From contig JBBFLF010000001.1 of NCBI GenBank assembly GCA_037481655.1, positions 191,052-255,051 on the forward strand: DNA of 64,000 nt, written 5' to 3'. Below the pieces are notes generated by a model, which saw nothing but the letters and a program-made list of their open reading frames with translations, was not told the origin of the DNA and did not search any database. The translations under genes were made by a program, and so were the position numbers. This stretch comes from Desulfobaccales bacterium. GTDB taxonomy: Bacteria > Desulfobacterota > Desulfobaccia > Desulfobaccales > 0-14-0-80-60-11. Below, piece after piece: positions 1 through 64,000 of the stretch; position 1 is the stretch's first letter; each line of letters begins with the position of its first letter.

Positions 1-441
1 GGTGAAGAGGCAGATCTTGGCATCCTTGGCGTATTTGAGGAACTCCTCCGCTGTCCAGATCGGGACCCCCTCCAACATCTCCTCCTCCTTGATCTCCATC
101 ATGTCGATGGTCATGCGGCAGGCGATGAGCTCCACCCCTTCCAGCTGGGCCATCTCCATGAGATCCGGGAGCGCCGGGATCTGGGCCTTTTCCGCCTTCT
201 TCTTCATCATGGCGGTGGCCAGGGTGGCCATGCCCGGCACCGCGCCCATGGGCCCTGGGGGGATGAATTTGGCCTTCTCGATGCCCCCTTTCTTCACCAG
301 GTTCACGCCCATGAAGGTGTAAAAGACCTTGGCCTCCATCCCCAAACGGGCGGCGTTGATGCCCAGGATGAGGGAAGGGTAAGCCCCATCCAGGGTGTCC
401 CGGGAACAGATGAAACAGGCTTTCTCTTTCTCGGTGCCCAT
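1..441 (-). CDS. DsrE/DsrF-like sulfur-carrier family protein, C-terminus cut by window edge
   Basis: The first 147 codons are present; the C-terminus runs off the left edge. The start is the ATG at 439-441, preceded by a strong GGAGGA ribosome site. The N-terminus reads EKEKACFICSRDTLDGAY followed by a region rich in Ala, Gly and Met, then LMEMAQLEGVELIACRMTIDM and an EEF(L)KYAKDAK segment. This is the fold pattern of the DsrE/DsrF/DsrH-like peroxiredoxin-type family, in which a cysteine such as the one in LIACRMT carries or relays persulfide sulfur in the cytoplasm. It lies 30 bp downstream of a CsoR/CstR-type repressor gene on the same strand, so the two are probably co-transcribed. Family membership is fairly sure; the exact partner and substrate are inferred. 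Confidence 0.75.
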   Translation of the reverse strand, partial: MGTEKEKACFICSRDTLDGAYPSLILGINAARLGMEAKVFYTFMGVNLVKKGGIEKAKFIPPGPMGAVPGMATLATAMMKKKAEKAQIPALPDLMEMAQLEGVELIACRMTIDMMEIKEEEMLEGVPIWTAEEFLKYAKDAKICLFT

Positions 442-471
442 TGGTCCTCCTGTGACCCTGTCGGTCAAGCG

Positions 472-762
472 CTACAAAAATTTGGTGAGGAGACCCACCG
501 TCTCCCGCAGCTTCTCCTTGAGGAGACGGGGGTCAGGCTCAGTTTCCCACTCCTTCTGGCATTGCTCCAGATAGTGCTCCAGCACCCGCCGGGCCACGGC
601 CGCCAGCGCTGCCTGCACCGCCCGCACCTGGGTGAGGACGGCCTCGCACTCCCGCCCGTGCTGGATCATGTCCTGCAGGCCCCGCACCTGGCCTTCGATG
701 CGCCGCAGGCGGGCGAGGAGGTCCCGCAGGGACCGGTCCGGGGGGTCTGGAACAGTGGCCAT
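472..762 (-). CDS. CsoR/CstR-family metal- or persulfide-sensing transcriptional repressor
   Basis: A 96-residue all-helical DUF156 protein with the family signature RLRRIEGQVRGLQDMI (residues 18-33). Family members repress by binding operator DNA as tetramers until copper, nickel, formaldehyde or persulfide is bound. The two ligand cysteines are Cys39 and Cys68, 29 residues apart as in CsoR (Cys36/Cys65 in the Mycobacterium protein). The histidine expected 25 residues after the first cysteine is replaced by Tyr64, although His63 is next to it. Loss of that histidine with retention of both cysteines is the pattern of CstR, the persulfide sensor. The downstream partner is a DsrE-like sulfur-carrier gene, which fits sulfur sensing better than copper. 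The call as CsoR family is firm; the ligand is inferred. Confidence 0.9.
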   Translation of the reverse strand: MATVPDPPDRSLRDLLARLRRIEGQVRGLQDMIQHGRECEAVLTQVRAVQAALAAVARRVLEHYLEQCQKEWETEPDPRLLKEKLRETVGLLTKFL

Positions 763-850
763 GGGGAATAATCTCCCTGAGCAAATTTGCAGAGCTCTGC
801 AGCTCCGCCGTCCCCTTCCTCAAGAAAGATGAGGCAGGAAGGTTTTATTT

Positions 851-879
851 ATACTATACCATGGTATGGTATCTGTCAA
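851..879 (-). promoter_or_regulatory. Sigma70 promoter with overlapping CsoR-type operator
   Basis: On the minus strand there is a perfect -35 TTGACA (874-879), a 17-bp spacer and TAGTAT as -10 (851-856). Positions 851-872 form a 22-bp near-palindrome, ATACTATACCATGGTATGG and so on, in which ten of eleven base pairs are symmetric; its core ATACCATGGTAT (856-867) is perfect. It covers the -10 and most of the spacer, where a bound repressor would block RNA polymerase. The CsoR-family gene starts about 90 bp downstream, so autorepression is the simplest reading. No protein-binding evidence exists in the sequence itself. Confidence 0.7.
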
Positions 880-930
880 GAGCAGAATGTAAGTTTCCGC
901 CTTTCCCTGCCGGAAGGCGTCCCCTGCAAG

Positions 931-1677
931 CTACTTCTTTTTCAGTTGCTCCGCCACCGATTGAATGGCCGCCTGGACCTTCTCCGGATCCCCCAGATAA
1001 CGGCGGGTCAGGGGTCTGAGGTCCGCATCCAGCTCATAGAGCAGGGGGATGCCGGTGGGGATGTTCAGGCCCACGATGTCCTCATCGGAGATGTTGTCCA
1101 GGTATTTCACCAGGGCCCGGAGAGAATTGCCGTGGGCGACAATGATGACCCGGGCCCCGGATTTTATGGCGGGGGCCAGGGTGTCGTGCCAGTAGGGGAG
1201 GAAGCGGGCCACCACATCCTTGAGACACTCAGTGGAAGGGAGTTCTCTCGCCGGCACATCCCGGTAGCGGGGGTCCCGGGCCGGGTGCCGGGGATCATCG
1301 GGGCTGAGCGGCGGCGGGGGCACATCATAGCTGCGCCGCCAGATCTGCACCTGCTCCAGCCCGTGGCGCTCCACCGTCTCCACCTTGTTCAGCCCCTGGA
1401 GCGCCCCGTAGTGGCGCTCATTGAGGCGCCAGCTGTGGTGGACGGGGATCCACATGAGGTCCATCTCTTCCAGCACCAGCCACAGGGTCTTGATGGCCCG
1501 CTTCAACATGCTGGTGTAGGCCACATCAAAGACAAAGCCCTCCTGGGCCAGCACCCGGCCGGCCTCCAGGGCCTCCTCCACCCCCTTCTCCGACAGGCCC
1601 ACGTCGATCCAGCCGGTGAAGCGGTTCTCCTTGTTCCAGATGCTCTCGCCATGGCGCAGCAGTAAGAGTTTATACAT
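931..1677 (-). CDS. gpmA: 2,3-bisphosphoglycerate-dependent phosphoglycerate mutase
   Basis: The enzyme interconverts 3- and 2-phosphoglycerate in glycolysis and gluconeogenesis in the cytoplasm. The 248-residue product has the usual length of the dPGM family. The phosphohistidine motif [10 protein letters not shown] lies at residues 5-14 and is followed by [14 protein letters not shown]. The catalytic [14 protein letters not shown] segment is present and the second histidine is in [18 protein letters not shown] chose the ATG at 1675-1677 because the [10 protein letters not shown] start matches the family and a GAAGGA ribosome site precedes it; a longer frame extends upstream to 1731 without homology. 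The gene is alone on its strand between the repressor promoter and the antiporter gene. Identification is firm. Confidence 0.95.
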
Positions 1678-1868
1678 GTTTCCTTCACCTCTCCCGGCCT
1701 CCTGGAAGCGCGCCTCCCGGGGCCTGGTCATCGTTCCGGCTGAGGGAAGAGGGGCTCAGGGATCGGGGTTCCCGCCCCATCCCCCTCCTCTCTCTCCCCA
1801 TCCCTGATGGGCGGTCAGGGGGTGAGGGAAGGGGAGGGGAGCCACCGCCTCTCCAGCCCTCACGTGTC

Positions 1869-3776
1869 TCACTTTAAAATTTCCGTCAATTGTGCCAACC
1901 GGGCCATCTCCGTCTCCCTCAGGGTCTCCCCCTCGCCCCTGAGGAGCAGGTCCAGGATGGCCTCCAGCCGCAGCGCCGCCGCCTCATGGGGCAAAAGGAC
2001 ATAGTCCGCCCCGGCCTGGTAGAGCTTCAGGGCCTGGAAGGCGCTGTGGGCGCTGACGATGATCTTGGCCTGGGGGGCCAACGGCCGCACCGCGTTGATG
2101 ATCTTCAGGTTGTCGGTGCCCACCAGGATGTCGTCGGTGATGGTGCTGAGAATGAAGCGGGCGTGCTCCAGGCCGGCGTGGTGCAAGGTCTGGAGATTGC
2201 TGATATCCCCATAGACCACCTGCACCCCCCGGGCCCGCAGGCCCCGATAGACCTCGGGATTGAAGTCCACCACCACCAGGTGCTGCAAAAGCTCCGGGCG
2301 GGTGCGCTCCAGGTGGGCCACCAAAGCGCTGGCCACCCGGAAAAACCCGAGGACCGCGATATCTTTATGCTCCGGGGCCGCCTCCTCCCGGCGTTCCTCT
2401 CTCAGGGGCCTGAAGCCCAGCCTCTCCGCCCCCCGGCTCAAGACCGCCTGCAGGGAGTGACTGCCTTTGATCATGTAGGTGGAGGCGATGGAGGTTATCA
2501 CGAAAATAAAGATGATGAGGGTGAGGGTGTCGGAGCCGATGTGGCCGTATTCCGCTTTGGCCCCCATCACCGCGATGACCAGGGAAAATTCACTGAGCTG
2601 GGAGAGATTGATGGAAGTGAGCAGGCTCACCCGGTTGCCGTTGCCGAGCCAATAAAGCAGCGGGAAGACGGTGAGGAAACGGGTGAGCATGAGAAACCCG
2701 GCCAACAGCAGGGCCAAGGCAAAGAGGCCGGGCTTAAGGAGCGGGTTGGGGATCACCATCCCTAAGGCCACAAAAAACAGGGTGATGAAAAAGTCCCGGA
2801 TATTGATGATTTTGCCGATGATATCCAGGTTGTAAGGGAAGGTGGAGATGGCCACACCGGCGATGAGCGCTCCCATTTCCATGGAGAGGCCCAGATAGTT
2901 GGCCAGGCCCGCCATGAAGAAGCACCACCCGAGGGAGGCCACCAGCACCAGCTCCGGCAATTTGGCGATGCGCTGGAAGATGAACCCCAGGCCGTATTTG
3001 CTGAGGAGCAGGCTCACGGCCACCAACAGCCCGCCCTTGGCGAAGGACAACAGGATGATGCCCACCTGGGGCTGGGAGAGATTAGGCTGCAGCCCCAAGA
3101 GCACAATGGCCCATAGGTCCTGGAAGATGAGGATTCCCACAGTGAGGCGGCCGGCCAGGGTGTCCAGCTCAAATTTTTCATACAGGAGCTTCACCACGAT
3201 GGTGGTGCTGCTCAGACCCAGGCAGGCGGCCAGATAGAGAAGGTCATAGGGGCCGCCGCTGATGGGCACCCCCAGGATGCGATACTCCCCGGCGGCCTTA
3301 AGGGAAAAGCCCAAAAGCAGAAGAAAGCCGAAGGCCAAAGAGACGCAGAGGATAAACTGCAGGACCCCGGTGACGATGAGGGATTTGCCGGACTCCCGGA
3401 TCTTTTTCAGGTCCAGCTCCAGCCCGATCATGAAGAGGAGGAGGATGAGGCCAATCTCGGCGATGGTCTCGATGTCGCTCTTGTTCCGGACCCAGGCAAA
3501 GCCGATCTGCGGGCCGATGATCACGCCGCCGACGATGTAGGCCAAAATCAGGGGCTGCTTGAGGAGGACGGCCAGGCAGCCCACCAGAGTGGCCACCAGG
3601 ATGCTGATGCTGATGCTGGCCAAAAGCGTATGGCCGGCTTCCGCCGCCTGGGCCGGGTCAGGGGAGAGGATCAGGAACAATCCCAGCAGCGGCAGCAGGA
3701 GAACGGGCGGGAGGCCCACAGGGTGAGTGGGCAGGTCGGCGCCAACGACGCTCCGGGGGTGGGGGAGGGGGACCAT
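1869..3776 (-). CDS. KefB-type cation:proton antiporter with C-terminal TrkA-N (RCK) domain
   Basis: A CPA2-family monovalent cation/H+ antiporter or K+ efflux protein of the inner membrane. The 635-residue product begins with a hydrophobic signal-like segment ending SPDPAQA, then about a dozen membrane helices (ILAYIVGGVIIGPQIGF, IGLILLLFMIGLELDL, DLLYLAACLGLSSTTIVVKL). After the membrane part comes a Rossmann-type TrkA-N domain beginning DIAVLGFFRVASALVAHL, with VVDFNPEVYRGLRARGVQVVYGDIS. The first glycine loop is GFFRVAS, a degenerate nucleotide-binding motif. The ATG at 3774-3776 has an AAGGAG ribosome site; the frame stays open to 4544, but that part is antisense to the yhaO-like gene and was rejected. 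A good promoter lies at 3829-3857. Specific ion and ligand are unknown. Confidence 0.9.
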   Translation of the reverse strand: MVPLPHPRSVVGADLPTHPVGLPPVLLLPLLGLFLILSPDPAQAAEAGHTLLASISISILVATLVGCLAVLLKQPLILAYIVGGVIIGPQIGFAWVRNKSDIETIAEIGLILLLFMIGLELDLKKIRESGKSLIVTGVLQFILCVSLAFGFLLLLGFSLKAAGEYRILGVPISGGPYDLLYLAACLGLSSTTIVVKLLYEKFELDTLAGRLTVGILIFQDLWAIVLLGLQPNLSQPQVGIILLSFAKGGLLVAVSLLLSKYGLGFIFQRIAKLPELVLVASLGWCFFMAGLANYLGLSMEMGALIAGVAISTFPYNLDIIGKIINIRDFFITLFFVALGMVIPNPLLKPGLFALALLLAGFLMLTRFLTVFPLLYWLGNGNRVSLLTSINLSQLSEFSLVIAVMGAKAEYGHIGSDTLTLIIFIFVITSIASTYMIKGSHSLQAVLSRGAERLGFRPLREERREEAAPEHKDIAVLGFFRVASALVAHLERTRPELLQHLVVVDFNPEVYRGLRARGVQVVYGDISNLQTLHHAGLEHARFILSTITDDILVGTDNLKIINAVRPLAPQAKIIVSAHSAFQALKLYQAGADYVLLPHEAAALRLEAILDLLLRGEGETLRETEMARLAQLTEILK

Positions 3777-3828
3777 GAGCTCCTTATTCGGGCCGGGCAT
3801 TGACGGCCGGGCAAGGCCCGGCGCTGCC

Positions 3829-3857
3829 ATTATATCAGAGCCGCGAGGGCGGAACAA
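3829..3857 (-). promoter_or_regulatory. Sigma70 promoter for the antiporter gene
   Basis: The minus strand shows TTGTTC (3852-3857), a 17-bp spacer and a perfect TATAAT (3829-3834), about 53 bp upstream of the antiporter start codon. It lies in the divergent intergenic space between the antiporter gene and the yhaO-like gene. Confidence 0.7.
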
Positions 3858-3938
3858 TTGCAGTCTTTGCCGGTTGACGGCCCCCCGGGCCCCGGCTGGA
3901 CTTAGGGGCCCGATCACGGTATATAGGGGGTGAGAACC

Positions 3939-5207
3939 ATGGCTGCCTTCACCTTTGTGCACTGCGCCGACCTGCATCTGGACGCCCCCTTCGAGGGTTT
4001 GGCGGGGACGGCCCCGCCCGGGATCCGGCAAGCCCTCCGGCAGGCCACCTTCCGGGCCTTTGACCGGGTAATCTCCCTGGCGCTGGCGGAGCAGGCCGCT
4101 TTCTTGGTGGTTGCCGGGGATGTCTATGACAGCGCCCACCACAGCCTCTATGCCCAGATCCGCTTCAAGGAGGCCCTGACCCGGGCGGTGGCGGCGGGGG
4201 TGGAGGTCTTTGTGGCCCACGGCAATCATGACCCCCTCTCCGCCTGGGAGGCGAAACTGCGGCTGCCTGAAGGGGTGCACCGCTTCGGGGGCGACGCCGT
4301 GGAATGCCGCACCGTGCGGCGCCACGGGGCTGAAGTGGCCCGGATCTGTGGCATCAGCTTCCCGGTGCGGGAGGTGCGGGAGAACCTGGCGGCCCGCTTC
4401 CCTCGGCGGGAGCCCGGCCCCTTCACGGTGGGGGTGCTGCATGCCAATGTGGGGGGCAACCCGGCCCATGACAATTACGCCCCCTGTACCCTGACGGATC
4501 TGGAGGCCTGTGGGGTGGATTATTTCGCCCTGGGCCATGTGCATGCGCCCCAGATATTGCGCCAGGAGGCTCCCTGCGTGGTCTATGCCGGCACCACCCA
4601 GGGCCGCAGCATCCGGGAGACCGGCTCCCGGGGCTGCTATGTGGTGCGGGTGGAGGAATCAGGCCAGATCCGGCCGCAGTTCGTGCCCACCGATACCGTG
4701 CGCTGGTTTCTCGAGACCGTGGAGATTGAGGATTTGCCCACGCTGGATGACCTCCTGGAGGAAATGCAGGCCCGGCGAGAGGAACTGCGCCGTCAGGCCG
4801 AGGGGCGGGGGGTGATCTGGCGCCTCCTCGTGACCGGCCGGGGGGAGCTGCACGACCGCCTGGCCGTTCTCGACCCGGACCGTGAACTGGCCGAGCCTCT
4901 GCGGGAAGGGGAGGGGGAGCGCCCCGATTTCGTCTGGCTGGAATCCGTCACCCTGGATACCCGCCCCGCGCTGGACCTGGAGCAGCGCCGGCAGTTGCCC
5001 GACTTCCTGGGGGAGGTCCTGCGGGTGGCGGAGAGGCTGAGGAGCCCGGATTTCCCCCGGGAGCTCCTGGAGGTGCTGCGGAGCAGAGGGGAATTCCGCC
5101 ACCTGGCCGCCGCGGTGCATGACTGGACCTCAGAGGACTGGCGGGCGGTGCTCTCGGCTGCCGAGTATCAGGCGGTGGATCTGTTGCTCCGGGAGGAGGA
5201 GCTCTAG
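3939..5207 (+). CDS. SbcD/YhaO-family DNA repair metallo-exonuclease
   Basis: A calcineurin-like metallophosphoesterase that pairs with an SMC-like ATPase in DNA end processing. The 422-residue product carries the metal-binding motifs in order: FVHCADLHLD (residues 6-15), VVAGDVYDSA, VAHGNHDPLSAW, VGVLHANVGG and FALGHVHAPQIL. It is shorter than SbcD of Escherichia coli in its C-terminal part and resembles the YhaO branch, which fits the gene that follows. The ATG at 3939 is spaced well from a GGGGG sequence; an in-frame GTG at 3930 is an alternative. The yhaN-like gene begins 23 bp after the stop, so the two form an operon. Family is firm; the precise DNA substrate is not known. Confidence 0.92.
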   Translation: MAAFTFVHCADLHLDAPFEGLAGTAPPGIRQALRQATFRAFDRVISLALAEQAAFLVVAGDVYDSAHHSLYAQIRFKEALTRAVAAGVEVFVAHGNHDPLSAWEAKLRLPEGVHRFGGDAVECRTVRRHGAEVARICGISFPVREVRENLAARFPRREPGPFTVGVLHANVGGNPAHDNYAPCTLTDLEACGVDYFALGHVHAPQILRQEAPCVVYAGTTQGRSIRETGSRGCYVVRVEESGQIRPQFVPTDTVRWFLETVEIEDLPTLDDLLEEMQARREELRRQAEGRGVIWRLLVTGRGELHDRLAVLDPDRELAEPLREGEGERPDFVWLESVTLDTRPALDLEQRRQLPDFLGEVLRVAERLRSPDFPRELLEVLRSRGEFRHLAAAVHDWTSEDWRAVLSAAEYQAVDLLLREEEL

Positions 5208-5230
5208 CCGGCTTCACCCGGAAGGTCATC

Positions 5231-8200
5231 ATGCACATCGAGGCTTTCCACATTGACGGCTTCGGGATTTACCACGATACGGGGCTTACCGGCCTGCCGC
5301 CGGGCCTGTTGCTCCTGACTGGGGAGAATGAAAGCGGCAAGACCACCCTCCTGGAATTTTTCCGGTTCATGTTTTTCGGTCCCGAGCGCCGTTCCGCCGA
5401 CCGCAACGATTATCAGCCCCTGGTGGGGAAGGAACGGGGTGGCCGGCTGGTCCTGATCAGCCGGGACGGTCGCCGCCTGGTGGTGGAACGCCGGGAAAAA
5501 AAGCTCATGGTGAGTGAGAACGGCAGCCCCCTGCCGCCGGATACCCTGGCCGCCCGCCTGGGGGGGGTGGACCGGGAGACCTTCCGGGCCATCTTTGCCG
5601 TGGACCTGAAGGACCTCCAGGGGCTGAGAGTGGTGGACAGCCAGCAGGTCCGCAGCCTGATCTTCGGCCCCGGGGGCGGGGCCGGCGCCGCGGCGGTGCC
5701 CCGGGTGCTGAAAAGTCTGGACCAGGAGCTGGGGGCCCTTCTCAAGCTCAGGAGCGGCGGACGGCTCAACGAGATTTCTTCCCGCCTGCAGGAGATCAGT
5801 CGGGAACTGCGGGAGCTGGAGAGCGAGGCCGCCCGGTTTGCCGAGCTGCAGGCCGCCCGGGAGACCCTGGAGGAGCGGCTCCAGGAGAGAAAAAGAGAGG
5901 CGCGCCGCCTGGAGGCCCGGCTGGCCCGCGTCCAGCAACTGACTCAGGCCCGGGAGCCGTGGGTGACTCTGGGGACTGCCCGGCAGCGCCTTGAAGAGCT
6001 TGCCGAGGTGGCCGACTTTCCCCCCGGAGGCCTGGCGGAGCGGCAGCGCCTGAAACACGCGGCGGCGGAGCTGCAGGAGGAAAAGGAGCAGCTGCAGGCC
6101 GAAGCGGACCTGCTGGCCCGGGAGCTGGAGGGAATCTCCCCGGATGCCGGCCTTCTGGCCCAGCGTCAGGAGATTGAGACCCTCTTGGCCGAAGAGAAGC
6201 GGTTTGAGGAGGTTTTAGCCCGGGAGCCGGAAGAGCGCCGCGCCCTGGAGCAGGCCCAGGCGGATGTCCAGCGGCGGCTCCTGGAGCTGGGCCCCGAGTG
6301 GGATGAAAGCCGCCTCGCCCGCCTGAATACCTCCCTCACCCTGCGCCACGAGGTGCTGGAGTTCGGCCGACGTCTGACGGCAGCAGAGCATAGGCATGAG
6401 GACCTCCTGAGCCGGGAACGCACCTGGGCGGAGTCGGCGGACGCGGCGGAGCGGGAGGCGCAGGCCGCCCAGGCCCGGCTGGAGGCCACCCCCCAGCCGC
6501 GGGAGGACCTGGCGGTGCTGCAGGGCCGCCGCACTCTCCTTAGGCGCCTCATCCCGCTTCTGGGCCGGCGGGATCTGACGACCGTCCGGCTGGAGGAGCG
6601 CCGCCGCACGGTCGCCGACCTGAAGGCCCGCCTGGACCGCCTGGATGAGCCGCCAGAGGGGCTCTCCCAGGCCATCCCCCGCTGGCTGGTGGCCCTCCCC
6701 GCCTTGCTGGCCGCCCCGGTATCCGGCGGGATAGCCCTGTGGCTGGGATATTTCCGCCCCGCCGGCGAGGTCTGGCTCTGGCTGCCGGTGGTGGGTCTCC
6801 TCCTTTTCGGGGGCCTGGTGAGCCTCGGTTTGGGGATCGGGCGCCGCCATCTCCGTCGCCGGGAAGCCCAGGCAGGGCAACGGCGGGAGGAGGAACGGCA
6901 GACGCTCCGGCAACGCCTTCACGGCGAGTCGGAAGAGACGGCCCGCCTGGAGGAGGAGGCGGCCCGCCTGAACGCGGAGGTGTCCGCCCTGGCCCGGGAG
7001 CTGGGGGAGGAGCCCCTGGCCGGAGCCGCCGAGGCGGAGGCGGCCCTGGCGGAGGTGGAAAAAGCCCTGGAGGACTGGCGCCTGTGGCAGGCCCGGGAAC
7101 AGGAGTGCCTCACCGCCCAAGATCGCTTTGCAGCCGCTTATAAGCGCCGGCAGCAGGCCCGGGAGGAGAGAGAGAAAGCCCGGCAGGAGCTGGAGCAGAT
7201 ACGTGGGGAGTGGGCCATCTGGGTGCAGGACCATGGCTTCCCCGCCGCCATGCGGCCGGAGAACCTGGAAGTGGTCCTGCAGATGGTGGAGGCCGCCCGC
7301 ACCGCCGTTGCCCAGAGAGATCGCGCCCGGGAGCAGCATCGCCGCACCCTGGAGGTGCTGACGGCGATCCGCTCTCGCCTGGCCCAGCTCCTCAACCGGC
7401 TGGGCCGGCAGCCCCAGGACCCGGAGCCCGGGGTTGCCGATCTGCGCCTCTTGCGGCGTCACCTGGAGGAAGCTGTCCAGCAGGCGCAGCGGCAGCAAGA
7501 ACTGCGCGGCCGCTTGGCAGACCTGCAGATCCGGCTCTCACGCCTGGAGGAGCGAGAAAGCGCCCTCCAGGAGGAGGTGAGGGAGTTGTTCCGGCAGGCC
7601 GGGGCGGCGGACGAGGCCGACTTTGAACGCCGGGCGGCCCGCCATCAGGAGTGGCAGGAGTGGCGACAGCAATATGACCAGAGTCTCCTCAAGCTCACCA
7701 CCATCGCCGGCGCCGAGTCCTTGCGGGAGGAGCTGGAGGCGGAACTGGCCGCCACGGATCCGGTGGCCCTGGCCCAAGAGGAGGGGGAGCTGGACCGGAG
7801 GCTGACCGAGCTCACGGAGACCATCTCTGAAGAGGAGCGGAAAGTGGGAAGCCTCACCCGGGAGCTGGAGCAGCTGGCTGCCGAGCGCCGCTTGGGGGAG
7901 CTTCTCCAGGAGCGGGCCGGTCTGGAGGAGCAGGCCGCCCGCCTCAGCCGCCGCTATGTCATCTTGGCCCTGAGCCGGCACCTCATCGAGGCCGCCCGCC
8001 AGGTCTATGAGCGGGAGCATCAGCCCCGGGTCATTGCCGAGGCCGATCGGTTTCTGAAGCTCATGACCCATAACCGCTACCGCCTCTTCGCCCCGGTGGG
8101 GGACGGGGGGGTGCGCCTGGAGGATGCCGCGCACCGTCACAAGGAGGAGGTGCAGTGGAGCGCCGGGTTGGCTGACCAGGTCTATCTGGCGGTGCGCCTG

Positions 8201-8461
8201 GGGATGGCCCGGGAATTTGGCCGCCACAGCGAGCCGCTGCCCCTGATCCTGGACGATGTGCTGGTGAAATTCGACCCCCGCCGGCGCCAGGGAGCTGCCC
8301 GGGTCATCCTGGAGTGCGCCCGGGAGCAGCAGGTGCTCTTCTTTTCCAATCATCCGGAAATGGTACAGATTTTCCGGGACGCGGCCCAGGAGCCGGCATT
8401 CCAGGGGGTTCCTCTGAGATACCTGCAGCTCGAAGCCGGAAGGCTGGCATGGGTTCACTGA
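5231..8461 (+). CDS. YhaN-family SMC/Rad50-like ATPase with a membrane-spanning centre
   Basis: An AAA/ABC-type ATPase of 1076 residues expected to work with the upstream nuclease on DNA ends. The P-loop GENESGKTT (residues 31-39) starts the N-terminal head. Long coiled coils rich in Glu, Arg, Leu and Ala occupy about residues 170-470 and 550-930. Between them is a hydrophobic hairpin with two likely membrane helices (PRWLVALPALLAAPVSGGIA and VWLWLPVVGLLLFGGLV). The C-terminal head has the signature-like WSAGLADQVYLAVRLGMA and the Walker B LPLILDDVLVKFD. The hydrophobic hairpin in place of a zinc hook is typical of YhaN and suggests membrane anchoring. The 3' end overlaps the start of the next gene by 13 bp. 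Confidence 0.9.
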   Translation: MHIEAFHIDGFGIYHDTGLTGLPPGLLLLTGENESGKTTLLEFFRFMFFGPERRSADRNDYQPLVGKERGGRLVLISRDGRRLVVERREKKLMVSENGSPLPPDTLAARLGGVDRETFRAIFAVDLKDLQGLRVVDSQQVRSLIFGPGGGAGAAAVPRVLKSLDQELGALLKLRSGGRLNEISSRLQEISRELRELESEAARFAELQAARETLEERLQERKREARRLEARLARVQQLTQAREPWVTLGTARQRLEELAEVADFPPGGLAERQRLKHAAAELQEEKEQLQAEADLLARELEGISPDAGLLAQRQEIETLLAEEKRFEEVLAREPEERRALEQAQADVQRRLLELGPEWDESRLARLNTSLTLRHEVLEFGRRLTAAEHRHEDLLSRERTWAESADAAEREAQAAQARLEATPQPREDLAVLQGRRTLLRRLIPLLGRRDLTTVRLEERRRTVADLKARLDRLDEPPEGLSQAIPRWLVALPALLAAPVSGGIALWLGYFRPAGEVWLWLPVVGLLLFGGLVSLGLGIGRRHLRRREAQAGQRREEERQTLRQRLHGESEETARLEEEAARLNAEVSALARELGEEPLAGAAEAEAALAEVEKALEDWRLWQAREQECLTAQDRFAAAYKRRQQAREEREKARQELEQIRGEWAIWVQDHGFPAAMRPENLEVVLQMVEAARTAVAQRDRAREQHRRTLEVLTAIRSRLAQLLNRLGRQPQDPEPGVADLRLLRRHLEEAVQQAQRQQELRGRLADLQIRLSRLEERESALQEEVRELFRQAGAADEADFERRAARHQEWQEWRQQYDQSLLKLTTIAGAESLREELEAELAATDPVALAQEEGELDRRLTELTETISEEERKVGSLTRELEQLAAERRLGELLQERAGLEEQAARLSRRYVILALSRHLIEAARQVYEREHQPRVIAEADRFLKLMTHNRYRLFAPVGDGGVRLEDAAHRHKEEVQWSAGLADQVYLAVRLGMAREFGRHSEPLPLILDDVLVKFDPRRRQGAARVILECAREQQVLFFSNHPEMVQIFRDAAQEPAFQGVPLRYLQLEAGRLAWVH

Positions 8462-10737
8462 CGACGGCCTCTGAAAAAGCGGATATGGCCCGGTTGGCCC
8501 GGCTGTGCGGCATCACCTCCCGCTTCTGGGACAATCAGGGCCGACGCCACCAGACCAGGGATGCCACCCGGCGAGCCCTGTTGCGTGCCATGGGGGTGGA
8601 GTGGGAGAGTCCGGCCCAGATCCGGGAAGAAATCCAGAAACGTGAAGAGCTGCAGAACCGACTTCTGCCGCCGGTGGCGACGGTCTGGCTGACAACCGCC
8701 CCGCATCTGCCGCTGGCGGTGCGGCTGCCCGCTCCCGAGGTGCCTTCCGGCCTTCACATCGCCGGGGAGCTGGTGGCGGAGGATGGGAGCCGTCTGCCGG
8801 TGACCGGCCCCTTGACCTGGCCGGGGCGTCCTCGCTGGCACGAGACCCCCCACGGCTGGCGGGGTCTGGCCGTTTATAGGCTGCCGCCGGAGGTGATGCC
8901 GGGCCACTATGAGGTGCATCTGGAACTCACAGGCGCCGGTGGGCGGGAAATAGCCAAAAGCCGGCTCATCGTGGCGCCCCCGGGGGCTTTTCTGCCGGAG
9001 TGCCTGGCCGGCGGAGCCCGGCTGTACGGGCTCAACTTGCCCCTTTATGCCCTCAGGAGCCGGCATAACTGGGGGATCGGGGACTTCACCGACCTGGCGG
9101 ACGCCATGGACTGGGCCAGGGAGCTGGGGGCCGCCTTTGTGGGCATCAACCCGCTGCATGCCGCCTTGCCCGGTCCGCTCTCCGATCCCAGCCCTTATTC
9201 CCCCGCCACCCGCCTGTTCACCAATTTCCTCTACCTAGACCTTAGGGCCGTGCCGGAAATGGCCCATTGCCCGGAGGCCCGGGACTATCTGGGCGGAACG
9301 GCAGGCCGGACCCTCTTGCGCCGCCTGCGGGCCGCCGCCATTCTCCCCTATCCGGAGGTCTATGCCGTCAAGCGGGATATTCTGCAGCGTCTGTACGAGG
9401 TCTTCCGGCAGGAGCATGGCGGGGAAATTCCCAAGAGCGCCCGGGGGCGGGAGTTTCAGGAGTTTTGCCGGCGGCGGGACCACTACCTGCACGATTTCGC
9501 CCTGTATGTGGCCCTGGCGGAGTTTCATGGCACCAGCGACTGGCGGCGCTGGCCGGAAGCATACCGCTCCCGTCAGGCCCCGGCGGTGGCGGAGTTTGCC
9601 CGGCAGCAACCGGAGGCGGTGGCATTCTGGGAGTACGTCCAATGGCTGGCGGCCCAGCAATTGGCCCGGGTGCACAAGCGGGCCCAGGCGGCGGGTCTGC
9701 CCTTCAGCCTCTATCAGGACCTGGCCCTGGGTGCGGCCCCGGGGGGCTTTGAAACCTGGGCCTTTCCCCACCTCTTTGCCCGGGGTGCGGCCACCGGCGC
9801 GCCGCCGGACGCCTTCAACCCCAAAGGGCAAAATTGGGGCCTGCCGCCTTTGATCCCGGAGCGCCTCAAGGAATCGGGCTACGACCTCTTTATCCGCACC
9901 CTCAGGGCCAACCTGCCGCCCGGGGGGATGCTGAGGCTGGACCACGTCATGGGGCTCTTCCGCCTCTTCTGGATTCCGGACACACCCGAGGTTCCCGGCG
10001 CTTACGTGCGTTACCCGGCGGCGGATCTTCTGGCCATTCTGTCTTTAGAGAGCCACCGGGCCAGGACCTTGATTGTGGGGGAGGATCTGGGCACCGTGGC
10101 CCCAGCCATCCGCCGGGAGTTGGGCAGGCGGCGCATCTTTTCCTACAAGGTCTTCATTTTCGAGCGGGAGGCGGACGGCCGGTTCCGGCCGCCGGCGGCG
10201 TATCCGCCCCAGTCCCTGGCCGCCACCACCACCCATGATCTCCCCACCCTGGCGGGCTACTGGCAGGGGGAGGATATCGTGCTGAAAACCAGGTTCCACC
10301 TCTACCCCCAGGCGCAGATGGCGGCCGCGGACACCCAGGCCCGGGAACGGGACCGGGTGTTGCTCCTGGAAGCCCTGGCGGCGGAGGGGCTCATCCCTGC
10401 CGAAGAGCTGCCGCGCCTGGCGGCCAGTCCGGGTCTGCCCCCGGAGGTGCGCTGGGCGGTCTTGGAATACCTGGCCCGCAGCCGGGCGGCCCTCCTGGAG
10501 GTGCGCCTGGAGGAGGTCTTCGGGCTCCTGGCCCAGCAGAATCTTCCCGGCACTCTGGATGAACACCCCAACTGGCGCCAGAAGTTCCCCCTCAACCTGG
10601 AGGAGATGCGTAAAGCTCCGGAGGCCGTGGAGCTGGCGGCCCGGCTCAGGCCGCACCGGGGCTGGCCGCCGCCTTCCCCGCCGCGAGACCCAGAGCCGGA
10701 TAACGGCCAGGAGCCCGGCCACGGGCCTCAGAAGTAG
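8449..10737 (+). CDS. malQ: 4-alpha-glucanotransferase (amylomaltase, GH77)
   Basis: Transfers alpha-1,4-glucan segments between acceptor sugars in cytoplasmic glycogen or maltodextrin metabolism. The 762-residue product shows the GH77 landmarks: LYALRSRHNWGIGDFTDL, GINPLHAALP, the nucleophile region MLRLDHVMGLFRLFWIP, the acid/base region LIVGEDLGTVAP and ATTTHDLPTLAGYW. A leading domain of about 180 residues precedes the catalytic barrel, as in the E. coli MalQ type. I set the start at the ATG at 8449, which overlaps the preceding gene by 13 bp; an internal ATG at MARLARL is possible. The overlap suggests co-transcription with the repair pair, with no evident functional link. Identification is firm. 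Confidence 0.95.
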   Translation: MGSLTTASEKADMARLARLCGITSRFWDNQGRRHQTRDATRRALLRAMGVEWESPAQIREEIQKREELQNRLLPPVATVWLTTAPHLPLAVRLPAPEVPSGLHIAGELVAEDGSRLPVTGPLTWPGRPRWHETPHGWRGLAVYRLPPEVMPGHYEVHLELTGAGGREIAKSRLIVAPPGAFLPECLAGGARLYGLNLPLYALRSRHNWGIGDFTDLADAMDWARELGAAFVGINPLHAALPGPLSDPSPYSPATRLFTNFLYLDLRAVPEMAHCPEARDYLGGTAGRTLLRRLRAAAILPYPEVYAVKRDILQRLYEVFRQEHGGEIPKSARGREFQEFCRRRDHYLHDFALYVALAEFHGTSDWRRWPEAYRSRQAPAVAEFARQQPEAVAFWEYVQWLAAQQLARVHKRAQAAGLPFSLYQDLALGAAPGGFETWAFPHLFARGAATGAPPDAFNPKGQNWGLPPLIPERLKESGYDLFIRTLRANLPPGGMLRLDHVMGLFRLFWIPDTPEVPGAYVRYPAADLLAILSLESHRARTLIVGEDLGTVAPAIRRELGRRRIFSYKVFIFEREADGRFRPPAAYPPQSLAATTTHDLPTLAGYWQGEDIVLKTRFHLYPQAQMAAADTQARERDRVLLLEALAAEGLIPAEELPRLAASPGLPPEVRWAVLEYLARSRAALLEVRLEEVFGLLAQQNLPGTLDEHPNWRQKFPLNLEEMRKAPEAVELAARLRPHRGWPPPSPPRDPEPDNGQEPGHGPQK

Positions 10738-10743
10738 CGGCGA

Positions 10744-11475
10744 TCAGGCCGTCGGTTTGGCCAGCGCATTGCGCAGCATGGCGATGGGCTTGGCCATTTC
10801 CCGGATGTTGGCCGCCACCCGGGGGAGGTCCTGGCCCGGCATACCCATCATCAGGTGGCAGGGCCCCACCTGGGCCTTGATGCGGCAGCCCAGGCCGAGG
10901 AAGGTGATATTGGGGACCCCCTGGAGCAGCGGCAGGGCGGTGATGTCGGCGCAGCCGCCCAAGGCTCCCCCGGACTGGGGCAGGTTTATGCGGCCGCCCC
11001 TTTCATAATTCACCGCATACAAAAGCCACATGACCTGCTCGCTGTCGGCGGTGAAGATCACCACCTGGGGGAGCTCGGACAAAGCCGACACCGGAGCCAC
11101 CAGTATCGCCTTGGTTTTCCCCTTCTCCAAATAGATGGCGTCCTTGATGGTGGCCGCGGAGGCCTCCTCGCTGGCAAAGAGCCCCACGCCATATTTCTCC
11201 AGGACGCCGTCATCCAGATAGCGGTCCATGTCCTGGTCTTCCATGCCCAGGACTGAGGTGCCCAGCTTGCAGCCCATGTTGTCCCGGGCCAGAAACAGAG
11301 TCTGGCCCTGCCCGGCCAGGGTCAGGGCCTGGCAGAAGCTCTTCAGGCTCAGGTTGGTGAGGTGCAGGTCCGGGGGGAGCAGGTCCCCTTCCCGGTAGAG
11401 GTTGACGCCCACCGGCTCGTAGGCGAGATTCAGGGCCTGCACCAGCTCCTGGGAAAGAGTCTTCAGGTCTGACAT
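10744..11475 (-). CDS. DUF169 family protein
   Basis: A 243-residue soluble protein with the DUF169 pattern: LNLAYEPVGVNLYREGD near the N-terminus, KSFCQALTLAGQGQTLFLARDNMGCKLGTSVLG, QVVIFTADSEQVMWLLYAVNYERGG and a Cys-containing GGALGGCADI. Proteins of this family are common in anaerobes including sulfate reducers; their biochemical role is not established. Conserved cysteines (FCQAL, MGCKLG, GGCAD, LGCRI) could bind a cofactor, but this is a guess. The ATG at 11473-11475 has an AAGGAGAGG site about 9 bases away; a TTG two codons earlier is closer to it. It converges with the glucanotransferase gene (6-bp gap) and diverges from the FAD oxidoreductase. Confidence 0.85.
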   Translation of the reverse strand: MSDLKTLSQELVQALNLAYEPVGVNLYREGDLLPPDLHLTNLSLKSFCQALTLAGQGQTLFLARDNMGCKLGTSVLGMEDQDMDRYLDDGVLEKYGVGLFASEEASAATIKDAIYLEKGKTKAILVAPVSALSELPQVVIFTADSEQVMWLLYAVNYERGGRINLPQSGGALGGCADITALPLLQGVPNITFLGLGCRIKAQVGPCHLMMGMPGQDLPRVAANIREMAKPIAMLRNALAKPTA

Positions 11476-11611
11476 AAACAAACCTCTCCTTGACGAAGAT
11501 GCTTATGTACCTCGCAAACAGTGAATCCGGGCGTCAAGTAGCCCCCAGGCGGTGTAACCGAAGATACGGACAAGTCCTTCTAACCTGACCGGCCGAAAGC
11601 CATCTCACGGG

Positions 11612-11639
11612 TTGACTTACCCGGTTTGGGCCTTATGTT
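11612..11639 (+). promoter_or_regulatory. Putative sigma70 promoter for the FAD oxidoreductase
   Basis: TTGACT (11612-11617), a 16-bp spacer and TATGTT (11634-11639) lie about 100 bp upstream of the GTG start at 11742, in the 266-bp space between two divergent genes. The match is fair; the rest of that space shows no other clear signal. Confidence 0.5.
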
Positions 11640-11741
11640 CAAGGGCGGAGCAGCGGTCCTGCGCCGAGGGTGCCCGCAGCCCTGTTCATCTGCCCGGCTC
11701 CACTATACCAATTTCACTTCGGCCCGCAAAGGAGATTGCCC

Positions 11742-12947
11742 GTGACCACGTATATCATCGTCGGCAACGGCATTGCCGGCAACGCCGCCGCGGAAACCAT
11801 CCGCAAGCTGGACCCCGAGGGGGTCATCCACCTCTTTTCCCGGGAACCGCACCCCTTTTATTACACCCCGGCCCTGCCGGAGTTTCTGGCCGGCACCAAG
11901 GACCTGAACCGCCTCATCATCCATCCCCTGGCCTGGTACCAGGAGAAGCGCATCCATTTCCACCCCGGAGTGGAGCTGGTGGGCGGGGACGCCCAGGCCC
12001 GGTATGTCACCGACCGGCAGGGGAAGCGCTATGCCTATGACCGGCTGCTGCTGGCCACCGGCAGCAACTCCTTTGTGCCGCCCATCCCCGGCGCGGACCT
12101 CCCCGGCGTGGTGACGCTGCGCACCCTGGAGGACGCCAAGCGCATCAAGGAGATGGCGGCCCATTCCCGCCAAGCGGTCCTCATCGGCGGGGGGCTGTTA
12201 GGGTTAGAAGCGGGTAATGGCCTTCGGCAGGCGGGCCTGACGGTGACCGTGGTGGAATTCTTCCCCCGGCTTCTCCCCCGGCAGCTGGATGAGGCCGCGG
12301 CCGCCCTCCTGCAGCGCCGTCTGGAGGCCATGGGCTTCCGCTTTTATCTGGGGGCCACGACCCAGGAGATTGTCCGGGCGGCGGGCGGCCTTGAGGTGGT
12401 GCTGAAAAGCGGGGAGCGGCTCCCGGCGGACATGGTCCTCATCTCTGCCGGGGTACGGCCGGAGGTGGGCCTGGCCAAGGCCTTGGGGGCCAAGATCGAC
12501 AAGGGCGTGGTGGTGGACGATTACCTGCGCACCAGCCTGCCGGAGGTTTATGCTGCCGGCGACGCGGCGGAGCATCAGGGCCAGTTGTATGGCATCTGGC
12601 CCGCCGCCCAGGAGCAGGGGCGCATCGCCGGGGCAAACATGGCAGGCGGCCAGGAGGTCTACCGGGGCACAGTGCCGGCCAACACCCTCAAGGTGGTGGG
12701 CATCGATCTCTTGTCCGCCGGGGAGATTGACGCCGACGGCAAGCTGGAGGCGGCGGTGGTGAGCGATCCCGAGAAGGGCACCTACCGCAAGCTGGTTATC
12801 CAGGATAACCGTTTGGCGGGGGTGATCCTCTTGGGTGACCTCACCGGCAGCGCCGAGATCCAGGCCGCCATCCGCGCCGGCAAGGACGTCTCGGGTCTCA
12901 AAGCCGACTTCAGCCGGCCCGACTTCGATTTTTCCCGCCTAAAATAA
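11742..12947 (+). CDS. NAD(P)/FAD-dependent oxidoreductase (NirB/rubredoxin-reductase-like)
   Basis: A 401-residue two-dinucleotide-binding flavoprotein. The FAD motif YIIVGNGIAGNAAAETI is at the N-terminus and PHPFYYTPALPEFLAG follows. The NAD(P)-binding motif is AVLIGGGLLGLEAGNGL near residue 150, and the second FAD motif is VYAAGDAAEHQGQLYG near residue 275. The C-terminal part ends with GDLTGSAEIQAAIRAGKDVSGL, as in NADH oxidase and nitrite-reductase-type FAD subunits. The likely role is NAD(P)H-dependent electron transfer to a small acceptor such as rubredoxin, or peroxide/oxygen defence; the window's rubredoxin gene is far away, so the partner is uncertain. The GTG start at 11742 has an AAAGGAG ribosome site and fits the family N-terminus; an upstream extension to 11670 lacks both. 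Confidence 0.9.
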   Translation: MTTYIIVGNGIAGNAAAETIRKLDPEGVIHLFSREPHPFYYTPALPEFLAGTKDLNRLIIHPLAWYQEKRIHFHPGVELVGGDAQARYVTDRQGKRYAYDRLLLATGSNSFVPPIPGADLPGVVTLRTLEDAKRIKEMAAHSRQAVLIGGGLLGLEAGNGLRQAGLTVTVVEFFPRLLPRQLDEAAAALLQRRLEAMGFRFYLGATTQEIVRAAGGLEVVLKSGERLPADMVLISAGVRPEVGLAKALGAKIDKGVVVDDYLRTSLPEVYAAGDAAEHQGQLYGIWPAAQEQGRIAGANMAGGQEVYRGTVPANTLKVVGIDLLSAGEIDADGKLEAAVVSDPEKGTYRKLVIQDNRLAGVILLGDLTGSAEIQAAIRAGKDVSGLKADFSRPDFDFSRLK

Positions 12948-13013
12948 GGGATTGGGGGTGGGGGTTTGGGGGAGGGGGTAAGGGTCTGTGACCCTTAGCC
13001 CCCTCCCCCAATC
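12948..13013. repeat. G-rich palindromic intergenic repeat, copy A
   Basis: A G-rich lead is followed by a nearly perfect 21-bp inverted repeat around TGT: the left arm ends GGGGGTAAGGGTC and the right arm begins GACCCTTAGCCCCC. It sits between two convergent stop codons (the oxidoreductase ends at 12947, secA ends at 13014) and could act as a bidirectional terminator. The same layout recurs at 15601, 26760, 40889 and 41552. Confidence 0.8.
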
Positions 13014-15512
<2,499 letters not shown>

Positions 15513-15600
15513 AGTTTATTTTCTTGTCTTGAGAGGGTCGGGAGGTGAAGGCCGGGGGAGCCTGGCTCCGTCACTCTTCGCCTCACACTCCCGTCCCTAC

Positions 15601-15674
15601 CCTCTGATAAGGGGTTGGGGATGGGGGTTGCGGGGGAAGGGGCAGGGGTCCGTGATCCCTGGCCCCTTCCCCCA
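15601..15674. repeat. G-rich palindromic intergenic repeat, copy B
   Basis: The lead GGGGTTGGGGATGGGGGTTG is followed by an inverted repeat whose left arm GGGGGAAGGGGCAGGGGTC pairs with GATCCCTGGCCCCTTCCCCC. It lies between the secA start and the end of the acetyltransferase gene, six bases before the latter's stop, so it may terminate that transcript. Confidence 0.75.
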
Positions 15675-15679
15675 CATAT

Positions 15680-16138
15680 TCATGCCTCCAGCTCCAGCAT
15701 CACCGGCAGTTCGTCGCAGTCCGGGAACTTGACGCACTCCACGCAGTCCGCCCAGACGATGGGGGGCAGGGCCTCCTTGGCGATGGGCCGGAAGCCGAAG
15801 CGCCGGAAGAATCTTTCATTGGTGGTGAGGGCGAAGACCCGCCTCAGGCCCAGCTCCCGGGCCTCCTCCAGGCAGCGGCTCACCAGAGCGGTCCCCAGCC
15901 CCTGGCGCTGGCGCTCCGGCACCACCACCAGGGAGCGGATCTCCCCCAGCCCGTCCCAGGTGACGTGCAGGGCCACAATGCCCTGGATGGGGCCGTCATC
16001 CTCCCGCCAGACGTAATAATCCCGCAGGTGGCTGTAGAGGCTGGCCAGGGTGCGGGGCAGTACATCCCCCTCCCGGGAGAACTCGGCCAGCATCCGCCGG
16101 ATTTCCGGCACCTCGTCAATTCTGGCTTTGCGGATCAT
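15680..16138 (-). CDS. GNAT-family N-acetyltransferase, short N-acetylglutamate synthase type
   Basis: A 152-residue acetyltransferase. The acetyl-CoA-binding motif is IRSLVVVPERQRQGLGTAL, preceded by HVTWDGLGE and followed by GLRRVFALTTNERFFRRFGF. The C-terminal WADCVECVKFPDCDE cluster of three cysteines is characteristic of the short, stand-alone ArgA-like enzymes that acetylate glutamate as the first step of arginine synthesis. No arginine gene is adjacent, so the substrate is inferred from family resemblance only. The start is the ATG at 16136-16138 because MIRKARIDEVPEI matches GNAT N-termini; no clear ribosome site precedes it, and a TTG at 16204 keeps the frame open. Confidence 0.8.
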   Translation of the reverse strand: MIRKARIDEVPEIRRMLAEFSREGDVLPRTLASLYSHLRDYYVWREDDGPIQGIVALHVTWDGLGEIRSLVVVPERQRQGLGTALVSRCLEEARELGLRRVFALTTNERFFRRFGFRPIAKEALPPIVWADCVECVKFPDCDELPVMLELEA

Positions 16139-16376
16139 GGCGGCTGCATGGGGCCCGGTGATCCGGGGGGCGGCGTGGTCTGCCGGTCGCTTTCCCAGCT
16201 CCAAAGGGGAGGGAAGCTCAGCCCTCCGACCTCAATTTTATGTTATTATCATCGGAGCAGTGAGTGGGTTAACTCGAGAGGAAGTGCCGGGAGTAATCCC
16301 TGGCCCCTTCTCTAAATAAATTATTATATCAAAAAAACCCGGCCCGGGGGTTTCTCCGGCGGCGGAAGGAGAGGTT

Positions 16377-16880
16377 ATGCAGGTGATTACTCCGGACAAA
16401 TATGTCCGGCTGGCGTATCGGCTGCGGTTGGCCAATGGTGATTACGTGCGGGGCAGCGCCACCGAGCCCGCGGAAATGGAATTCGTGGCCGGGGTGGGGG
16501 AGGTCCTCCCCGGGTTGGAGCGCCGCCTCTACGGCCTCTCTCCGGAGATGGGAGAGGTGGAGTTTGTGGTTCCCAAGGAGGAGGCCTTCGGAGAGTATCA
16601 ACCGGACAACGTGCAGATCTGGAGCACCAAGGTCTTTCCCCCGGACATGGAGCTCAAGCCCGGCCAGAAGGTGCTGCCGGCGGTGCTGCCCTTCCCGCCG
16701 GAGTACCCCCTGGTCATCAAGGAGGTGCGAGGAGACAAGGTGGTGTTGGACCTGAACCACCCCCTAGCGGGTCAGGACCTCTACTATCAGGTGCGGGTGC
16801 TGGAGATCCGGGAGCCTGATCCCCAGGAGCTCAGTCACAAAAAGCAGTGTCAAGCCTGCCGGGAAGAGATGGAGGGGTAA
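16377..16880 (+). CDS. FKBP-type peptidyl-prolyl isomerase, SlyD-like
   Basis: A 167-residue cytoplasmic prolyl isomerase and chaperone. The FKBP portion begins VRLAYRLRLANGDYVRG and continues EFVAGVGEVLPGLERRLYGL; the insert-in-flap segment VFPPDMELKPGQKV and the return strand NHPLAGQDLYYQVRVLEI are both recognisable and typical of SlyD. The C-terminal metal-binding tail is reduced to HKKQCQACREEMEG, with a CxxC pair in place of the His-rich tail of E. coli SlyD. A GGAGAGG ribosome site precedes the ATG. The gene faces the dsr operon and both end at the strong terminator at 16901. Confidence 0.9.
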   Translation: MQVITPDKYVRLAYRLRLANGDYVRGSATEPAEMEFVAGVGEVLPGLERRLYGLSPEMGEVEFVVPKEEAFGEYQPDNVQIWSTKVFPPDMELKPGQKVLPAVLPFPPEYPLVIKEVRGDKVVLDLNHPLAGQDLYYQVRVLEIREPDPQELSHKKQCQACREEMEG

Positions 16881-16900
16881 GAGCGGCAGGCCCTGCCATG

Positions 16901-16940
16901 CAAAACCCCGGCTTGCCAGGCAAGCCGGGGTTTTGCTTTT
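16901..16940. terminator. Bidirectional Rho-independent terminator
   Basis: A perfect 15-bp inverted repeat (CAAAACCCCGGCTTG at 16901-16915 and its complement at 16921-16935) encloses a 5-base loop. The T-rich flank on the right (GCTTTT) serves the FKBP transcript and the A-run inside the left arm serves the dsr transcript coming from the other side. Confidence 0.9.
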
Positions 16941-16953
16941 CGGGAGCGCGGTT

Positions 16954-17145
<192 letters not shown>

Positions 17146-17280
17146 CTAACCTCCTTGATGATTTTACCCGAAGAAAATTGCAGCCCCGAGGGGCAAAAAC
17201 ACGGGGACGAAGCTGGCTCCCGCCGCACATGGCCTTCGAGCCAATTTTCACAAAACAGATACCGTATCGCCTGCGGGAAG

Positions 17281-18765
17281 TCAATGAAAAAGTGGCCCCT
17301 CCCCCAGGGGGCGGTGGGTGGCCCTCAGCTCGGGCTCTTTTGGCAAGGCCGGCTCCCCAGCCGGCCGGGCTAGGCGAGCGTGGCGGTACTCCCGGGCCCG
17401 GGCCACCAAGGCCGGAGCCCACTGAGGGGCGCCCAAGGCGTGGAGATGGGTATAGGTGGCCAGCACGTTCTTATACAGCAGTCCGTCCCGCTGGCCTCCC
17501 ACGCCGGCCCCCCGGATCACCCGGAAGGCCAGGGCATCGGTGGGTCCGGGTTCCGGCTGGATGCGGGAGTAATGAAATTCGTGGCCTTTGAGGCGGCTCC
17601 CTAAGGGGAAGAAGGGGTTGTCCGTCTCCACCTCCAGGATGGTGTAGCCGTGCCCCTGGGGTTTTCGTCCCATGACAAAGTCGAAGGGGAAGATGCCCAC
17701 CATGGGGAAGCGCTCGCCTTCCAGGGTGCGGATGGCGGCCCCCAGGTACATCAGGCCGCCGCATTCGGCGTAGATGGGAAGGCCCTGCTGCGCCCGGCGC
17801 CGGATCTCCTCCCGGAAGCGGACATTTTCGCTCAGGGCCTGGGCGTGGGTCTCCGGGAAGCCGCCGCCGATGTACAGGGCGTCCAGGTCTGCCGGCAGGG
17901 TGGCCACCTCCAGGGCATTGAGCTCCACCAGCCGGGCGCCGGCGGCCGCCAAGGCCTCCAGGTTCTCGGTGTAGTAGAACTGGAAGGCGGAGTCCCGGAT
18001 GATGCCGACGGTGACCGGTTCTCCCTCCGCTTCTGCCACCGCTTCCGGCCAGGGGCCGAGGGGCAGGGGGGGCGCCTGCTGGGCCACCTGCCAGAGCCCT
18101 TCCAGGTCCAGGTATTTTTCCGCCAGCTCCCGGGCGGTGGTGACGGCCCGGATGGCGGCGGCATGTTCCTGGGGGGGCACCAGCCCCATGTGGCGTTCCG
18201 GAAAGACGGCGCACTTAAGGCGCGGCAGGGCCCCCAGCACCGGCACGCCGCAGTAGCGCTCGATGCTGTGGCGCAGGATGGCTTCGTGGCGGGGGCGGGC
18301 GATCTGGTTGAGGATGACGCCCCGTAAGGGCACCTGGGGGTCGAAGTGCTGACAGCCCAACACCAGGGCGGCCACGGTGCGGGTGGCCATGGTGCAGTCC
18401 ACCACCAGCACCACGGGCACCGTGAGCAGCTTGGCCAGCTCGGCGGTGCTGTAGGTGCCCTCCGCGTCCAGGCCGTCGTAGAGCCCCCGGTTGCCCTCGA
18501 TGAGGAGGCAATCGGCAGTGCGGGCGTGGCGCCTCACCACGGCCATAATCTGGGCCCCCTCCATGAGGAAGGGGTCCAGGTTATGGCTGGGTCTGCCGGC
18601 GGCCAGAGCGTGCCACGCCGGGTCGATGTAGTCGGGCCCCTTTTTGAAGGGCACAACTACCCTTCCCTGGCTATGCCAGGCTGCCAGCAGGCCCAGGGTC
18701 AGGGTGGTTTTGCCGGCCCCACCCCGGAGAGCTGCCAGGAGCAATCGGGGGCAGGGCCGGTCCAT
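17281..18765 (-). CDS. dsrN: Cobyrinate a,c-diamide synthase-like protein DsrN (siroheme amidation)
   Basis: A 494-residue CbiA-family amidotransferase. The N-terminal ATPase starts LLLAALRGGAGKTTLTLGLLAAW (P-loop) and continues with KKGPDYIDPAWHALAAGRPSHNLDPFLM, typical of cobyrinate synthases. The C-terminal glutaminase domain has IYAECGGLMYLG with the nucleophilic Cys, and GHEFHYSRI with the histidine. In dsr loci this protein is thought to amidate siroheme, giving the sirohydrochlorin amide found in DsrAB. Its start codon overlaps the dsrD stop by one base (shared A at 18765), implying translational coupling. Family assignment is firm; amidation of siroheme rests on published context, not on this sequence. 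Confidence 0.93.
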   Translation of the reverse strand: MDRPCPRLLLAALRGGAGKTTLTLGLLAAWHSQGRVVVPFKKGPDYIDPAWHALAAGRPSHNLDPFLMEGAQIMAVVRRHARTADCLLIEGNRGLYDGLDAEGTYSTAELAKLLTVPVVLVVDCTMATRTVAALVLGCQHFDPQVPLRGVILNQIARPRHEAILRHSIERYCGVPVLGALPRLKCAVFPERHMGLVPPQEHAAAIRAVTTARELAEKYLDLEGLWQVAQQAPPLPLGPWPEAVAEAEGEPVTVGIIRDSAFQFYYTENLEALAAAGARLVELNALEVATLPADLDALYIGGGFPETHAQALSENVRFREEIRRRAQQGLPIYAECGGLMYLGAAIRTLEGERFPMVGIFPFDFVMGRKPQGHGYTILEVETDNPFFPLGSRLKGHEFHYSRIQPEPGPTDALAFRVIRGAGVGGQRDGLLYKNVLATYTHLHALGAPQWAPALVARAREYRHARLARPAGEPALPKEPELRATHRPLGEGPLFH

Positions 18766-19007
18766 CAGTGCTTCGCCGCGCCTTCCACCCGGGGAATCTC
18801 AATGAAGCTGCCGCCGAAGTAGGTGTAGACGCAGCGGCCGCCGTCAATGAGCTCCTTGATGGCGAACTTGATGTCGTTCTTGTTCTGGTCGGGATGCTCC
18901 TTGAGCACCGCCTTCTCAATGTCCTTGGCCTTGAGCTGTTTTTTGCCCGCAGCCGCTTCCACCATCTTGTAGATGTATTCTACAAGCTCTTCCTTGGGTA
19001 ACGCCAT
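18765..19007 (-). CDS. dsrD: DsrD, sulfite reductase activator
   Basis: An 80-residue winged-helix protein (MALPKEELVEYIYKMVEAA, KLKAKDIEKAVL-type helix, then DIKFAIKELIDGGRCVYTYF). DsrD is found with reductive-type DsrAB and has been shown in other sulfate reducers to be an allosteric activator of the enzyme and not a DNA-binding regulator. Its presence argues that this dsr locus works in sulfite reduction and not in sulfur oxidation. It starts 15 bp after the dsrB stop and its stop overlaps the dsrN start. The length and sequence match the family throughout. Confidence 0.95.
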   Translation of the reverse strand: MALPKEELVEYIYKMVEAAAGKKQLKAKDIEKAVLKEHPDQNKNDIKFAIKELIDGGRCVYTYFGGSFIEIPRVEGAAKH

Positions 19008-19022
19008 TTTTCGGCCACCTGC

Positions 19023-20102
19023 TCAGAATTTGAAGTGCATGGACGTCCTATAAGTATCATACGCCTGGAACTTATAGTCGTCAATATGCTGGAAGGTGAA
19101 GGGGATGTCGCAGACCTCGAAGAAGCGCTCCCAGCCGATGCGCTCGATCCACTCGCCGACGCGCTCCCACTTGTTGGCGCCTTCGGCGTACTTGGTGAGG
19201 ATCTTGCGGATGGCGGCCACGGTTTCCGGCCAGCGGGGCGGATTGTTGGGAATCCACGGAATGGCCAGCCGGGAGAAGGCCGGCGGGGTCTTGGAGTTGG
19301 ACACCTTGCCGCCCACCAGGATGGCGACGCCGCCCTTTTCGGCGTCGAAGCACGGCATGGCCGGGCACATGGTGTAGCAGTTGCCGCAGTACATGCAGCG
19401 CTCTTCGTTCACGATGACGCTCTTTAAGCTCTTGTCCGGATGGGGCCGGATGGCGCCGGTGGGGCAAGAGGCGATGGTGGTGGGGATTTCGCACAGGTGG
19501 CGCAGCTTGTCATGGAGAATCTTGGGCGGGGTGCGATGCACGCCGCAGATGGCGATGTCGGAGCAGTGCACCGCGCCGCACATGTTGAGGCAGCAGGCCA
19601 AAGCGATGCGCACCTGGGCCGGCAGGTCATGCTTGCCGAAATACTCGAAGAGGTCGTCCATCACCGCCTTGACGATGCCGGAGGCGTCGATGGCCGGGGT
19701 GTGGCAATGCACCCAGCCCTGGGTGTGGACGATGCTGGTCACCGAGTGCCCGGTGCCGCCGATGGGCCAGCCCTTGGCGGCCAGGTCGGCCTTAAGAGCC
19801 GGCAGCTGGGACAGATCAGTGAGGAAGAATTCCATGTTGTGGCGGCTGGTGAAGCGGAAGTGCCCCTGGCTGTATTTGTCCGCCAGGTCGCAGGCCTCCC
19901 GGACAAAGTCGGTGCTCACCAACCGGCCGGAGCCCACGCGCACGGAATAGAGCTTGTCCCCGGTCTCGGAGACGTGCATGAGCACGCCGGGCTCAATGAT
20001 TTCATGATATTTCCATTTGCCATAGTTGGCCTTGATGACGGGATGGAGAAACTGCCCATAATGCGGTGGGCCGATATCAGTTTTGCGTTCGGGTTCGGTC
20101 AT
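19023..20102 (-). CDS. dsrB: Dissimilatory sulfite reductase beta subunit
   Basis: Together with DsrA it forms the alpha2beta2 siroheme enzyme that reduces sulfite in the cytoplasm. Recognisable parts are [20 protein letters not shown], the siroheme/[4Fe-4S] cysteines in [19 protein letters not shown], and CPTGAI followed by the inserted ferredoxin domain [18 protein letters not shown]. The C-terminal [20 protein letters not shown] segment is standard. The ATG at 20100-20102 is well spaced (10 bases) from AAGGAGG; an ATG three codons earlier sits only one base from it, so I chose the later one, giving 359 residues. It follows dsrA by 44 bp. Identification is certain. Confidence 0.97.
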
Positions 20103-20146
20103 GGTACTCATTCCTCCTTAAAATTGACGGCGTCAATGGCCGGAAC

Positions 20147-21403
20147 TTAGCGAACAAAACCCTGCCGGGTGTCGTAACGGCGGCCCTTGGCCTCGGCGTC
20201 GAAGTCAGACTGATGCCAGAAGAAGAAGGGGTTGGCCCGGGGGATGCGCACCTGCTGAGGCGCCGGCTCCACGCCGATGGCCTCCAGCAGCGACCGCATG
20301 CCCAGCCGCAGGATGAGCTCGCCCACCCGCTCCCGGTTCTTGCCGTGCTCAGACCACCACTCGGCGATATTGGTCATGAGCTCCTTCAGGTAATCGAAGG
20401 GCTTCTCCATTTCAAAGAAGGGCACGATGACCCAGCTCATCTGGGCGCCTTCCAGGATGGGGGCATGGGAGCCCAGCAGGAAGGCAGCGCCCCGCTCAGT
20501 GCCGGGCCGCAGCGCCTGGGGCATGAGGTTGATGCAGTGCATGCAGTGGTTGCACTCCCGGTTGTTGATCTTCAGGGTCTTGCCGTCCCAGCTCATGCAC
20601 TGAGTGGGGCAGAGCTCCACCACGTCTTTCTGGATGTCCAGCTTGTCCCATTTGGTGGCGCCGCCCCGGGGCTTGAGCTCACCGCCGGCATAGGCCTGCA
20701 CCGCCGACTGGTCGATGCGGATGTCGTCCTTCCACACCCCGATGACGGAGCAGTCGGCCCGGGCCACCGCGGCCACGCAGTCATTGGGGCAGCCGGAGAG
20801 CTTCAGCTTATATTTATATGGATAGGAGGGCCGGTGCAGGTCGAACTGGAACTCCTGGGTGAGCTCGTAGCAGGCCTCCAAGGTGTCATACATGGCCCAT
20901 TCGCAGCGGGCCGGTCCGACGCAGCAGGAGGGCGACCGGAAAGCGGAACCGGAGCCGCCCAGGTCCCAGCCCTTGGCCGTCAGCTTGGCAAAGCAGGGCT
21001 CCAGCTCTTCAGTGCGGGTGCCCAGGAAAATGATATCGCCGGTGGAGCCATGCATGTTCAACACGGAGGAACCATGCTCATCCCAAATGTCACACAGCTC
21101 CCGCAGGGCCTTGGTGGTGTACATCCAGGCGGACGGATGGTTCACCCGGATGGTGTGGAAGTGTTCCACGCCCGGAAATTCATCGGGCAGGTCGGTGTAA
21201 CGGCCGATGATGCCGGAGCCGTACCCCAGGACGCCCACAATGCCGCCATGTTTCCAGTGGGTGATTTTGTCCTTGTAGGAACGCTCCAGAACCCCCAACA
21301 GGTCCGCGGTCTGCGGCTTCCGGGCGGCCACCCGCTTCAGGTCCTTCACGAAGCTGGGCCACGGGCCGCTCTCCAATTGATCCAACAGCGGGGTTTTGTG
21401 CAT
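20147..21403 (-). CDS. dsrA: Dissimilatory sulfite reductase alpha subunit
   Basis: The catalytic siroheme subunit of dissimilatory sulfite reductase, 418 residues. Landmarks in order: THWKHGGIVGVLGYGSGIIG near the N-terminus, FHTIRVNHPSAWMYTT, the cluster-binding cysteines in SPSCCVGPARCEWAMYD and KLSGCPNDCVAAVARADC, then a ferredoxin domain with CPTQCMSWDG and CNHCMHCINLMPQAL. The start at 21401-21403 has a near-perfect GAGGAGGA ribosome site. The gene heads the dsrABDN-ferredoxin operon and has its own promoter at 21468-21496. The companion genes dsrC and dsrMKJOP are not in the window, as is common because they lie elsewhere in many sulfate reducers. Identification is certain. Confidence 0.97.
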   Translation of the reverse strand: MHKTPLLDQLESGPWPSFVKDLKRVAARKPQTADLLGVLERSYKDKITHWKHGGIVGVLGYGSGIIGRYTDLPDEFPGVEHFHTIRVNHPSAWMYTTKALRELCDIWDEHGSSVLNMHGSTGDIIFLGTRTEELEPCFAKLTAKGWDLGGSGSAFRSPSCCVGPARCEWAMYDTLEACYELTQEFQFDLHRPSYPYKYKLKLSGCPNDCVAAVARADCSVIGVWKDDIRIDQSAVQAYAGGELKPRGGATKWDKLDIQKDVVELCPTQCMSWDGKTLKINNRECNHCMHCINLMPQALRPGTERGAAFLLGSHAPILEGAQMSWVIVPFFEMEKPFDYLKELMTNIAEWWSEHGKNRERVGELILRLGMRSLLEAIGVEPAPQQVRIPRANPFFFWHQSDFDAEAKGRRYDTRQGFVR

Positions 21404-21467
21404 GAAACAATCCTCCTCACGTGATGGCCCCGGAGGGCTTATCCTTTTTTTCACAAGTACCTGGCAT

Positions 21468-21496
21468 ATCACATACCATCACACACAATTTGTCAA
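21468..21496 (-). promoter_or_regulatory. Promoter of the dsr operon
   Basis: The minus strand shows a perfect TTGACA (21491-21496), a 17-bp spacer and TGTGAT (21468-21473), about 65 bp upstream of dsrA. The -10 matches four of six consensus bases. A small GCCC-TCCG-GGGC hairpin lies in the leader between the promoter and the ribosome site. Confidence 0.6.
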
Positions 21497-21511
21497 CTAA
21501 AAAATCCGCCT

Positions 21512-22822
21512 TCATTCTGCCTGAAATTCCGTCACCGGGCCGATTTCAGCCAATGGTTCCTTTACCCGGGCCGCCGGCCCCACCACCAGGGTCACCAGGT
21601 TCTCCGGGTGCAGGTGACTTTGTGCCGCAAGGCGCACCTCCGTAAGGCTCACTGCGGCCAGCCTCTCCCGGTAGCGGGCCAGGTAATCCAGCCCCAGATC
21701 GTGGAGGCCGATGTTCAAGACCTGGCGGGCCAGGGCCCGGGGGGTCTCCAGCCCCAGGGGGAAGTGGCCGATATAATAGCTCTGGGCCTCCGCCAGCTCC
21801 TGGGCCGTCACCCCGGCTTCCCGCACCTCCTCCACCACCTGCCGGATCTCCTTGACCGCCAAGGCGGTGTTGTCCGCCGGGGTGAAGGTGGAGATGACAA
21901 AGGGGCCCGGGGCCCGGCGCCAGGCAAAAGTGCTGCGGATGCCGTAGGTGAGGCCCAGCTCCGAGCGGATGCGGGTCATGAGGCGGGAGGAGAAGCCCCC
22001 CTCCCCCAGGATGTAATTAAGGAGGCGCACCGGGAAATAATCCGGGTGCTTCCGGGGCAGGCCCAGATGGCCCATACGGATTTCACTTTGGGTGAGCTCC
22101 GGCCGGTCCAGGAGATAGATGCCGGGGGTGGCCAGGCGCGCGGGGGCCTCCCGCCAGGCGGGGCTGGCCGGCCCGCCCCCCTGCCAGGCGCCGAAGTGCT
22201 GCTCCGCCGCCGCCACCAGCCGGGGGAAAGGCACCATGCCCACGCAGACCAGCACCGCTTCCTGGGGGACGAACTCCCGGGCATACCACGTTTTCAGATC
22301 TTCCAGACCCAGCGCCTCCAGGCGGGCCAGCTCCCCCCGCACCGCATGTCCATAGGGCGCGCCCTGGAAGAACAGCCGGGCAAAGGCCCGGGTGGCCACC
22401 TCCCGGGGCTCGTCCGCCGCCTGGATGAGCTCCGCCCGGCGGCGTTCCTTGAGGAGGGCGAATTCGGCCTCCGGGAAGGCCGGGGTCATGACCACCTCCG
22501 CCAGGGTGGCCACCAGGGTCTCCATATCCTCGGCCAGACCGTCCAGGTGCACGTAGGTGGCATCCCAGCCGCCCCGGGCGGCCAGGGCGGCGCCCATGGC
22601 CTCGATGTCCCGGGCCAGCTCCAGTTGGCTGCGCCGGGTGGTGCCCAGGGTGAGGAGCTCCGCGGTCCAGTCCGCCACCCCGGGTTTGTCCGGCGGATCG
22701 GTCTCCGCCCCCCGTTTGCACATAAATGCCAGACTGACCCAGGGCACCCGGGTGTATTCCACTCCCAGGAGGGTGAGACCGTTACTCAAAGTGGCCTGCT
22801 GAATGGCGGCCAAGGCGGCCAT
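21512..22822 (-). CDS. M16-family peptidase, non-catalytic partner subunit
   Basis: A 436-residue pitrilysin-type protein with both M16 domains. At the place where active enzymes have HxxEH, it reads VADWTAELLTLGT, so every zinc ligand of that motif is missing. The second domain keeps the Arg/Tyr substrate-binding pair in GFSSRLMTRIRSELGLTYG. This is the signature of the inactive subunit in two-chain M16 enzymes, where one chain supplies the zinc site and the other the Arg/Tyr pair. The gene starts 40 bp after the stop of the catalytic partner and has an AAGGAG ribosome site. Substrates are unknown; no PQQ or peptide-modification gene is nearby. Confidence 0.9.
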   Translation of the reverse strand: MAALAAIQQATLSNGLTLLGVEYTRVPWVSLAFMCKRGAETDPPDKPGVADWTAELLTLGTTRRSQLELARDIEAMGAALAARGGWDATYVHLDGLAEDMETLVATLAEVVMTPAFPEAEFALLKERRRAELIQAADEPREVATRAFARLFFQGAPYGHAVRGELARLEALGLEDLKTWYAREFVPQEAVLVCVGMVPFPRLVAAAEQHFGAWQGGGPASPAWREAPARLATPGIYLLDRPELTQSEIRMGHLGLPRKHPDYFPVRLLNYILGEGGFSSRLMTRIRSELGLTYGIRSTFAWRRAPGPFVISTFTPADNTALAVKEIRQVVEEVREAGVTAQELAEAQSYYIGHFPLGLETPRALARQVLNIGLHDLGLDYLARYRERLAAVSLTEVRLAAQSHLHPENLVTLVVGPAARVKEPLAEIGPVTEFQAE

Positions 22823-22861
22823 GTGCTTCTCCTTCCGCTGAGACGTCCGATGGTGGGGGGC

Positions 22862-24187
22862 CTAAAAGAGCGGCCCCAACTCCTGACTCTCCTCCGGGCT
22901 GACCGGTCTGAGGGTGACCACGGTGCGGTTGTCCTCCCGGAGATACTGCCGGGCCACCCGCAGGACGTCCGCGGCGGTGACGGCCTCGTAGGCCGCCAGG
23001 AGCCCGTTGGCCAGAGTGCCGTCTCCGGCCTTGAGGTGAAAGAGGGCCACCATGAGGCCGCGGTAGAAGGTCTTGGCCAACCCCTGCACCGTCTGGGAGC
23101 GTAAGAGCTTCTTGGCCCGGGCCAGCTCCAGGTCGGTGACCCCCTCGTGCTTCAGGCGCTCCAGGGACTCCCACAGGTCGGCCTCCAGGCGGGAGAGGGG
23201 CTCCCCCGGAGCCGCCACCAGCCGGATGATGAAGAGATCCGGGTCCGCACTGGTCCACGGCGGGGGATAGACCTCCGCCTCCAGCTCCGCCGCCCGCCCG
23301 GGACGCACGAATTCCTGGTAGAAGCGGCAGGCCCGGCCCTGGGAGAGGATGGCGGCCAGCACCATGAGGGGGTAGAGATCCGGGTGCCCCAGCCCCACGG
23401 TGTGGAAGCCGGCAAAGAGGGCCTCCACCTGGGAGACCTTCTTGAACACCGCCCTGCGCTCCCCCCGCTGGGGCGGCTCCACCACCCGGTGAGAGTCATG
23501 GGAGCCGGGAGGTAGGTCGCCGAAGTAGCGCTCCACCAGCTCCCGCACCCTCTCCGGCTGGGCCTCCCCGGCCACCAGGATGAGCATCTCCCCCGGCTGG
23601 TAATGGCGCCGGAAGAAGCTGAGGCAATCCTCCAGGGTCAGGCGGCGCAGGTCCTGGTCCCAGCCGATGATGGGCCAACGGTAGGGGTGCTCGGTGTAGG
23701 CGGTGGCAAAGAGGAGCTCCTCCACCAGACCGAAGGGGCTGTCCACGCAGCGCAGCTTGCGCTCGCTGATCACCACCTGGCGCTCGGTCTCGAAATTCTC
23801 CTCATCCAGCTTCAGGTGTTTGAGGCGCTCCGCCTCCAGGGACAGGGCCAGCTCCAGGTGCTCGGCGGGGAGATTTTCGAAATACGAGGTGTGATCCCGG
23901 GTGGTGAAGGCGTTGACCTCGCCCCCCTTGGCCTGCAGCCGCCGGGAGAACTCCTCCGGCCCCAAAGTGGCGGTGCCCCGGAACATGAGGTGTTCAAAGA
24001 GGTGAGAGATGCCGGTGATTCCCGGCGCCTCATGGCGGGAGCCCACGGCGTAATGCACCTGCACCGACACCACCGGCAGGGTGGCATCCGGCAAGACCAG
24101 GAGCTGGAGGCCGTTATCCAGGGTGAAAGGCACGATGGCGATTTCGGGATTCCATGCGCGGGGGTCCAAGGCCCTTTCGGCAGTCAT
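22862..24187 (-). CDS. M16-family zinc peptidase, catalytic subunit
   Basis: A 441-residue pitrilysin-type protease. The inverted zinc motif is ISHLFEHLMFRGTATLGPEEF (HxxEH at about residues 58-62), with the downstream glutamate in the helix of LELALSLEAERLKHLKL. The region that in single-chain enzymes carries the Arg/Tyr pair reads RACRFYQEFVRPGRAAELE and has lost the tyrosine. It therefore complements the next gene, which has the reverse combination. The ATG at 24185-24187 has a CAGGAGAG ribosome site; a longer frame to 24325 has no homology. It is followed closely by its partner, and both are probably transcribed together. The protein lacks a signal peptide, so a cytoplasmic location is likely. 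Confidence 0.93.
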   Translation of the reverse strand: MTAERALDPRAWNPEIAIVPFTLDNGLQLLVLPDATLPVVSVQVHYAVGSRHEAPGITGISHLFEHLMFRGTATLGPEEFSRRLQAKGGEVNAFTTRDHTSYFENLPAEHLELALSLEAERLKHLKLDEENFETERQVVISERKLRCVDSPFGLVEELLFATAYTEHPYRWPIIGWDQDLRRLTLEDCLSFFRRHYQPGEMLILVAGEAQPERVRELVERYFGDLPPGSHDSHRVVEPPQRGERRAVFKKVSQVEALFAGFHTVGLGHPDLYPLMVLAAILSQGRACRFYQEFVRPGRAAELEAEVYPPPWTSADPDLFIIRLVAAPGEPLSRLEADLWESLERLKHEGVTDLELARAKKLLRSQTVQGLAKTFYRGLMVALFHLKAGDGTLANGLLAAYEAVTAADVLRVARQYLREDNRTVVTLRPVSPEESQELGPLF

Positions 24188-24294
24188 GCGGCTCTCCTGA
24201 AAACAATATCCATTAGTCCGGGCATGCCGGACAGCTCTCCCGGCTTCGCCCCCTCCTTTGCGCCGGCATGAAGTGGAGAGGCAAAGTTGGCCGG

Positions 24295-25248
24295 TCAACG
24301 CCGGGGGGCCGGGTAGCCGGCCCAATGGCGAACCAGGGACTCATCCACCTGAATCTTCAGGGGTTGGGTTTCCTGGATGGGGATGCCCGCCGGGCTTTCG
24401 CCGGCCAACACCCGCCGGGCCAAAGCCGCGGCCTCCCGCCCCAGGGCCTCATAATCCAGGGTGACGGTGAGGATGGCGCCGGGCTCGGTGACCTCGGGGT
24501 GGCCGTTCACCACCAGCACCCGGCGCTCCCGGCCTAAGGCCAGCACCGGGCCGGCATAGCGGCTTGCCGTGGTGGTGGGAGGCAGATATAACACCGTGGC
24601 ACCCCGGGCTAAAAGACGCCGCAGGGCCGCCGCATCCTCCTCGGGGCGGGTGCTTTCTTCCGTATAGCTCGTGAGGCCCAGCTCCTTGGTCAACTGCCCA
24701 AAGGTCTGAGCCACTTCCAGGGCGGCGCCGTCCAGCGGGTCATAGATCAAGCCCCAGGGCCGGGGCCCCACCATGGCCGTGGCCTGCCGCACGGCCTGGG
24801 CCACCGGCGGGGGCGAGGCCAGGCCGGTGACGTTGCGCTGATGGAATTCAGGCCGCTTCGGGTCCCAGGCGGCGTTGCTGAAATAGGGGTTGGCCACCAT
24901 GGCAAAGACCACGGGCAGGCGCTTCTCCATGGGGGCCAGCATCATCAGGACCGGGGTCCCCAGAGCGATGAAGAGCGGGGGTTGGTCGGCCCTAAGACGC
25001 CGCAAGGTCGCAGCCCCTTCCTCACCGTACGGGGGGAGGGTGACCAGCTGCACCTGGCGGGGGGCCAGGCCCTCCTCCAGGCCTTTCACCGCCTGGCGCA
25101 GGCGGGGGGAGTCCGGGGAGCCCACGGCCACCACGGCCTGGGAGGCGGGCCTGCCGCAGCCAAAGATGAGCGCCATGGCCGCCACCAAGGCCACTGCCCA
25201 CGAGCCCCGCCGGGGAAGGGGCCAAGAGCCGTCCCTCCCCCTTTTCAC
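24295..25248 (-). CDS. ABC-transporter substrate-binding lipoprotein (PF04392 type)
   Basis: A 317-residue lipoprotein: the N-terminus has Arg/Lys, a hydrophobic stretch SWAVALVAAMALIFG and a lipobox cysteine in IFGCGRP. The mature part resembles the ABC_sub_bind family (VVAVGSPDSPRLRQAVKGLEEGL, PLFIALGTPVLMML, GLIYDPLDGAALEVAQTF, VLYLPPTTTASRYAG). Members bind small ligands such as aromatic amino acids, or act as stand-alone sensory binding proteins. No permease or ATPase gene is adjacent, so it may be an orphan. The GTG start at 25246-25248 overlaps the lepB stop as GTGA, which implies coupling to lepB; a start at 25275 would overlap more. Confidence 0.8.
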   Translation of the reverse strand: MKRGRDGSWPLPRRGSWAVALVAAMALIFGCGRPASQAVVAVGSPDSPRLRQAVKGLEEGLAPRQVQLVTLPPYGEEGAATLRRLRADQPPLFIALGTPVLMMLAPMEKRLPVVFAMVANPYFSNAAWDPKRPEFHQRNVTGLASPPPVAQAVRQATAMVGPRPWGLIYDPLDGAALEVAQTFGQLTKELGLTSYTEESTRPEEDAAALRRLLARGATVLYLPPTTTASRYAGPVLALGRERRVLVVNGHPEVTEPGAILTVTLDYEALGREAAALARRVLAGESPAGIPIQETQPLKIQVDESLVRHWAGYPAPRR

Positions 25249-25985
25249 CGGATCAGGGTGCCGATGCGGGCCCACCGCACCTGAAAGGCCTCGGTATCCC
25301 AGGAGAAATTGGTAAAGAGACCGCGTAACCCCTTGAGAAACGCCAGGTAAACCGGCAGGGAATGGTCCCCGTTCCAGGAAAAGTAGATGATGAAGGCCTT
25401 GCCCCGCAGAGCGTCCAGGTGCACGAAGCCCCAGAAGCGGCTGTCGTAGCTGTGGTCCCGGTTGTCGCCCAGGACGAAGTAGGAATCCGGCGGCACCACC
25501 GCCGGGCCGAACTGATCCCGGCTGGGCTCCCCGGGCCGGGCCGGAGGCGGCAACACCTCGGGATCGGAATAGACCGCCTGGGGAGTCTCGAACGGCTGGC
25601 CGTTGATGAGCAGTTTCTTGTTGATGATCTGCACCCGGTCCCCCGGCAGGCCCACCACCCGCTTGATGTAATCCTTGGAGGGGTCCTGGGGGAAGATGAA
25701 GACCACCACGTCCCCCCGCTGGGGCCGGCTGATGGGGATGAGGACCTTGTTGGTGAAGGGGTTGCGGATGCCGTAGATGAATTTGTTCACCAGCAGGTAA
25801 TCCCCGATCTGCAGGGTGGGGAGCATGGACCCCGAAGGGATGGAAAAGGCCTGCACCACCAGGGCCCGGATGATGAGGGCCAGGATGACGGCGATGATGA
25901 GGGCCTCGCCGTATTCCCGGGCCAGGGACTTCTTCCGGGCCGGGGGCGACTCCGGGGAGGGCGCATTTTGATGACTGGCGGGCAT
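25245..25985 (-). CDS. lepB: Signal peptidase I
   Basis: Cleaves signal peptides of Sec-exported proteins at the outer face of the inner membrane. The 246-residue product has one N-terminal membrane helix (EALIIAVILALIIRALVVQAF) directly followed by the serine motif SIPSGSMLPTLQIGD. The lysine general base is in DYIKRVVGLPGDRV, and the box E segment is VLGDNRDHSYDSRFWGFV. The start is the ATG at 25983-25985; an in-frame GTG at 26003 is an alternative. It lies between rubredoxin (upstream, 56 bp) and the lipoprotein gene (4-bp overlap), in one apparent operon. The function is certain; the link with rubredoxin looks accidental. Confidence 0.95.
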   Translation of the reverse strand: MPASHQNAPSPESPPARKKSLAREYGEALIIAVILALIIRALVVQAFSIPSGSMLPTLQIGDYLLVNKFIYGIRNPFTNKVLIPISRPQRGDVVVFIFPQDPSKDYIKRVVGLPGDRVQIINKKLLINGQPFETPQAVYSDPEVLPPPARPGEPSRDQFGPAVVPPDSYFVLGDNRDHSYDSRFWGFVHLDALRGKAFIIYFSWNGDHSLPVYLAFLKGLRGLFTNFSWDTEAFQVRWARIGTLIR

Positions 25986-26041
25986 GCTCTCAGGCTGGAG
26001 CACTCCCGTCGCCGCTTAGGAGCGACGGGAGCGAGACAGAA

Positions 26042-26203
26042 TCAGTCCACCGGGCTGAACTGGTCTTTGCTGGCGCCGCAGATGGGACAGACCCAATCCG
26101 CCGGCAGATTCTCGAAGGGGGTGTTGGGGGGGACATTGCCGTCCGGGTCACCCGCCGCCGGGTCGTAGATATAGCCACACACTTCACATTGGTATTTCTT
26201 CAT
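26042..26203 (-). CDS. Rubredoxin
   Basis: A 53-residue iron protein that carries single electrons, often in oxygen and superoxide defence of anaerobes. Both CxxCG knuckles are present: [12 protein letters not shown] (Cys6, Cys9) and [14 protein letters not shown] (Cys39, Cys42). The usual [20 protein letters not shown] core lies between them. The ATG at 26201-26203 has an AAGGAG ribosome site. A promoter candidate is at 26265-26294 and lepB follows. The gene is too short for many gene finders but every conserved residue is present. Confidence 0.95.
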
Positions 26204-26264
26204 GCCGCTCTCCTTGCTGGCCCTGCCTGAGCCGCACGGGGCGCCGGGAGGGCCAAGTTCACCA

Positions 26265-26294
26265 TATATTTACCCCCCTGCCCCGGCAAGTCAA
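26265..26294 (-). promoter_or_regulatory. Putative promoter of the rubredoxin-lepB-lipoprotein operon
   Basis: TTGACT (26289-26294) on the minus strand is followed after a G-rich spacer by the AT-rich string TAAATATAT (about 26265-26273), the only AT-rich block in this space and a plausible -10. It lies about 65 bp upstream of the rubredoxin start. The exact -10 hexamer is uncertain. Confidence 0.5.
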
Positions 26295-26437
26295 CCCCTT
26301 TCGGGCAGCCGCGGGGAAAAATCGCCGCCCGGAAGAAAAAAATGCCCGAACCTCCACCGCCCCTGGACCGCCACCTGGCCTTCTGGCACAATGGAGCGAC
26401 ATCACCCGGGGCAGAAGGCCCCAAAGGGAGGGAGGTC

Positions 26438-26722
26438 ATGGCCCTGTTTCTCATGTTCGGCAAGTATTCGGCGGAAGGCATCAAAGGCATCAGTGCCCAG
26501 CGCACGCAACAGGCGGAGGAGACCATCCGGAAGTTCGGCGGCAGTGTGAGCGCCATGTATGCCCTGCTGGGGGACAAAGACCTGCTGCTGGTGACGGAGT
26601 TCCCGGATATCGGCGCCGCCCTTAAGGCCTCGGTGGCCTTGAGCAAGCTCACCGGCATCGCTTTTTCCACCGCGCCGGCGGTGACGGTGGCGGAGTTCGA
26701 CCGCCTCATGGCCGGACTGTGA
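26438..26722 (+). CDS. GYD domain protein
   Basis: A 94-residue protein of the GYD (PF08734) ferredoxin-like fold: FLMFGKYSAEGIKGISAQRTQQAEETIRKFGG, then YALLGDKDLLLVTEFPDIGAALKASVALSKLTGI and a terminal strand. Its molecular role is not established. The ATG has a good AGGGAGG ribosome site; an open frame from 26342 has no family support. It is divergent from the rubredoxin operon and followed by repeat copy F, so it is probably monocistronic. Confidence 0.85.
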   Translation: MALFLMFGKYSAEGIKGISAQRTQQAEETIRKFGGSVSAMYALLGDKDLLLVTEFPDIGAALKASVALSKLTGIAFSTAPAVTVAEFDRLMAGL

Positions 26723-26759
26723 GGTGATGACCGGGGAGGCACCGGCAATCAATGGGAGA

Positions 26760-26831
26760 TTGAGGCAGGGAATGTGGGGGAGGGGAGTTCAGGGTAAAGT
26801 AGGCCCCTGACTCCTCTTCCCCCCCTTGGCC
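26760..26831. repeat. G-rich palindromic intergenic repeat, copy F (divergent)
   Basis: A looser member of the family seen at 12948, 15601, 40889 and 41552: GGGGGAGGGGAGTTCAGGG pairs with CCCCTGACTCCTCTTCCCCC around a 9-base loop. It lies between the GYD gene and the convergent HAD phosphatase gene. Confidence 0.55.
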
Positions 26832-26974
26832 TAAGAACCCAGGCCCGGCAGTCCCACCCCCACGGCCAGGTTTTCCTCATAGCTGACGGGGTGGCAGGGA
26901 GCTGGAAGAGAAAGTGGCCGCGCTCTCCTGGGGCCCCCCAGAACTGTCCCGCCCGGTCTTCCTCTGAAAGAGAC

Positions 26975-27604
26975 TCAGCCCGCCCGGGCCAGCCGCTCTA
27001 TCAGGGCCGGGGCCTCGGCGAAGGACTCCAGGTGAAAGTCCGCGGCCAGGGTGGGGTTGCGGTAGGCCACCAGGCGCACCCCGGCGTTGCGGGCGAAGGC
27101 CTCATCCACCGCGGAATCGCCGATATATAAGGCCTCATGCGGCTGCAGGCGGAAGTGCTCCAAGATGCGCCAGAAGGCCTCAGGGTGGGGTTTGGGGTGA
27201 GCGACGTCCAGGGCGGAGATCACCAGATCAAAGCAGTCCCACAGGCCGTGGTGCGTCAAAACCGTGTGGGTGGTGGTGGTGCGGTTGGTGGCCACCGCGG
27301 TGCGGTAGCGGGGCCTAAGAAAGCGGAGAAACTCCCTGAGGTGCGGCATCTCCACCATCAGGGGGATGAAGGGGCGGTAATCCAGGGTGCGGCAATACTC
27401 CAGGACCTCCGGCAGCCGGGGGTCTCCCTGAAAGAGATACTCCACCGACTCCCGGTAGGTGTGGCTGTGAACATACTCCACCTGAGGCTCCGCCATGGGC
27501 CCCCGCCCGAAATGGGCCAGGATGCTGTTGTAAAAGGCGATGTTGGCGTCCCGGGAATCAAACAGGACGCCGTCGCAGTCAAAGCCCACCAGTTTCAGTG
27601 CCAT
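26975..27604 (-). CDS. HAD-superfamily phosphatase, phosphoglycolate-phosphatase-like
   Basis: A 209-residue haloacid dehalogenase-like hydrolase. Motif I is VGFDCDGVLFDS with the nucleophilic Asp10, motif II is AVATNRTTT, motif III lysine is in VAHPKPHPEAF, and motif IV is LYIGDSAVDEAFARNAGV. The cap domain lies between motifs I and II, as in the phosphoglycolate phosphatase/beta-phosphoglucomutase subfamily. The physiological substrate cannot be read from the sequence. The start ATG at 27602-27604 follows a GAGGA sequence. It is a lone gene facing the GYD gene. Confidence 0.88.
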   Translation of the reverse strand: MALKLVGFDCDGVLFDSRDANIAFYNSILAHFGRGPMAEPQVEYVHSHTYRESVEYLFQGDPRLPEVLEYCRTLDYRPFIPLMVEMPHLREFLRFLRPRYRTAVATNRTTTTHTVLTHHGLWDCFDLVISALDVAHPKPHPEAFWRILEHFRLQPHEALYIGDSAVDEAFARNAGVRLVAYRNPTLAADFHLESFAEAPALIERLARAG

Positions 27605-27898
27605 ATGTCCTCAGCGGGCGCCATCTGCCCGGAATCATCCCGCGCCCGGTCAACCTGAGACTGCTGTGAAGAGCTGAAAGGAGAAAGGGCCAAGGAAAAG
27701 CGGCCCTGGCACCCTCAGCCGTTCCTCTCCCCCACCCCTGATGGAGAGTGGGAAAAATCCGGAGTCCGCCTCGGACTCTCCCCGGCCCTAGGGGAACGAG
27801 GATCCGGGAAATTGGGATAGCCATCCCCCTATCTCAACCCCGTTCGCCTGGGTCAATGTTTGAGCTTACCGGGCCGCAGGGTGGCTGTCAACCGGCCG
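27605..27898. other. Gene-free space with hairpins
   Basis: This 294-bp space between cheB and the HAD gene holds no supported gene. It contains GGAGTCCGCCTCGGACTC, a clear hairpin, and a second inverted pair (ATTGGGATAGCC / CCCCCTATCTCAACC), with the CCCCACCCCTGATGG string that also occurs in similar form near 1795. It may be a degenerate member of the palindromic repeat family and may terminate the chemotaxis transcript. Confidence 0.5.
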
Positions 27899-29274
<1,376 letters not shown>

Positions 29275-29709
29275 TCACATCTTTTCCACGAAGACCTCCA
29301 GGCCGTCATTGTCCACCAACAGCAAGAGATGATTGAGGCTGAGGCGGAACTGGGGGCTTCCCAGGTCCAGGAGCCGGGATTGGGGCGGCTGCAGATGAAA
29401 GGCGGCGGAGGCCCCTTCCCGGGCCAAAAAAGAGCCGGCCACCATATTGGCCCCTTCCTGGACCACATCCTGGATCTGCTCCGGGGTGGGCTCCGAGGTG
29501 GAGAGCCCCAGGAAATTGACGGCCATTTTCCGGGCCAGGGCCTCAGGCACGGTGAGGCCGATGCAGAAGGTGCGGGGACCACGCACGGGGACCCAGGCCC
29601 GCACCCCTGGGCCCTGGAAGACCGGCCGCTCCAGCAGCGGGGGTTCCGGAAAGAGGAAGAACATGCCCTCAAAGACTTCAAAAGTCGCAGCCTTCAAGTT
29701 CTCCAGCAT
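29275..29709 (-). CDS. CheX-like chemotaxis phosphatase
   Basis: A 144-residue protein of the CheC/CheX family, which dephosphorylates CheY. The active helix signature of CheX (E-x2-N) is present as QDVVQEGANMVAGSF, with Glu and Asn in the expected spacing. The segment FCIGLTVPEALARKMAVNFLG is also typical. The start at 29709 overlaps the preceding receiver gene by 32 bp; an internal ATG (MFFLF) is possible but would remove the first helix. The overlap with a CheY-like gene fits the role of this phosphatase in resetting that receiver. Confidence 0.75.
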   Translation of the reverse strand: MLENLKAATFEVFEGMFFLFPEPPLLERPVFQGPGVRAWVPVRGPRTFCIGLTVPEALARKMAVNFLGLSTSEPTPEQIQDVVQEGANMVAGSFLAREGASAAFHLQPPQSRLLDLGSPQFRLSLNHLLLLVDNDGLEVFVEKM

Positions 29710-30097
29710 CGGGTGTGCCCACCTCCCCCAAGAGGGTGCTCAGCTGCCGCCGGATGGTTTCCGGCCGAAAGGGCTTCTTGATGTAGCCCGCCACGCCCAG
29801 GCGGCGGAAGGGGGCCAGGACCTCCTCCCGGGATTCGGTGCTCACCACCACCACGGGGATGGACTGCCACAGGGGGTGCCCCTTCAGGGCAGTGATGAAG
29901 GCGGTGCCGTCCATCTCCGGCATATGGATGTCGGAGAGCACCAGATCCACCCAGTGCTGCTCCAGGATGGCCAGGCCTTCCCGGCCGTTGGCCCCTTCAA
30001 AACACTGACCCAGGTTGAAGCCCGAGATGGCCAGGATTTTCCGGATCAGAGCCCGCATGGTGGCGGAATCATCCACGATGAGCACGTTGTACGGCAT
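29678..30097 (-). CDS. Single-domain response regulator (CheY-like)
   Basis: A 139-residue receiver domain: [18 protein letters not shown] with the acidic pair, the phospho-acceptor Asp in LVLSDIHMPEMDGTAF, Thr/Ser at VVSTES and the lysine in GYIKKPFRPET. It has a short C-terminal tail and no output domain. The start ATG at 30095-30097 overlaps the HDOD gene by 29 bp. It is one of two stand-alone receivers in the cluster; the other, at 39188, is the more typical CheY. This one may serve as a phosphate sink or feed the HDOD protein. Confidence 0.9.
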   Translation of the reverse strand: MPYNVLIVDDSATMRALIRKILAISGFNLGQCFEGANGREGLAILEQHWVDLVLSDIHMPEMDGTAFITALKGHPLWQSIPVVVVSTESREEVLAPFRRLGVAGYIKKPFRPETIRRQLSTLLGEVGTPDAGELEGCDF

Positions 30098-30953
30098 GGC
30101 CGTCTCCCACCAGTCCAAAGAAGACTTTGGCTTCCCCCCAGGAGCTGCCGAAATGCATGAGCAGGCGCTCCAGGTCCCGCTCCCGGAGGTTGAAGTGCTG
30201 CAACACTTGGGGGAAGCCATCATAGGCCAGGCCTTCGTTTCCCAGGTCCTGGCCGAACATCATCACCAAAAGATCCGCCAGATAGACGAGGAGCACCATA
30301 TCATCGGCAAAGGCCTCGGGCCGGTCCAGGTGATGGTAGTGGATCACCAGCCGCAGGCGGTCGGGGAAGTCCCAGATGCGGGCCATCTCGCCCCCCACCT
30401 CGGCGTGGCTGATTCCCAGCACCAGTTTCTCCGCCTGCTGGAAGGGGATCCCCCGTTTCTCCACCACCGCCATGATCTGGGCGAATTTCTGTTCCACGTA
30501 GAGGCTGAGGACGATCTTGCCGATGTCATGGAGCAATCCGGCGGTGAAGGCGGTAGTGCGCTCGGTGGCGGCCAGTTCCCGGGCCAAGAGGTCCGCCATC
30601 AGGGCACAACTGATGGAATGACGCCAAAGGCCGTGATTCTCCTGGAAGTAGCCGGGAGTGGCATTGGCAAAGAGCCGGGTGGCGCCGCTGGCAATGATGA
30701 TCTTCAAGAGCTCCTGGGTCCCCAGAAGCAGGAGGGCCTGATGCAGGGAGTGAATCTCCCGCCGCAACCCGAAATAGGCGGAGTTGCTGATGCGCAGGAT
30801 GTTGGCGGTGATGCCCGGGTCGAACTTGACCACCTCCACCAGCTCCTCAATGCTGATCTCGGGTTGGTTCACCAGGGTCAAGGCCCGTTGCGCCACCACC
30901 GGGAAGGGGGGGAGATGCTTCAGCGACCGCAGGATCTGAGGAATGAGACTCAT
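30069..30953 (-). CDS. HDOD domain signalling protein
   Basis: A 294-residue protein made of one HDOD domain. It starts MSLIPQILRSLKHLPPFPVVAQRAL and has the HDOD core KFDPGITANILRISNSAYFG, then LWRHSISCALMADLLAREL and FTAGLLHDIGKIVLSLYV, which retain an His and an HD pair. HDOD proteins are regulatory and usually lack nucleotide hydrolysis; whether the retained HD residues bind metal is open. It lies in the middle of the chemotaxis operon between cheD and the small receiver, overlapping the latter. I chose the ATG at 30951-30953 over an upstream start at 31004 because the family begins here. Confidence 0.88.
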   Translation of the reverse strand: MSLIPQILRSLKHLPPFPVVAQRALTLVNQPEISIEELVEVVKFDPGITANILRISNSAYFGLRREIHSLHQALLLLGTQELLKIIIASGATRLFANATPGYFQENHGLWRHSISCALMADLLARELAATERTTAFTAGLLHDIGKIVLSLYVEQKFAQIMAVVEKRGIPFQQAEKLVLGISHAEVGGEMARIWDFPDRLRLVIHYHHLDRPEAFADDMVLLVYLADLLVMMFGQDLGNEGLAYDGFPQVLQHFNLRERDLERLLMHFGSSWGEAKVFFGLVGDGHAVQRAHRG

Positions 30954-30964
30954 GGCCCGCTCAC

Positions 30965-31444
30965 CTATAATTCCACAAGGTTCTGCCCGATGACTTTGAC
31001 CCACACCCGGCCGGTGGCCAGGTCCAGAAACAGGGTCCGGGCCTTGGCGCCCCCCACCTCTTCGTTATCCACCAGCACATTGTTGCGGAGAAAGATGCGG
31101 CGCAGGGCGGCGTAGTTGCGGCGGCCGATCTGGAAGTGCTCCTCGCCCCCCAGAACCTGGCCGCCGCCGGCCACTTTCACCGCCAGCCGGTGCTTTTGGG
31201 CCCCCAGGGCGTAGCACTCCCGAAACAGCCGGGGAATACCCGTATCGGCAAACATGAAGGGGTTTTCCGCCGCCCGGGCCGGGTCCAGGGAGGAATCCGG
31301 CAGCATGTAGTGCAACAGGCCTCCCACCCGGGCCTGGGGGTCATAGACGGCCACGCCGATGCAGGACCCCAGGGCGTGGGTCACCAGCAGGTGATTGGCC
31401 TGGTTGCTCACCTTCATATCCGCCACCCCCACCACCACGGTCAC
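30965..31444 (-). CDS. cheD: Chemoreceptor glutamine deamidase CheD
   Basis: Deamidates receptor glutamines and, in other species, partners with CheC/CheX-type phosphatases. The 159-residue product has the catalytic cysteine and its context in VTHALGSCIGVAVYDP, the histidine in GGLLHYMLPDSS, and the conserved KVAGGGQVL and IGRRNYAALRR segments. The GTG at 31442-31444 gives VTVVVGVADMKVSN, the normal family start; a frame continuing to 31510 overlaps cheR and is not needed. It lies 11 bp after the cheR stop. Confidence 0.93.
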   Translation of the reverse strand: MTVVVGVADMKVSNQANHLLVTHALGSCIGVAVYDPQARVGGLLHYMLPDSSLDPARAAENPFMFADTGIPRLFRECYALGAQKHRLAVKVAGGGQVLGGEEHFQIGRRNYAALRRIFLRNNVLVDNEEVGGAKARTLFLDLATGRVWVKVIGQNLVEL

Positions 31445-31455
31445 CCGACCGGGGC

Positions 31456-32337
31456 CTATTTCCGATAGATCGTGGGGCGGATGTACGCGAAGCGATGGCT
31501 GAGATTGCACAGGCTCTCCGAGTGTCCGATGAAGAGGTAGCCTCCGGGGGTGAGGCCCTCGTAGAATTTGCGAATCACCTCTGCCTGGGTCTCTTTGTCA
31601 AAATAGATCATCACATTCCGGCAGAAGATGACGTCCACCCCGCCGGTGAAGGGCAGGGGGTCCGTCAGGTTGTGGCGGAAGAAGCGCACCATCTCCTTGA
31701 GCCGGGGCTTCACCTGCACGTAGCCCTCCCAGCGGCCCACGCCCTTGAGGAAATGGCGCCGCCGCCACTCCGGCGGCAAGGGCGTGAGGCGGCTTAAGGC
31801 ATAGATGCCTCGCTGGGCCGTGGCCAGCACCTGGGTGTTGAGGTCCGAGGCCCACACCGTACACCGCCTGGCCTCGGTCTCCGGCAGGGCCTCCCACAGC
31901 ACCATGGCCAGGGTGTAGGGTTCCTCGCCGCTGGAGCAGCCGGCGCTCCAGAACCGGAGGCCCTCCCTCGTCCGGCCCTCCCGGCGCCAGGCGGGCAAAA
32001 GCTCCCGCAGGAGAAACTCGAAGTGGGCCGACTCCCGCCAGAAGGCCGTCTGGTTAGTGGAGATGGCGTCCAACAGCCGGGTGAGTTCGGCGCCGCTGCG
32101 GTCATGGATCACCCGCCGGTAATAGTCCTGAAAACTGGCCAGGCCCTCCTCCCGAAGGATCTTCCCCAGCCGCGCCTGCACCAGCTCCCGCTTCTGGTCG
32201 CTTAAGTGAATGCCGGCGTGGCGCTGCACCAGCTCCCGGATGAGGGCGAATTCCCGGGCGGAAAGGGGAGGCAGCGCCGCCGGGGCCACGACCTCCGGGC
32301 GGGCCGGGAGGGAAGCTCCCTGGATCTGCGGCTGCAT
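31456..32337 (-). CDS. cheR: Chemotaxis protein methyltransferase CheR
   Basis: Transfers methyl groups from S-adenosylmethionine to glutamates of chemoreceptors. The 293-residue product has the N-terminal helical domain (EFALIRELVQRHAGIHLSDQ), followed by the SAM-binding region LRFWSAGCSSGEEPYTLAM and VWASDLNTQVLATAQRGIY. The tail has VDVIFCRNVMIYFDKETQ and LFIGHSESLCN, both standard. It has an AGGAAGGA ribosome site before the ATG at 32335-32337. In the same cluster, the receptor at 33076 ends with a pentapeptide of the type bound by CheR. Confidence 0.96.
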   Translation of the reverse strand: MQPQIQGASLPARPEVVAPAALPPLSAREFALIRELVQRHAGIHLSDQKRELVQARLGKILREEGLASFQDYYRRVIHDRSGAELTRLLDAISTNQTAFWRESAHFEFLLRELLPAWRREGRTREGLRFWSAGCSSGEEPYTLAMVLWEALPETEARRCTVWASDLNTQVLATAQRGIYALSRLTPLPPEWRRRHFLKGVGRWEGYVQVKPRLKEMVRFFRHNLTDPLPFTGGVDVIFCRNVMIYFDKETQAEVIRKFYEGLTPGGYLFIGHSESLCNLSHRFAYIRPTIYRK

Positions 32338-32503
32338 GACGTGTTCCTTCCTCTCCGTCCTCCTCCCTGAGTGCACGCTGGGTGAGGCTCCCGGGGGCCT
32401 CCTGCCCCCACCTGTCCCTCTGTATCCTGCCGGACCCGGTTCCCGTTGCTCTTACGCCATCTGCTCCCCGGCCTTTCCCTGGCCCGCCGAGGTGGTCTCC
32501 GCC

Positions 32504-33013
32504 TCAGCCTCCCAGGGTCTCCAGTCCCAAAAGTTCTTCGGCGGACAGCACCCGGTCGATGTCCAGCAGGATCTTGATGCTGCCCTTGGTCTTGGCGATG
32601 CCCAGGATATAGGAGTGGTTCAGGTCGTGGCCGAAGGCGGGGGGCGGCTCCAGGTCTTCGGTCCCCACATTGAGGACCTCGGAGACCGCGTCCACCACCA
32701 CCCCCATCTGCATGGGCCCCTGGGCGGTTTTCACGTCCACCACGATGATACAGGTGCGCTCGCCGTAGTCCATGGGGGGCAGGCCGAATTTCAGCCGGAG
32801 ATCAATGACCGGTATTACCCGCCCCCTAAGATTAATGACCCCCTTGACGTAGGCCGGGGTCTGGGGGATGGGGGTGATGTCCAGCATGCCGATGATTTCC
32901 CGCACCTTCAGGATCTCCAGGCCGAAGTCCTCCCCGGCCAGGACGAAGGTGAGGTATTTGCCCTCCCGGGCCCTCAGCCCCGTCTGCTCCACAGAACGCG
33001 CCGCTTCTCCCAT
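32504..33013 (-). CDS. cheW: Chemotaxis coupling protein CheW
   Basis: Scaffold protein that joins chemoreceptors to CheA. The 169-residue sequence has LTFVLAGEDFGLEILKVREI, PAYVKGVINLRGRVIPVIDLRLKF and the second subdomain MQMGVVVDAVSEVLNV with the KGSIKILLDIDRVL end. The ribosome site GAGGAGAGG precedes the ATG. It is encoded between the receptors and cheR, and is the only stand-alone CheW in the cluster. Confidence 0.96.
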   Translation of the reverse strand: MGEAARSVEQTGLRAREGKYLTFVLAGEDFGLEILKVREIIGMLDITPIPQTPAYVKGVINLRGRVIPVIDLRLKFGLPPMDYGERTCIIVVDVKTAQGPMQMGVVVDAVSEVLNVGTEDLEPPPAFGHDLNHSYILGIAKTKGSIKILLDIDRVLSAEELLGLETLGG

Positions 33014-33075
33014 GTGCCTCTCCTCGGGGGCCCGGCGCCCCCCCTTTCATCTATCGGCGCAGCGCGCCGGTTTCG

Positions 33076-35049
33076 TTAGAATTCCTGGAATTCTTCTTCA
33101 AAGGGGATGAGCTGCTCCGGCTTCACCGGCTGGGCCGGCAGCTTGGGCTTCTCGGCGATGGCCGGCCGCTTCAGGGCGGGGCGTTTCAGCCAGCCTCCCC
33201 GGTCCAGGGCCGCCGGTTTGAGGCCGTTTCTGCCGCCGCCCACCAGGCGGGTGAGTTCCGCCACCACGCTTTTCATCTGTTCGGACTGGGCGTTCAGCTC
33301 CTCCGCGGCGCTGGCGCTCTCCTCGGCGTTGGCGGCCACCTGCTGGGTGACGCTGTTCATCTCGGTAACCGCCTTGTTGATCTGCTCCACCCCTTGGGCC
33401 TGCTCGCTGGAAGCCGCGGCGATCTCCGCCACCAGATCCTTCATCTTGCCGGAGGCGGCCGTCACCTCGTCGAAGGCGCTGGCAGTCTGCTGCATGAGGC
33501 CGGTGCTCTCCTGGATGCGGGTCACCGAGCCCTCGATGAGGTCGGCGGTGTTTTTGGCCGCCTCCGCCGCCCGCATGGCCAGGGCCCTGACTTCATCGGC
33601 CACCACCGCAAAGCCGGCCCCCGCCTCCCCGGCCCGGGCCGCCTCCACCGCGGCGTTCAGGGCCAGAAGATTGGTCTGGAAGGCGATCTCGTCGATGGTC
33701 TTGATGATCCGGGCCGTCTCCTCGCTGGCCCGGGAGACCTCCTGCATGGCGTGCCTGAGCCCCTGCATGGCCTGGCCGGCCTGCTCCACCACCCGGGCGG
33801 ATTCCGCCATCAGGGTGTTGGCCTGGGTGGCGTTGTCGGCGTTCTGCCGAGTCATGGAGGCCATCTGCTCCAGGGAGGCGGAGGTCTCCTGGAGGGAGGC
33901 GGCCTGCTCGCTGGCCCCCTGGGCCAGGGACTGGCTGGCCCCGGCCACCTGGGCCGCGGCCGCGGCCACTTGCTCGGAGCCTTCCTTCAAGGCGCTCACC
34001 ACCCGGGTAAGGGTGAGGGTGAGGTTGCGGGTGAGGAAGAAGCCCAGAAGCCCCGCCAGGAGCAGTCCCGCCAGCATGGCGGCGAAACTGAGGCCCTTCA
34101 GGGAGGCGGCCTCGCCCATGGCCTGCTGCACTTCCTGGGCCACATTGCGGGTGCCCGCCTCCACCAGCTTGTCCAATATCTGCATTGCGGCGCGCTGTTT
34201 CTCCAGGGCCGGGCCCAGAAGCTGTTCCTCCAATTGCCGGAAGGTGTCATTGGCCTCCTGGGCGATCTTCAGCATGGCCTCGAAGTGGCCGAAGGTGTCC
34301 TGCATGGCTGGCACCATCTGGCGCTCGTAGACCGCCTGGGCCTCAGCGCGCTGGCCCGCCGCCATGAGCTCCTTGATGCGCTTCACTGCGGCGTGAAACT
34401 GCCGGTGCGGCTCGGCGATGGCAGCCAGCTCCTGCTTCAGGTCGGCATTGTCGGTCTTGAAGGTGGGCAGCCATTTCCCCAGGCTGCAGGCGGTGTGGTC
34501 CTCCCCGCCGGTAAAGGTGCCCTGCTGGGTGAAGAGGAGCTGCAAGACCCTCTGCACCCAGAGATAGTGCCCTTTGGCGAAGCTCTCGATCTGCCGGATC
34601 AGTTCATCGGGATCGACAATGCCGAGCTGATCCACCTTGCGGGCCAGCTCCAGGGCTTTGGTATTCTCCTGGCGCCAGGCCTCCCAGGCCGGGGCCAGCT
34701 GACGCCAGAGCTCCGCCTCCTCCGGGGTCTTGGGGAGGCCGTCATAGGTCTTCCAGGCCTTGCCGTAGCGCTCCCGGCTGGCCTCGACGTTGCGGTACTG
34801 GCGCTGGCGCGTTTCCGTCGCCAGGCCGGGAAGGGCCAGGGTGCGCAGCGACCCCCGGATGCTTTCCGCTTCACCCCGTAGAATCAGGAGAGTTTCCGCT
34901 TTGGGAAGAGAGACTTCGCCCAGGGCCTTGACCTGCTCAGCGCCCCGGCCGGCGGTGTAATAGCCCACCCCGCCCACCACCAGGACCAGGAGCCCCATCA
35001 CCCCGAAGGCCAGATAGAGTTTGGTGCCGAGCTTCAGGTTTTTCCACAT
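33076..35049 (-). CDS. Methyl-accepting chemotaxis protein with CZB zinc-binding domain and CheR/CheB tether
   Basis: A 657-residue chemoreceptor. Membrane helix 1 is [21 protein letters not shown]; helix 2, [20 protein letters not shown], lies near residue 340. The sensor region between them has a chemoreceptor zinc-binding (CZB) pattern: [14 protein letters not shown] and later [13 protein letters not shown]. The cytoplasmic hairpin tip is [20 protein letters not shown] with [13 protein letters not shown]. After the signalling domain a Pro/Lys-rich tail of about 50 residues ends EEFQEF, whose last five residues fit the x-aromatic-x-x-aromatic pentapeptide that binds CheR or CheB. The ligand is unknown; CZB domains have been linked to zinc and hypochlorite sensing. 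Confidence 0.92.
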
Positions 35050-35260
35050 AAGTCCGTTCCCCTTTGAGGTTTGGAAAGGTTTTTGCGCGACGCCACTCGC
35101 CGCAATCAATGCCGCCCCCGCCGCCGTCCGCGGCGGGAGGTTAGGCCGGGGAGGGCCGCCTCTGTTTCCGATCGGCCGCCCCTGGCTCAGGGGAGAGCTC
35201 CACGGCTAACGCGCCTCACAGCCGTTATCACTTTCCCGCCCAGCGGCCTGGTCTCCGGGC

Positions 35261-36751
35261 TCAGAGCCGGGGGGCGGAATGCTCCACCAGCTCCGCCCCT
35301 TCCAGGCGCATGCGGGCGATGAGGGCCAATTCCTTGACGATGGCCCGGAGCTGCTCGGACTGGGCCGAGAGCTCTTCCGCCGCCGCGGCGCTCTCCTGGG
35401 CGCTGGCCGCGGTCTCCTGGGTCACCCGGTTCATGTCCGCCACCGCCCGGGAGATCTGCTCCACCCCCTGGGCCTGCTCGCCGGAGGCGGCGGCGATCTC
35501 CGCCACCAGGTCCTTCACCTTGCCGGCCCGGCCCGTCACCTGGGAGAAGGCCTCCTGGGTCTGCCCCATGAGCTGGGCCCCCTGCTGCACCTGGCGCACC
35601 GTGCCTTCGATGAGGCCGGCGGTGTTTTTGGCCGCTTCCGCCGCCCGGATGGCCAGGGCCCTAACCTCGTCGGCCACCACCGCAAAGCCGGCCCCCGCCT
35701 CTCCGGCCCGGGCCGCCTCCACCGCGGCGTTCAGGGCCAGGAGATTGGTCTGGAAGGCGATCTCGTCAATGGTCTTGATGATCTTGGCGGTCTGCTGCCC
35801 GGCAGTGGTGACCTCCTGCATGCAGGCGGCCAGCTCCTGGATGGCCCGGTGGGCCTCTTCCACCACCCGGGTGGTCTCTGCCACCAGGGCGTCGGCCTCC
35901 CGGGCGTGCTCGGCATTGCCCCGGGTCATAGCGGCCATCTCCTCCAGGGAGGCGGAGGTCTCCTCCAGGGAGGCGGCCTGGGAGCTGGCGCCCTGGGCCA
36001 GACTCTGGGCCGTCTGAGAGACCTGGGCGGCGCCGCTCTGCACCTCCGCGGAGATCTGGGTGATCCCCTGCATCACCCCCAAAAGCCGTCCTAAACGCCT
36101 AAGGGGCACGATGAGCCAGACCAAAAGCAGCAAGATGACCGGGACGATGATGAGGAGCAGGCGGTTCCGGTGCTGGGCCACTTGCTCGGTTACATCGTTG
36201 ACGTAAATGCCGGTGCCCACAATCCAGCCCCAGGGCTGGAAGGCTTTGACGTACGAGAGCTTGGGGACGATGCGGGTGGCGTCGTCTTTCCACTGCCACA
36301 TGTAGGCCACGGTGCCCTCGCCCTTGGCCCGGCAGACCTCCACCATCTCCAGAAACAGGGCCTTGCCCTTGGGGTCCTTGAAGGAGCTCAGGTCCTTGCC
36401 CTCCAGGTCGGCCCGGAAGGGGTGCATCACCATGCGGGGGGCAAAGTCATTGATCCAGAAGTAGTCCTTGCCCTCGGGGCCGTAGCGCATGCTGCCCAGG
36501 CGTTTCCTGGCCCGAAGCATGGCCTCCTCCCGGCTGAACTCGCCTTTCTGGGTCCGCTCCTCATACTCCCGGAGGAGGCCGAGGGCGGAATCCACCATGT
36601 TCTTGATCTGGACTTCCTTTTCCCTGAAGACCATGTCCCGCATGGCCGGCAGGAGCACAAAAAAGATGAGGCCCAAAAAAGCGCCGATGATGAGCAGAAA
36701 CTGGAGCAGGATCCGCTCCCGCAAGGTGAATTGCAGTCTGAACCGCCTCAT
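35261..36751 (-). CDS. Methyl-accepting chemotaxis protein with single-Cache sensor
   Basis: A 496-residue receptor with membrane helix 1 ([21 protein letters not shown]) and helix 2 ([20 protein letters not shown]). The periplasmic part looks like an sCache_2 domain: [38 protein letters not shown] and [17 protein letters not shown]. The signalling tip is [20 protein letters not shown]. Cache domains of this subtype often bind small carboxylates such as propionate or pyruvate, but the ligand here is not readable. Unlike the neighbouring receptor it has no terminal pentapeptide. A strong AAGGGGG ribosome site precedes the ATG. Confidence 0.93.
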
Positions 36752-36982
36752 GCCGGTTACCCCCTTATTCCGGTCCAGGGAAGGAGCTTCCGGTCTCCCC
36801 GACCCATCCTCCTGCGACCGTTATTCCTTCCTTAAGGACTTGTCTCTTCCTATCGGTCGGGTATTTCCCAAACTTCGGCCTCCCTTTGCCCCCTGTTTCC
36901 TCTCGGCAGCCTCCGTCCCCTTTCCCGTGCCTCCGTCCCCTTCCCGGTGCCCTTCCCCCCTCTCCCGCTGCCCTGATGCCCC

Positions 36983-39166
36983 CTAGCCCGCCAGGGAAAA
37001 GACGCCGCCCAGATCCAAGATCAGGCCCACCCGGCCGTCCCCCAGGATGGTGCCGCCGGCCAGCCCGGGGCGGTTCTGCAAGAGTTGCCCCAGGGATTTG
37101 ATGACCACTTCCTGCTTGCCCAGGATCTCATCCACCAAAAAAGCCCGGCAGTGGCCTTCATGCTCCACCACCAGGATCAGGGCCTCCCAGGGATCGGGGA
37201 CCGGCCCGGTGAGCCCCAGGAGGCGGTGCAGGCGCACCAGGGGCAGAAGCAGCTGGCGGACCCGGATGAGCTCGCCCTTGCCCTCCACGGTGAAGTAGTC
37301 CTCCCGGCTGGGCCTTAAGCTCTCCCTAACCGCCACCGTGGGGAGGATGTAGCGCTCGCTCGCCACCCTGACCACCAGACCGTCGATGATGGCCAAGGTG
37401 AGGGGCAGGCGCAGGGAGAAGCGGGTGCCCTCCCCGGGGCGGGAGTGGATGTCGATCTTGCCCCGAAGGCGCTCCACCGTCTGCTTCACCACGTCCATCC
37501 CCACTCCCCGGCCGGAGACCTCGGTGACCTGGGAGGCGGTGCTGAAACCGGGCTCGAAGATGAGGTGGTCGATCTGGGCGGGGGAAAGCTCGCCTGCCCC
37601 CACCAGGCCCCGCTCCCGGGCCTTGGCCAGGATGGCCGCCCGGTTGAGCCCCCGGCCGTCGTCCTCGATGTCCAGGATGACGCTGCCGCCCTTGTGGTAG
37701 GCCCGGAGCACCAGGCGTCCCTCTGGAGGCTTGCCCTGGGCCTGGCGCTCCTCGGGGGTCTCCAGGCCGTGGTCCACGGCGTTCCTCACCAGGTGCACCA
37801 GGGGGTCGTAGATGGCCTCCACCATGTTGCGGTCGATCTCGGTGTCCTCGCCTTCCAGGTGCAGGCTGACGAGCTTGCCGGTCTTGTGGGCCAGGTCCCG
37901 CACCAGACGGGTCATGCGCCTCAAGGTGGCGCCGATGGGCACCATGCGCAGGGACATGGAGATCTTCTGGAGCTCGGTGGTGATGCGGGCCATCTGGCCC
38001 AGATCCCGGACCAGCTTCTGGTCGGCGGCGGCCAACACCGCCGGGTTTTGCCGCACCTGGCTCTGGACGATGACCAGCTCGCCCATGAGGTCCACCAGGG
38101 TGTCCAGCTTGGCCAGGTCCACCTTGATGGCCGCAGGGGAGGCCGCCTCGGCTTTGACTTCCGAGAGTTGCTGCACCAGGGCCTGGGCCACTTTTTTGGG
38201 GGCCACCTTGCCCTGGTCCACCAGGATCTCCCCCAGGGGCCGGCCGGGCTCCTCCTGCCGCTGGCGTTCCAGGGCGGCCTCAAGCTCCTCAGGTCCCAGG
38301 TCTCCTTCCTGCACCAGAATCTCCCCCAGGCGGGGGGTGGGGGAGGGGGTGTCCGCCAAAGCGGCGATCCGGGCCGCCAGAGACGAGAGGTCAAAGACTT
38401 GCAAAGGCCGGGAGGCGGCCAGCGCTTCACTCAGGTCTGCCAGCATCTCCCGGAGCAGGTCCACCCCGAAGAGGATAGTATCCACCAGCTCCGGGGTCAC
38501 CTTGAGGGTGCCGCTGCGCACCCGGTCCAGCAGGGATTCCAGTTCATGGCCCGCCGCCTGGATCTGGTCCAGGTTGAGGAAGCCGGCCACCCCCTTGATG
38601 GTGTGGAAGGGCCGGAAGATGGCGTTCACCGCCTCCAGGTCGTCGGGGTGCTGCTCCAGGTAGACCAAGCGGGTTTCGATGCCCTCCAGGTGCTCCCCGG
38701 CCTCGGTGAGGAAGTTGGCCACCAGCTCCGGGTCGTCAAAGGCCGGGGCGGGCGCAGGAGTTGCGGAGGCGGTCTCGCCTTCCTCGACCCCAGTGTCCGC
38801 AGCGGGCGGCTCGGTACCCATAACCCCGGCCAGGAGGCGGAGGTAGGCCTGCCAGTCTTCCGGGCAGGCCTGAGGCGAGCGGCCGGCGGCCAGCTGCTGG
38901 AGCAACGCCACGCCCTGGCCCAGGAGCTCCACTGCTTCCAGGGCGGCGGGAATCTCCTGCAGCACCAGGCGCTGGACGACCGTCAGGAGCTGGTCCACCA
39001 CCGTCCCGGCATCCTCCGGGCCTTCTTCGGAGAGCCGGTCTTTGAGACCCTCCAACTCTTCCAGAAAGGCCCCCAGGGCGGGCAGATCGTCCGGGGAGAG
39101 CATGACCGCCTTCAGGGCCAGGCGGTTTAAGACCTCGTTCAGATCCATGCCGGGCTCGTGCGTCAC
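36983..39166 (-). CDS. cheA: Chemotaxis histidine kinase CheA with an inserted MshEN-like domain
   Basis: The central kinase of the cluster, 727 residues. A helical region of about 145 residues comes first, then an Hpt domain with phospho-His188 in FRPFHTIKGVAGFLNL. Between the Hpt and the dimerisation helix there are two tandem 24-residue repeats (residues 279-302 and 310-333) that start RLGEILVQEG and PLGEILVDQG and each end AL..Q. They match the paired motifs of the MshEN/GspE N-terminal domain. The dimerisation domain (KLDTLVDLMGELVIVQSQV), the ATPase (VRNAVDHGLE, DIEDDGRGLN, SGRGVGMDVV) and a C-terminal CheW-like domain follow. A GTG at 39164-39166 is the probable start; an ATG six codons later lacks a ribosome site. 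Confidence 0.95.
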   Translation of the reverse strand: MTHEPGMDLNEVLNRLALKAVMLSPDDLPALGAFLEELEGLKDRLSEEGPEDAGTVVDQLLTVVQRLVLQEIPAALEAVELLGQGVALLQQLAAGRSPQACPEDWQAYLRLLAGVMGTEPPAADTGVEEGETASATPAPAPAFDDPELVANFLTEAGEHLEGIETRLVYLEQHPDDLEAVNAIFRPFHTIKGVAGFLNLDQIQAAGHELESLLDRVRSGTLKVTPELVDTILFGVDLLREMLADLSEALAASRPLQVFDLSSLAARIAALADTPSPTPRLGEILVQEGDLGPEELEAALERQRQEEPGRPLGEILVDQGKVAPKKVAQALVQQLSEVKAEAASPAAIKVDLAKLDTLVDLMGELVIVQSQVRQNPAVLAAADQKLVRDLGQMARITTELQKISMSLRMVPIGATLRRMTRLVRDLAHKTGKLVSLHLEGEDTEIDRNMVEAIYDPLVHLVRNAVDHGLETPEERQAQGKPPEGRLVLRAYHKGGSVILDIEDDGRGLNRAAILAKARERGLVGAGELSPAQIDHLIFEPGFSTASQVTEVSGRGVGMDVVKQTVERLRGKIDIHSRPGEGTRFSLRLPLTLAIIDGLVVRVASERYILPTVAVRESLRPSREDYFTVEGKGELIRVRQLLLPLVRLHRLLGLTGPVPDPWEALILVVEHEGHCRAFLVDEILGKQEVVIKSLGQLLQNRPGLAGGTILGDGRVGLILDLGGVFSLAG

Positions 39167-39187
39167 GGGGAGCGCCTTTCCTCGGTT

Positions 39188-39589
39188 TTACGCTGCGGCC
39201 AGTTTGCGGAAGATGGCTTCGATCTTTTCCTGCAGGACCTCGGCGGTGAAGGGTTTGACCACATAATTGTTGACTCCCGCCTTCACCGCCTCCAGGACGT
39301 TTTCCTTGAGGCCCTCGGCGGTGACCATGAGCACCGGCACCTGGGCGGTGGCCGGATTTTTGCGGATGTGTTGCAAAAGCTCCAGGCCGGTCATGTTGGG
39401 CATGTTCCAGTCCGTGACCACGAGACCGACCTTTTCGGTCTTGAGGATGTGCAGGGCGGCGGCGCCGTCCTCCGCCTCCACGATGTCCTCAAAGCCGATC
39501 TGCTTGAGGATGTTGCGCACGATCTTGCGCATGGTGGCGAAGTCATCCGCCACCAGCACCTTGATGGAGAAATCAATGCATGAGCTCAT
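39188..39589 (-). CDS. cheY: Chemotaxis response regulator CheY
   Basis: A 133-residue receiver domain: VLVADDFATMRKIVRNILKQIGF, the phospho-acceptor Asp in LVVTDWNMPNMTGLELL, MVTAEGLKENV and NNYVVKPFTAEVL. The DFATMRKIVRN and WNMPNMTG patterns are those of true CheY proteins. The ATG at 39587-39589 is 7 bases from AGGAGG; a GTG two codons upstream is too close. It is the first gene of the chemotaxis operon, 21 bp before cheA. In the absence of nearby flagellar genes its output could be a flagellar motor elsewhere or type IV pili. Confidence 0.94.
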   Translation of the reverse strand: MSSCIDFSIKVLVADDFATMRKIVRNILKQIGFEDIVEAEDGAAALHILKTEKVGLVVTDWNMPNMTGLELLQHIRKNPATAQVPVLMVTAEGLKENVLEAVKAGVNNYVVKPFTAEVLQEKIEAIFRKLAAA

Positions 39590-39739
39590 CGTCACGCCTC
39601 CTGACCCCTCACGCTCCGGTCTGGTTCCCTTTTCGACCGGCCGCCCGGTTTTCTTTAACCGGAAAGACGCCCGGCGGAGTTTTCGAGAGAGCCCGGCGCC
39701 CTCTTGCTTTTTAGGGGAGGTGTGCTAAGACTGGCAGGC

Positions 39740-40855
39740 ATGGAGAGGCATGACTTCACGGGGCGGCTGGCCTGGCTCCGGTCCCAGCTGGCGGCCCGGG
39801 ACCTGGAGGCCCATCTGGTTTCCGGGCCGGAGAACCGCCGGTATCTCTCCGGCTTCACGGCCACGGACGAACTGCTCACCGAAACCTCCGGCTATCTCCT
39901 GATCACCCGGGAGCACGCCTTTTTGCTGACGGATTTCCGCTACCGGGAGTGGGCCCTGGCGGAAGCGGTGGGCTGGCAGGTGGTGATTTACCAGAAGAGT
40001 CTGGGAGAGACCCTGGCGGAGGTCCTGGCCGAGGAGGGCATCCGGCGCCTGGGGTTTGAGCCGGCCTATCTCAGCGTGCGCCAGTACGAGCGCCTGACCC
40101 AGGCGGCGGCCCAGGCGGGTCTGAAAGTGGAGTGGCTCCCCCAAGAGAGCCTGGTGGAGCAGGCCAGGGAAATCAAAGAGCCGGCGGAGGTGGCGGCCAT
40201 CCGGGAGGCCCTGCGCCTCACGGAGGGGGTGCTGACGGAGGTGGCCGGACTGCTGGCTCCGGGCCTCACCGAGGGCCAGGTGGCCTGGGAGATCGAGAAG
40301 CGCCTGCGGGAGGCCGGCGCCGAGGGCCTGGCTTTTGCGCCCATTGTGGCTGCGGGGAAAAACAGCGCCCGGCCCCATCACCGGCCCGGGGACACGCCCT
40401 TGAGGCCCGGGGAGCCCATCATCATCGATCTGGGCTGCCGGGTGGCGGGCTACTGCTCGGACCTCACCCGCACCTTCATCTTGGGGGAGCCCACCCCCCG
40501 ATTCCGGGAGATTTACGATCTGGTGCGCCGGGCCCAGCGGCGGGCCGAGGCGGGCTTGCGGGCGGGCTTGACAAGTGATGCCGCGGACGCCTTAGGCCGG
40601 GAGGTCATCCGCCAGGCGGGCTATGGCGAGTTCTTCGGCCATTCCCTGGGGCACGGGGTGGGCCTGGCGGTGCACGAGGCCCCCAGCCTCAGTCCCCACG
40701 CCGACCGGGCCACGGTGTTGAAGGCCGGGAGTGTGGTTACGGTGGAGCCGGGGATCTACCTCCCCGAGTGGGGGGGTGTGCGCCTGGAGAACCTTGTTAT
40801 CCTCCATGACACCCACGCCGAGGTGCTGACCCGGATGGGATATTACGAGTGGTAG
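39740..40855 (+). CDS. Xaa-Pro dipeptidase/aminopeptidase (M24B)
   Basis: A 371-residue metallopeptidase that cleaves X-Pro bonds in the cytoplasm. The N-terminal creatinase-like domain (LVSGPENRRYLSGFTATDEL) is followed by the pita-bread domain. The five metal ligands are recognisable: Asp in IIIDLGCRVAG, Asp in YCSDLTRTFILG, His in FFGHSLGHGVGL, Glu in TVEPGIYLPEWGG and Glu in VRLENLVIL. No strong ribosome site precedes the ATG at 39740; a GTG at 39722 sits directly behind GGGGAGG and is an alternative. The gene diverges from the chemotaxis operon. Confidence 0.9.
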   Translation: MERHDFTGRLAWLRSQLAARDLEAHLVSGPENRRYLSGFTATDELLTETSGYLLITREHAFLLTDFRYREWALAEAVGWQVVIYQKSLGETLAEVLAEEGIRRLGFEPAYLSVRQYERLTQAAAQAGLKVEWLPQESLVEQAREIKEPAEVAAIREALRLTEGVLTEVAGLLAPGLTEGQVAWEIEKRLREAGAEGLAFAPIVAAGKNSARPHHRPGDTPLRPGEPIIIDLGCRVAGYCSDLTRTFILGEPTPRFREIYDLVRRAQRRAEAGLRAGLTSDAADALGREVIRQAGYGEFFGHSLGHGVGLAVHEAPSLSPHADRATVLKAGSVVTVEPGIYLPEWGGVRLENLVILHDTHAEVLTRMGYYEW

Positions 40856-40888
40856 GCGAGGGGGGCCGGGGAGCGGCGGCTTTACCGT

Positions 40889-40963
40889 CCTCCCTTAAGG
40901 GGTGGGGGGAGAGGGCTTGGGAGAGGGGGCAGGGGTCCGCGACCCCTGGCCCCCTCTCCCAAG
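40889..40963. repeat. G-rich palindromic intergenic repeat, copy C
   Basis: CCTCCCTTAAGGGGTGGGGG leads into a long inverted repeat, CTTGGGAGAGGGGGCAGGGG against CCCCTGGCCCCCTCTCCCAA around TCCGCGA. It lies between the convergent peptidase and thioesterase genes and could end both transcripts. Confidence 0.8.
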
Positions 40964-40982
40964 AGCCGTTTCCCATCACCCC

Positions 40983-41420
40983 TCAGGCCGCAGCGGGCGG
41001 GGTGAGGTGGATGTAGGTGCACAGCCCCTTGGCGATGAGGCGCACCCCCTGGCGCACCTCCACCTCCCCCAGGGACAGGGTGCGGCCCCGCTTGCTGATG
41101 TGGGCTCTCGCCTCGATGCGGCCTTCCTGCACCGGGGCCAGGAAGTTGATCTTCATCTCCACGGTGCTGATCATCTCCCCGGGGGGCACCAGGCTGAAGA
41201 GGGCGTAGGCCACGGCTTCGTCGGCCAGGGCGGCGATGACCCCGCCCTGCAAAAAGCCCTGGGAGTTGTGGAACTCCCGGCGGATGGGCAGCACAAAACG
41301 GGCAAAGCCCTCCCCCAGTTCCGGCACTTCCACGCCCATATACTGCACAAAAGGATTGTGGGCCAGACGGTCCCGGAGCTCGGCTTCGATCTCCGGGGCC
41401 AGCGGCTTGACGGCGCTCAT
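40983..41420 (-). CDS. PaaI-like hotdog-fold thioesterase
   Basis: A 145-residue acyl-CoA thioesterase of the hotdog fold. The central helix and active-site segment is EFHNSQGFLQGGVIAALADEAVAYAL, where the Asn, Gln-Gly-Gly and Asp-Glu positions match PaaI-type enzymes. Following strands are STVEMKINFLAPVQEGRIEARAHI and ISKRGRTLSLGEVEV. The natural acyl-CoA substrate is unknown. The ATG at 41418-41420 fits the family length; a frame open to 41528 has no support. It converges with the peptidase gene. Confidence 0.87.
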   Translation of the reverse strand: MSAVKPLAPEIEAELRDRLAHNPFVQYMGVEVPELGEGFARFVLPIRREFHNSQGFLQGGVIAALADEAVAYALFSLVPPGEMISTVEMKINFLAPVQEGRIEARAHISKRGRTLSLGEVEVRQGVRLIAKGLCTYIHLTPPAAA

Positions 41421-41779
41421 GCCCCTGTCCCCCTCGCCTGCGGTCCTGTCACCCATGGTTTCACGATGGGATGGTAAAAAGTTTGCCAAGAGGAGCTGGA
41501 GGAGGGGTGCCTCCCCCGACCTCCCCAAGCCCCATCTCCCGCATCCTCGTAACTGGTTGGGGGAGTGGGTCTAAGAGAGGGATAGGGATTCGCCATCCCT
41601 GGTCCCCCCTCCCAATCAGTCTCATGATACCATGGGGCCGTTGCAATTGTCTGCCCGCACTCCTACAATTTCAGGGAGAGGGAGGGGAAGGGGCGGCTTA
41701 ATCTCTGGAACCCTGGAAAGCCGGGAAAAAGCGCCGCCGAGGGTCCCGCTCCTATGATTCTGTCCGGAGGAGAAAAATA
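41421..41779. other. Divergent intergenic region containing repeat copy D
   Basis: This 359-bp space separates the thioesterase and cooC starts. It contains a GGAGGAGGGGTGCCTCCCCC hairpin near 41500, the palindromic repeat copy D (41552-41618) and GC-rich inverted pieces near 41700. The cooC ribosome site GGAGGAG is at its right end. No gene or clear promoter hexamers were seen. Confidence 0.5.
41552..41618. repeat. G-rich palindromic intergenic repeat, copy D
   Basis: TGGTTGGGGGAGTGGG leads into AAGAGAGGGATAGGGATTCG, which pairs with CCATCCCTGGTCCCCCCTCC. The arms are less perfect than in copies A to C. It lies between divergent genes, so termination cannot be its only role. Confidence 0.65.
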
Positions 41780-42544
41780 ATGAAGATTGCTGTGAGCGGT
41801 AAGGGAGGCGTGGGCAAGACCACCTTGGCCGCTTTGTTGATCAAGTTTTTCCGGGACCAGGGCAAAAAAGTCCTGGCGGTGGATGCCGACCCTGACGCCA
41901 ACCTGGCCCTGGCCCTGGGGGTGCCGGACCCCGACAACATCCGCCCCATCAGCGACATGAAGGACCTGGTGGCGGAGCGCACCGAATCCGAACCCGGCAA
42001 AATGGGCGGCTTTTTCAAGATGAACCCCAAGGTGGACGACATCCCGGACAAGTTCTCCCGCAACCTCAACGGCATCAAGCTCATCGTCATGGGCACGGTG
42101 AAAAAAGGAGGGAGCGGCTGTGTCTGCCCGGAGAGCGTGCTCCTCAAGGCCCTCATGACCAACATCGTGCTTTTCCGGGATGAGGTGGTGGTCATGGATA
42201 TGGAGGCGGGCATTGAGCACTTGGGCCGGGCCACCACCCGGGGGGTGGACCGCCTCATCGTGGTGGTGGAGCCGGGCCGGCGCAGCATCGAGACCGCCCA
42301 GCATGTGCGCCGCCTGGCGGAGGACCTGGGGCTCACCAAGGTGGCGGTGGTGGGGAACAAGATCCGGGGCCCGGAAGATGAGGAGTTCCTGCGCCAGAAC
42401 CTTCCGGACTTGCCCATCCTGGGCTTTCTCCCCTATGACCCCAAAGTCATCGAGGCCGACCTGCAGGGCAAGCCGCCTTATGAGCTGAGCCCGGAGCTCA
42501 TGGCCGCCGCCCAGAAGATCGCCGAAAAGCTGCTGCAGGGGTAA
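41780..42544 (+). CDS. cooC: CooC-type nickel-insertion ATPase (CO dehydrogenase maturation factor)
   Basis: A 254-residue MinD/ParA-like ATPase that loads nickel into the C-cluster of anaerobic CO dehydrogenase. The deviant Walker A is KIAVSGKGGVGKTTLAALL (residues 2-20) and DADPDANLALALGV follows. The metal-binding CxC motif is in KKGGSGCVCPESVLLKAL near residue 115, and Walker B-type VVVMDMEAGIEHLGRAT follows. A GGAGGAG ribosome site precedes the ATG. A strong terminator follows directly. No CO dehydrogenase gene is in the window, so its target enzyme is elsewhere; the Wood-Ljungdahl pathway is the likely context. Confidence 0.93.
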   Translation: MKIAVSGKGGVGKTTLAALLIKFFRDQGKKVLAVDADPDANLALALGVPDPDNIRPISDMKDLVAERTESEPGKMGGFFKMNPKVDDIPDKFSRNLNGIKLIVMGTVKKGGSGCVCPESVLLKALMTNIVLFRDEVVVMDMEAGIEHLGRATTRGVDRLIVVVEPGRRSIETAQHVRRLAEDLGLTKVAVVGNKIRGPEDEEFLRQNLPDLPILGFLPYDPKVIEADLQGKPPYELSPELMAAAQKIAEKLLQG

Positions 42545-42552
42545 ACTGACGG

Positions 42553-42590
42553 GAGAGAGGCGGGCCTGTCCACCTCTCTCTTTTTCTTTT
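42553..42590 (+). terminator. Rho-independent terminator after cooC
   Basis: GAGAGAGG (42553-42560) pairs with CCTCTCTC (42573-42580) around a 12-base loop and is followed by TTTTTCTTTT. It starts eight bases after the cooC stop. Confidence 0.88.
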
Positions 42591-42636
42591 GCCGCCGCCG
42601 GAGGCAAGATTTCCTCAGCTCCGTCACCGTGAATTC

Positions 42637-43920
42637 ATGGCCGTGACCCCACCCTCCTTACGGCTCAAGCTCCTGGTCATTGGGGTTCTCTATTTTGCCG
42701 AGGGCCTGCCTTACGGCTTTGTGGTGACGGCCCTGTCCTTTTATCTCCGGGGCCAGGGGGTGCCCCTGGAGCAGATCGGCTTGGTGAGCCTCCTGGGCCT
42801 GGCCTGGAGCTTCAAGTTTCTCTGGAGCCCCCTAGTGGACCGCTATGGGATCCGGGCCGCCTGGCTGGTGCCGGCCCAGGGGGTGATGGTTCTCTGCTTT
42901 TTGGGCCTGGCGCATCTGAGCCCGGGGCCGGTCAGCCCCCTCTTTTTTGTCCTGGTGGGCCTGCTGTGCCTGGCTTCGGCCACCCAGGACCTGGCCGCAG
43001 ACGCCTATGCGGTGGACATCCTGGAAGCGGCGGAGCTGGGCCTGGCCAACGGGGTGCGTAACGGCGCCTACCGGGTGGGGTCCCTGGCCGCAGGCTCCGG
43101 ACTCCTGATCCTCAGTGACCGGGTGGGCTGGCAGCCGGCCTTCGTAGGCGCCGGAGTGATGATGGGGGTGCTGGCCCTCACGGTGCTGGTGGCCCCGCCC
43201 TTCCGCCTGCCCCGGGCCGGCCGGGGTGCGACCCGGCCCGGCGGTTTTGGGCTGGTGCGGGAGGCGGTGCGGGGCTTGCGGGGGCTGCCCTCTTTCGGCG
43301 CCATCATCCTTTTCACCCTCACTTTTAAGGCCGGGGATGCCCTCATGGCCACCATGGTGAGCCCCTTCTGGCGGGACCAGGGCTTCTCCGGCACGGAGTT
43401 CGGGGTGGTCTCCGGCCTGCTGGGCTCGCTGGCCACCATTGTGGGGGGGCTTCTGGGCGGGGCCCTCACCAGCCGCTGGGGTATCGGCACCGCCCTGTGG
43501 AGCATGGGGCTCCTGCAGGCCGTCTCCAATCTGGGCTACTTTGCGGCGGCCCTGCCGGGGATGGGCCGGCGGGTGCTGCTCAGCCTGCCCCTGCCCTTCG
43601 GCGGGGAGGTGCCCATCTACCCCATTTATCTGGCCTCCCAGGGGGAGAGCCTCACTGGCGGCATGGGCTCCGCGGCCTTCATGGCCTTTCTCATGTGCCT
43701 GTGCGACAAGCGTTTCAGCGCCATGCACTATGCCTTCTTCGCCATGCTCTTCAGCTTCGGGGCCCGCATCTTCGGGTATTTGGGAGGACTTCTGGCCGCG
43801 GCTTTGGGGTATCCCACCTTCTTTTTGGTGAGCTTCCTGGCGGCCATGCCCGCCTTTATGCTCCTGCCCTGGATTCTGCCGGTGGTGCGGGAGCGGGAGG
43901 GGAGGGGACCTCATGAGTGA
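42637..43920 (+). CDS. MFS transporter, AmpG-like
   Basis: A 427-residue inner-membrane permease with about twelve hydrophobic helices. The first part, LLVIGVLYFAEGLPYGFVV then LVSLLGLAWSFKFLWSPLVDRYG, is typical of the AmpG/PAT-type major facilitators, which import muropeptides in enterobacteria or acetyl-CoA in eukaryotes. The DRYGIRA motif matches the MFS loop 2-3 signature, and SATQDLAADAYAVDIL is a second AmpG-like segment. The ligand is not certain. The ATG at 42637 lacks an evident ribosome site; a TTG at 42589 keeps the frame open. The stop overlaps the next gene by 8 bp. Confidence 0.85.
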   Translation: MAVTPPSLRLKLLVIGVLYFAEGLPYGFVVTALSFYLRGQGVPLEQIGLVSLLGLAWSFKFLWSPLVDRYGIRAAWLVPAQGVMVLCFLGLAHLSPGPVSPLFFVLVGLLCLASATQDLAADAYAVDILEAAELGLANGVRNGAYRVGSLAAGSGLLILSDRVGWQPAFVGAGVMMGVLALTVLVAPPFRLPRAGRGATRPGGFGLVREAVRGLRGLPSFGAIILFTLTFKAGDALMATMVSPFWRDQGFSGTEFGVVSGLLGSLATIVGGLLGGALTSRWGIGTALWSMGLLQAVSNLGYFAAALPGMGRRVLLSLPLPFGGEVPIYPIYLASQGESLTGGMGSAAFMAFLMCLCDKRFSAMHYAFFAMLFSFGARIFGYLGGLLAAALGYPTFFLVSFLAAMPAFMLLPWILPVVREREGRGPHE

Positions 43921-44491
43921 CAAGGCCGGCGCGGGGAGGAAGGAGCGGGGAGAAGCGCCTCCCTTGCCGCTCCGCCTCCTCCTCACCGGGCCGCCCCAAG
44001 TAGGGAAGACCACCGTGGCCCGGCGGGTGGCGGAGCTCTTCCCCGGCCGGGTAGGGGGCTTCTATACCCAGGAAGTGCGGGAACACGGAGTGCGCCGGGG
44101 CTTTGAGGTCATTACCCTGGACGGCCGCCGGGGCTGGCTGGCCCGGGTGGATTTCCCGGGACCCCACCGGGTAGGGAAGTACGGGGTGGATGTGGCCGGC
44201 TTTGAGGCCGTGGCGCTGCCCGCCATGCAGGCCCACCCCGGGCTGGAGCTGGTCATCATTGACGAAGTGGGGAAGATGGAGTGCTTCTCCCGCCGCTTCA
44301 TTGCGGCCCTGGAGGAACTCTGGCGGGCGCCGGTGGCGCTGGTGGCCACCGTGGCCCTGAAGGGCGGGGGCTATATCCAGGAGCTCAAGGCCCGGCCGGA
44401 GGCCAGGATCATCCAGGTCACCCCTGCCAACCGGGAGCGGCTGCCGGCGGAGATCGTGGCCCTCCTGCGGTCAAAAGCTAGCGTGGACTGA
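43913..44491 (+). CDS. Nucleoside-triphosphatase THEP1 family
   Basis: A 192-residue P-loop NTPase of the THEP1/NTPase_1 family. Walker A is LLLTGPPQVGKTTVARRVAEL, GGFYTQEVREHGVRRGFEV follows, and Walker B with the family signature is LVIIDEVGKMECFSRRF. Members hydrolyse nucleoside triphosphates in vitro; their cellular job is not known. Its start overlaps the transporter gene by 8 bp, so they are co-transcribed. A hairpin with a T-run follows the stop. Confidence 0.92.
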   Translation: MSDKAGAGRKERGEAPPLPLRLLLTGPPQVGKTTVARRVAELFPGRVGGFYTQEVREHGVRRGFEVITLDGRRGWLARVDFPGPHRVGKYGVDVAGFEAVALPAMQAHPGLELVIIDEVGKMECFSRRFIAALEELWRAPVALVATVALKGGGYIQELKARPEARIIQVTPANRERLPAEIVALLRSKASVD

Positions 44492-44493
44492 CC

Positions 44494-44519
44494 CCGCCAA
44501 CTGCCGGCGGTTGCTTTTT
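44494..44519 (+). terminator. Putative Rho-independent terminator after the THEP1 gene
   Basis: CCGCC (44494-44498) pairs with GGCGG (44506-44510) and is followed by TTGCTTTTT. The stem is short, so strength is uncertain. Confidence 0.5.
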
Positions 44520-44633
44520 CCGGAGGTTTGCCTACAATTTTAGCCGGAGGGGAATCAAGGGAGAGCCGACCGCCTTAATGCCCCCCCACACAAGGAGCTA
44601 AGACTTCCCACCGACGGGGAAGTTTATCCACGT

Positions 44634-45524
44634 ATGGCCACAACCACCTGGATGGAAGTGCGTTTTCTGGTGCCCGCCCGCATGCAGGAGGAGGCGGCCC
44701 TGTTCCTCACCGAATTCAGCGGCCGGGGGGTGATCCTGGAGGACCGGGAAGACGGCGGGGTCCTCATCCGGGCCTTCTTTCCGGCGGAGGAATTCGGGGC
44801 CTGGCAGCGGCAGGAACTGCAAAGCTACCTGGACCGCCTGGTCAGCCACGGGCTTTTCCCGGTGGGGCTGGAGATCCGGGAGGCCGCCGAGGAGGATTGG
44901 GCCGTGGCCTGGAAGGAGCACTTCAAGCCCCTGAAGGTCACGCCTCGCCTCACCATCCGGCCGCCCTGGGAGGACTACCAGGCGGCAGCCGGGGAGACGG
45001 TGATCACCATCTATCCCGCCATGGCCTTCGGCACCGGCCGCCACCCCAGCACGGTGCTCTGCCTGGAGGCGTTGGAGGCGCTTTTGGAGGAGGAGACCCT
45101 GCCCGCGGGCACAGGGCAGTATCAGGTGCTGGATGTGGGCACAGGCAGCGGCATCCTGGCCTTGGCCGCGGCCCGGCGGGGCTACCGGGTCTGGGCCATT
45201 GACGTGGACCCCGAGGCGGTGGCCGCGGCCCTGGAAAACGTCCGCCTCAATGCCCTGGAGGAGCTCATCTGGGTGGATGACACGCCCCTGGCCCTGCTTC
45301 GGCACCAGTTTCCCCTCATTTTGGCCAACCTCACCGCCCAGGACCTGCTGCACCATGCCGAATCGCTGGCGGCCCGGCTGCTCTCCGGGGGGGCCCTCAT
45401 TATCTCCGGCTTCCTTACCGAGGATGTGCCGGCGCTTATCCGGCGGTTTCTCCCTTTAGGGCTGAAGGAGGGCGCCCGCCAGGTGCGGGAGGACTGGGTG
45501 GCCCTGACCCTGCGCCGGCCGTGA
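44634..45524 (+). CDS. prmA: Ribosomal protein L11 methyltransferase
   Basis: Methylates lysines and the N-terminus of ribosomal protein L11 using S-adenosylmethionine. The 296-residue product has the N-terminal substrate-recognition domain (WMEVRFLVPARMQEEAALFL), then WAVAWKEHFKPLKVTPRL and PAMAFGTGRHPSTVLCL, and the SAM site VLDVGTGSGILALAAARRG with VWAIDVDPEAVAAA. LILANLTAQDLL carries the N-x-x motif of the family. It heads a run of genes with rsmE, a radical SAM gene and a DedA-type gene. A weak AAGGAG sequence lies further upstream than usual. Confidence 0.95.
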   Translation: MATTTWMEVRFLVPARMQEEAALFLTEFSGRGVILEDREDGGVLIRAFFPAEEFGAWQRQELQSYLDRLVSHGLFPVGLEIREAAEEDWAVAWKEHFKPLKVTPRLTIRPPWEDYQAAAGETVITIYPAMAFGTGRHPSTVLCLEALEALLEEETLPAGTGQYQVLDVGTGSGILALAAARRGYRVWAIDVDPEAVAAALENVRLNALEELIWVDDTPLALLRHQFPLILANLTAQDLLHHAESLAARLLSGGALIISGFLTEDVPALIRRFLPLGLKEGARQVREDWVALTLRRP

Positions 45525-45587
45525 GGGAGTGCAGGGGGAGGCACCTGGCAGGAGGAGCTTATTGCCTGGTGAGGCAAAGCCGCCGTC

Positions 45588-46319
45588 ATGACCGGCACCC
45601 GCTGGTTCTTTGCTCCCCCGCAGGCCTGGGAGAGCGACACGGTGCTCTTGAGCCCCGAGGAGAGCCGCCATCTCGCCCGGGTGCTCCGGCTGCCCATCGG
45701 GGCGGAGGTGGTGGTCACCGACGGCGCCGGCCGGGCGGCCAAGGCCCGGGTGGCGGGGCAGGAGCGGGACCGGGTGCGCCTGCAACTGGTGGCGGAGTAT
45801 TCCGCCCGGACCGAATCGCCCCTGGCCCTTACCCTGGCGGTGGGCCAGGCCAAGGGTGAGGCCCTGGACCGGGTGGTGGAGTTGGCCACGGAGCTGGGGG
45901 CTTGGGAGCTGGTGGCCTTTGCCTCCCGCTACGCGGAGGCCCTTCCCCCGGAGCGCCAGGCCCGCCGTCTGGCCCGCTGGGAACGGCTGGCCCGGGAGGC
46001 CCTGAAGCTCTGCCGCCGGGCCCGCCTGCCCCGGCTGGCGGTGAGCGACTTTGAGTCTCTGCTGACCCGGCCTGAGGAGGTCAGGATTCTGTTTTATGAA
46101 GAGGAAAGAGGGGGCCTGAGGCCGGTAGGATTGCCCCCCCGGCCCGCCGGGGTGCTCCTCATCATCGGCCCGGAAGGCGGCTTTGCCCCGGAAGAGGTCA
46201 ATCTGGCCCGGGAGGCGGGCCTGGTGGTGGCCGGCTTGGGGCCCCGGCGCCTCAGGGTGGAGACCGCGGCCGCCGCCGCCCTGGGGCTGGCCCAGTTTCT
46301 CTGGGGCGATCTGACATGA
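45588..46319 (+). CDS. rsmE: 16S rRNA m3U1498 methyltransferase RsmE
   Basis: A 243-residue SPOUT methyltransferase that modifies U1498 of 16S rRNA. It has the N-terminal PUA-like part (WFFAPPQAW, EESRHLARVLRLPIG) and the C-terminal knot: LLIIGPEGGFAPEEVNLA, then AGLGPRRLRVETAAAAALGL. Both segments are diagnostic. The stop overlaps the next start by 4 bp, so translation is coupled. The start ATG at 45588 has only a weak ribosome site. Confidence 0.95.
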   Translation: MTGTRWFFAPPQAWESDTVLLSPEESRHLARVLRLPIGAEVVVTDGAGRAAKARVAGQERDRVRLQLVAEYSARTESPLALTLAVGQAKGEALDRVVELATELGAWELVAFASRYAEALPPERQARRLARWERLAREALKLCRRARLPRLAVSDFESLLTRPEEVRILFYEEERGGLRPVGLPPRPAGVLLIIGPEGGFAPEEVNLAREAGLVVAGLGPRRLRVETAAAAALGLAQFLWGDLT

Positions 46320-47308
46320 CCGGAACCTTGCCCTACCTGGATCTGCGCACCCACCTCATGGCGCGCTTTGGCCGCCGGGTGCAGAAGATCGCCCTGGACG
46401 CCGGCTTCACCTGCCCCAACCGGGACGGCACCGTGGGGGTGGGGGGGTGCCTCTACTGCAACGCCCGGGGCTCCGGCACCGGCGCTTTCAGCCGGGGGCA
46501 AAGCCTTACCGCCCAGCTTCAGGCCGCGGCCTTAGGCCTCACCCGGCGCTACGGCCCCTGCGCCTTCATCGCCTATTTCCAGGGCTTCACCAACACCTAC
46601 GCTCCGGTGGCGCGCCTTAAGGCCCTCTATGACGAGGCCCTGGCCTTTCCCGGGGTAGTGGGCCTGAGTGTGGGCACCCGGCCGGACTGCGTGCCCGACG
46701 AGGTGCTTGAGCTTTTGGCCGGCTATGCCGATAAGCATCTGGTGTGGCTGGAGCTGGGCCTGCAGTCGGCCCACGACGCCACGCTAAGGCGCCTCAGCCG
46801 GGGCCATGACGTGGCCTGTTTCGCCGACGCGGTGCGCCGCGCCGCCGCCCACGGCCTGGAAGTGGTGGCCCACGTGATTCTGGGGCTTCCCGGGGAGGGC
46901 CGGGAGGAGATGCTGGCCACGGCCCGGTTCCTGGGCGGGCTCCCCCTCCAGGGCGTCAAGCTGCACCTGCTGTACGTGGTGGCCGGCTCCGGGCTGGCCC
47001 GGCTGTATGAGGCCGGGGACTACACGCCCCTGAGCGAGGAGGAGTTCGTCTCTCTGGCGGTGGATTTCCTGGAGGAGCTCCCTCCGCATCTGGTCATCCA
47101 TCGCCTCACCGGCGACCCGCATCCCGAGGAGCTTCTGGCCCCGGCCTGGTGCCGGGACAAAAACCGGGTGCTCGCCCACCTCCGGGAGGAATTTGCCCGG
47201 CGGGGCAGCCGCCAGGGCGGCCGTTGGACCCAGGGCGGGAAGGAAGTCGGACAATCCCTGCCCGGTTGGGCCGGTCACCTTCACCTCTCCGGGATGGAGC
47301 CTGCATGA
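46316..47308 (+). CDS. Radical SAM protein, TIGR01212/YhcC type
   Basis: A 330-residue radical SAM enzyme. The [4Fe-4S] cysteines are in the variant motif FTCPNRDGTVGVGGCLYCNARG, where the last two are CLYC and the first is spaced farther than in the standard CxxxCxxC. Other family segments are AYFQGFTNTYAPV, VGLSVGTRPDCVPDEVLELL, LELGLQSAHDATLRRLSRGHD and VVAHVILGLPGEGREEM. Its reaction is not known. It overlaps rsmE by 4 bp upstream and the DedA-type gene by 4 bp (ATGA) downstream. The last 40 residues are Arg/Gly-rich and look disordered. Confidence 0.9.
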   Translation: MTGTLPYLDLRTHLMARFGRRVQKIALDAGFTCPNRDGTVGVGGCLYCNARGSGTGAFSRGQSLTAQLQAAALGLTRRYGPCAFIAYFQGFTNTYAPVARLKALYDEALAFPGVVGLSVGTRPDCVPDEVLELLAGYADKHLVWLELGLQSAHDATLRRLSRGHDVACFADAVRRAAAHGLEVVAHVILGLPGEGREEMLATARFLGGLPLQGVKLHLLYVVAGSGLARLYEAGDYTPLSEEEFVSLAVDFLEELPPHLVIHRLTGDPHPEELLAPAWCRDKNRVLAHLREEFARRGSRQGGRWTQGGKEVGQSLPGWAGHLHLSGMEPA

Positions 47309-48090
47309 TTCCGCCTCCCTCTGCCGCTTCTCTCCGCCGGACCCGGCTGGTGTGGCTGGGGGCCGGGGCTCTGGTGACCGCCGGGATGGTCGGGCTGTCC
47401 CTGTGGTATTGGTGGGACCTGCTCGTGGAGGTCACTCACACACTGTGCGACCGGGAGCGCCTGCAGGAGTGCCTTAAGGCCGCGGGGCCCTGGGGTCCTT
47501 TGCTCTTTATCGTTGTGCAGGCCCTGCAGGTGGTCCTGGCCCCCATTCCGGGGGAGGCCACCGGTTTTTTGGGCGGCTTTCTTTTCGGCGTGCCCCTGGG
47601 GTTTATCTACTCCACCATCGGGCTGACCATTGGCTCGGTCCTGGCGTTCCTCGCCGGCCATTGGCTGGAGCAGCGCCTGGTGGTGAAGATCGTCAGCCCC
47701 GAGACCATGCGGCGCTTCGACTTTTTCATGGATCACCAGGGCGCCCTGGTGGCCTTTTTCCTCTTTCTCTTCCCGGGCTTTCCCAAGGACTCCCTCTGCT
47801 TCATCCTGGGGCTGAGTCCCATGTCTCTGAAACTCTTTGTAATTCTGGTTTTCTTCGGCCGCATGCCCGGCACCCTGATGCTCACTTTGCAAGGGGCCAA
47901 GGTCTATGAAGGGGAGTATCTCCTGTTTGCTCTCATCCTGGGCTGCTGCCTGGTGGTAGGGGGACTGATGTATTACTACCGGGAGACCGTCTACGACTGG
48001 ATTCGCCGCCTGGAAGCGCAAAATCATCGGCGTCGCCAAAACGCTGCGGCAGCCGGATCGACGGCTCCCGATGGTTCGGGGGAACCATGA
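47305..48090 (+). CDS. TVP38/TMEM64 (DedA/VTT) family membrane protein
   Basis: A 261-residue inner-membrane protein. Hydrophobic segments include LVWLGAGALVTAGMVGLSLWYW, LLFIVVQALQVVLAPIPGEA, GFIYSTIGLTIGSVLAFLAGHWL and LFALILGCCLVVGGLMYYY. The signature PIPGEATGFLGGFLFGVPLG and LFPGFPKDSLCFILGLSPMS belong to the VTT domain shared by DedA and TVP38 proteins, which are implicated in lipid flipping and membrane homeostasis. The start overlaps the radical SAM stop as ATGA. The C-terminal tail is charged and probably cytoplasmic. No specific substrate can be named. Confidence 0.9.
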   Translation: MIPPPSAASLRRTRLVWLGAGALVTAGMVGLSLWYWWDLLVEVTHTLCDRERLQECLKAAGPWGPLLFIVVQALQVVLAPIPGEATGFLGGFLFGVPLGFIYSTIGLTIGSVLAFLAGHWLEQRLVVKIVSPETMRRFDFFMDHQGALVAFFLFLFPGFPKDSLCFILGLSPMSLKLFVILVFFGRMPGTLMLTLQGAKVYEGEYLLFALILGCCLVVGGLMYYYRETVYDWIRRLEAQNHRRRQNAAAAGSTAPDGSGEP

Positions 48091-48208
48091 AGGACTGCGT
48101 CCCTGGGCAATCGGGTCACGACCAAAACTCCGCTCTTTGAGCCCAGATAACAGGCATGAAATAAGCCTTACCGGGCTTCGACTCACATCCCCCCCAAGGA
48201 GGTAACCG

Positions 48209-49210
48209 ATGCCGCCCCGCTTCGGCGAGCTCATGGAGATGGCCACCCGCTTCCGGCCGGCCCGCATTCTCATGACCGCGGTGGAACTGGGCCTCTTTGA
48301 CCATCTGGAGGAACCCCGCACTCCCAAAGACCTGGCCGGTGTGGTGGGGGCCGACCCCCGGGCTTTGGAGATCCTCCTGAACGCCCTCACCGCTATGGGG
48401 GTGGTGCGCAAATCCGAGGGGACCTTCCAGAATGGCGAGGCAGCCTCCGCCTTCCTGGTTCACGGCACGGACAACTACCGGGGGGCCATCATCCGCCACC
48501 TCAGCCACACCTGGCACGGCTGGACGGAACTCACCGACACCGTGATGAGGGGGCGGGCCCCGGAGGTGAAGGCGGAAAAATGGCTGGACCGCCACCCCGT
48601 CCGGGAAGAGGTCTGGGTGCGGGACTTCATCTGGGGCATGCACGCCTTGGCCCGGGACCTGGCCCCAGAGGTGGCGGCCAGGCTGGATTTCACCGGGGTG
48701 CGCCGGCTCCTGGATCTGGGGGGCGGCCCCGGCACTTATGCCATCACCTTCGCCCAGGCGGCCCCGGAGATCACCGCAGTGGTTTTTGATCTGCCCGGCC
48801 CCTGCGAGATCGCTCGGGAAAACATCGCCCGCCATGGCTTAAGCCACCGGGTCACGGTGCTGCCTGGCAACTTCCTCACCGATGACATCGGGCGGGACTA
48901 TGACTTCATTTGGATCTCCCACATCCTGCACAGTCACAGCGAGGTCCAATGCCGGGGGCTCCTGGCCAAGGCGGTGGCGGCCCTCAATCCCGGTGGCACC
49001 CTGGCGGTGCAGGACTTCTTCCTGAACGACGACGGCTACACCCCGGCGGAGGCGGCCTTCTTTTCGGTGCACATGCTGGCGGTGACCCCGGAGGGCCGCT
49101 CCTACCGTTACCGGGAGGTGATGGAGTGGCTGACCGCCCTGGGTCTTTCCGCCCCGGAGCATGTCGCCACCAGCCCCCAGACCTCGGTGGTCCTGGCCCG
49201 GAAGCCCTGA
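48209..49210 (+). CDS. SAM-dependent O-methyltransferase (PF00891 type)
   Basis: A 333-residue enzyme with an N-terminal winged-helix dimerisation domain (ILMTAVELGLFDHLEEPRTP, DPRALEILLNALTAMGVV) and a C-terminal Rossmann domain. The SAM site is RRLLDLGGGPGTYAITFAQ and the substrate loop VVFDLPGPCEIAREN follows; FIWISHILHSHSEVQCRGLL is a further family segment. It resembles acetylserotonin and hydroxyneurosporene-type methyltransferases and BchU, so a small hydroxylated aromatic or carotenoid-like substrate is possible. The substrate is unknown. An AAGGAGGT ribosome site precedes the ATG. It is the last chromosomal gene before the tRNA and its island. Confidence 0.88.
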   Translation: MPPRFGELMEMATRFRPARILMTAVELGLFDHLEEPRTPKDLAGVVGADPRALEILLNALTAMGVVRKSEGTFQNGEAASAFLVHGTDNYRGAIIRHLSHTWHGWTELTDTVMRGRAPEVKAEKWLDRHPVREEVWVRDFIWGMHALARDLAPEVAARLDFTGVRRLLDLGGGPGTYAITFAQAAPEITAVVFDLPGPCEIARENIARHGLSHRVTVLPGNFLTDDIGRDYDFIWISHILHSHSEVQCRGLLAKAVAALNPGGTLAVQDFFLNDDGYTPAEAAFFSVHMLAVTPEGRSYRYREVMEWLTALGLSAPEHVATSPQTSVVLARKP

Positions 49211-49282
49211 AGGGTCGGGGAAGGACGGCCTGGCGGGGCTTTCGCGGCCGACCTGGGGGCTGTCCGAACCGGAGGGGTGAAA

Positions 49283-49311
49283 TTGCGGCCCCTGCCGGGC
49301 TGGCATATAAT
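49283..49311 (+). promoter_or_regulatory. Promoter of tRNA-Arg
   Basis: TTGCGG (49283-49288), a 17-bp spacer and a perfect TATAAT (49306-49311). Transcription would begin some 8 bases before the mature tRNA 5' end at 49327. Confidence 0.78.
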
Positions 49312-49326
49312 GGAAGCATGGCCAAC

Positions 49327-49403
49327 GCGCCTGTAGCTCAGGTGGACAGAGCAACGGACTTCTAATCCGTGGGTCGCAGGTTCGAATCCTGCCAGGCGCG
49401 CCA
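49327..49403 (+). tRNA. tRNA-Arg (anticodon TCT)
   Basis: A 77-base cloverleaf: acceptor GCGCCTG pairs with CAGGCGC, the D-arm is GCTCAGGTGGACAGAGC, the anticodon loop CTTCTAA carries TCT flanked by the GGA/TCC stem, and the T-arm is GCAGGTTCGAATCCTGC. CCA is encoded. Its 3' half is duplicated at 63565-63614, marking it as the integration site of the 14.2-kb element. Confidence 0.97.
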
Positions 49404-49405
49404 GG
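49356..49405 (+). repeat. Attachment site, left copy (attL, within tRNA-Arg)
   Basis: The first copy of the 50-bp direct repeat, from GGACTTCTAATCCGTGGG to GGCGCGCCAGG. It overlaps the 3' 48 bases of the tRNA gene. Confidence 0.92.
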
Positions 49406-49816
49406 AAAATCAAGGTCTTAGGTTATTCCCCCTCAAATCATTTATGCCAGGGATAACCAAGGGATAACCTGAATGCAGAAGGACACGGGGCGGGTTGGAA
49501 TGTTTCCTTGTGAAAACATGGGATCTTAGGTTCTGGCTTTCGCCATCCATCTAAAAGCCGCAGGGATTCGGATAACGCCGAGGTCGTCCAAACCCCGAGG
49601 TGCTGGGCCGAGTCAGACCCGTAATACGTATGCAATGCCAGAATAGAAAAACCGGGGGATGGGACTCCTACCCCCCCGGCTAAAGATGCTAGGGCCGGAA
49701 AATTTTTAAAATTCTTTAAGGCAATGAGCATATTAAATAATGTTATTTCTTATAATTTTGGGTAATCGTTAAGCAAGGAGAAAATAAATATTAATGGCTT
49801 TAAAGTATTGATAAAA
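49406..49816. other. Island left end: non-coding, with GGGATAAC direct repeats
   Basis: About 410 bp with no supported gene. GGGATAAC occurs at 49450-49457 and 49461-49468, one helical turn apart, and a related GGTTATTCCC is at 49421-49430. The same octamer is found at 63488-63495 by the right end, so these are possible arm-type integrase or excisionase sites. The right part is AT-rich, with an isolated TATAAT near 49750 that may drive the hsd genes. Confidence 0.55.
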
Positions 49817-52153
49817 ATGTCACAAACAGAAGCCGATGCCAGAATGGTGATTGACCAGCTTCTCAAGGAGGCTGGCTGGGATATTTTCAACAAATCCCAG
49901 GTTTCTACAGAGGAAGCTGCCGCCGATGGTCGCGCTGATTATCTCCTTAAAAACTCTCGAACCCAACCCTTAGCAGTCATTGAGGCCAAGCGATTCACTG
50001 TCGACCCATACAGCGCTAAAATACAGGCTAAGGAATATGCCCAGGCTTTAAATGCCCCATTTGTCTTCCTAAGCAACGGGGAGCAGCACTATTTTTGGGA
50101 TTATGCTGACGGCGACGCTCGTCCCATCTTAGGATTTCCCTCTCCCGCTGATCTAGAACGTAGGGCGAATCTCAAAGTCCATCGCTTCGGCTCTCTGGAA
50201 GAGTCTTTAAGGCGCATCCCTCTTCCCAAGACAATCCGTTTCAAAGGCGAAGATATAACGGTTCGCCCTTATCAAAAACAATGCCTGCAGAAAGCAGATG
50301 AGGCTTTGATAGCCGGCCGCCGCCGGATGCTTTTCGAAATGGCCACCGGGACCGGCAAAACCCTGACCATCGCCATGCTCATCAAGCGTTGGTTTCAGGC
50401 CGCGGTTATCTCCCGGGTGCTCTTTCTGGCTGACCGCATTGAGCTAGCCAAGCAGGCCAAAGAAACCTTTGACGATTACCTGCGAGATTGGCCTTCTACG
50501 CTTCTTTACGGCGGCAGGCGTAGCCTGGAAGGGCAGATCGTGGTGGGCACCTTGGATACCATCGCCAGCCAATTAGGGCCCGGCGGATTCGGCCACGCCT
50601 ATTTCGACCTGGTCATCACCGATGAATGCCATCGCTCCATCTATAATACCCACCGGGCCACCCTAGGGCATTTCGATGCCATCCACATCGGCCTCACCGC
50701 CACTCCTAATCCCGGAGAGCTAAGGTGGGTGAGCGAACATGAACGCCAGCTGGTTAAAAACACCTATATGTTTTTTGATTGCTGGAACAGCGCCACCCAA
50801 GAAGGCACGCCCACCTTCTCCTATCCTATTCAGCAAGCCATTCAGGAAGGCTACTTGGCCAACTATAAAATTTACCTGGCAGAAACCCGGCTGACCTTTG
50901 AAGGAGCCGTATGGGAGGATGAAGAAATAGTTTTTGGTGATTGGGGGCGCACTGCTGAATCTGAGGATAGACTTAAGCTTATTATTGAAGAATATTTCCG
51001 AGTTGAAGAAGAACGCTCTCAAGAACGTCCTCGCAAGACCATTGTCTTTGCCGTTTCGGAGAAGCAGGCGATAATCCTGGAGCGCCTTTTCAACAAATAC
51101 TTGCCGGATGACGCCTGCCTGCGTATCGCCCGCCAGATTAACCGCTCTCCCGGCCAAGTCAGGCAGGAGTTCGCCCAGAAAATCACCTGCTATTCCAACA
51201 ACGGCAATCCCAAACCCATCATCGACCGCTTCAAATACGACCCTTTGCCTATCGTGGCCGTCTCGGTGGACATGCTGGACACCGGCTACGATCATAAGGA
51301 AGTAGAGAATCTGGTTATGCTGCGCCCCACCCGGTCGGCCATCAAGTATGCTCAGATGCGGGGCCGTGGCAGTCGTCTCTGTCCTCGCATCGGCAAGACC
51401 GAGTTTTTGATTTACGATTTCGTGGGGAATTCCACAATCTTCAATGACCCTGGCGAACCTCATCACCGCCCTAAAGAGGTGGGCCGTCGCCCCGCTCCTC
51501 AGCCGCCTGGAGAACCCGGCCCTGGTCCAGAACCTGTCCCCCCGCCAGAGCCGCCGCCACCACCTCCCCGGGAGTTTATACAAATTCCGGAGGGTTCCCT
51601 CGAGGACGAATTCCGCCGTCGGGAGACTATCATCGTCGGGCCCGAAGGACTGGCCATTGACCGCAAAACCTATCGGGACAAGTTCACCGCCAAGGTGATA
51701 GAATTACAGCGCACCGACCCCGTGGTCCAAAAAATATTTGCCGGGCAGGAGGTCACCGAGGAGGAATGGGAAGCCCTGGCCCGGAAGCTGGATTCCCCGG
51801 AATTTTACTTCAAAGAAGAAAACTTGCGCCGGGCCTTTGAACAACCCACCGGTTCCCTCACCGACTTCATCCGGGCAGCCTTGGGGGTTTACCGTTTCCC
51901 CACCCGGGAAGAGCGCATCAAGAAGGTATTCCACACCTGGCTGGCGGAGCACTCTGATGCCCTCCACCCTGAACAGGCCCAGATGCTGCGTCTTCTGGAG
52001 GCTCGAGTATTAGCCGGCGACAAAATCGAGATGCCTCTGTTCAGCCGGCCACCTTTCTCTCTCTGGGGGGGCCGAGCTCGCATGGAAAAGCTTTTCGGCA
52101 GGGAAGGCCTTGTAAAAATCGTGGAAGAACTGAACACCCTCCTGGCAGCATAA
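49817..52153 (+). CDS. hsdR: Type I restriction enzyme R subunit (HsdR)
   Basis: The ATP-driven translocase and nuclease subunit of a type I restriction system, 778 residues. The nuclease motif is AVIEAKR near residue 55, preceded by GRADYLL. The helicase has Walker A EMATGTGKTLTIAML, DECHRSIYNT, GLTATPNPG and the second RecA domain with TIVFAVSEKQA, VDMLDTGYD and MRGRGSRLCP. A Pro-rich hinge (APQPPGEPGPGPEPVPPP) precedes the C-terminal HsdM-binding region. The ATG has no good ribosome site; a five-codon frame (MALKY, 49794-49811) behind AAGGAG ends five bases upstream, so translation may be coupled to it. The TTG at 49808 is another possible start. Confidence 0.93.
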   Translation: MSQTEADARMVIDQLLKEAGWDIFNKSQVSTEEAAADGRADYLLKNSRTQPLAVIEAKRFTVDPYSAKIQAKEYAQALNAPFVFLSNGEQHYFWDYADGDARPILGFPSPADLERRANLKVHRFGSLEESLRRIPLPKTIRFKGEDITVRPYQKQCLQKADEALIAGRRRMLFEMATGTGKTLTIAMLIKRWFQAAVISRVLFLADRIELAKQAKETFDDYLRDWPSTLLYGGRRSLEGQIVVGTLDTIASQLGPGGFGHAYFDLVITDECHRSIYNTHRATLGHFDAIHIGLTATPNPGELRWVSEHERQLVKNTYMFFDCWNSATQEGTPTFSYPIQQAIQEGYLANYKIYLAETRLTFEGAVWEDEEIVFGDWGRTAESEDRLKLIIEEYFRVEEERSQERPRKTIVFAVSEKQAIILERLFNKYLPDDACLRIARQINRSPGQVRQEFAQKITCYSNNGNPKPIIDRFKYDPLPIVAVSVDMLDTGYDHKEVENLVMLRPTRSAIKYAQMRGRGSRLCPRIGKTEFLIYDFVGNSTIFNDPGEPHHRPKEVGRRPAPQPPGEPGPGPEPVPPPEPPPPPPREFIQIPEGSLEDEFRRRETIIVGPEGLAIDRKTYRDKFTAKVIELQRTDPVVQKIFAGQEVTEEEWEALARKLDSPEFYFKEENLRRAFEQPTGSLTDFIRAALGVYRFPTREERIKKVFHTWLAEHSDALHPEQAQMLRLLEARVLAGDKIEMPLFSRPPFSLWGGRARMEKLFGREGLVKIVEELNTLLAA

Positions 52154-52163
52154 TTGGGAAGTC

Positions 52164-53702
52164 ATGGATTCCGGCGAACTGCAAAACACCCTGAAACGGC
52201 TGTGCAAGGTGATGTGGGAAGCCAATGTCACCAACCCCATCACCTATGTGACCCAGGTCTCTTATCTCCTCTTTCTCAAGATGCTGGAGGAGATGGACGC
52301 CGACCGCCAAATAAGCGGCAACGATAACCACCGTAGCCTCTTTGGCATTTTCAAAGTTGACGGGGAGGAGATTGACTTCCAGCCTCTGCGCTGGAGCGTG
52401 CTCACTTCCGATCCCGACAATGAGCGCATGCTGCGCACTCTGCGGGACACCCTGCCCAAGTTGGCGCGGCATCCGTGGCTCTCCCAGGGGGCTCGGGCAA
52501 TTTTTCAAAACGCAACGGTGGTGATCCCCGATGGCGCCACCCTGCGTAAGGCCGTGGACATCATCGCCCCCATCAATTTCCTGGCCGAAGACGCTGATGT
52601 TAAGGGAGACCTCTTTGAGCTTCTGGCCAACGACCTGGGCAGCCAGAAAAAAGCCGCCCAGTTCCGCACTCCCCGCCATCTCATCCGGGTGATCACCGCC
52701 ATGGTGGACCCCAAAATCGGCGAAACCGTGTGCGACCCTGCTTGCGGCACCGGTGGCTTTCTCATCGCCGCCTATGAGCATATCCTGCTGGCCAACACCA
52801 GCCCCGAGTTTATCCGGGAGAAAATCAGCCCCTACGGCACCCCGGTGCAAGTGGGCCTCGGCGACCGCCTCAGCCGGGAGCAGTGGGAGTTTCTCCAGAA
52901 AGGCACCTTTCACGGCTTTGACGGCGACCAGGACATCTTGCGCCTAGCCGCCATGAATGCCGTGCTGCACCACTTTGACCACTCTCCCCTAATTTGCCGG
53001 GACTCCATCTGCGGGAGTGAAGACCGCTGGGATGAAGTGCAGTTTGACGTAATCCTCACCAACCCGCCCTTCTCCGGGGCCCGGGGCGACGCCAAGCGCT
53101 CCCTCCGCATAGAAAAGGGGGATAAATATGTCCTATTTCTGGCCTATGCCCTACGCTCACTCCGTCCCGGCGGCCGCTGCGGCATCATCTTTCCCAACGG
53201 CATGCTCTTCGGCGACACTACCAGCCATCTTGAGGTGAAGCGCCGTCTTCTCCAGGAATTCGACCTCCAGGCGGTGGTGCTCCTCCCCAAAGGCATGTTT
53301 GAGCCTTACACCCCCAACCCCACCTGCTTTTTCGTCTTTCAAAATACCGGCCGGCCCACAGAGAATGTGTGGTTTTATCGGGTGGAAGGGGACGGCTCCT
53401 CCCTGAAAAAGGCCAGGAAATTCGGGCCTCAGTTTAGAAACGACCTGCCGGATCTCCTGGCCAAATGGCCCACCCGGGCGACGGAGGAGGGCCGGGCCTG
53501 GCTGGTGCCCGCTGAGCTCATCCGGGAGAAGAACTACAACATGACCCTGTCTGGCTTGGGTTTGGTAGCCCCGGAGAAGGTGGAGCATCCGGAGCCGGAG
53601 GAAATCCTGGAGTCCGTGGCTTTGAAAGAGGAGAGAATCCTCGACCTCATCCAGGAGATGCGGGAGCTTTTACGGGAGGGCAACAACAGTGGAACGCTAT
53701 GA
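52164..53702 (+). CDS. hsdM: Type I restriction-modification methyltransferase M subunit (HsdM)
   Basis: The N6-adenine methyltransferase subunit, 512 residues. The N-terminal helical domain (TLKRLCKVMWEANVTNPITYVT) is followed by the catalytic domain with motif I TVCDPACGTGGFLIAAYEHI and motif IV FDVILTNPPFSG, as in the type I gamma-class enzymes. It protects host DNA and is needed with HsdS for methylation and with HsdR for restriction. It starts 10 bp after the hsdR stop, and hsdS begins 14 bp inside its 3' end. The sequence is complete, so modification should be functional. Confidence 0.95.
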   Translation: MDSGELQNTLKRLCKVMWEANVTNPITYVTQVSYLLFLKMLEEMDADRQISGNDNHRSLFGIFKVDGEEIDFQPLRWSVLTSDPDNERMLRTLRDTLPKLARHPWLSQGARAIFQNATVVIPDGATLRKAVDIIAPINFLAEDADVKGDLFELLANDLGSQKKAAQFRTPRHLIRVITAMVDPKIGETVCDPACGTGGFLIAAYEHILLANTSPEFIREKISPYGTPVQVGLGDRLSREQWEFLQKGTFHGFDGDQDILRLAAMNAVLHHFDHSPLICRDSICGSEDRWDEVQFDVILTNPPFSGARGDAKRSLRIEKGDKYVLFLAYALRSLRPGGRCGIIFPNGMLFGDTTSHLEVKRRLLQEFDLQAVVLLPKGMFEPYTPNPTCFFVFQNTGRPTENVWFYRVEGDGSSLKKARKFGPQFRNDLPDLLAKWPTRATEEGRAWLVPAELIREKNYNMTLSGLGLVAPEKVEHPEPEEILESVALKEERILDLIQEMRELLREGNNSGTL

Positions 53703-54897
53703 TTTGCCCGAGAGGTGGGAATGGAAGAAAATCGGAGAGATTGCTAAAGTTGTTTCCGGATCAACGCCTAAGACAAACGTAGCTGAATATTGGAATGGGA
53801 ATATTTTATGGGCAACCCCGAAAGATCTGGGAAAGCTAAATAGTATTACAATTGATAATACAGAAAGGACTATTACTGAACTTGGATTAAATAGTTGTTC
53901 TGCTCAAATATTACCGCCTGGTTCGGTTCTTTTAACTTCAAGAGCGCCTATTGGACATCTGGCAATCAATACGAAGCCTATGTGCACTAATCAAGGATTT
54001 AAAAATCTTATACCAGGGCCAGAAATTTATAATAGATATTTATATTGGGTTTTAAAATTTTCGGTAAGGGATTTACAACATATCGGTAGAGGCGGAACAT
54101 TCGAAGAAATATCAAAATCAATGGTTGAATCCTTTGAAATCCCCCTCCCCCCCTTGGCCGAGCAAAAGCGCATCGTGGCCCGGATCGAGGAGTTGACCCG
54201 CCGCGTGGAGGAAATGCGCCGCCTAAGGCGGGAGACAATCGAAAATATTACCTATTTTCTTGACTCCAGCATTTCCCGGATATTTCGGGCAAATGGAGGA
54301 TGGCAGGAAACTACATTAGGCAAGGTTCTCACCCTTGTTCAGTACGGCCTTTCTTCAAAACTAACCACAGAACCCCATGGTTATCCGGTGATAAGGATGG
54401 GAAATATAAAAGACGGACGGGTCGTCACTGATGATTTAAAATACTTAGATATTCCGACCTCTGAAGCTTCGAAATATATTCTAAAAAAAGGGGATATTCT
54501 TATTAACCGCACCAATAGCGCAGAGTTAGTTGGTAAAGCAGGGCTCTTTCAAGAAGATGGAAAGTACCTATTTGCTTCATATCTCATACGGCTTAGAGTT
54601 AATCCTGAAGCTGTCGCTCCTGCTTTTATCAATTATTACATTAATTCTCCAGATGGACAGGCCTTTTTAAAGACACAAGGAAAAGATGCCATCGGGCAGA
54701 CCAATATAAACGCCAAACAGATTCGCCAAATGCCGGTGAGCCTGCCGCCGCTGGATGAACAGCGAAGGCTGGTGCAATACCTCGACTACCTTCAACAGAA
54801 GGCTAACGGGCTGAAACAACTGCAAGCCGAAACCGAGGCGGAGCTGGCCGCCTTCACCCCTGCCCTTTTAGCCAAGGCCTTCCGTGGGGAGTTGTAG
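53689..54897 (+). CDS. hsdS: Type I restriction specificity subunit (HsdS)
   Basis: Determines the bipartite recognition sequence of the system. The 402-residue product has two target-recognition domains separated by a conserved coiled-coil region: TRD1 at about residues 1-145, the first spacer PPLAEQKRIVARIEELTRRV, TRD2 at about 200-345, and the second spacer PPLDEQRRLVQYLDYLQQKA. The GTG start at 53689 overlaps hsdM by 14 bp; the nearest ATG is out of frame. The TRD-encoding DNA is visibly AT-rich while the spacer-encoding parts are GC-rich like hsdM. This indicates exchange of recognition domains with other hsdS genes. The target sequence cannot be predicted by reading. Confidence 0.94.
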   Translation: MERYDLPERWEWKKIGEIAKVVSGSTPKTNVAEYWNGNILWATPKDLGKLNSITIDNTERTITELGLNSCSAQILPPGSVLLTSRAPIGHLAINTKPMCTNQGFKNLIPGPEIYNRYLYWVLKFSVRDLQHIGRGGTFEEISKSMVESFEIPLPPLAEQKRIVARIEELTRRVEEMRRLRRETIENITYFLDSSISRIFRANGGWQETTLGKVLTLVQYGLSSKLTTEPHGYPVIRMGNIKDGRVVTDDLKYLDIPTSEASKYILKKGDILINRTNSAELVGKAGLFQEDGKYLFASYLIRLRVNPEAVAPAFINYYINSPDGQAFLKTQGKDAIGQTNINAKQIRQMPVSLPPLDEQRRLVQYLDYLQQKANGLKQLQAETEAELAAFTPALLAKAFRGEL

Positions 54898-54944
54898 TTA
54901 TAATTTTGATTATATTAATTATATGAAATAATTATAGGAAAGAG

Positions 54945-55808
54945 ATGAAAATGCCTCGATATAAAAAGTTATCGGTAGGTGTTATAAATATAAAAATTCA
55001 TCCCCATGCTCCCATGCTTTATAAAAATTTATTAGAAGATATTTTTAATTTTAGAGAAAAGGTTAAATTAAGAGGTTCTGATTGGGGAACGCCAGGTCAT
55101 ATATTTTACAATAATTCGGATAATAACTTAATTAAGGGGTTTTTTTATAAATATACTAATATTAGTCCTACACAACCATGGCTAAGCCTTATAGATTATG
55201 AACCAATTTATAATGAAAATGGCGAATCTATTCCTCAAATACCTGATTATTTAAAGCCAAACCTTAAATTTATTCATTTCATATTTTCTATATATAAACA
55301 TAGATTATTCTTTGATGCAGACGCTATATCCCCTCTTATTATGGGAAAATTATTAAAGGGGCTATTTCAAGATCGTAAAATTATTGATAAATATGGAGAT
55401 GTTGATGTAATAGTTCAATCATCAGCTGACGCCATTGAAAAGATACTCAGTATTCCATCTATAACAAAATTAGAGATATCCATAACAAAACTTAATCCAG
55501 ATGAGTTAAGTGGTTTAAAAAAAGAAATTTATAAAAGATTAGAAAGGCTTAGAGTGAGGAATCATACTGAAATTGATTCTTCGTCTAAAGAAATAGGATT
55601 AAATCCGGACGAACATACAAAAGCTTTGATGGAACTTGCTATCGAAAATGGCAAGATTGTCGCTACTGGTTATGATGGTGATGAAAAAATAGTTGAGTCA
55701 TCCGAACCTCATCCAGTAATAAAAAGAGGTTATTATGATCCCAAGCGTGAAGATATATACCGAGCTATGAAGAGATTAATTAATAGTTTTTTCCATAACG
55801 GCCGATAA
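54945..55808 (+). CDS. DUF4747-like protein, candidate defence component
   Basis: A 287-residue soluble protein from very AT-rich DNA. It resembles the DUF4747 family as I recall it: KKLSVGVINIKIHPHAPMLY near the start, WGTPGHIFYN, KGFFYKYTNISPTQPWLSL, YLKPNLKFIHFIF, HRLFFDADAISPLIMGKLL, and VDVIVQSSADAIEKILSIPS, then TKLNPDELSGLKKEIYKRL. Its activity is unknown. It lacks membrane segments and recognisable nuclease or NTPase motifs. An AGGAAAGAG ribosome site precedes the ATG. The membrane-protein gene follows after 5 bp, with its ribosome site in the stop of this one, so they are translated together. It lies 47 bp after hsdS, so it could be read from the hsd promoter. Confidence 0.75.
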   Translation: MKMPRYKKLSVGVINIKIHPHAPMLYKNLLEDIFNFREKVKLRGSDWGTPGHIFYNNSDNNLIKGFFYKYTNISPTQPWLSLIDYEPIYNENGESIPQIPDYLKPNLKFIHFIFSIYKHRLFFDADAISPLIMGKLLKGLFQDRKIIDKYGDVDVIVQSSADAIEKILSIPSITKLEISITKLNPDELSGLKKEIYKRLERLRVRNHTEIDSSSKEIGLNPDEHTKALMELAIENGKIVATGYDGDEKIVESSEPHPVIKRGYYDPKREDIYRAMKRLINSFFHNGR

Positions 55809-55813
55809 GGGTC

Positions 55814-56431
55814 ATGGAATTTTTTAAAAAAATGGTTAGAAATATTAAAAATCAATATAAAGGATTAAAAGAGAGTTTTTTGTTATATTATAATACTTAT
55901 GGTAAATTATATGCTTTTATTAGTTCTCCCTATTTACATTTCTCAATATTTATTTCACTTTTATCTTATCCTGCATGGCATCAAGGATCAAACTTGTGGT
56001 ATGAAATGACATTATCAATACTACCAAATATTCTTGGGTTTACTTTGGGAGGCTATGCTATTCTATTAGCTTTTGGTAATGATGAATTTCTTAAATTAAT
56101 TGCTGGAAGAGATAATGATAAAAAAGGAAATGGAAATAAGTCTGACAGTAAATACAATTCAAACGAAAGAGAACATTCGCCTTATATGAAATTAAATGGC
56201 GCTTTCATTCATTTTATATTTTTTCAAGGTATATCAATATTATTTTCAATAATTGGGAAATCATGGGAAATTAAAACTGGATTCGCAGCATTCATTGGTT
56301 TTACATTATTAATATATGCGATATCGACTGCAATAGCTGCAGCAATTGCAATCTTTAATATTTCAGAAGTTTTTGATAGATTTGTAGAAATAAAAAATCA
56401 GATAAATCAAAATAATAAAACTAAAAAATAA
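55814..56431 (+). CDS. Small membrane protein with about four helices, partner of the DUF4747-like protein
   Basis: A 205-residue membrane protein of unknown family. Likely helices are HFSIFISLLSYPAWH, MTLSILPNILGFTLGGYAILLAF, LNGAFIHFIFFQGISILFSI and GFAAFIGFTLLIYAISTAIAAAIAIF. A hydrophilic, Asn/Lys-rich loop (about residues 103-126) separates helices 2 and 3, and the ends are Lys/Asn-rich. The gene is as AT-rich as the preceding one and starts 5 bp after it with coupled translation (stop, AAGG, ATG). A soluble sensor plus a small membrane protein is a frequent layout in abortive-infection systems, which makes a membrane-damaging effector a reasonable inference, without direct proof. Confidence 0.7.
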   Translation: MEFFKKMVRNIKNQYKGLKESFLLYYNTYGKLYAFISSPYLHFSIFISLLSYPAWHQGSNLWYEMTLSILPNILGFTLGGYAILLAFGNDEFLKLIAGRDNDKKGNGNKSDSKYNSNEREHSPYMKLNGAFIHFIFFQGISILFSIIGKSWEIKTGFAAFIGFTLLIYAISTAIAAAIAIFNISEVFDRFVEIKNQINQNNKTKK

Positions 56432-56937
56432 TATCATAGAATATATATTGAAAAAATTTTTAAGATTAAGGGGCCCTTCTTCCTAAAATTTGTTTTATTT
56501 GCACATTTCTTATAACAGAAAAAGTCCTTGTAGGTCTGATGGGGTTCACCATCTACCTACGGATTTCAGGGTTAATCTATCTCAAAACCATGACTTCAAG
56601 TTGGGCAAGAAATTACTGCACTTCAAAATTTTTTCAATGTCTATGGACTCAAAGATCTTGGCGGTTCCCACTATCAATGACCATCAAAAGGACATTGATT
56701 AACTTTATTGTCTTTAGAATAGGGTCAATAATGATAATCTTGAAGTTGAATATGATATCACAGCTGCCGGTTCCTCCGACATAACGCCGTAGCGTTCCAG
56801 TGTGGACTGGCCCGTTTGGTGGTGAATCGCAGGGGCCGGGTTAATTTTAAATGGCAAACATTGGAAAAGGCTATTTATACCAATTTGGCACAAATGGGTT
56901 AAGTTTTTCGATGCGATTTTCTATAGGGGGATGGGTT
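56432..56937. other. Gene-poor stretch, possibly degraded DNA
   Basis: About 500 bp with only short overlapping frames (70 and 81 codons at 56490-56784) that lack ribosome sites and family features. Composition shifts from AT-rich to mixed. Nothing recognisable was found. Confidence 0.4.
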
Positions 56938-57284
56938 ATGAAGATTAAGGTATATGATCTGGTGGGGGAGGATTGAATACCCTGGAGGATGGCCAGAAAG
57001 TCTATAAGCAGCTCCTTCAGTAGCTTAAGGCGGGCCGCTCGGTGGAAGTGGACTTCCAGGAAGTGGAGGTGTTCGCCTCCCCTTTCTTTAAAGCCGCCTT
57101 TGGGCAACTCCTCCGGGATTTTACCGGTGATGACATTAAACATCTGCTTAAGGTGAAAAACCTAAATCCTGTCGGCATGTCAGTCCTGCGCCGGGTAATT
57201 GAAAATTCCAGGCGCTATTTTAGCGATAAAAAGTATAGAAGGAGCATAGACAAGGTATTGGACAGGGCCGCCGCTAACGCATGA
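56938..57284 (+). pseudogene. Broken STAS-like (DUF4325) gene
   Basis: The ATG at 56938-56940 follows AGGGGG and begins MKIKVYDLVGED, a DUF4325-type start, but the frame meets TGA after 12 codons. Shifting frame, the expected continuation NTLEDGQKVYKQLLQ appears, is stopped by TAG, and then runs on as LKAGRSVEVDFQEVEVFASP and FFKAAFGQLLRDFTGDD to the stop at 57284. The gene therefore carries one frameshift and one nonsense codon. An intact frame from 57042 (80 codons) covers only the second half. The intact family pairs with ATPase or toxin genes in some islands, so this is probably a relic of earlier cargo. Confidence 0.75.
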
Positions 57285-57499
57285 TGGGACAGGTAAATTA
57301 CCCTATTCGGGCACGTAATCACCGATGACGGTGATTTTGCGACCATTCCCGACCTGGTAGTGTTCACTGCCAAACCGCAATGTCATCCAAACCGCCAATC
57401 AACAGGGCAAGCTTTTAAAAGGCACTGAAGTCCATTTAATATCTCTTTCCGTGAATAATCCTCGGAATAAAATGTCCGCCAAGGGGATTGGTGGCGTAT
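57285..57499. other. Short remnant after the STAS-like pseudogene
   Basis: The 215 bp hold only interrupted frames; one reads ITDDGDFATIPDLVVFTAKPQ in a short open piece. It may be a relic of a second gene. No function can be assigned. Confidence 0.35.
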
Positions 57500-57931
57500 T
57501 TAGGCCTTTATCCGTTTCCACGTGGCCGGGTCGAAGGGCCAGCCGTGCTGGACGTAGATGGTGCGGCCTTTCCATAGAAGCTCGGTGCGGCGTTCCCGGG
57601 GGTCGAGGCGGTCGGGCGGGTGAGGTGGAGGGGTCTGATCAGGGAGGGCGACATAGTCACGGAGATGGTCGTCCCATTTGAACCACAGGCCCTCCTGCAG
57701 GAGGGCACCATCCCAGCATTCATAGGGTTTGGTCTGGTCAAGCACCCTGGGCTGGGCCAGCTTCTCTTCGGCCTGGCGGATCCCCTCTATCACTGCCAAA
57801 GTGAATTTATTTCTCGCCCCCTTGGTTCTACCCGCAGGGTTGCCGGACACCCCCTTGGGCCAAGGCCGGCCCCGAGGCCTCTTTTTGTGATGGTTAGAAA
57901 TAGAATCGGCTTCAGCAGGCTCCCGCCTCAC
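57500..57931 (-). CDS. DUF5681-like protein
   Basis: A 143-residue protein whose N-terminal part RPRGRPWPKGVSGNPAGRTKG followed by ARNKFTLAVIEG is the DUF5681 signature found in phage- and island-encoded proteins, some near terminase genes. The rest is unremarkable, ending with a Trp-containing tail (GWPFDPATWKRIKA). A GTG start at 57929-57931 sits behind GGGGGATAAA. It lies alone, on the strand of the island core, between the pseudogene and a 630-bp AT-rich gap. Whether it binds DNA or terminase is not known. Confidence 0.72.
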   Translation of the reverse strand: MRREPAEADSISNHHKKRPRGRPWPKGVSGNPAGRTKGARNKFTLAVIEGIRQAEEKLAQPRVLDQTKPYECWDGALLQEGLWFKWDDHLRDYVALPDQTPPPHPPDRLDPRERRTELLWKGRTIYVQHGWPFDPATWKRIKA

Positions 57932-58564
57932 AAATTTTATCCCCCAATAAACACCGTGTTGAGAAACCCCCCTTTGCTCTTAATGGACTGATTCCTTCAC
58001 TATTTCCACGATGTTCGTTATCAGGCAATCCATCATTTTAATCTTATTTAAGTGAATTAGCTGTTAGAAATTAGAATAATAAATAAGGGTGTGTTTTGCA
58101 ATATGCTGGTCAAACATGCTCATTATGTAAATATTAGGCAAAATAATATTATATATATTTATTAGTTACATAATATTAAATCTTTTAATTTATTCTTTAA
58201 TCTATATGACAGAGGAAGGGCAATACCCAGCTCGGTGCCTCCTCGCGGGCCAGGTTCAGAAGGCATGACGGCCACTGGGGAGATGGAGGGTCAGCGCCGA
58301 TATCAATGACCTTGCCTATAAACCCTCCGCAACCTGAAAACCGCCTACACACGTGCGTATTTGAGAGCCCCAAGCAGTCTATGAAGGGGTTACCCTTGCC
58401 CCCCTCTTAATCGGACATTTTCATGTCTTTGTGTCGGGGTTTGGGGAGCGAGGGGTGAAGTTTAGTACAGACACCTTCCCGGCCTGAAGCCTTGCCTGCC
58501 GGTGCATCTCCATGACTAATTTATTTATTCCGCTGATTATTAATCTATGCCTTCCGTTGCCAAG
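57932..58564. other. AT-rich gene-free region in the island core
   Basis: About 630 bp without a supported gene. The stretch 58060-58200 is extremely AT-rich (runs such as AATAATATTATATATATTTA) and may melt easily, so it could be a replication or regulatory region, though no iterons were seen. The part from 58210 is GC-rich and unrecognised. Confidence 0.4.
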
Positions 58565-59110
58565 CTATTGCGCCGCATCACATACCCGGGCTCTCCCACA
58601 ACGTCCCCGGCCGGTCTTCAGGCACCAACCCCAAGTCTGTGGGGGATTCTCCCCCTCTGAGGCCTGGAAATGGGCGCATTCAAAGCAGGTAAGGGGAGAA
58701 TCTATGGCCCGAGCGGGATCGTGGCTTGTAGGGCTTCTCACTGGCTCGTTTCCTTGGGCCTTGAGTTGAGGGTCCGGCACTTGCCCGTGGCGGCGCTCAT
58801 AACACCAGCCGGAATCGGCCCGCAGATAGTCCCACCAATAGCCGCACCAGAGGGGGAGATCAGGGTAACGGCTCCAGGGGTTGTCCATGCACCAGGGGCA
58901 GGTTTTGCAGGAGGGGTTCTCTCCCGCCATCTCCGCCTCCAGGAGGACCAGGGCTTCACCTTGCCGGGCCTTGACAATCTCCAGGAGAGGGCGCACCACC
59001 TGGCGGTCAGGCATGCCGGGGCCATGCCACTCCAGACGTACACCTCGGGCCTCCGAGCGGGGTCGGTAGCCTAGGCGGCAAAGCGCGCGCAGAACTTCAT
59101 ATGTATTCAA
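58565..59110 (-). CDS. Cys-rich primase-associated protein with TubC-like N-terminus
   Basis: A 181-residue protein. The first 60 residues (VLRALCRLGYRPRSEARGVRLEW, LLEIVKARQGEALVLLEAEM) resemble the TubC-like small domain that often sits beside primases in mobile elements. The middle and end are rich in cysteine: CKTCPWCMDNP, WCGYWWDYL, GWCYER, CFECAHFQ, WCLKTGRGRCGRARVC. These could form zinc sites. The TTG start overlaps the primase stop by three bases (TTGA), behind GGATGG, so it is coupled to the primase. A DNA-binding helper of replication is inferred, with no proof. Confidence 0.7.
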   Translation of the reverse strand: MNTYEVLRALCRLGYRPRSEARGVRLEWHGPGMPDRQVVRPLLEIVKARQGEALVLLEAEMAGENPSCKTCPWCMDNPWSRYPDLPLWCGYWWDYLRADSGWCYERRHGQVPDPQLKAQGNEPVRSPTSHDPARAIDSPLTCFECAHFQASEGENPPQTWGWCLKTGRGRCGRARVCDAAQ

Positions 59111-61437
59111 GGCTCCATCCTCCTTATGAGGATCCCTGTTAGGTCATCACTATTGTCATCATCCTCATTCTCTGATGAGACCTTCTGGTCGCGCCCAGAA
59201 TTTTCACTACCAGGTGTGATGGGATTTTGCTTTGGGGCGGTGAGCCTCGAAATCGTAAAATCTGTATCATTTTTATAAATAATATCAATTACATGGCCGA
59301 TTTCGCCCTCCTGAACCTCTTGTGAAATGGCTGAAATCGTTTCAGGCGCGGGCAGGCCTGCTTCCGGCGGCAAGTCCTCCCCAATCTCCAGGATGGCCGG
59401 ATACCCCTTACGAGTTTCGGCGTTGCTCAGCCACCCTCCCCTTAGGGCCTGCTTCACCCGCCGCCAGGCTGTAGCGGGGGCCAAGCCCAGGTGATCAGCC
59501 ACTTCCTTAACGGATACCTTGCCTTTCAAGGCTTCCACCGCCGCCACCACCTCCCTCACAGCCTCGGGTACGCCTACCGTTTCGGCGTATAATCGATTGC
59601 AAAGCTCGTAAACGGTGATGTAATCGGCCACCTCCGCCACCACCCGCCCCTTGGCGTCCCGGCGCCGGTGGGCGTGGCGTAAAATGGCCACCGCCTTGAT
59701 CAGGCTGAGGAGGCGGGAGTAATCCCGCAGTATGCGTGGGCCCAGGATCTGCGGAGCCAGTTCCTTGGCCAGGAGGGTGGCAAAGGGCACCACCACCTCC
59801 CAGGGCGCCAGGGCCTGAAGCAATTCTTGAAAAGCAATGAGGGCCGGGTCCGGGCCGGCGGGCGGGGTTCCCGTCTCATTCCGCCCCTGGGTTTCCAGGG
59901 CCTGCCGGAGATGGCTCGGGTCATCCGCAATGGCAAGCGTAAATATGCGAGTATCCAGCTGATGCCCCAGGCGCCTGGTGGACGTGGTGATCAAAACCGT
60001 GGGGCCGGCGCGGCGCACCTTTTTGACGGTGTACTGCCCGGTGTCCGGGTTCTTGACGGTCACGTCATAAGACAATTCATGGTCTTGAAGCAAAGCCCGG
60101 ATGGCGGAGGCCGCCGGGTTGTCCTCCCCGGCAGGCAGGGAATCTGCTTCCCCGAATACCACGGCGCGGTGCTTTAAGTCGGTTTCGTCATAAATCAAGG
60201 CTCGGGGTGAACCGGCGGTGATCACATGCACGGCGCTTTCCGGCATGAGTAGGAGGGCGGTCTGCAGGGTGAATGACTTGCCGGCGCTGGCCGGGCCCAC
60301 CAGGAGTAGGTGCACCGGCATAGAGCCGTGGCGCATGGCCAAAAGGCGGGATGTGAGGGCAAGGTATGTGATTAACACCGGCCCCGGGTCCCCGCCATAG
60401 CCCGTGGCCACCACCGCCTGCCGCACCAGGTCCATGGGGTCGGGGTGCGCCAGGACGGAGGCCGCCGCTTGTTGTAATGCGGCAATCCGGGTGTCCTGGG
60501 CCTCCTTCACCAGCACCGCCGCCGGCACCGCCTCCGCCTTCAGGCGCTCCACCAGGGCGGGGACGTCCTGCCCCTCTATATGTGCCTGGGACAAGTCCTT
60601 GAAGCCCTTAGGTGGCCGTATCACCATGAGGCCGGGGATGTCCTTCACCACCTTGGCGGGAAGGGCCTGCCCGGCGCTGTCGGGTTCGGCCCATAGATAG
60701 ACTTGGACGCCCTCCAGGACTTCAGCCCATTCAGGCCGCCAGGTGGAGGCCCCCGGCAAACCGAGAGCAGGCACCCGGTGGGCCCAGGCGGTCCAACAGT
60801 CGGATTCCCCCTCCACCAGCAAGCACCAGCCTGCCTGGCGGGCGTCGGGCAGGCGCCAGAGGCCGTAGGGCATGACCCGGTCACCCTTCCGCCAGATAAA
60901 GCGTTGGGCGCCATTGAGGCTGAGCCGATAACGGATGGCCCGCACCTCCCCGGTTTCCTCCATGTAGGGGATCGCCACCCGTGGCACACCCTTAACCTTT
61001 AGTTCGCCCACCCCCAAGCTGTTGAGAAAGGTTTTCTCCAGTCGTTTGGCCGCCGCCAGCAACTCCATGGTAAGGCCTTCCTGACTGCCGCCGGTGGAGG
61101 GCGTCGTAACCGGTTTTACACCGGTTTTAGAGGGAGTGAAATCATTTATATTCAGTGATTTTAAGCAGTTATGGCAACCGATTTCAAGATTTTGGCGGTT
61201 ACCGGCCATATTCTTTCCCCCATACCCCCACAATCCCTTGGCTTGCAGTGCTAAAATCAATGCCTTTTGCGAACACCCGGCAAAGCAGTGCAGCAATATA
61301 CGCCCGCCCTTCTCCGTAACGCTTAGCGAAGGGTTTGTGTCATCATGCGCCGGGCACCAGGTCCGCCACCCATCCCGGGTTTTCTGCGGCCGCCGGTGGG
61401 GGCCGGCTAGGGCGTGGGCAAGCTCAGCTACAGTCAT
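59107..61437 (-). CDS. CHC2-type primase-helicase of the integrative element
   Basis: A 776-residue replication protein. The N-terminal zinc finger has C28, H31, C51 and C55 (TWCPAHDDTNPSLSV, LLHCFAGCSQ), the pattern of CHC2 primases. A toprim-like LLVEGESDCWTAWAHR follows near residue 220, then the ATPase with Walker A LLLVGPASAGKSFTLQTALL near residue 390 and Walker B-like AVVFGEADSLPAGEDN. The C-terminus has a winged-helix-like SVKEVADHLGLAPATAWRRVKQAL and an acidic tail. Such primase-helicases replicate plasmids, ICEs and phage satellites. The ATG at 61435-61437 has GGAGG eight bases away. It overlaps the next gene by 4 bp. Confidence 0.9.
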   Translation of the reverse strand: MTVAELAHALAGPHRRPQKTRDGWRTWCPAHDDTNPSLSVTEKGGRILLHCFAGCSQKALILALQAKGLWGYGGKNMAGNRQNLEIGCHNCLKSLNINDFTPSKTGVKPVTTPSTGGSQEGLTMELLAAAKRLEKTFLNSLGVGELKVKGVPRVAIPYMEETGEVRAIRYRLSLNGAQRFIWRKGDRVMPYGLWRLPDARQAGWCLLVEGESDCWTAWAHRVPALGLPGASTWRPEWAEVLEGVQVYLWAEPDSAGQALPAKVVKDIPGLMVIRPPKGFKDLSQAHIEGQDVPALVERLKAEAVPAAVLVKEAQDTRIAALQQAAASVLAHPDPMDLVRQAVVATGYGGDPGPVLITYLALTSRLLAMRHGSMPVHLLLVGPASAGKSFTLQTALLLMPESAVHVITAGSPRALIYDETDLKHRAVVFGEADSLPAGEDNPAASAIRALLQDHELSYDVTVKNPDTGQYTVKKVRRAGPTVLITTSTRRLGHQLDTRIFTLAIADDPSHLRQALETQGRNETGTPPAGPDPALIAFQELLQALAPWEVVVPFATLLAKELAPQILGPRILRDYSRLLSLIKAVAILRHAHRRRDAKGRVVAEVADYITVYELCNRLYAETVGVPEAVREVVAAVEALKGKVSVKEVADHLGLAPATAWRRVKQALRGGWLSNAETRKGYPAILEIGEDLPPEAGLPAPETISAISQEVQEGEIGHVIDIIYKNDTDFTISRLTAPKQNPITPGSENSGRDQKVSSENEDDDNSDDLTGILIRRMEP

Positions 61438-61612
61438 TGCACAGGTCCTCCACCACAAGGTCGGCCAGTTTATCCAGCGATTCCGGAAGGCGTGACATGG
61501 CCCAGGCGCCCACGTCAGAGACTCGAGGGAAGACCCTCTTTCCAGTGGTGTATGGGGGCAGATCACCCCGGCGTATGAGGAGACAGCACAGGAGGAAACC
61601 TATCGTTGTCAC
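61424..61612 (-). CDS. Possible small island protein
   Basis: A 62-codon frame between the AlpA-like gene and the primase gene, overlapping the primase start by 14 bp. Its end, MSRLPESLDKLADLVVEDLC, is amphipathic and plausible, while the first half has no family features. The overlap with the primase gene is the main argument that it is translated. It could equally be leader sequence. Confidence 0.3.
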   Translation of the reverse strand: MTTIGFLLCCLLIRRGDLPPYTTGKRVFPRVSDVGAWAMSRLPESLDKLADLVVEDLCNDCS

Positions 61613-61637
61613 CGGAAATAAGCCTCAAGAGAGATTT

Positions 61638-61850
61638 TTATTTTTTCCCGCTCCTGCCCTGATGAATCGCTTGCAAAAAGGCCGCTTCATAGGCTTCCAC
61701 ATCTTCAATGCGGAACCGAACTTGGGGCTTCCGCCCTTTGCCAGCCGTCAAGTCAATCCAAGGGAGCAGCCCTTCAATTCGGCGCCTATCGATAGTCCTG
61801 ACTGTTGTCCGCCACCGTTTTGCCAAATCTTTGCGCGTCAGAAGTTCCAT
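61638..61850 (-). CDS. AlpA/excisionase-like DNA-binding protein
   Basis: A 70-residue protein with a MerR-like winged-helix: ELLTRKDLAKRWRTTVRTID is a helix-turn-helix typical of AlpA and Xis-type proteins, followed by RIEGLLPWIDL and VRFRIEDVEAYEAAF. It may bind near the attachment sites for excision and regulate int and primase transcription. It is the first gene of the leftward replication operon, behind a consensus promoter and tandem palindromes. The start ATG has an AGGGAAAG ribosome site. Confidence 0.85.
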   Translation of the reverse strand: MELLTRKDLAKRWRTTVRTIDRRRIEGLLPWIDLTAGKGRKPQVRFRIEDVEAYEAAFLQAIHQGRSGKK

Positions 61851-61888
61851 GTGCTTTCCCTATATGTTTTTCTCTGTCATCTTGGTTT

Positions 61889-61916
61889 ATTATAAGAAAA
61901 CAAAAGTCCTTGTCAA
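61889..61916 (-). promoter_or_regulatory. Strong sigma70 promoter of the alpA-primase operon
   Basis: The minus strand has consensus TTGACA (61911-61916), a 16-bp spacer and consensus TATAAT (61889-61894), some 40 bp upstream of the AlpA-like start. Both hexamers are perfect, so regulation probably depends on the adjacent palindromes. Confidence 0.88.
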
Positions 61917-61917
61917 G

Positions 61918-61968
61918 TATGTGACAGAATGTCATATGTATATGACATGATATGACAGAATGTCATAT
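61918..61968. promoter_or_regulatory. Tandem palindromic operators (TGACA-GAA-TGTCA)
   Basis: TGACAGAATGTCA occurs at 61922-61934 and again within the larger perfect inverted repeat ATATGACA-GAA-TGTCATAT at 61950-61968. Centres are 31 bp apart, about three helical turns. A further TGACA half-site (61943-61947) lies between them and another coincides with the -35. They abut the -35 of the alpA promoter. The binder is unknown; a phage- or island-encoded repressor or the AlpA-like protein is likely. Confidence 0.8.
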
Positions 61969-62004
61969 GATAGATAGGGGAGATTATATCTGTAAAGGGG
62001 GAAA

Positions 62005-62027
62005 TAAAAAGCCAGCGTAAAGCTGGC
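62005..62027 (-). terminator. Rho-independent terminator for the integrase transcript
   Basis: On the minus strand GCCAGC pairs with GCTGGC (62011-62016 and 62022-62027) around TTTAC, followed by TTTTTATTT. It lies about 215 bp after the integrase stop and separates integrase from the alpA operon. Confidence 0.8.
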
Positions 62028-62242
62028 GCATTGTGGGAGATTGGAAAAAAATATTAATGCTGCTAAGCGGCTATCGGCCAGACCAAAACGTCAGACTCTA
62101 GGTGGGAAAAGGCCAAAGGAGGGTTTCTCCGGTAAGATGAAATCAACGGGCACTTCTCAAAATAAAATATGTTGGCGGCGGCGCAACCTGCAGATTGCCC
62201 GCTATGGATCTTGGGTGGGTCGGCGCGACAAGCGCTTGGTTA

Positions 62243-63400
62243 TCACCCTCCCTCTCTTATCCCAGGCGACATCACCACTTCATCCCAAGCCGCCACTGCC
62301 TCAAAAACCTCTCTGTAGCTCTCCGGGGCCAAGTGGCTATATCTCTCTGTCATCGCCAAGGTTTTATGTCCCATTGCTCTGCCCACTTTATAAATGGGCT
62401 TTCCCGCCATTACGCCCCTGCTAGCCCAGGTATGTCGCAAAGTGTGAAAGCATACCCTGTCCCGACGGTCGGTAACGCCATCGTTCAGCCCTAGCCTATC
62501 CACCACCCGCTGAAAGGTATTGCTAAGCCATTGAACTGGCGCCTTCTTACGGGTTTGAAAAACCGGGTCATCAGGCCTTCCCGGAGTAAGCTCTGTCAGC
62601 ACTTGGCGGACCGGGGTGGTAATAAACACTGGTCGGCTTTCCGTATTTTTTGTATCTCTGACCGTGATAATGCCGTTTTTCAGATCCACATGCCCCCAGC
62701 GCAGGCCCAGCACTTCGCCCAGTCGCAGACCGCCATAAAGGGAAAGGATTGCCATCCTCGCCACTTGTGGGCTCCGTTCCCTCAGGGCGGTCAATAGCAT
62801 TTCCTCCTCCTCCCGGGTTAAAAACCGTTTCCGAGCATTATCCACTTGTGGGAAGGTGACTGCGCTACATGGGTTTTGACCGGTGTATAGGCCCCACAGT
62901 ATTGCCTTGTTGTAAGCCCGGCGCACCAAACTCAAAGCGTGCCTGATGGTGGCCGGGGCCCGCCCCGCTTCACGCATGTCCTTCTTAAGGCGCTCCAAAT
63001 CTAAGGCGCTGACGCTTTTCATAGGTTTGTCAGCCAGGCGTGGCTTTAGCCAGTTTTCCCACAGGGACCGGTCATCCTTGCCATGACGCTTGTTTTCAGT
63101 TGCCCAGGGAAGATAATGCCTCGCCATGAATTCACTTAAGGTCAATAACTCAGCCTGACGCAATTTTTTTGGTTTGTATTCTCCCACTCGGTCTTTTTCC
63201 AGAAGTTCACGACGCCGATTTTGCGCTGCTATCGGATCCCAGCCTTCCGAGGCCCAACCGCAGCGCTCCCAACGTAGCCGTCCTTGGGCATCTTTGAAGG
63301 CTACCCAGTAGCACCTGTCGGGTCGCTCCCGCCACCGCTTCACGGTGGATTCCGTGACATAAACCCCTGTAAATCTTTTAAGCGCAATTTTTCGGGCCAT
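62243..63400 (-). CDS. int: Tyrosine-type site-specific integrase
   Basis: Recombines the element with the tRNA-Arg site. The 385-residue product has an N-terminal arm-binding domain, the core-binding SAM-like domain (TLSEFMARHYLPWATENKRH, ATIRHALSLVRRAYNKA) and the catalytic domain. Catalytic residues are visible: Arg in LYGGLRLGEVLGLRW, Lys in TVRDTKNTES, His-x-x-Arg in CFHTLRHTWASRG, His in VGRAMGHKTLAM and the nucleophile Tyr in TERYSHLAP. The gene ends at the left and its start faces the right end, 165 bp from attR, in the normal position for such elements. All residues needed for activity are present. Confidence 0.95.
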   Translation of the reverse strand: MARKIALKRFTGVYVTESTVKRWRERPDRCYWVAFKDAQGRLRWERCGWASEGWDPIAAQNRRRELLEKDRVGEYKPKKLRQAELLTLSEFMARHYLPWATENKRHGKDDRSLWENWLKPRLADKPMKSVSALDLERLKKDMREAGRAPATIRHALSLVRRAYNKAILWGLYTGQNPCSAVTFPQVDNARKRFLTREEEEMLLTALRERSPQVARMAILSLYGGLRLGEVLGLRWGHVDLKNGIITVRDTKNTESRPVFITTPVRQVLTELTPGRPDDPVFQTRKKAPVQWLSNTFQRVVDRLGLNDGVTDRRDRVCFHTLRHTWASRGVMAGKPIYKVGRAMGHKTLAMTERYSHLAPESYREVFEAVAAWDEVVMSPGIREGG

Positions 63401-63478
63401 ATCAGTGGGTCTCCGGGGTTAAACCAGGGTTAACCACAAAGTGGGATTATTAGGGAATTTTTGTCATAATATGTCTAC

Positions 63479-63508
63479 ATGATAGAAGGGATAACTACCT
63501 TTTGTCAA
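63479..63508 (-). promoter_or_regulatory. Integrase promoter with embedded GGGATAAC site
   Basis: TTGACA (63503-63508), an 18-bp spacer and TATCAT (63479-63484) on the minus strand lie 80 bp upstream of int. The octamer GGGATAAC (63488-63495), repeated at the left end of the island, sits inside the spacer, so its binder would repress int. Confidence 0.7.
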
Positions 63509-63564
63509 TAGATTTTTTCGCCTTAAGGGAACATTTGTCTATTTTAGTTAATTATTATTTGAAT

Positions 63565-63614
63565 GGACTTCTAATCCGTGGGTCGCAGGTTCGAATCCTG
63601 CCAGGCGCGCCAGG
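63565..63614 (+). repeat. Attachment site, right copy (attR)
   Basis: The second copy of the perfect 50-bp repeat. It lacks the 5' half of the tRNA and is therefore not a tRNA gene. Confidence 0.92.
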
Positions 63615-64000
63615 GATCTGTGAGCCTGCCAATCTTCACTCTTTAGGAAGTTCTCTTTGTAAGTCCTGCCTTCCCCAAAGGGGGAGACAGACGAGTCCGC
63701 CGTCCCGGCCGCTGTGCAGGATCTTCAAAAAAGGTGGTTTTCCGGGGGCTTGCCAACTGCCAAGGGTGTCCCCGCCTTTTGTCAGGAGGCCAAGGGATTC
63801 TCCCCCTCGGCCACTTACCCCCACCAAGGGTGCCCAGGCCATCTGCTTAAACCCTGATCAGGATTATCGGTTCCCAAGGGATTGGGGACGGACCGGCAGG
63901 AGCCTGGGCGCAATGTTTTTCTGTAAACCTCCCTTGAAGCCTCCCTCTCCCGCTGGCATCAATGGGTCGGCAGGGCCACGTACTCAAAAATGGTAATTTT
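63615..64000. other. Chromosomal flank right of the island, no gene recognised
   Basis: The 386 bp are GC-rich, with short frames on both strands that show no family features. The sequence contains CCCCAAAGGGGGAGA and similar small hairpins. It is the right-hand chromosomal flank of the insertion. Confidence 0.45.

Follow-up and report, generated by a model that had tools for sequence, protein, structure and literature searches.

An MshEN-type domain with predicted cyclic di-GMP binding in the P2 position of a CheA kinase from Desulfobacterota

Residues 279-333 of the CheA encoded in the window (the whole 64,000-nucleotide stretch of a Desulfobaccales genome that was analysed) were a genuine MshEN_N domain, which occupied the position of P2, the CheY-docking domain, in E. 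coli-type CheA. Judged by its sequence and predicted fold, this insert quite probably binds c-di-GMP, and a direct effect on kinase activity is plausible. The cheA ORF was complete and began with a GTG start codon. The gene and its domains were as follows (window positions):

36983..39166, minus strand: CheA gene, 727 aa; N-terminal helical region, P1 (Hpt), MshEN insert, P3, P4, P5
38807..39145, minus strand: N-terminal helical domain, residues about 8-120; five helices
38426..38728, minus strand: P1 / Hpt, residues 147-247; PF01627, E 5e-17; phosphorylatable His188
38168..38332, minus strand: MshEN_N-type c-di-GMP-binding domain (predicted), residues 279-333; NF053729; four helices in the model
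38261..38332, minus strand: c-di-GMP motif I (predicted), residues 279-302; RLGEILVQEGDLGPEELEAALERQ
38240..38260, minus strand: spacer RQEEPGR, 7 residues, residues 303-309
38168..38239, minus strand: c-di-GMP motif II (predicted), residues 310-333; PLGEILVDQGKVAPKKVAQALVQQ
37952..38131, minus strand: P3 dimerisation domain (H-kinase_dim), residues 346-405; PF02895, E 3e-14
37397..37807, minus strand: P4 ATP-binding kinase domain (HATPase_c), residues 454-590; PF02518, E 3e-19
36995..37381, minus strand: P5 / CheW-like domain, residues 596-724; PF01584, E 2e-24

The two 24-residue repeats lay at residues 279-302 and 310-333, with a gap of 7 and Pro as the first residue of the second repeat, exactly as the first-pass annotation had claimed. 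Its further claim that they follow the MshEN motif pattern was borne out by a pair of regular-expression matches and by a profile match above cut-off. The motifs were identical to each other at 11 of 24 positions. The contact positions, assigned after Wang et al. 2016 (PMC5013675) as positions 1, 2, 3, 17, 21, and 24 of each repeat, were R279, L280, G281, L295, L299, and Q302 in motif I and P310, L311, G312, V326, L330, and Q333 in motif II. Leu2, Gly3, the hydrophobic residue 17, Leu21, and Gln24 were present in both motifs; position 17 of motif II was Val, where the consensus has Leu. Motif I had Asp at position 11, where the consensus is hydrophobic, a deviation absent from the first-pass annotation. 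The key-position regular expression matched CheA at these two segments and nowhere else, and in 200,000 shuffled versions of the protein it gave one match in 5 and two matches in none.

The first-pass annotation had proposed a search with the MshEN/T2SSE_N profile. NCBIfam NF053729 (c-di-GMP-binding, MshE-related) matched residues 279-333 over the full model (1-53 of 53), scoring 51.5 bits where the cut-off is 38 (E 6e-14), but Pfam T2SSE_N gave no match to CheA, and DUF4388 remained below its cut-off. T2SSE_N as the sole test would therefore wrongly reject an insert that NF053729 detects. A sequence search of the insert against solved structures returned MshE, PilB, and PilF domains only; a profile of 38 relatives did likewise (PilF, 6e-32; MshE 5HTL, 8e-10).

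The full CheA was modelled by AlphaFold2 with 48 relatives, and the insert was also modelled alone. In the full-length model, the insert was predicted to form the four-helix MshEN_N bundle, with helices at 280-286, 292-304, 311-317, and 323-338. The mean pLDDT was 86-91 over residues 281-330 and lower in the linkers (67 for 271-280; 51-60 for 331-350); for the insert modelled alone it was 75. Foldseek analysis of the insert model revealed c-di-GMP-bound MshE (5HTL, chain B) as the best match, with an rmsd of 1.0 A over 57 columns (TM 0.63 on the query, E 0.016, probability 1.00, 40% identity; the domain is short). Each of the top six matches was an MshE or Thermus PilF domain whose structure had been determined with c-di-GMP, the model superposed on c-di-GMP-bound MshE and PilF at 0.9-1.7 A, and unrelated folds scored far lower. 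Of the two refutations that the first-pass annotation had named, a missing profile match did not come about, since NF053729 scored above its cut-off; for the other, contact residues that point away from a common pocket, the superposition on c-di-GMP-bound MshE and the conservation of the contact positions gave an indirect test. Within the reach of computation, the reading of the insert as MshEN-like was supported.

The MshEN_N domain of V. cholerae MshE (PDB 5HTL) resembled the CheA insert in its two 24-residue RLG...LxxxLxxQ repeats and its four-helix bundle. However, the CheA insert differed from it in the gap between the repeats (7 versus 5), in having Pro for the second Arg, and in lacking the MshEN_C subdomain; it was also fused internally, whereas MshE carries the domain at the N-terminus of an ATPase. 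The isolated MshEN_N domain binds c-di-GMP unaided with a KD of 0.35 uM (PMC5013675), so the missing MshEN_C is no obstacle to binding.

Both departures in the repeats had a counterpart elsewhere. The gap of 7 was accepted by NF053729. For position 1, where motif I has Arg and motif II has Pro, the extended consensus is Arg/Lys/Leu, and Wang et al. 2016 allow Pro in their relaxed search motif (PMC5013675). Among solved structures, the best sequence match was Thermus thermophilus PilF 303-358, which lies within the GSPII-C domain (in 6F8L) and shows the same order of an RLG-headed repeat, a 7-residue gap, and a PLG-headed repeat. Unlike the CheA insert, GSPII-C includes a third motif as well as a C-terminal subdomain, and it belongs to a pilus ATPase. 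GSPII-C binds c-di-GMP with an affinity about that of MshEN; its sole deviation from the consensus is the Pro (P335) that opens motif II, and Arg at motif position 1 can be replaced by Lys or Leu with binding kept (PMC11731258). Because GSPII-C has three motifs, it is a precedent and no proof that a Pro-headed repeat II works in a pair. By this analogy, the gap of 7 and the Pro in repeat II would not be disqualifying. Spacer length among the CheA relatives was mostly 1 to 13. The motifs stood one residue apart in the CheA clades L114-L120 and L125-L127, and the spacer is therefore far more variable than the usually quoted 5.

Like the classical CheA of E. coli and Thermotoga maritima, this CheA had P1, P3, P4, and P5 with intact catalytic residues; all four core domains matched their Pfam models above cut-off. 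In the 48 full-length relatives, the P1 columns F187, H188, K191, and G192 and the P4 N-box and G-box columns N462, D465, G504, G506, and G552-G556 were invariant. It differed from classical CheA by the MshEN domain in place of P2 and by an additional helical domain before P1. This domain (residues 8-120) had no Pfam match and formed the helices 9-22, 28-48, 51-68, 75-93, and 102-116 in the AlphaFold2 model. It contained no phosphorylatable His and was common to relatives across the phylum; the alignments of the relatives to CheA began at residues 5-15.

No Pfam match to P2 was found in this CheA, and no Pfam P2 model matched any of the 48 full-length relatives, all of which were matched by NF053729. 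According to the 2023 survey of CheA architectures, P2 is absent from about half of CheAs and HMMER overlooks many P2 domains (PMC10782961), so the failure of Pfam to find P2 is by itself weak evidence of its absence. The full-length model supports that absence: the predicted stretch from P1 to P3 consisted of the MshEN domain and one short helix, with no space for P2.

Relatives were drawn from 59 genomes and from GTDB genome contigs that were scanned for them, which gave 88 non-redundant CheAs, 85 of them with both repeats aligned; the set is enriched for intact inserts because the search query included the insert. Across these 85 relatives, the mean information was 2.82 bits at the 12 contact positions and 1.72 bits at the other positions (permutation p 0.0004); core or turn positions of the insert averaged 2.48 bits. 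Gly3 was kept in 83 of 85 in each repeat; Gln24 was invariant in repeat II (85 of 85) and was kept by 68 of 85 relatives in repeat I. G281, G312, and Q333 were the only insert residues invariant across the 48 full-length CheAs. Two relatives (L014 and L024) from the same genus as four intact ones had a decayed insert, and a Syntrophobacteraceae-type group had lost the Gln of motif I; these degenerate inserts show that the domain can be retained where no binding site is obvious. Two of the relatives are in culture, Desulfocarbo indianensis (L054) and Desulfacinum infernum (L077), the latter with a motif I that has no final Gln. The insert of L014 and L024 was a Pro/Ala-rich sequence in which traces of the repeats were still recognisable. 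Another relative (L109) had four consecutive copies of the MshEN motif between P1 and P3, apparently two predicted c-di-GMP domains.

Named matches belonged to Desulfobacterota (Desulfobacca, Desulfocarbo, Desulfacinum, Desulforapulum, and many MAGs). In an even sample of 197 genomes of this phylum, a CheA match spanning the insert and P3 was present in about 86 among the matches listed, counted by span and with the motif not part of the criterion. When 40 such loci were read out, two motif copies were found in 35 by regular expression, and Gln ended both copies in 25. In a tree based on P3-P5, nearly all members of the clade of the window's CheA had the insert, and sister CheA clades also had it, with a 1-residue gap. 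The MshEN-CheA architecture proved to be both common and old within the phylum.

The genes around cheA were arranged as follows, with identities assigned by Pfam over 29678-36751:

39188..39595, minus strand: CheY-type response regulator, immediately upstream of cheA; PF00072, E 3e-31
27899..36751, minus strand: rest of the che cluster; two chemoreceptors, CheW, CheR, CheD, an HDOD protein, a second receiver protein, and a CheB-like protein
27899..28933, minus strand: the CheB-like protein, assigned by reading of the ORF only

The chemoreceptor at 33076-35109 (minus strand) had a CZB (zinc-binding) match between its four-helix sensor region and its signalling domain. This CheA was the only one in the genome, which also encoded FliM; from this genome context, the kinase is most likely flagellar. 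The genome contained four GGDEF proteins, each with an intact GG(D/E)EF, four HD-GYP-type matches, and two PilZ proteins above cut-off; no EAL was found in the genome search. Given these GGDEF and HD-GYP proteins, c-di-GMP can probably be made and degraded in this bacterium. A scan of the genome with NF053729 located the CheA insert at the same residues. A second MshEN receptor in the genome was rejected: the only other NF053729 match was below cut-off and its repeat was degraded. This match (contig C3:76370-76507; L002, L135) lay at the beginning of an AAA-type ATPase-like ORF of 493 aa.

The reading that we favour, and hold to be reasonably likely, is that the MshEN_N insert in the place of P2 binds one c-di-GMP, changes P1 access or phosphotransfer, and sets the gain of chemotaxis. 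Flexible linkers would tether the domain between P1 and P3. Each 24-residue repeat would hold one guanine: the bases would stack on the conserved leucines and be hydrogen-bonded to the backbone of Gly281 and Gly312, and Gln302 and Gln333 would lie on the ribose-phosphate of c-di-GMP. The ligand may tighten and reorder the bundle, which would alter the reach of P1 to the kinase domain or the transfer of phosphate to CheY, and the c-di-GMP level would thereby control the gain of flagellar chemotaxis. The analysis shows what the domain is, where it lies, its predicted fold, and its conservation, and that the genome encodes enzymes for making and degrading c-di-GMP; ligand binding by this protein, the coupling to the kinase, and the sign that the effect would have are inferred.

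The main rival is a purely structural role, in which an MshEN-derived insert no longer needs its ligand and replaces P2 as a spacer or as a docking module (e.g., for CheY or CheB), with the conservation reflecting bundle packing. We regard it as somewhat unlikely. It stays the main rival because some relatives carry degenerate copies, and it would agree with an insert placed exactly at the P2 position of a protein in which no P2 was found, as well as with the many conserved positions that are core or turn residues (L6, V7, and G10). However, the ligand contacts were the most conserved positions, including the polar final Gln that repeat II never lost and that packing does not obviously require. 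Moreover, the decay of the site in L014 and L024 extended to the repeat framework, which suggests that it is the site for which the fold is retained.

An insert that binds c-di-GMP might instead act on location or array assembly (e.g., recruitment to the pole) and leave kinase activity alone, a reading that we consider improbable. The flexible linkers on both sides, which leave no rigid path to the kinase core visible, are in its favour, as are other routes by which c-di-GMP acts on chemotaxis, such as the PilZ chemoreceptor Cbp1 described in PMC6454048. Against this role, the domain is directly flanked by P1 and P3. The P1-P3 segment of CheA governs the access of P1 to the kinase domain. A chance or low-complexity resemblance of amphipathic helices to MshEN would fit the failure of Pfam T2SSE_N, but it is hardly credible beside the NF053729 E-value, the absence of both repeats from every shuffle, the fold match, and the phylum-wide conservation; the profile and fold matches rule out a chance repeat.

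The MshEN-CheA architecture has been known since Wang et al. 2016 (PMC5013675), where CheA is named among MshEN-bearing proteins in one clause that points to a supplementary table; the main text of that paper gives no residue-level description, distribution, or experiment for it. The main text of the 2023 survey (PMC10782961) mentions neither c-di-GMP nor T2SS domains. A literature search, which covered main texts outside subscription, found no experiments on MshEN-CheA or on c-di-GMP binding to CheA. The present analysis adds the conservation of each residue, the replacement of P2, the distribution over the phylum, and the range of spacers.

It is an evenly balanced question whether a large part of Desulfobacterota has exchanged P2 of CheA, including the flagellar CheA, for a c-di-GMP receptor with direct input to the kinase. 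In other bacteria, c-di-GMP reaches chemotaxis via PilZ adaptors and receptors. To our knowledge, CheA is usually described as having no sensory domain of its own. If the exchange is true, c-di-GMP feeds the chemotaxis kinase directly, beyond adaptors, receptors, or the motor. If the insert is a working receptor, it would provide a simple way to test by which route c-di-GMP acts on chemotaxis in sulfate reducers and related bacteria, and the kinase itself would read the swimming-versus-settling signal within one protein.
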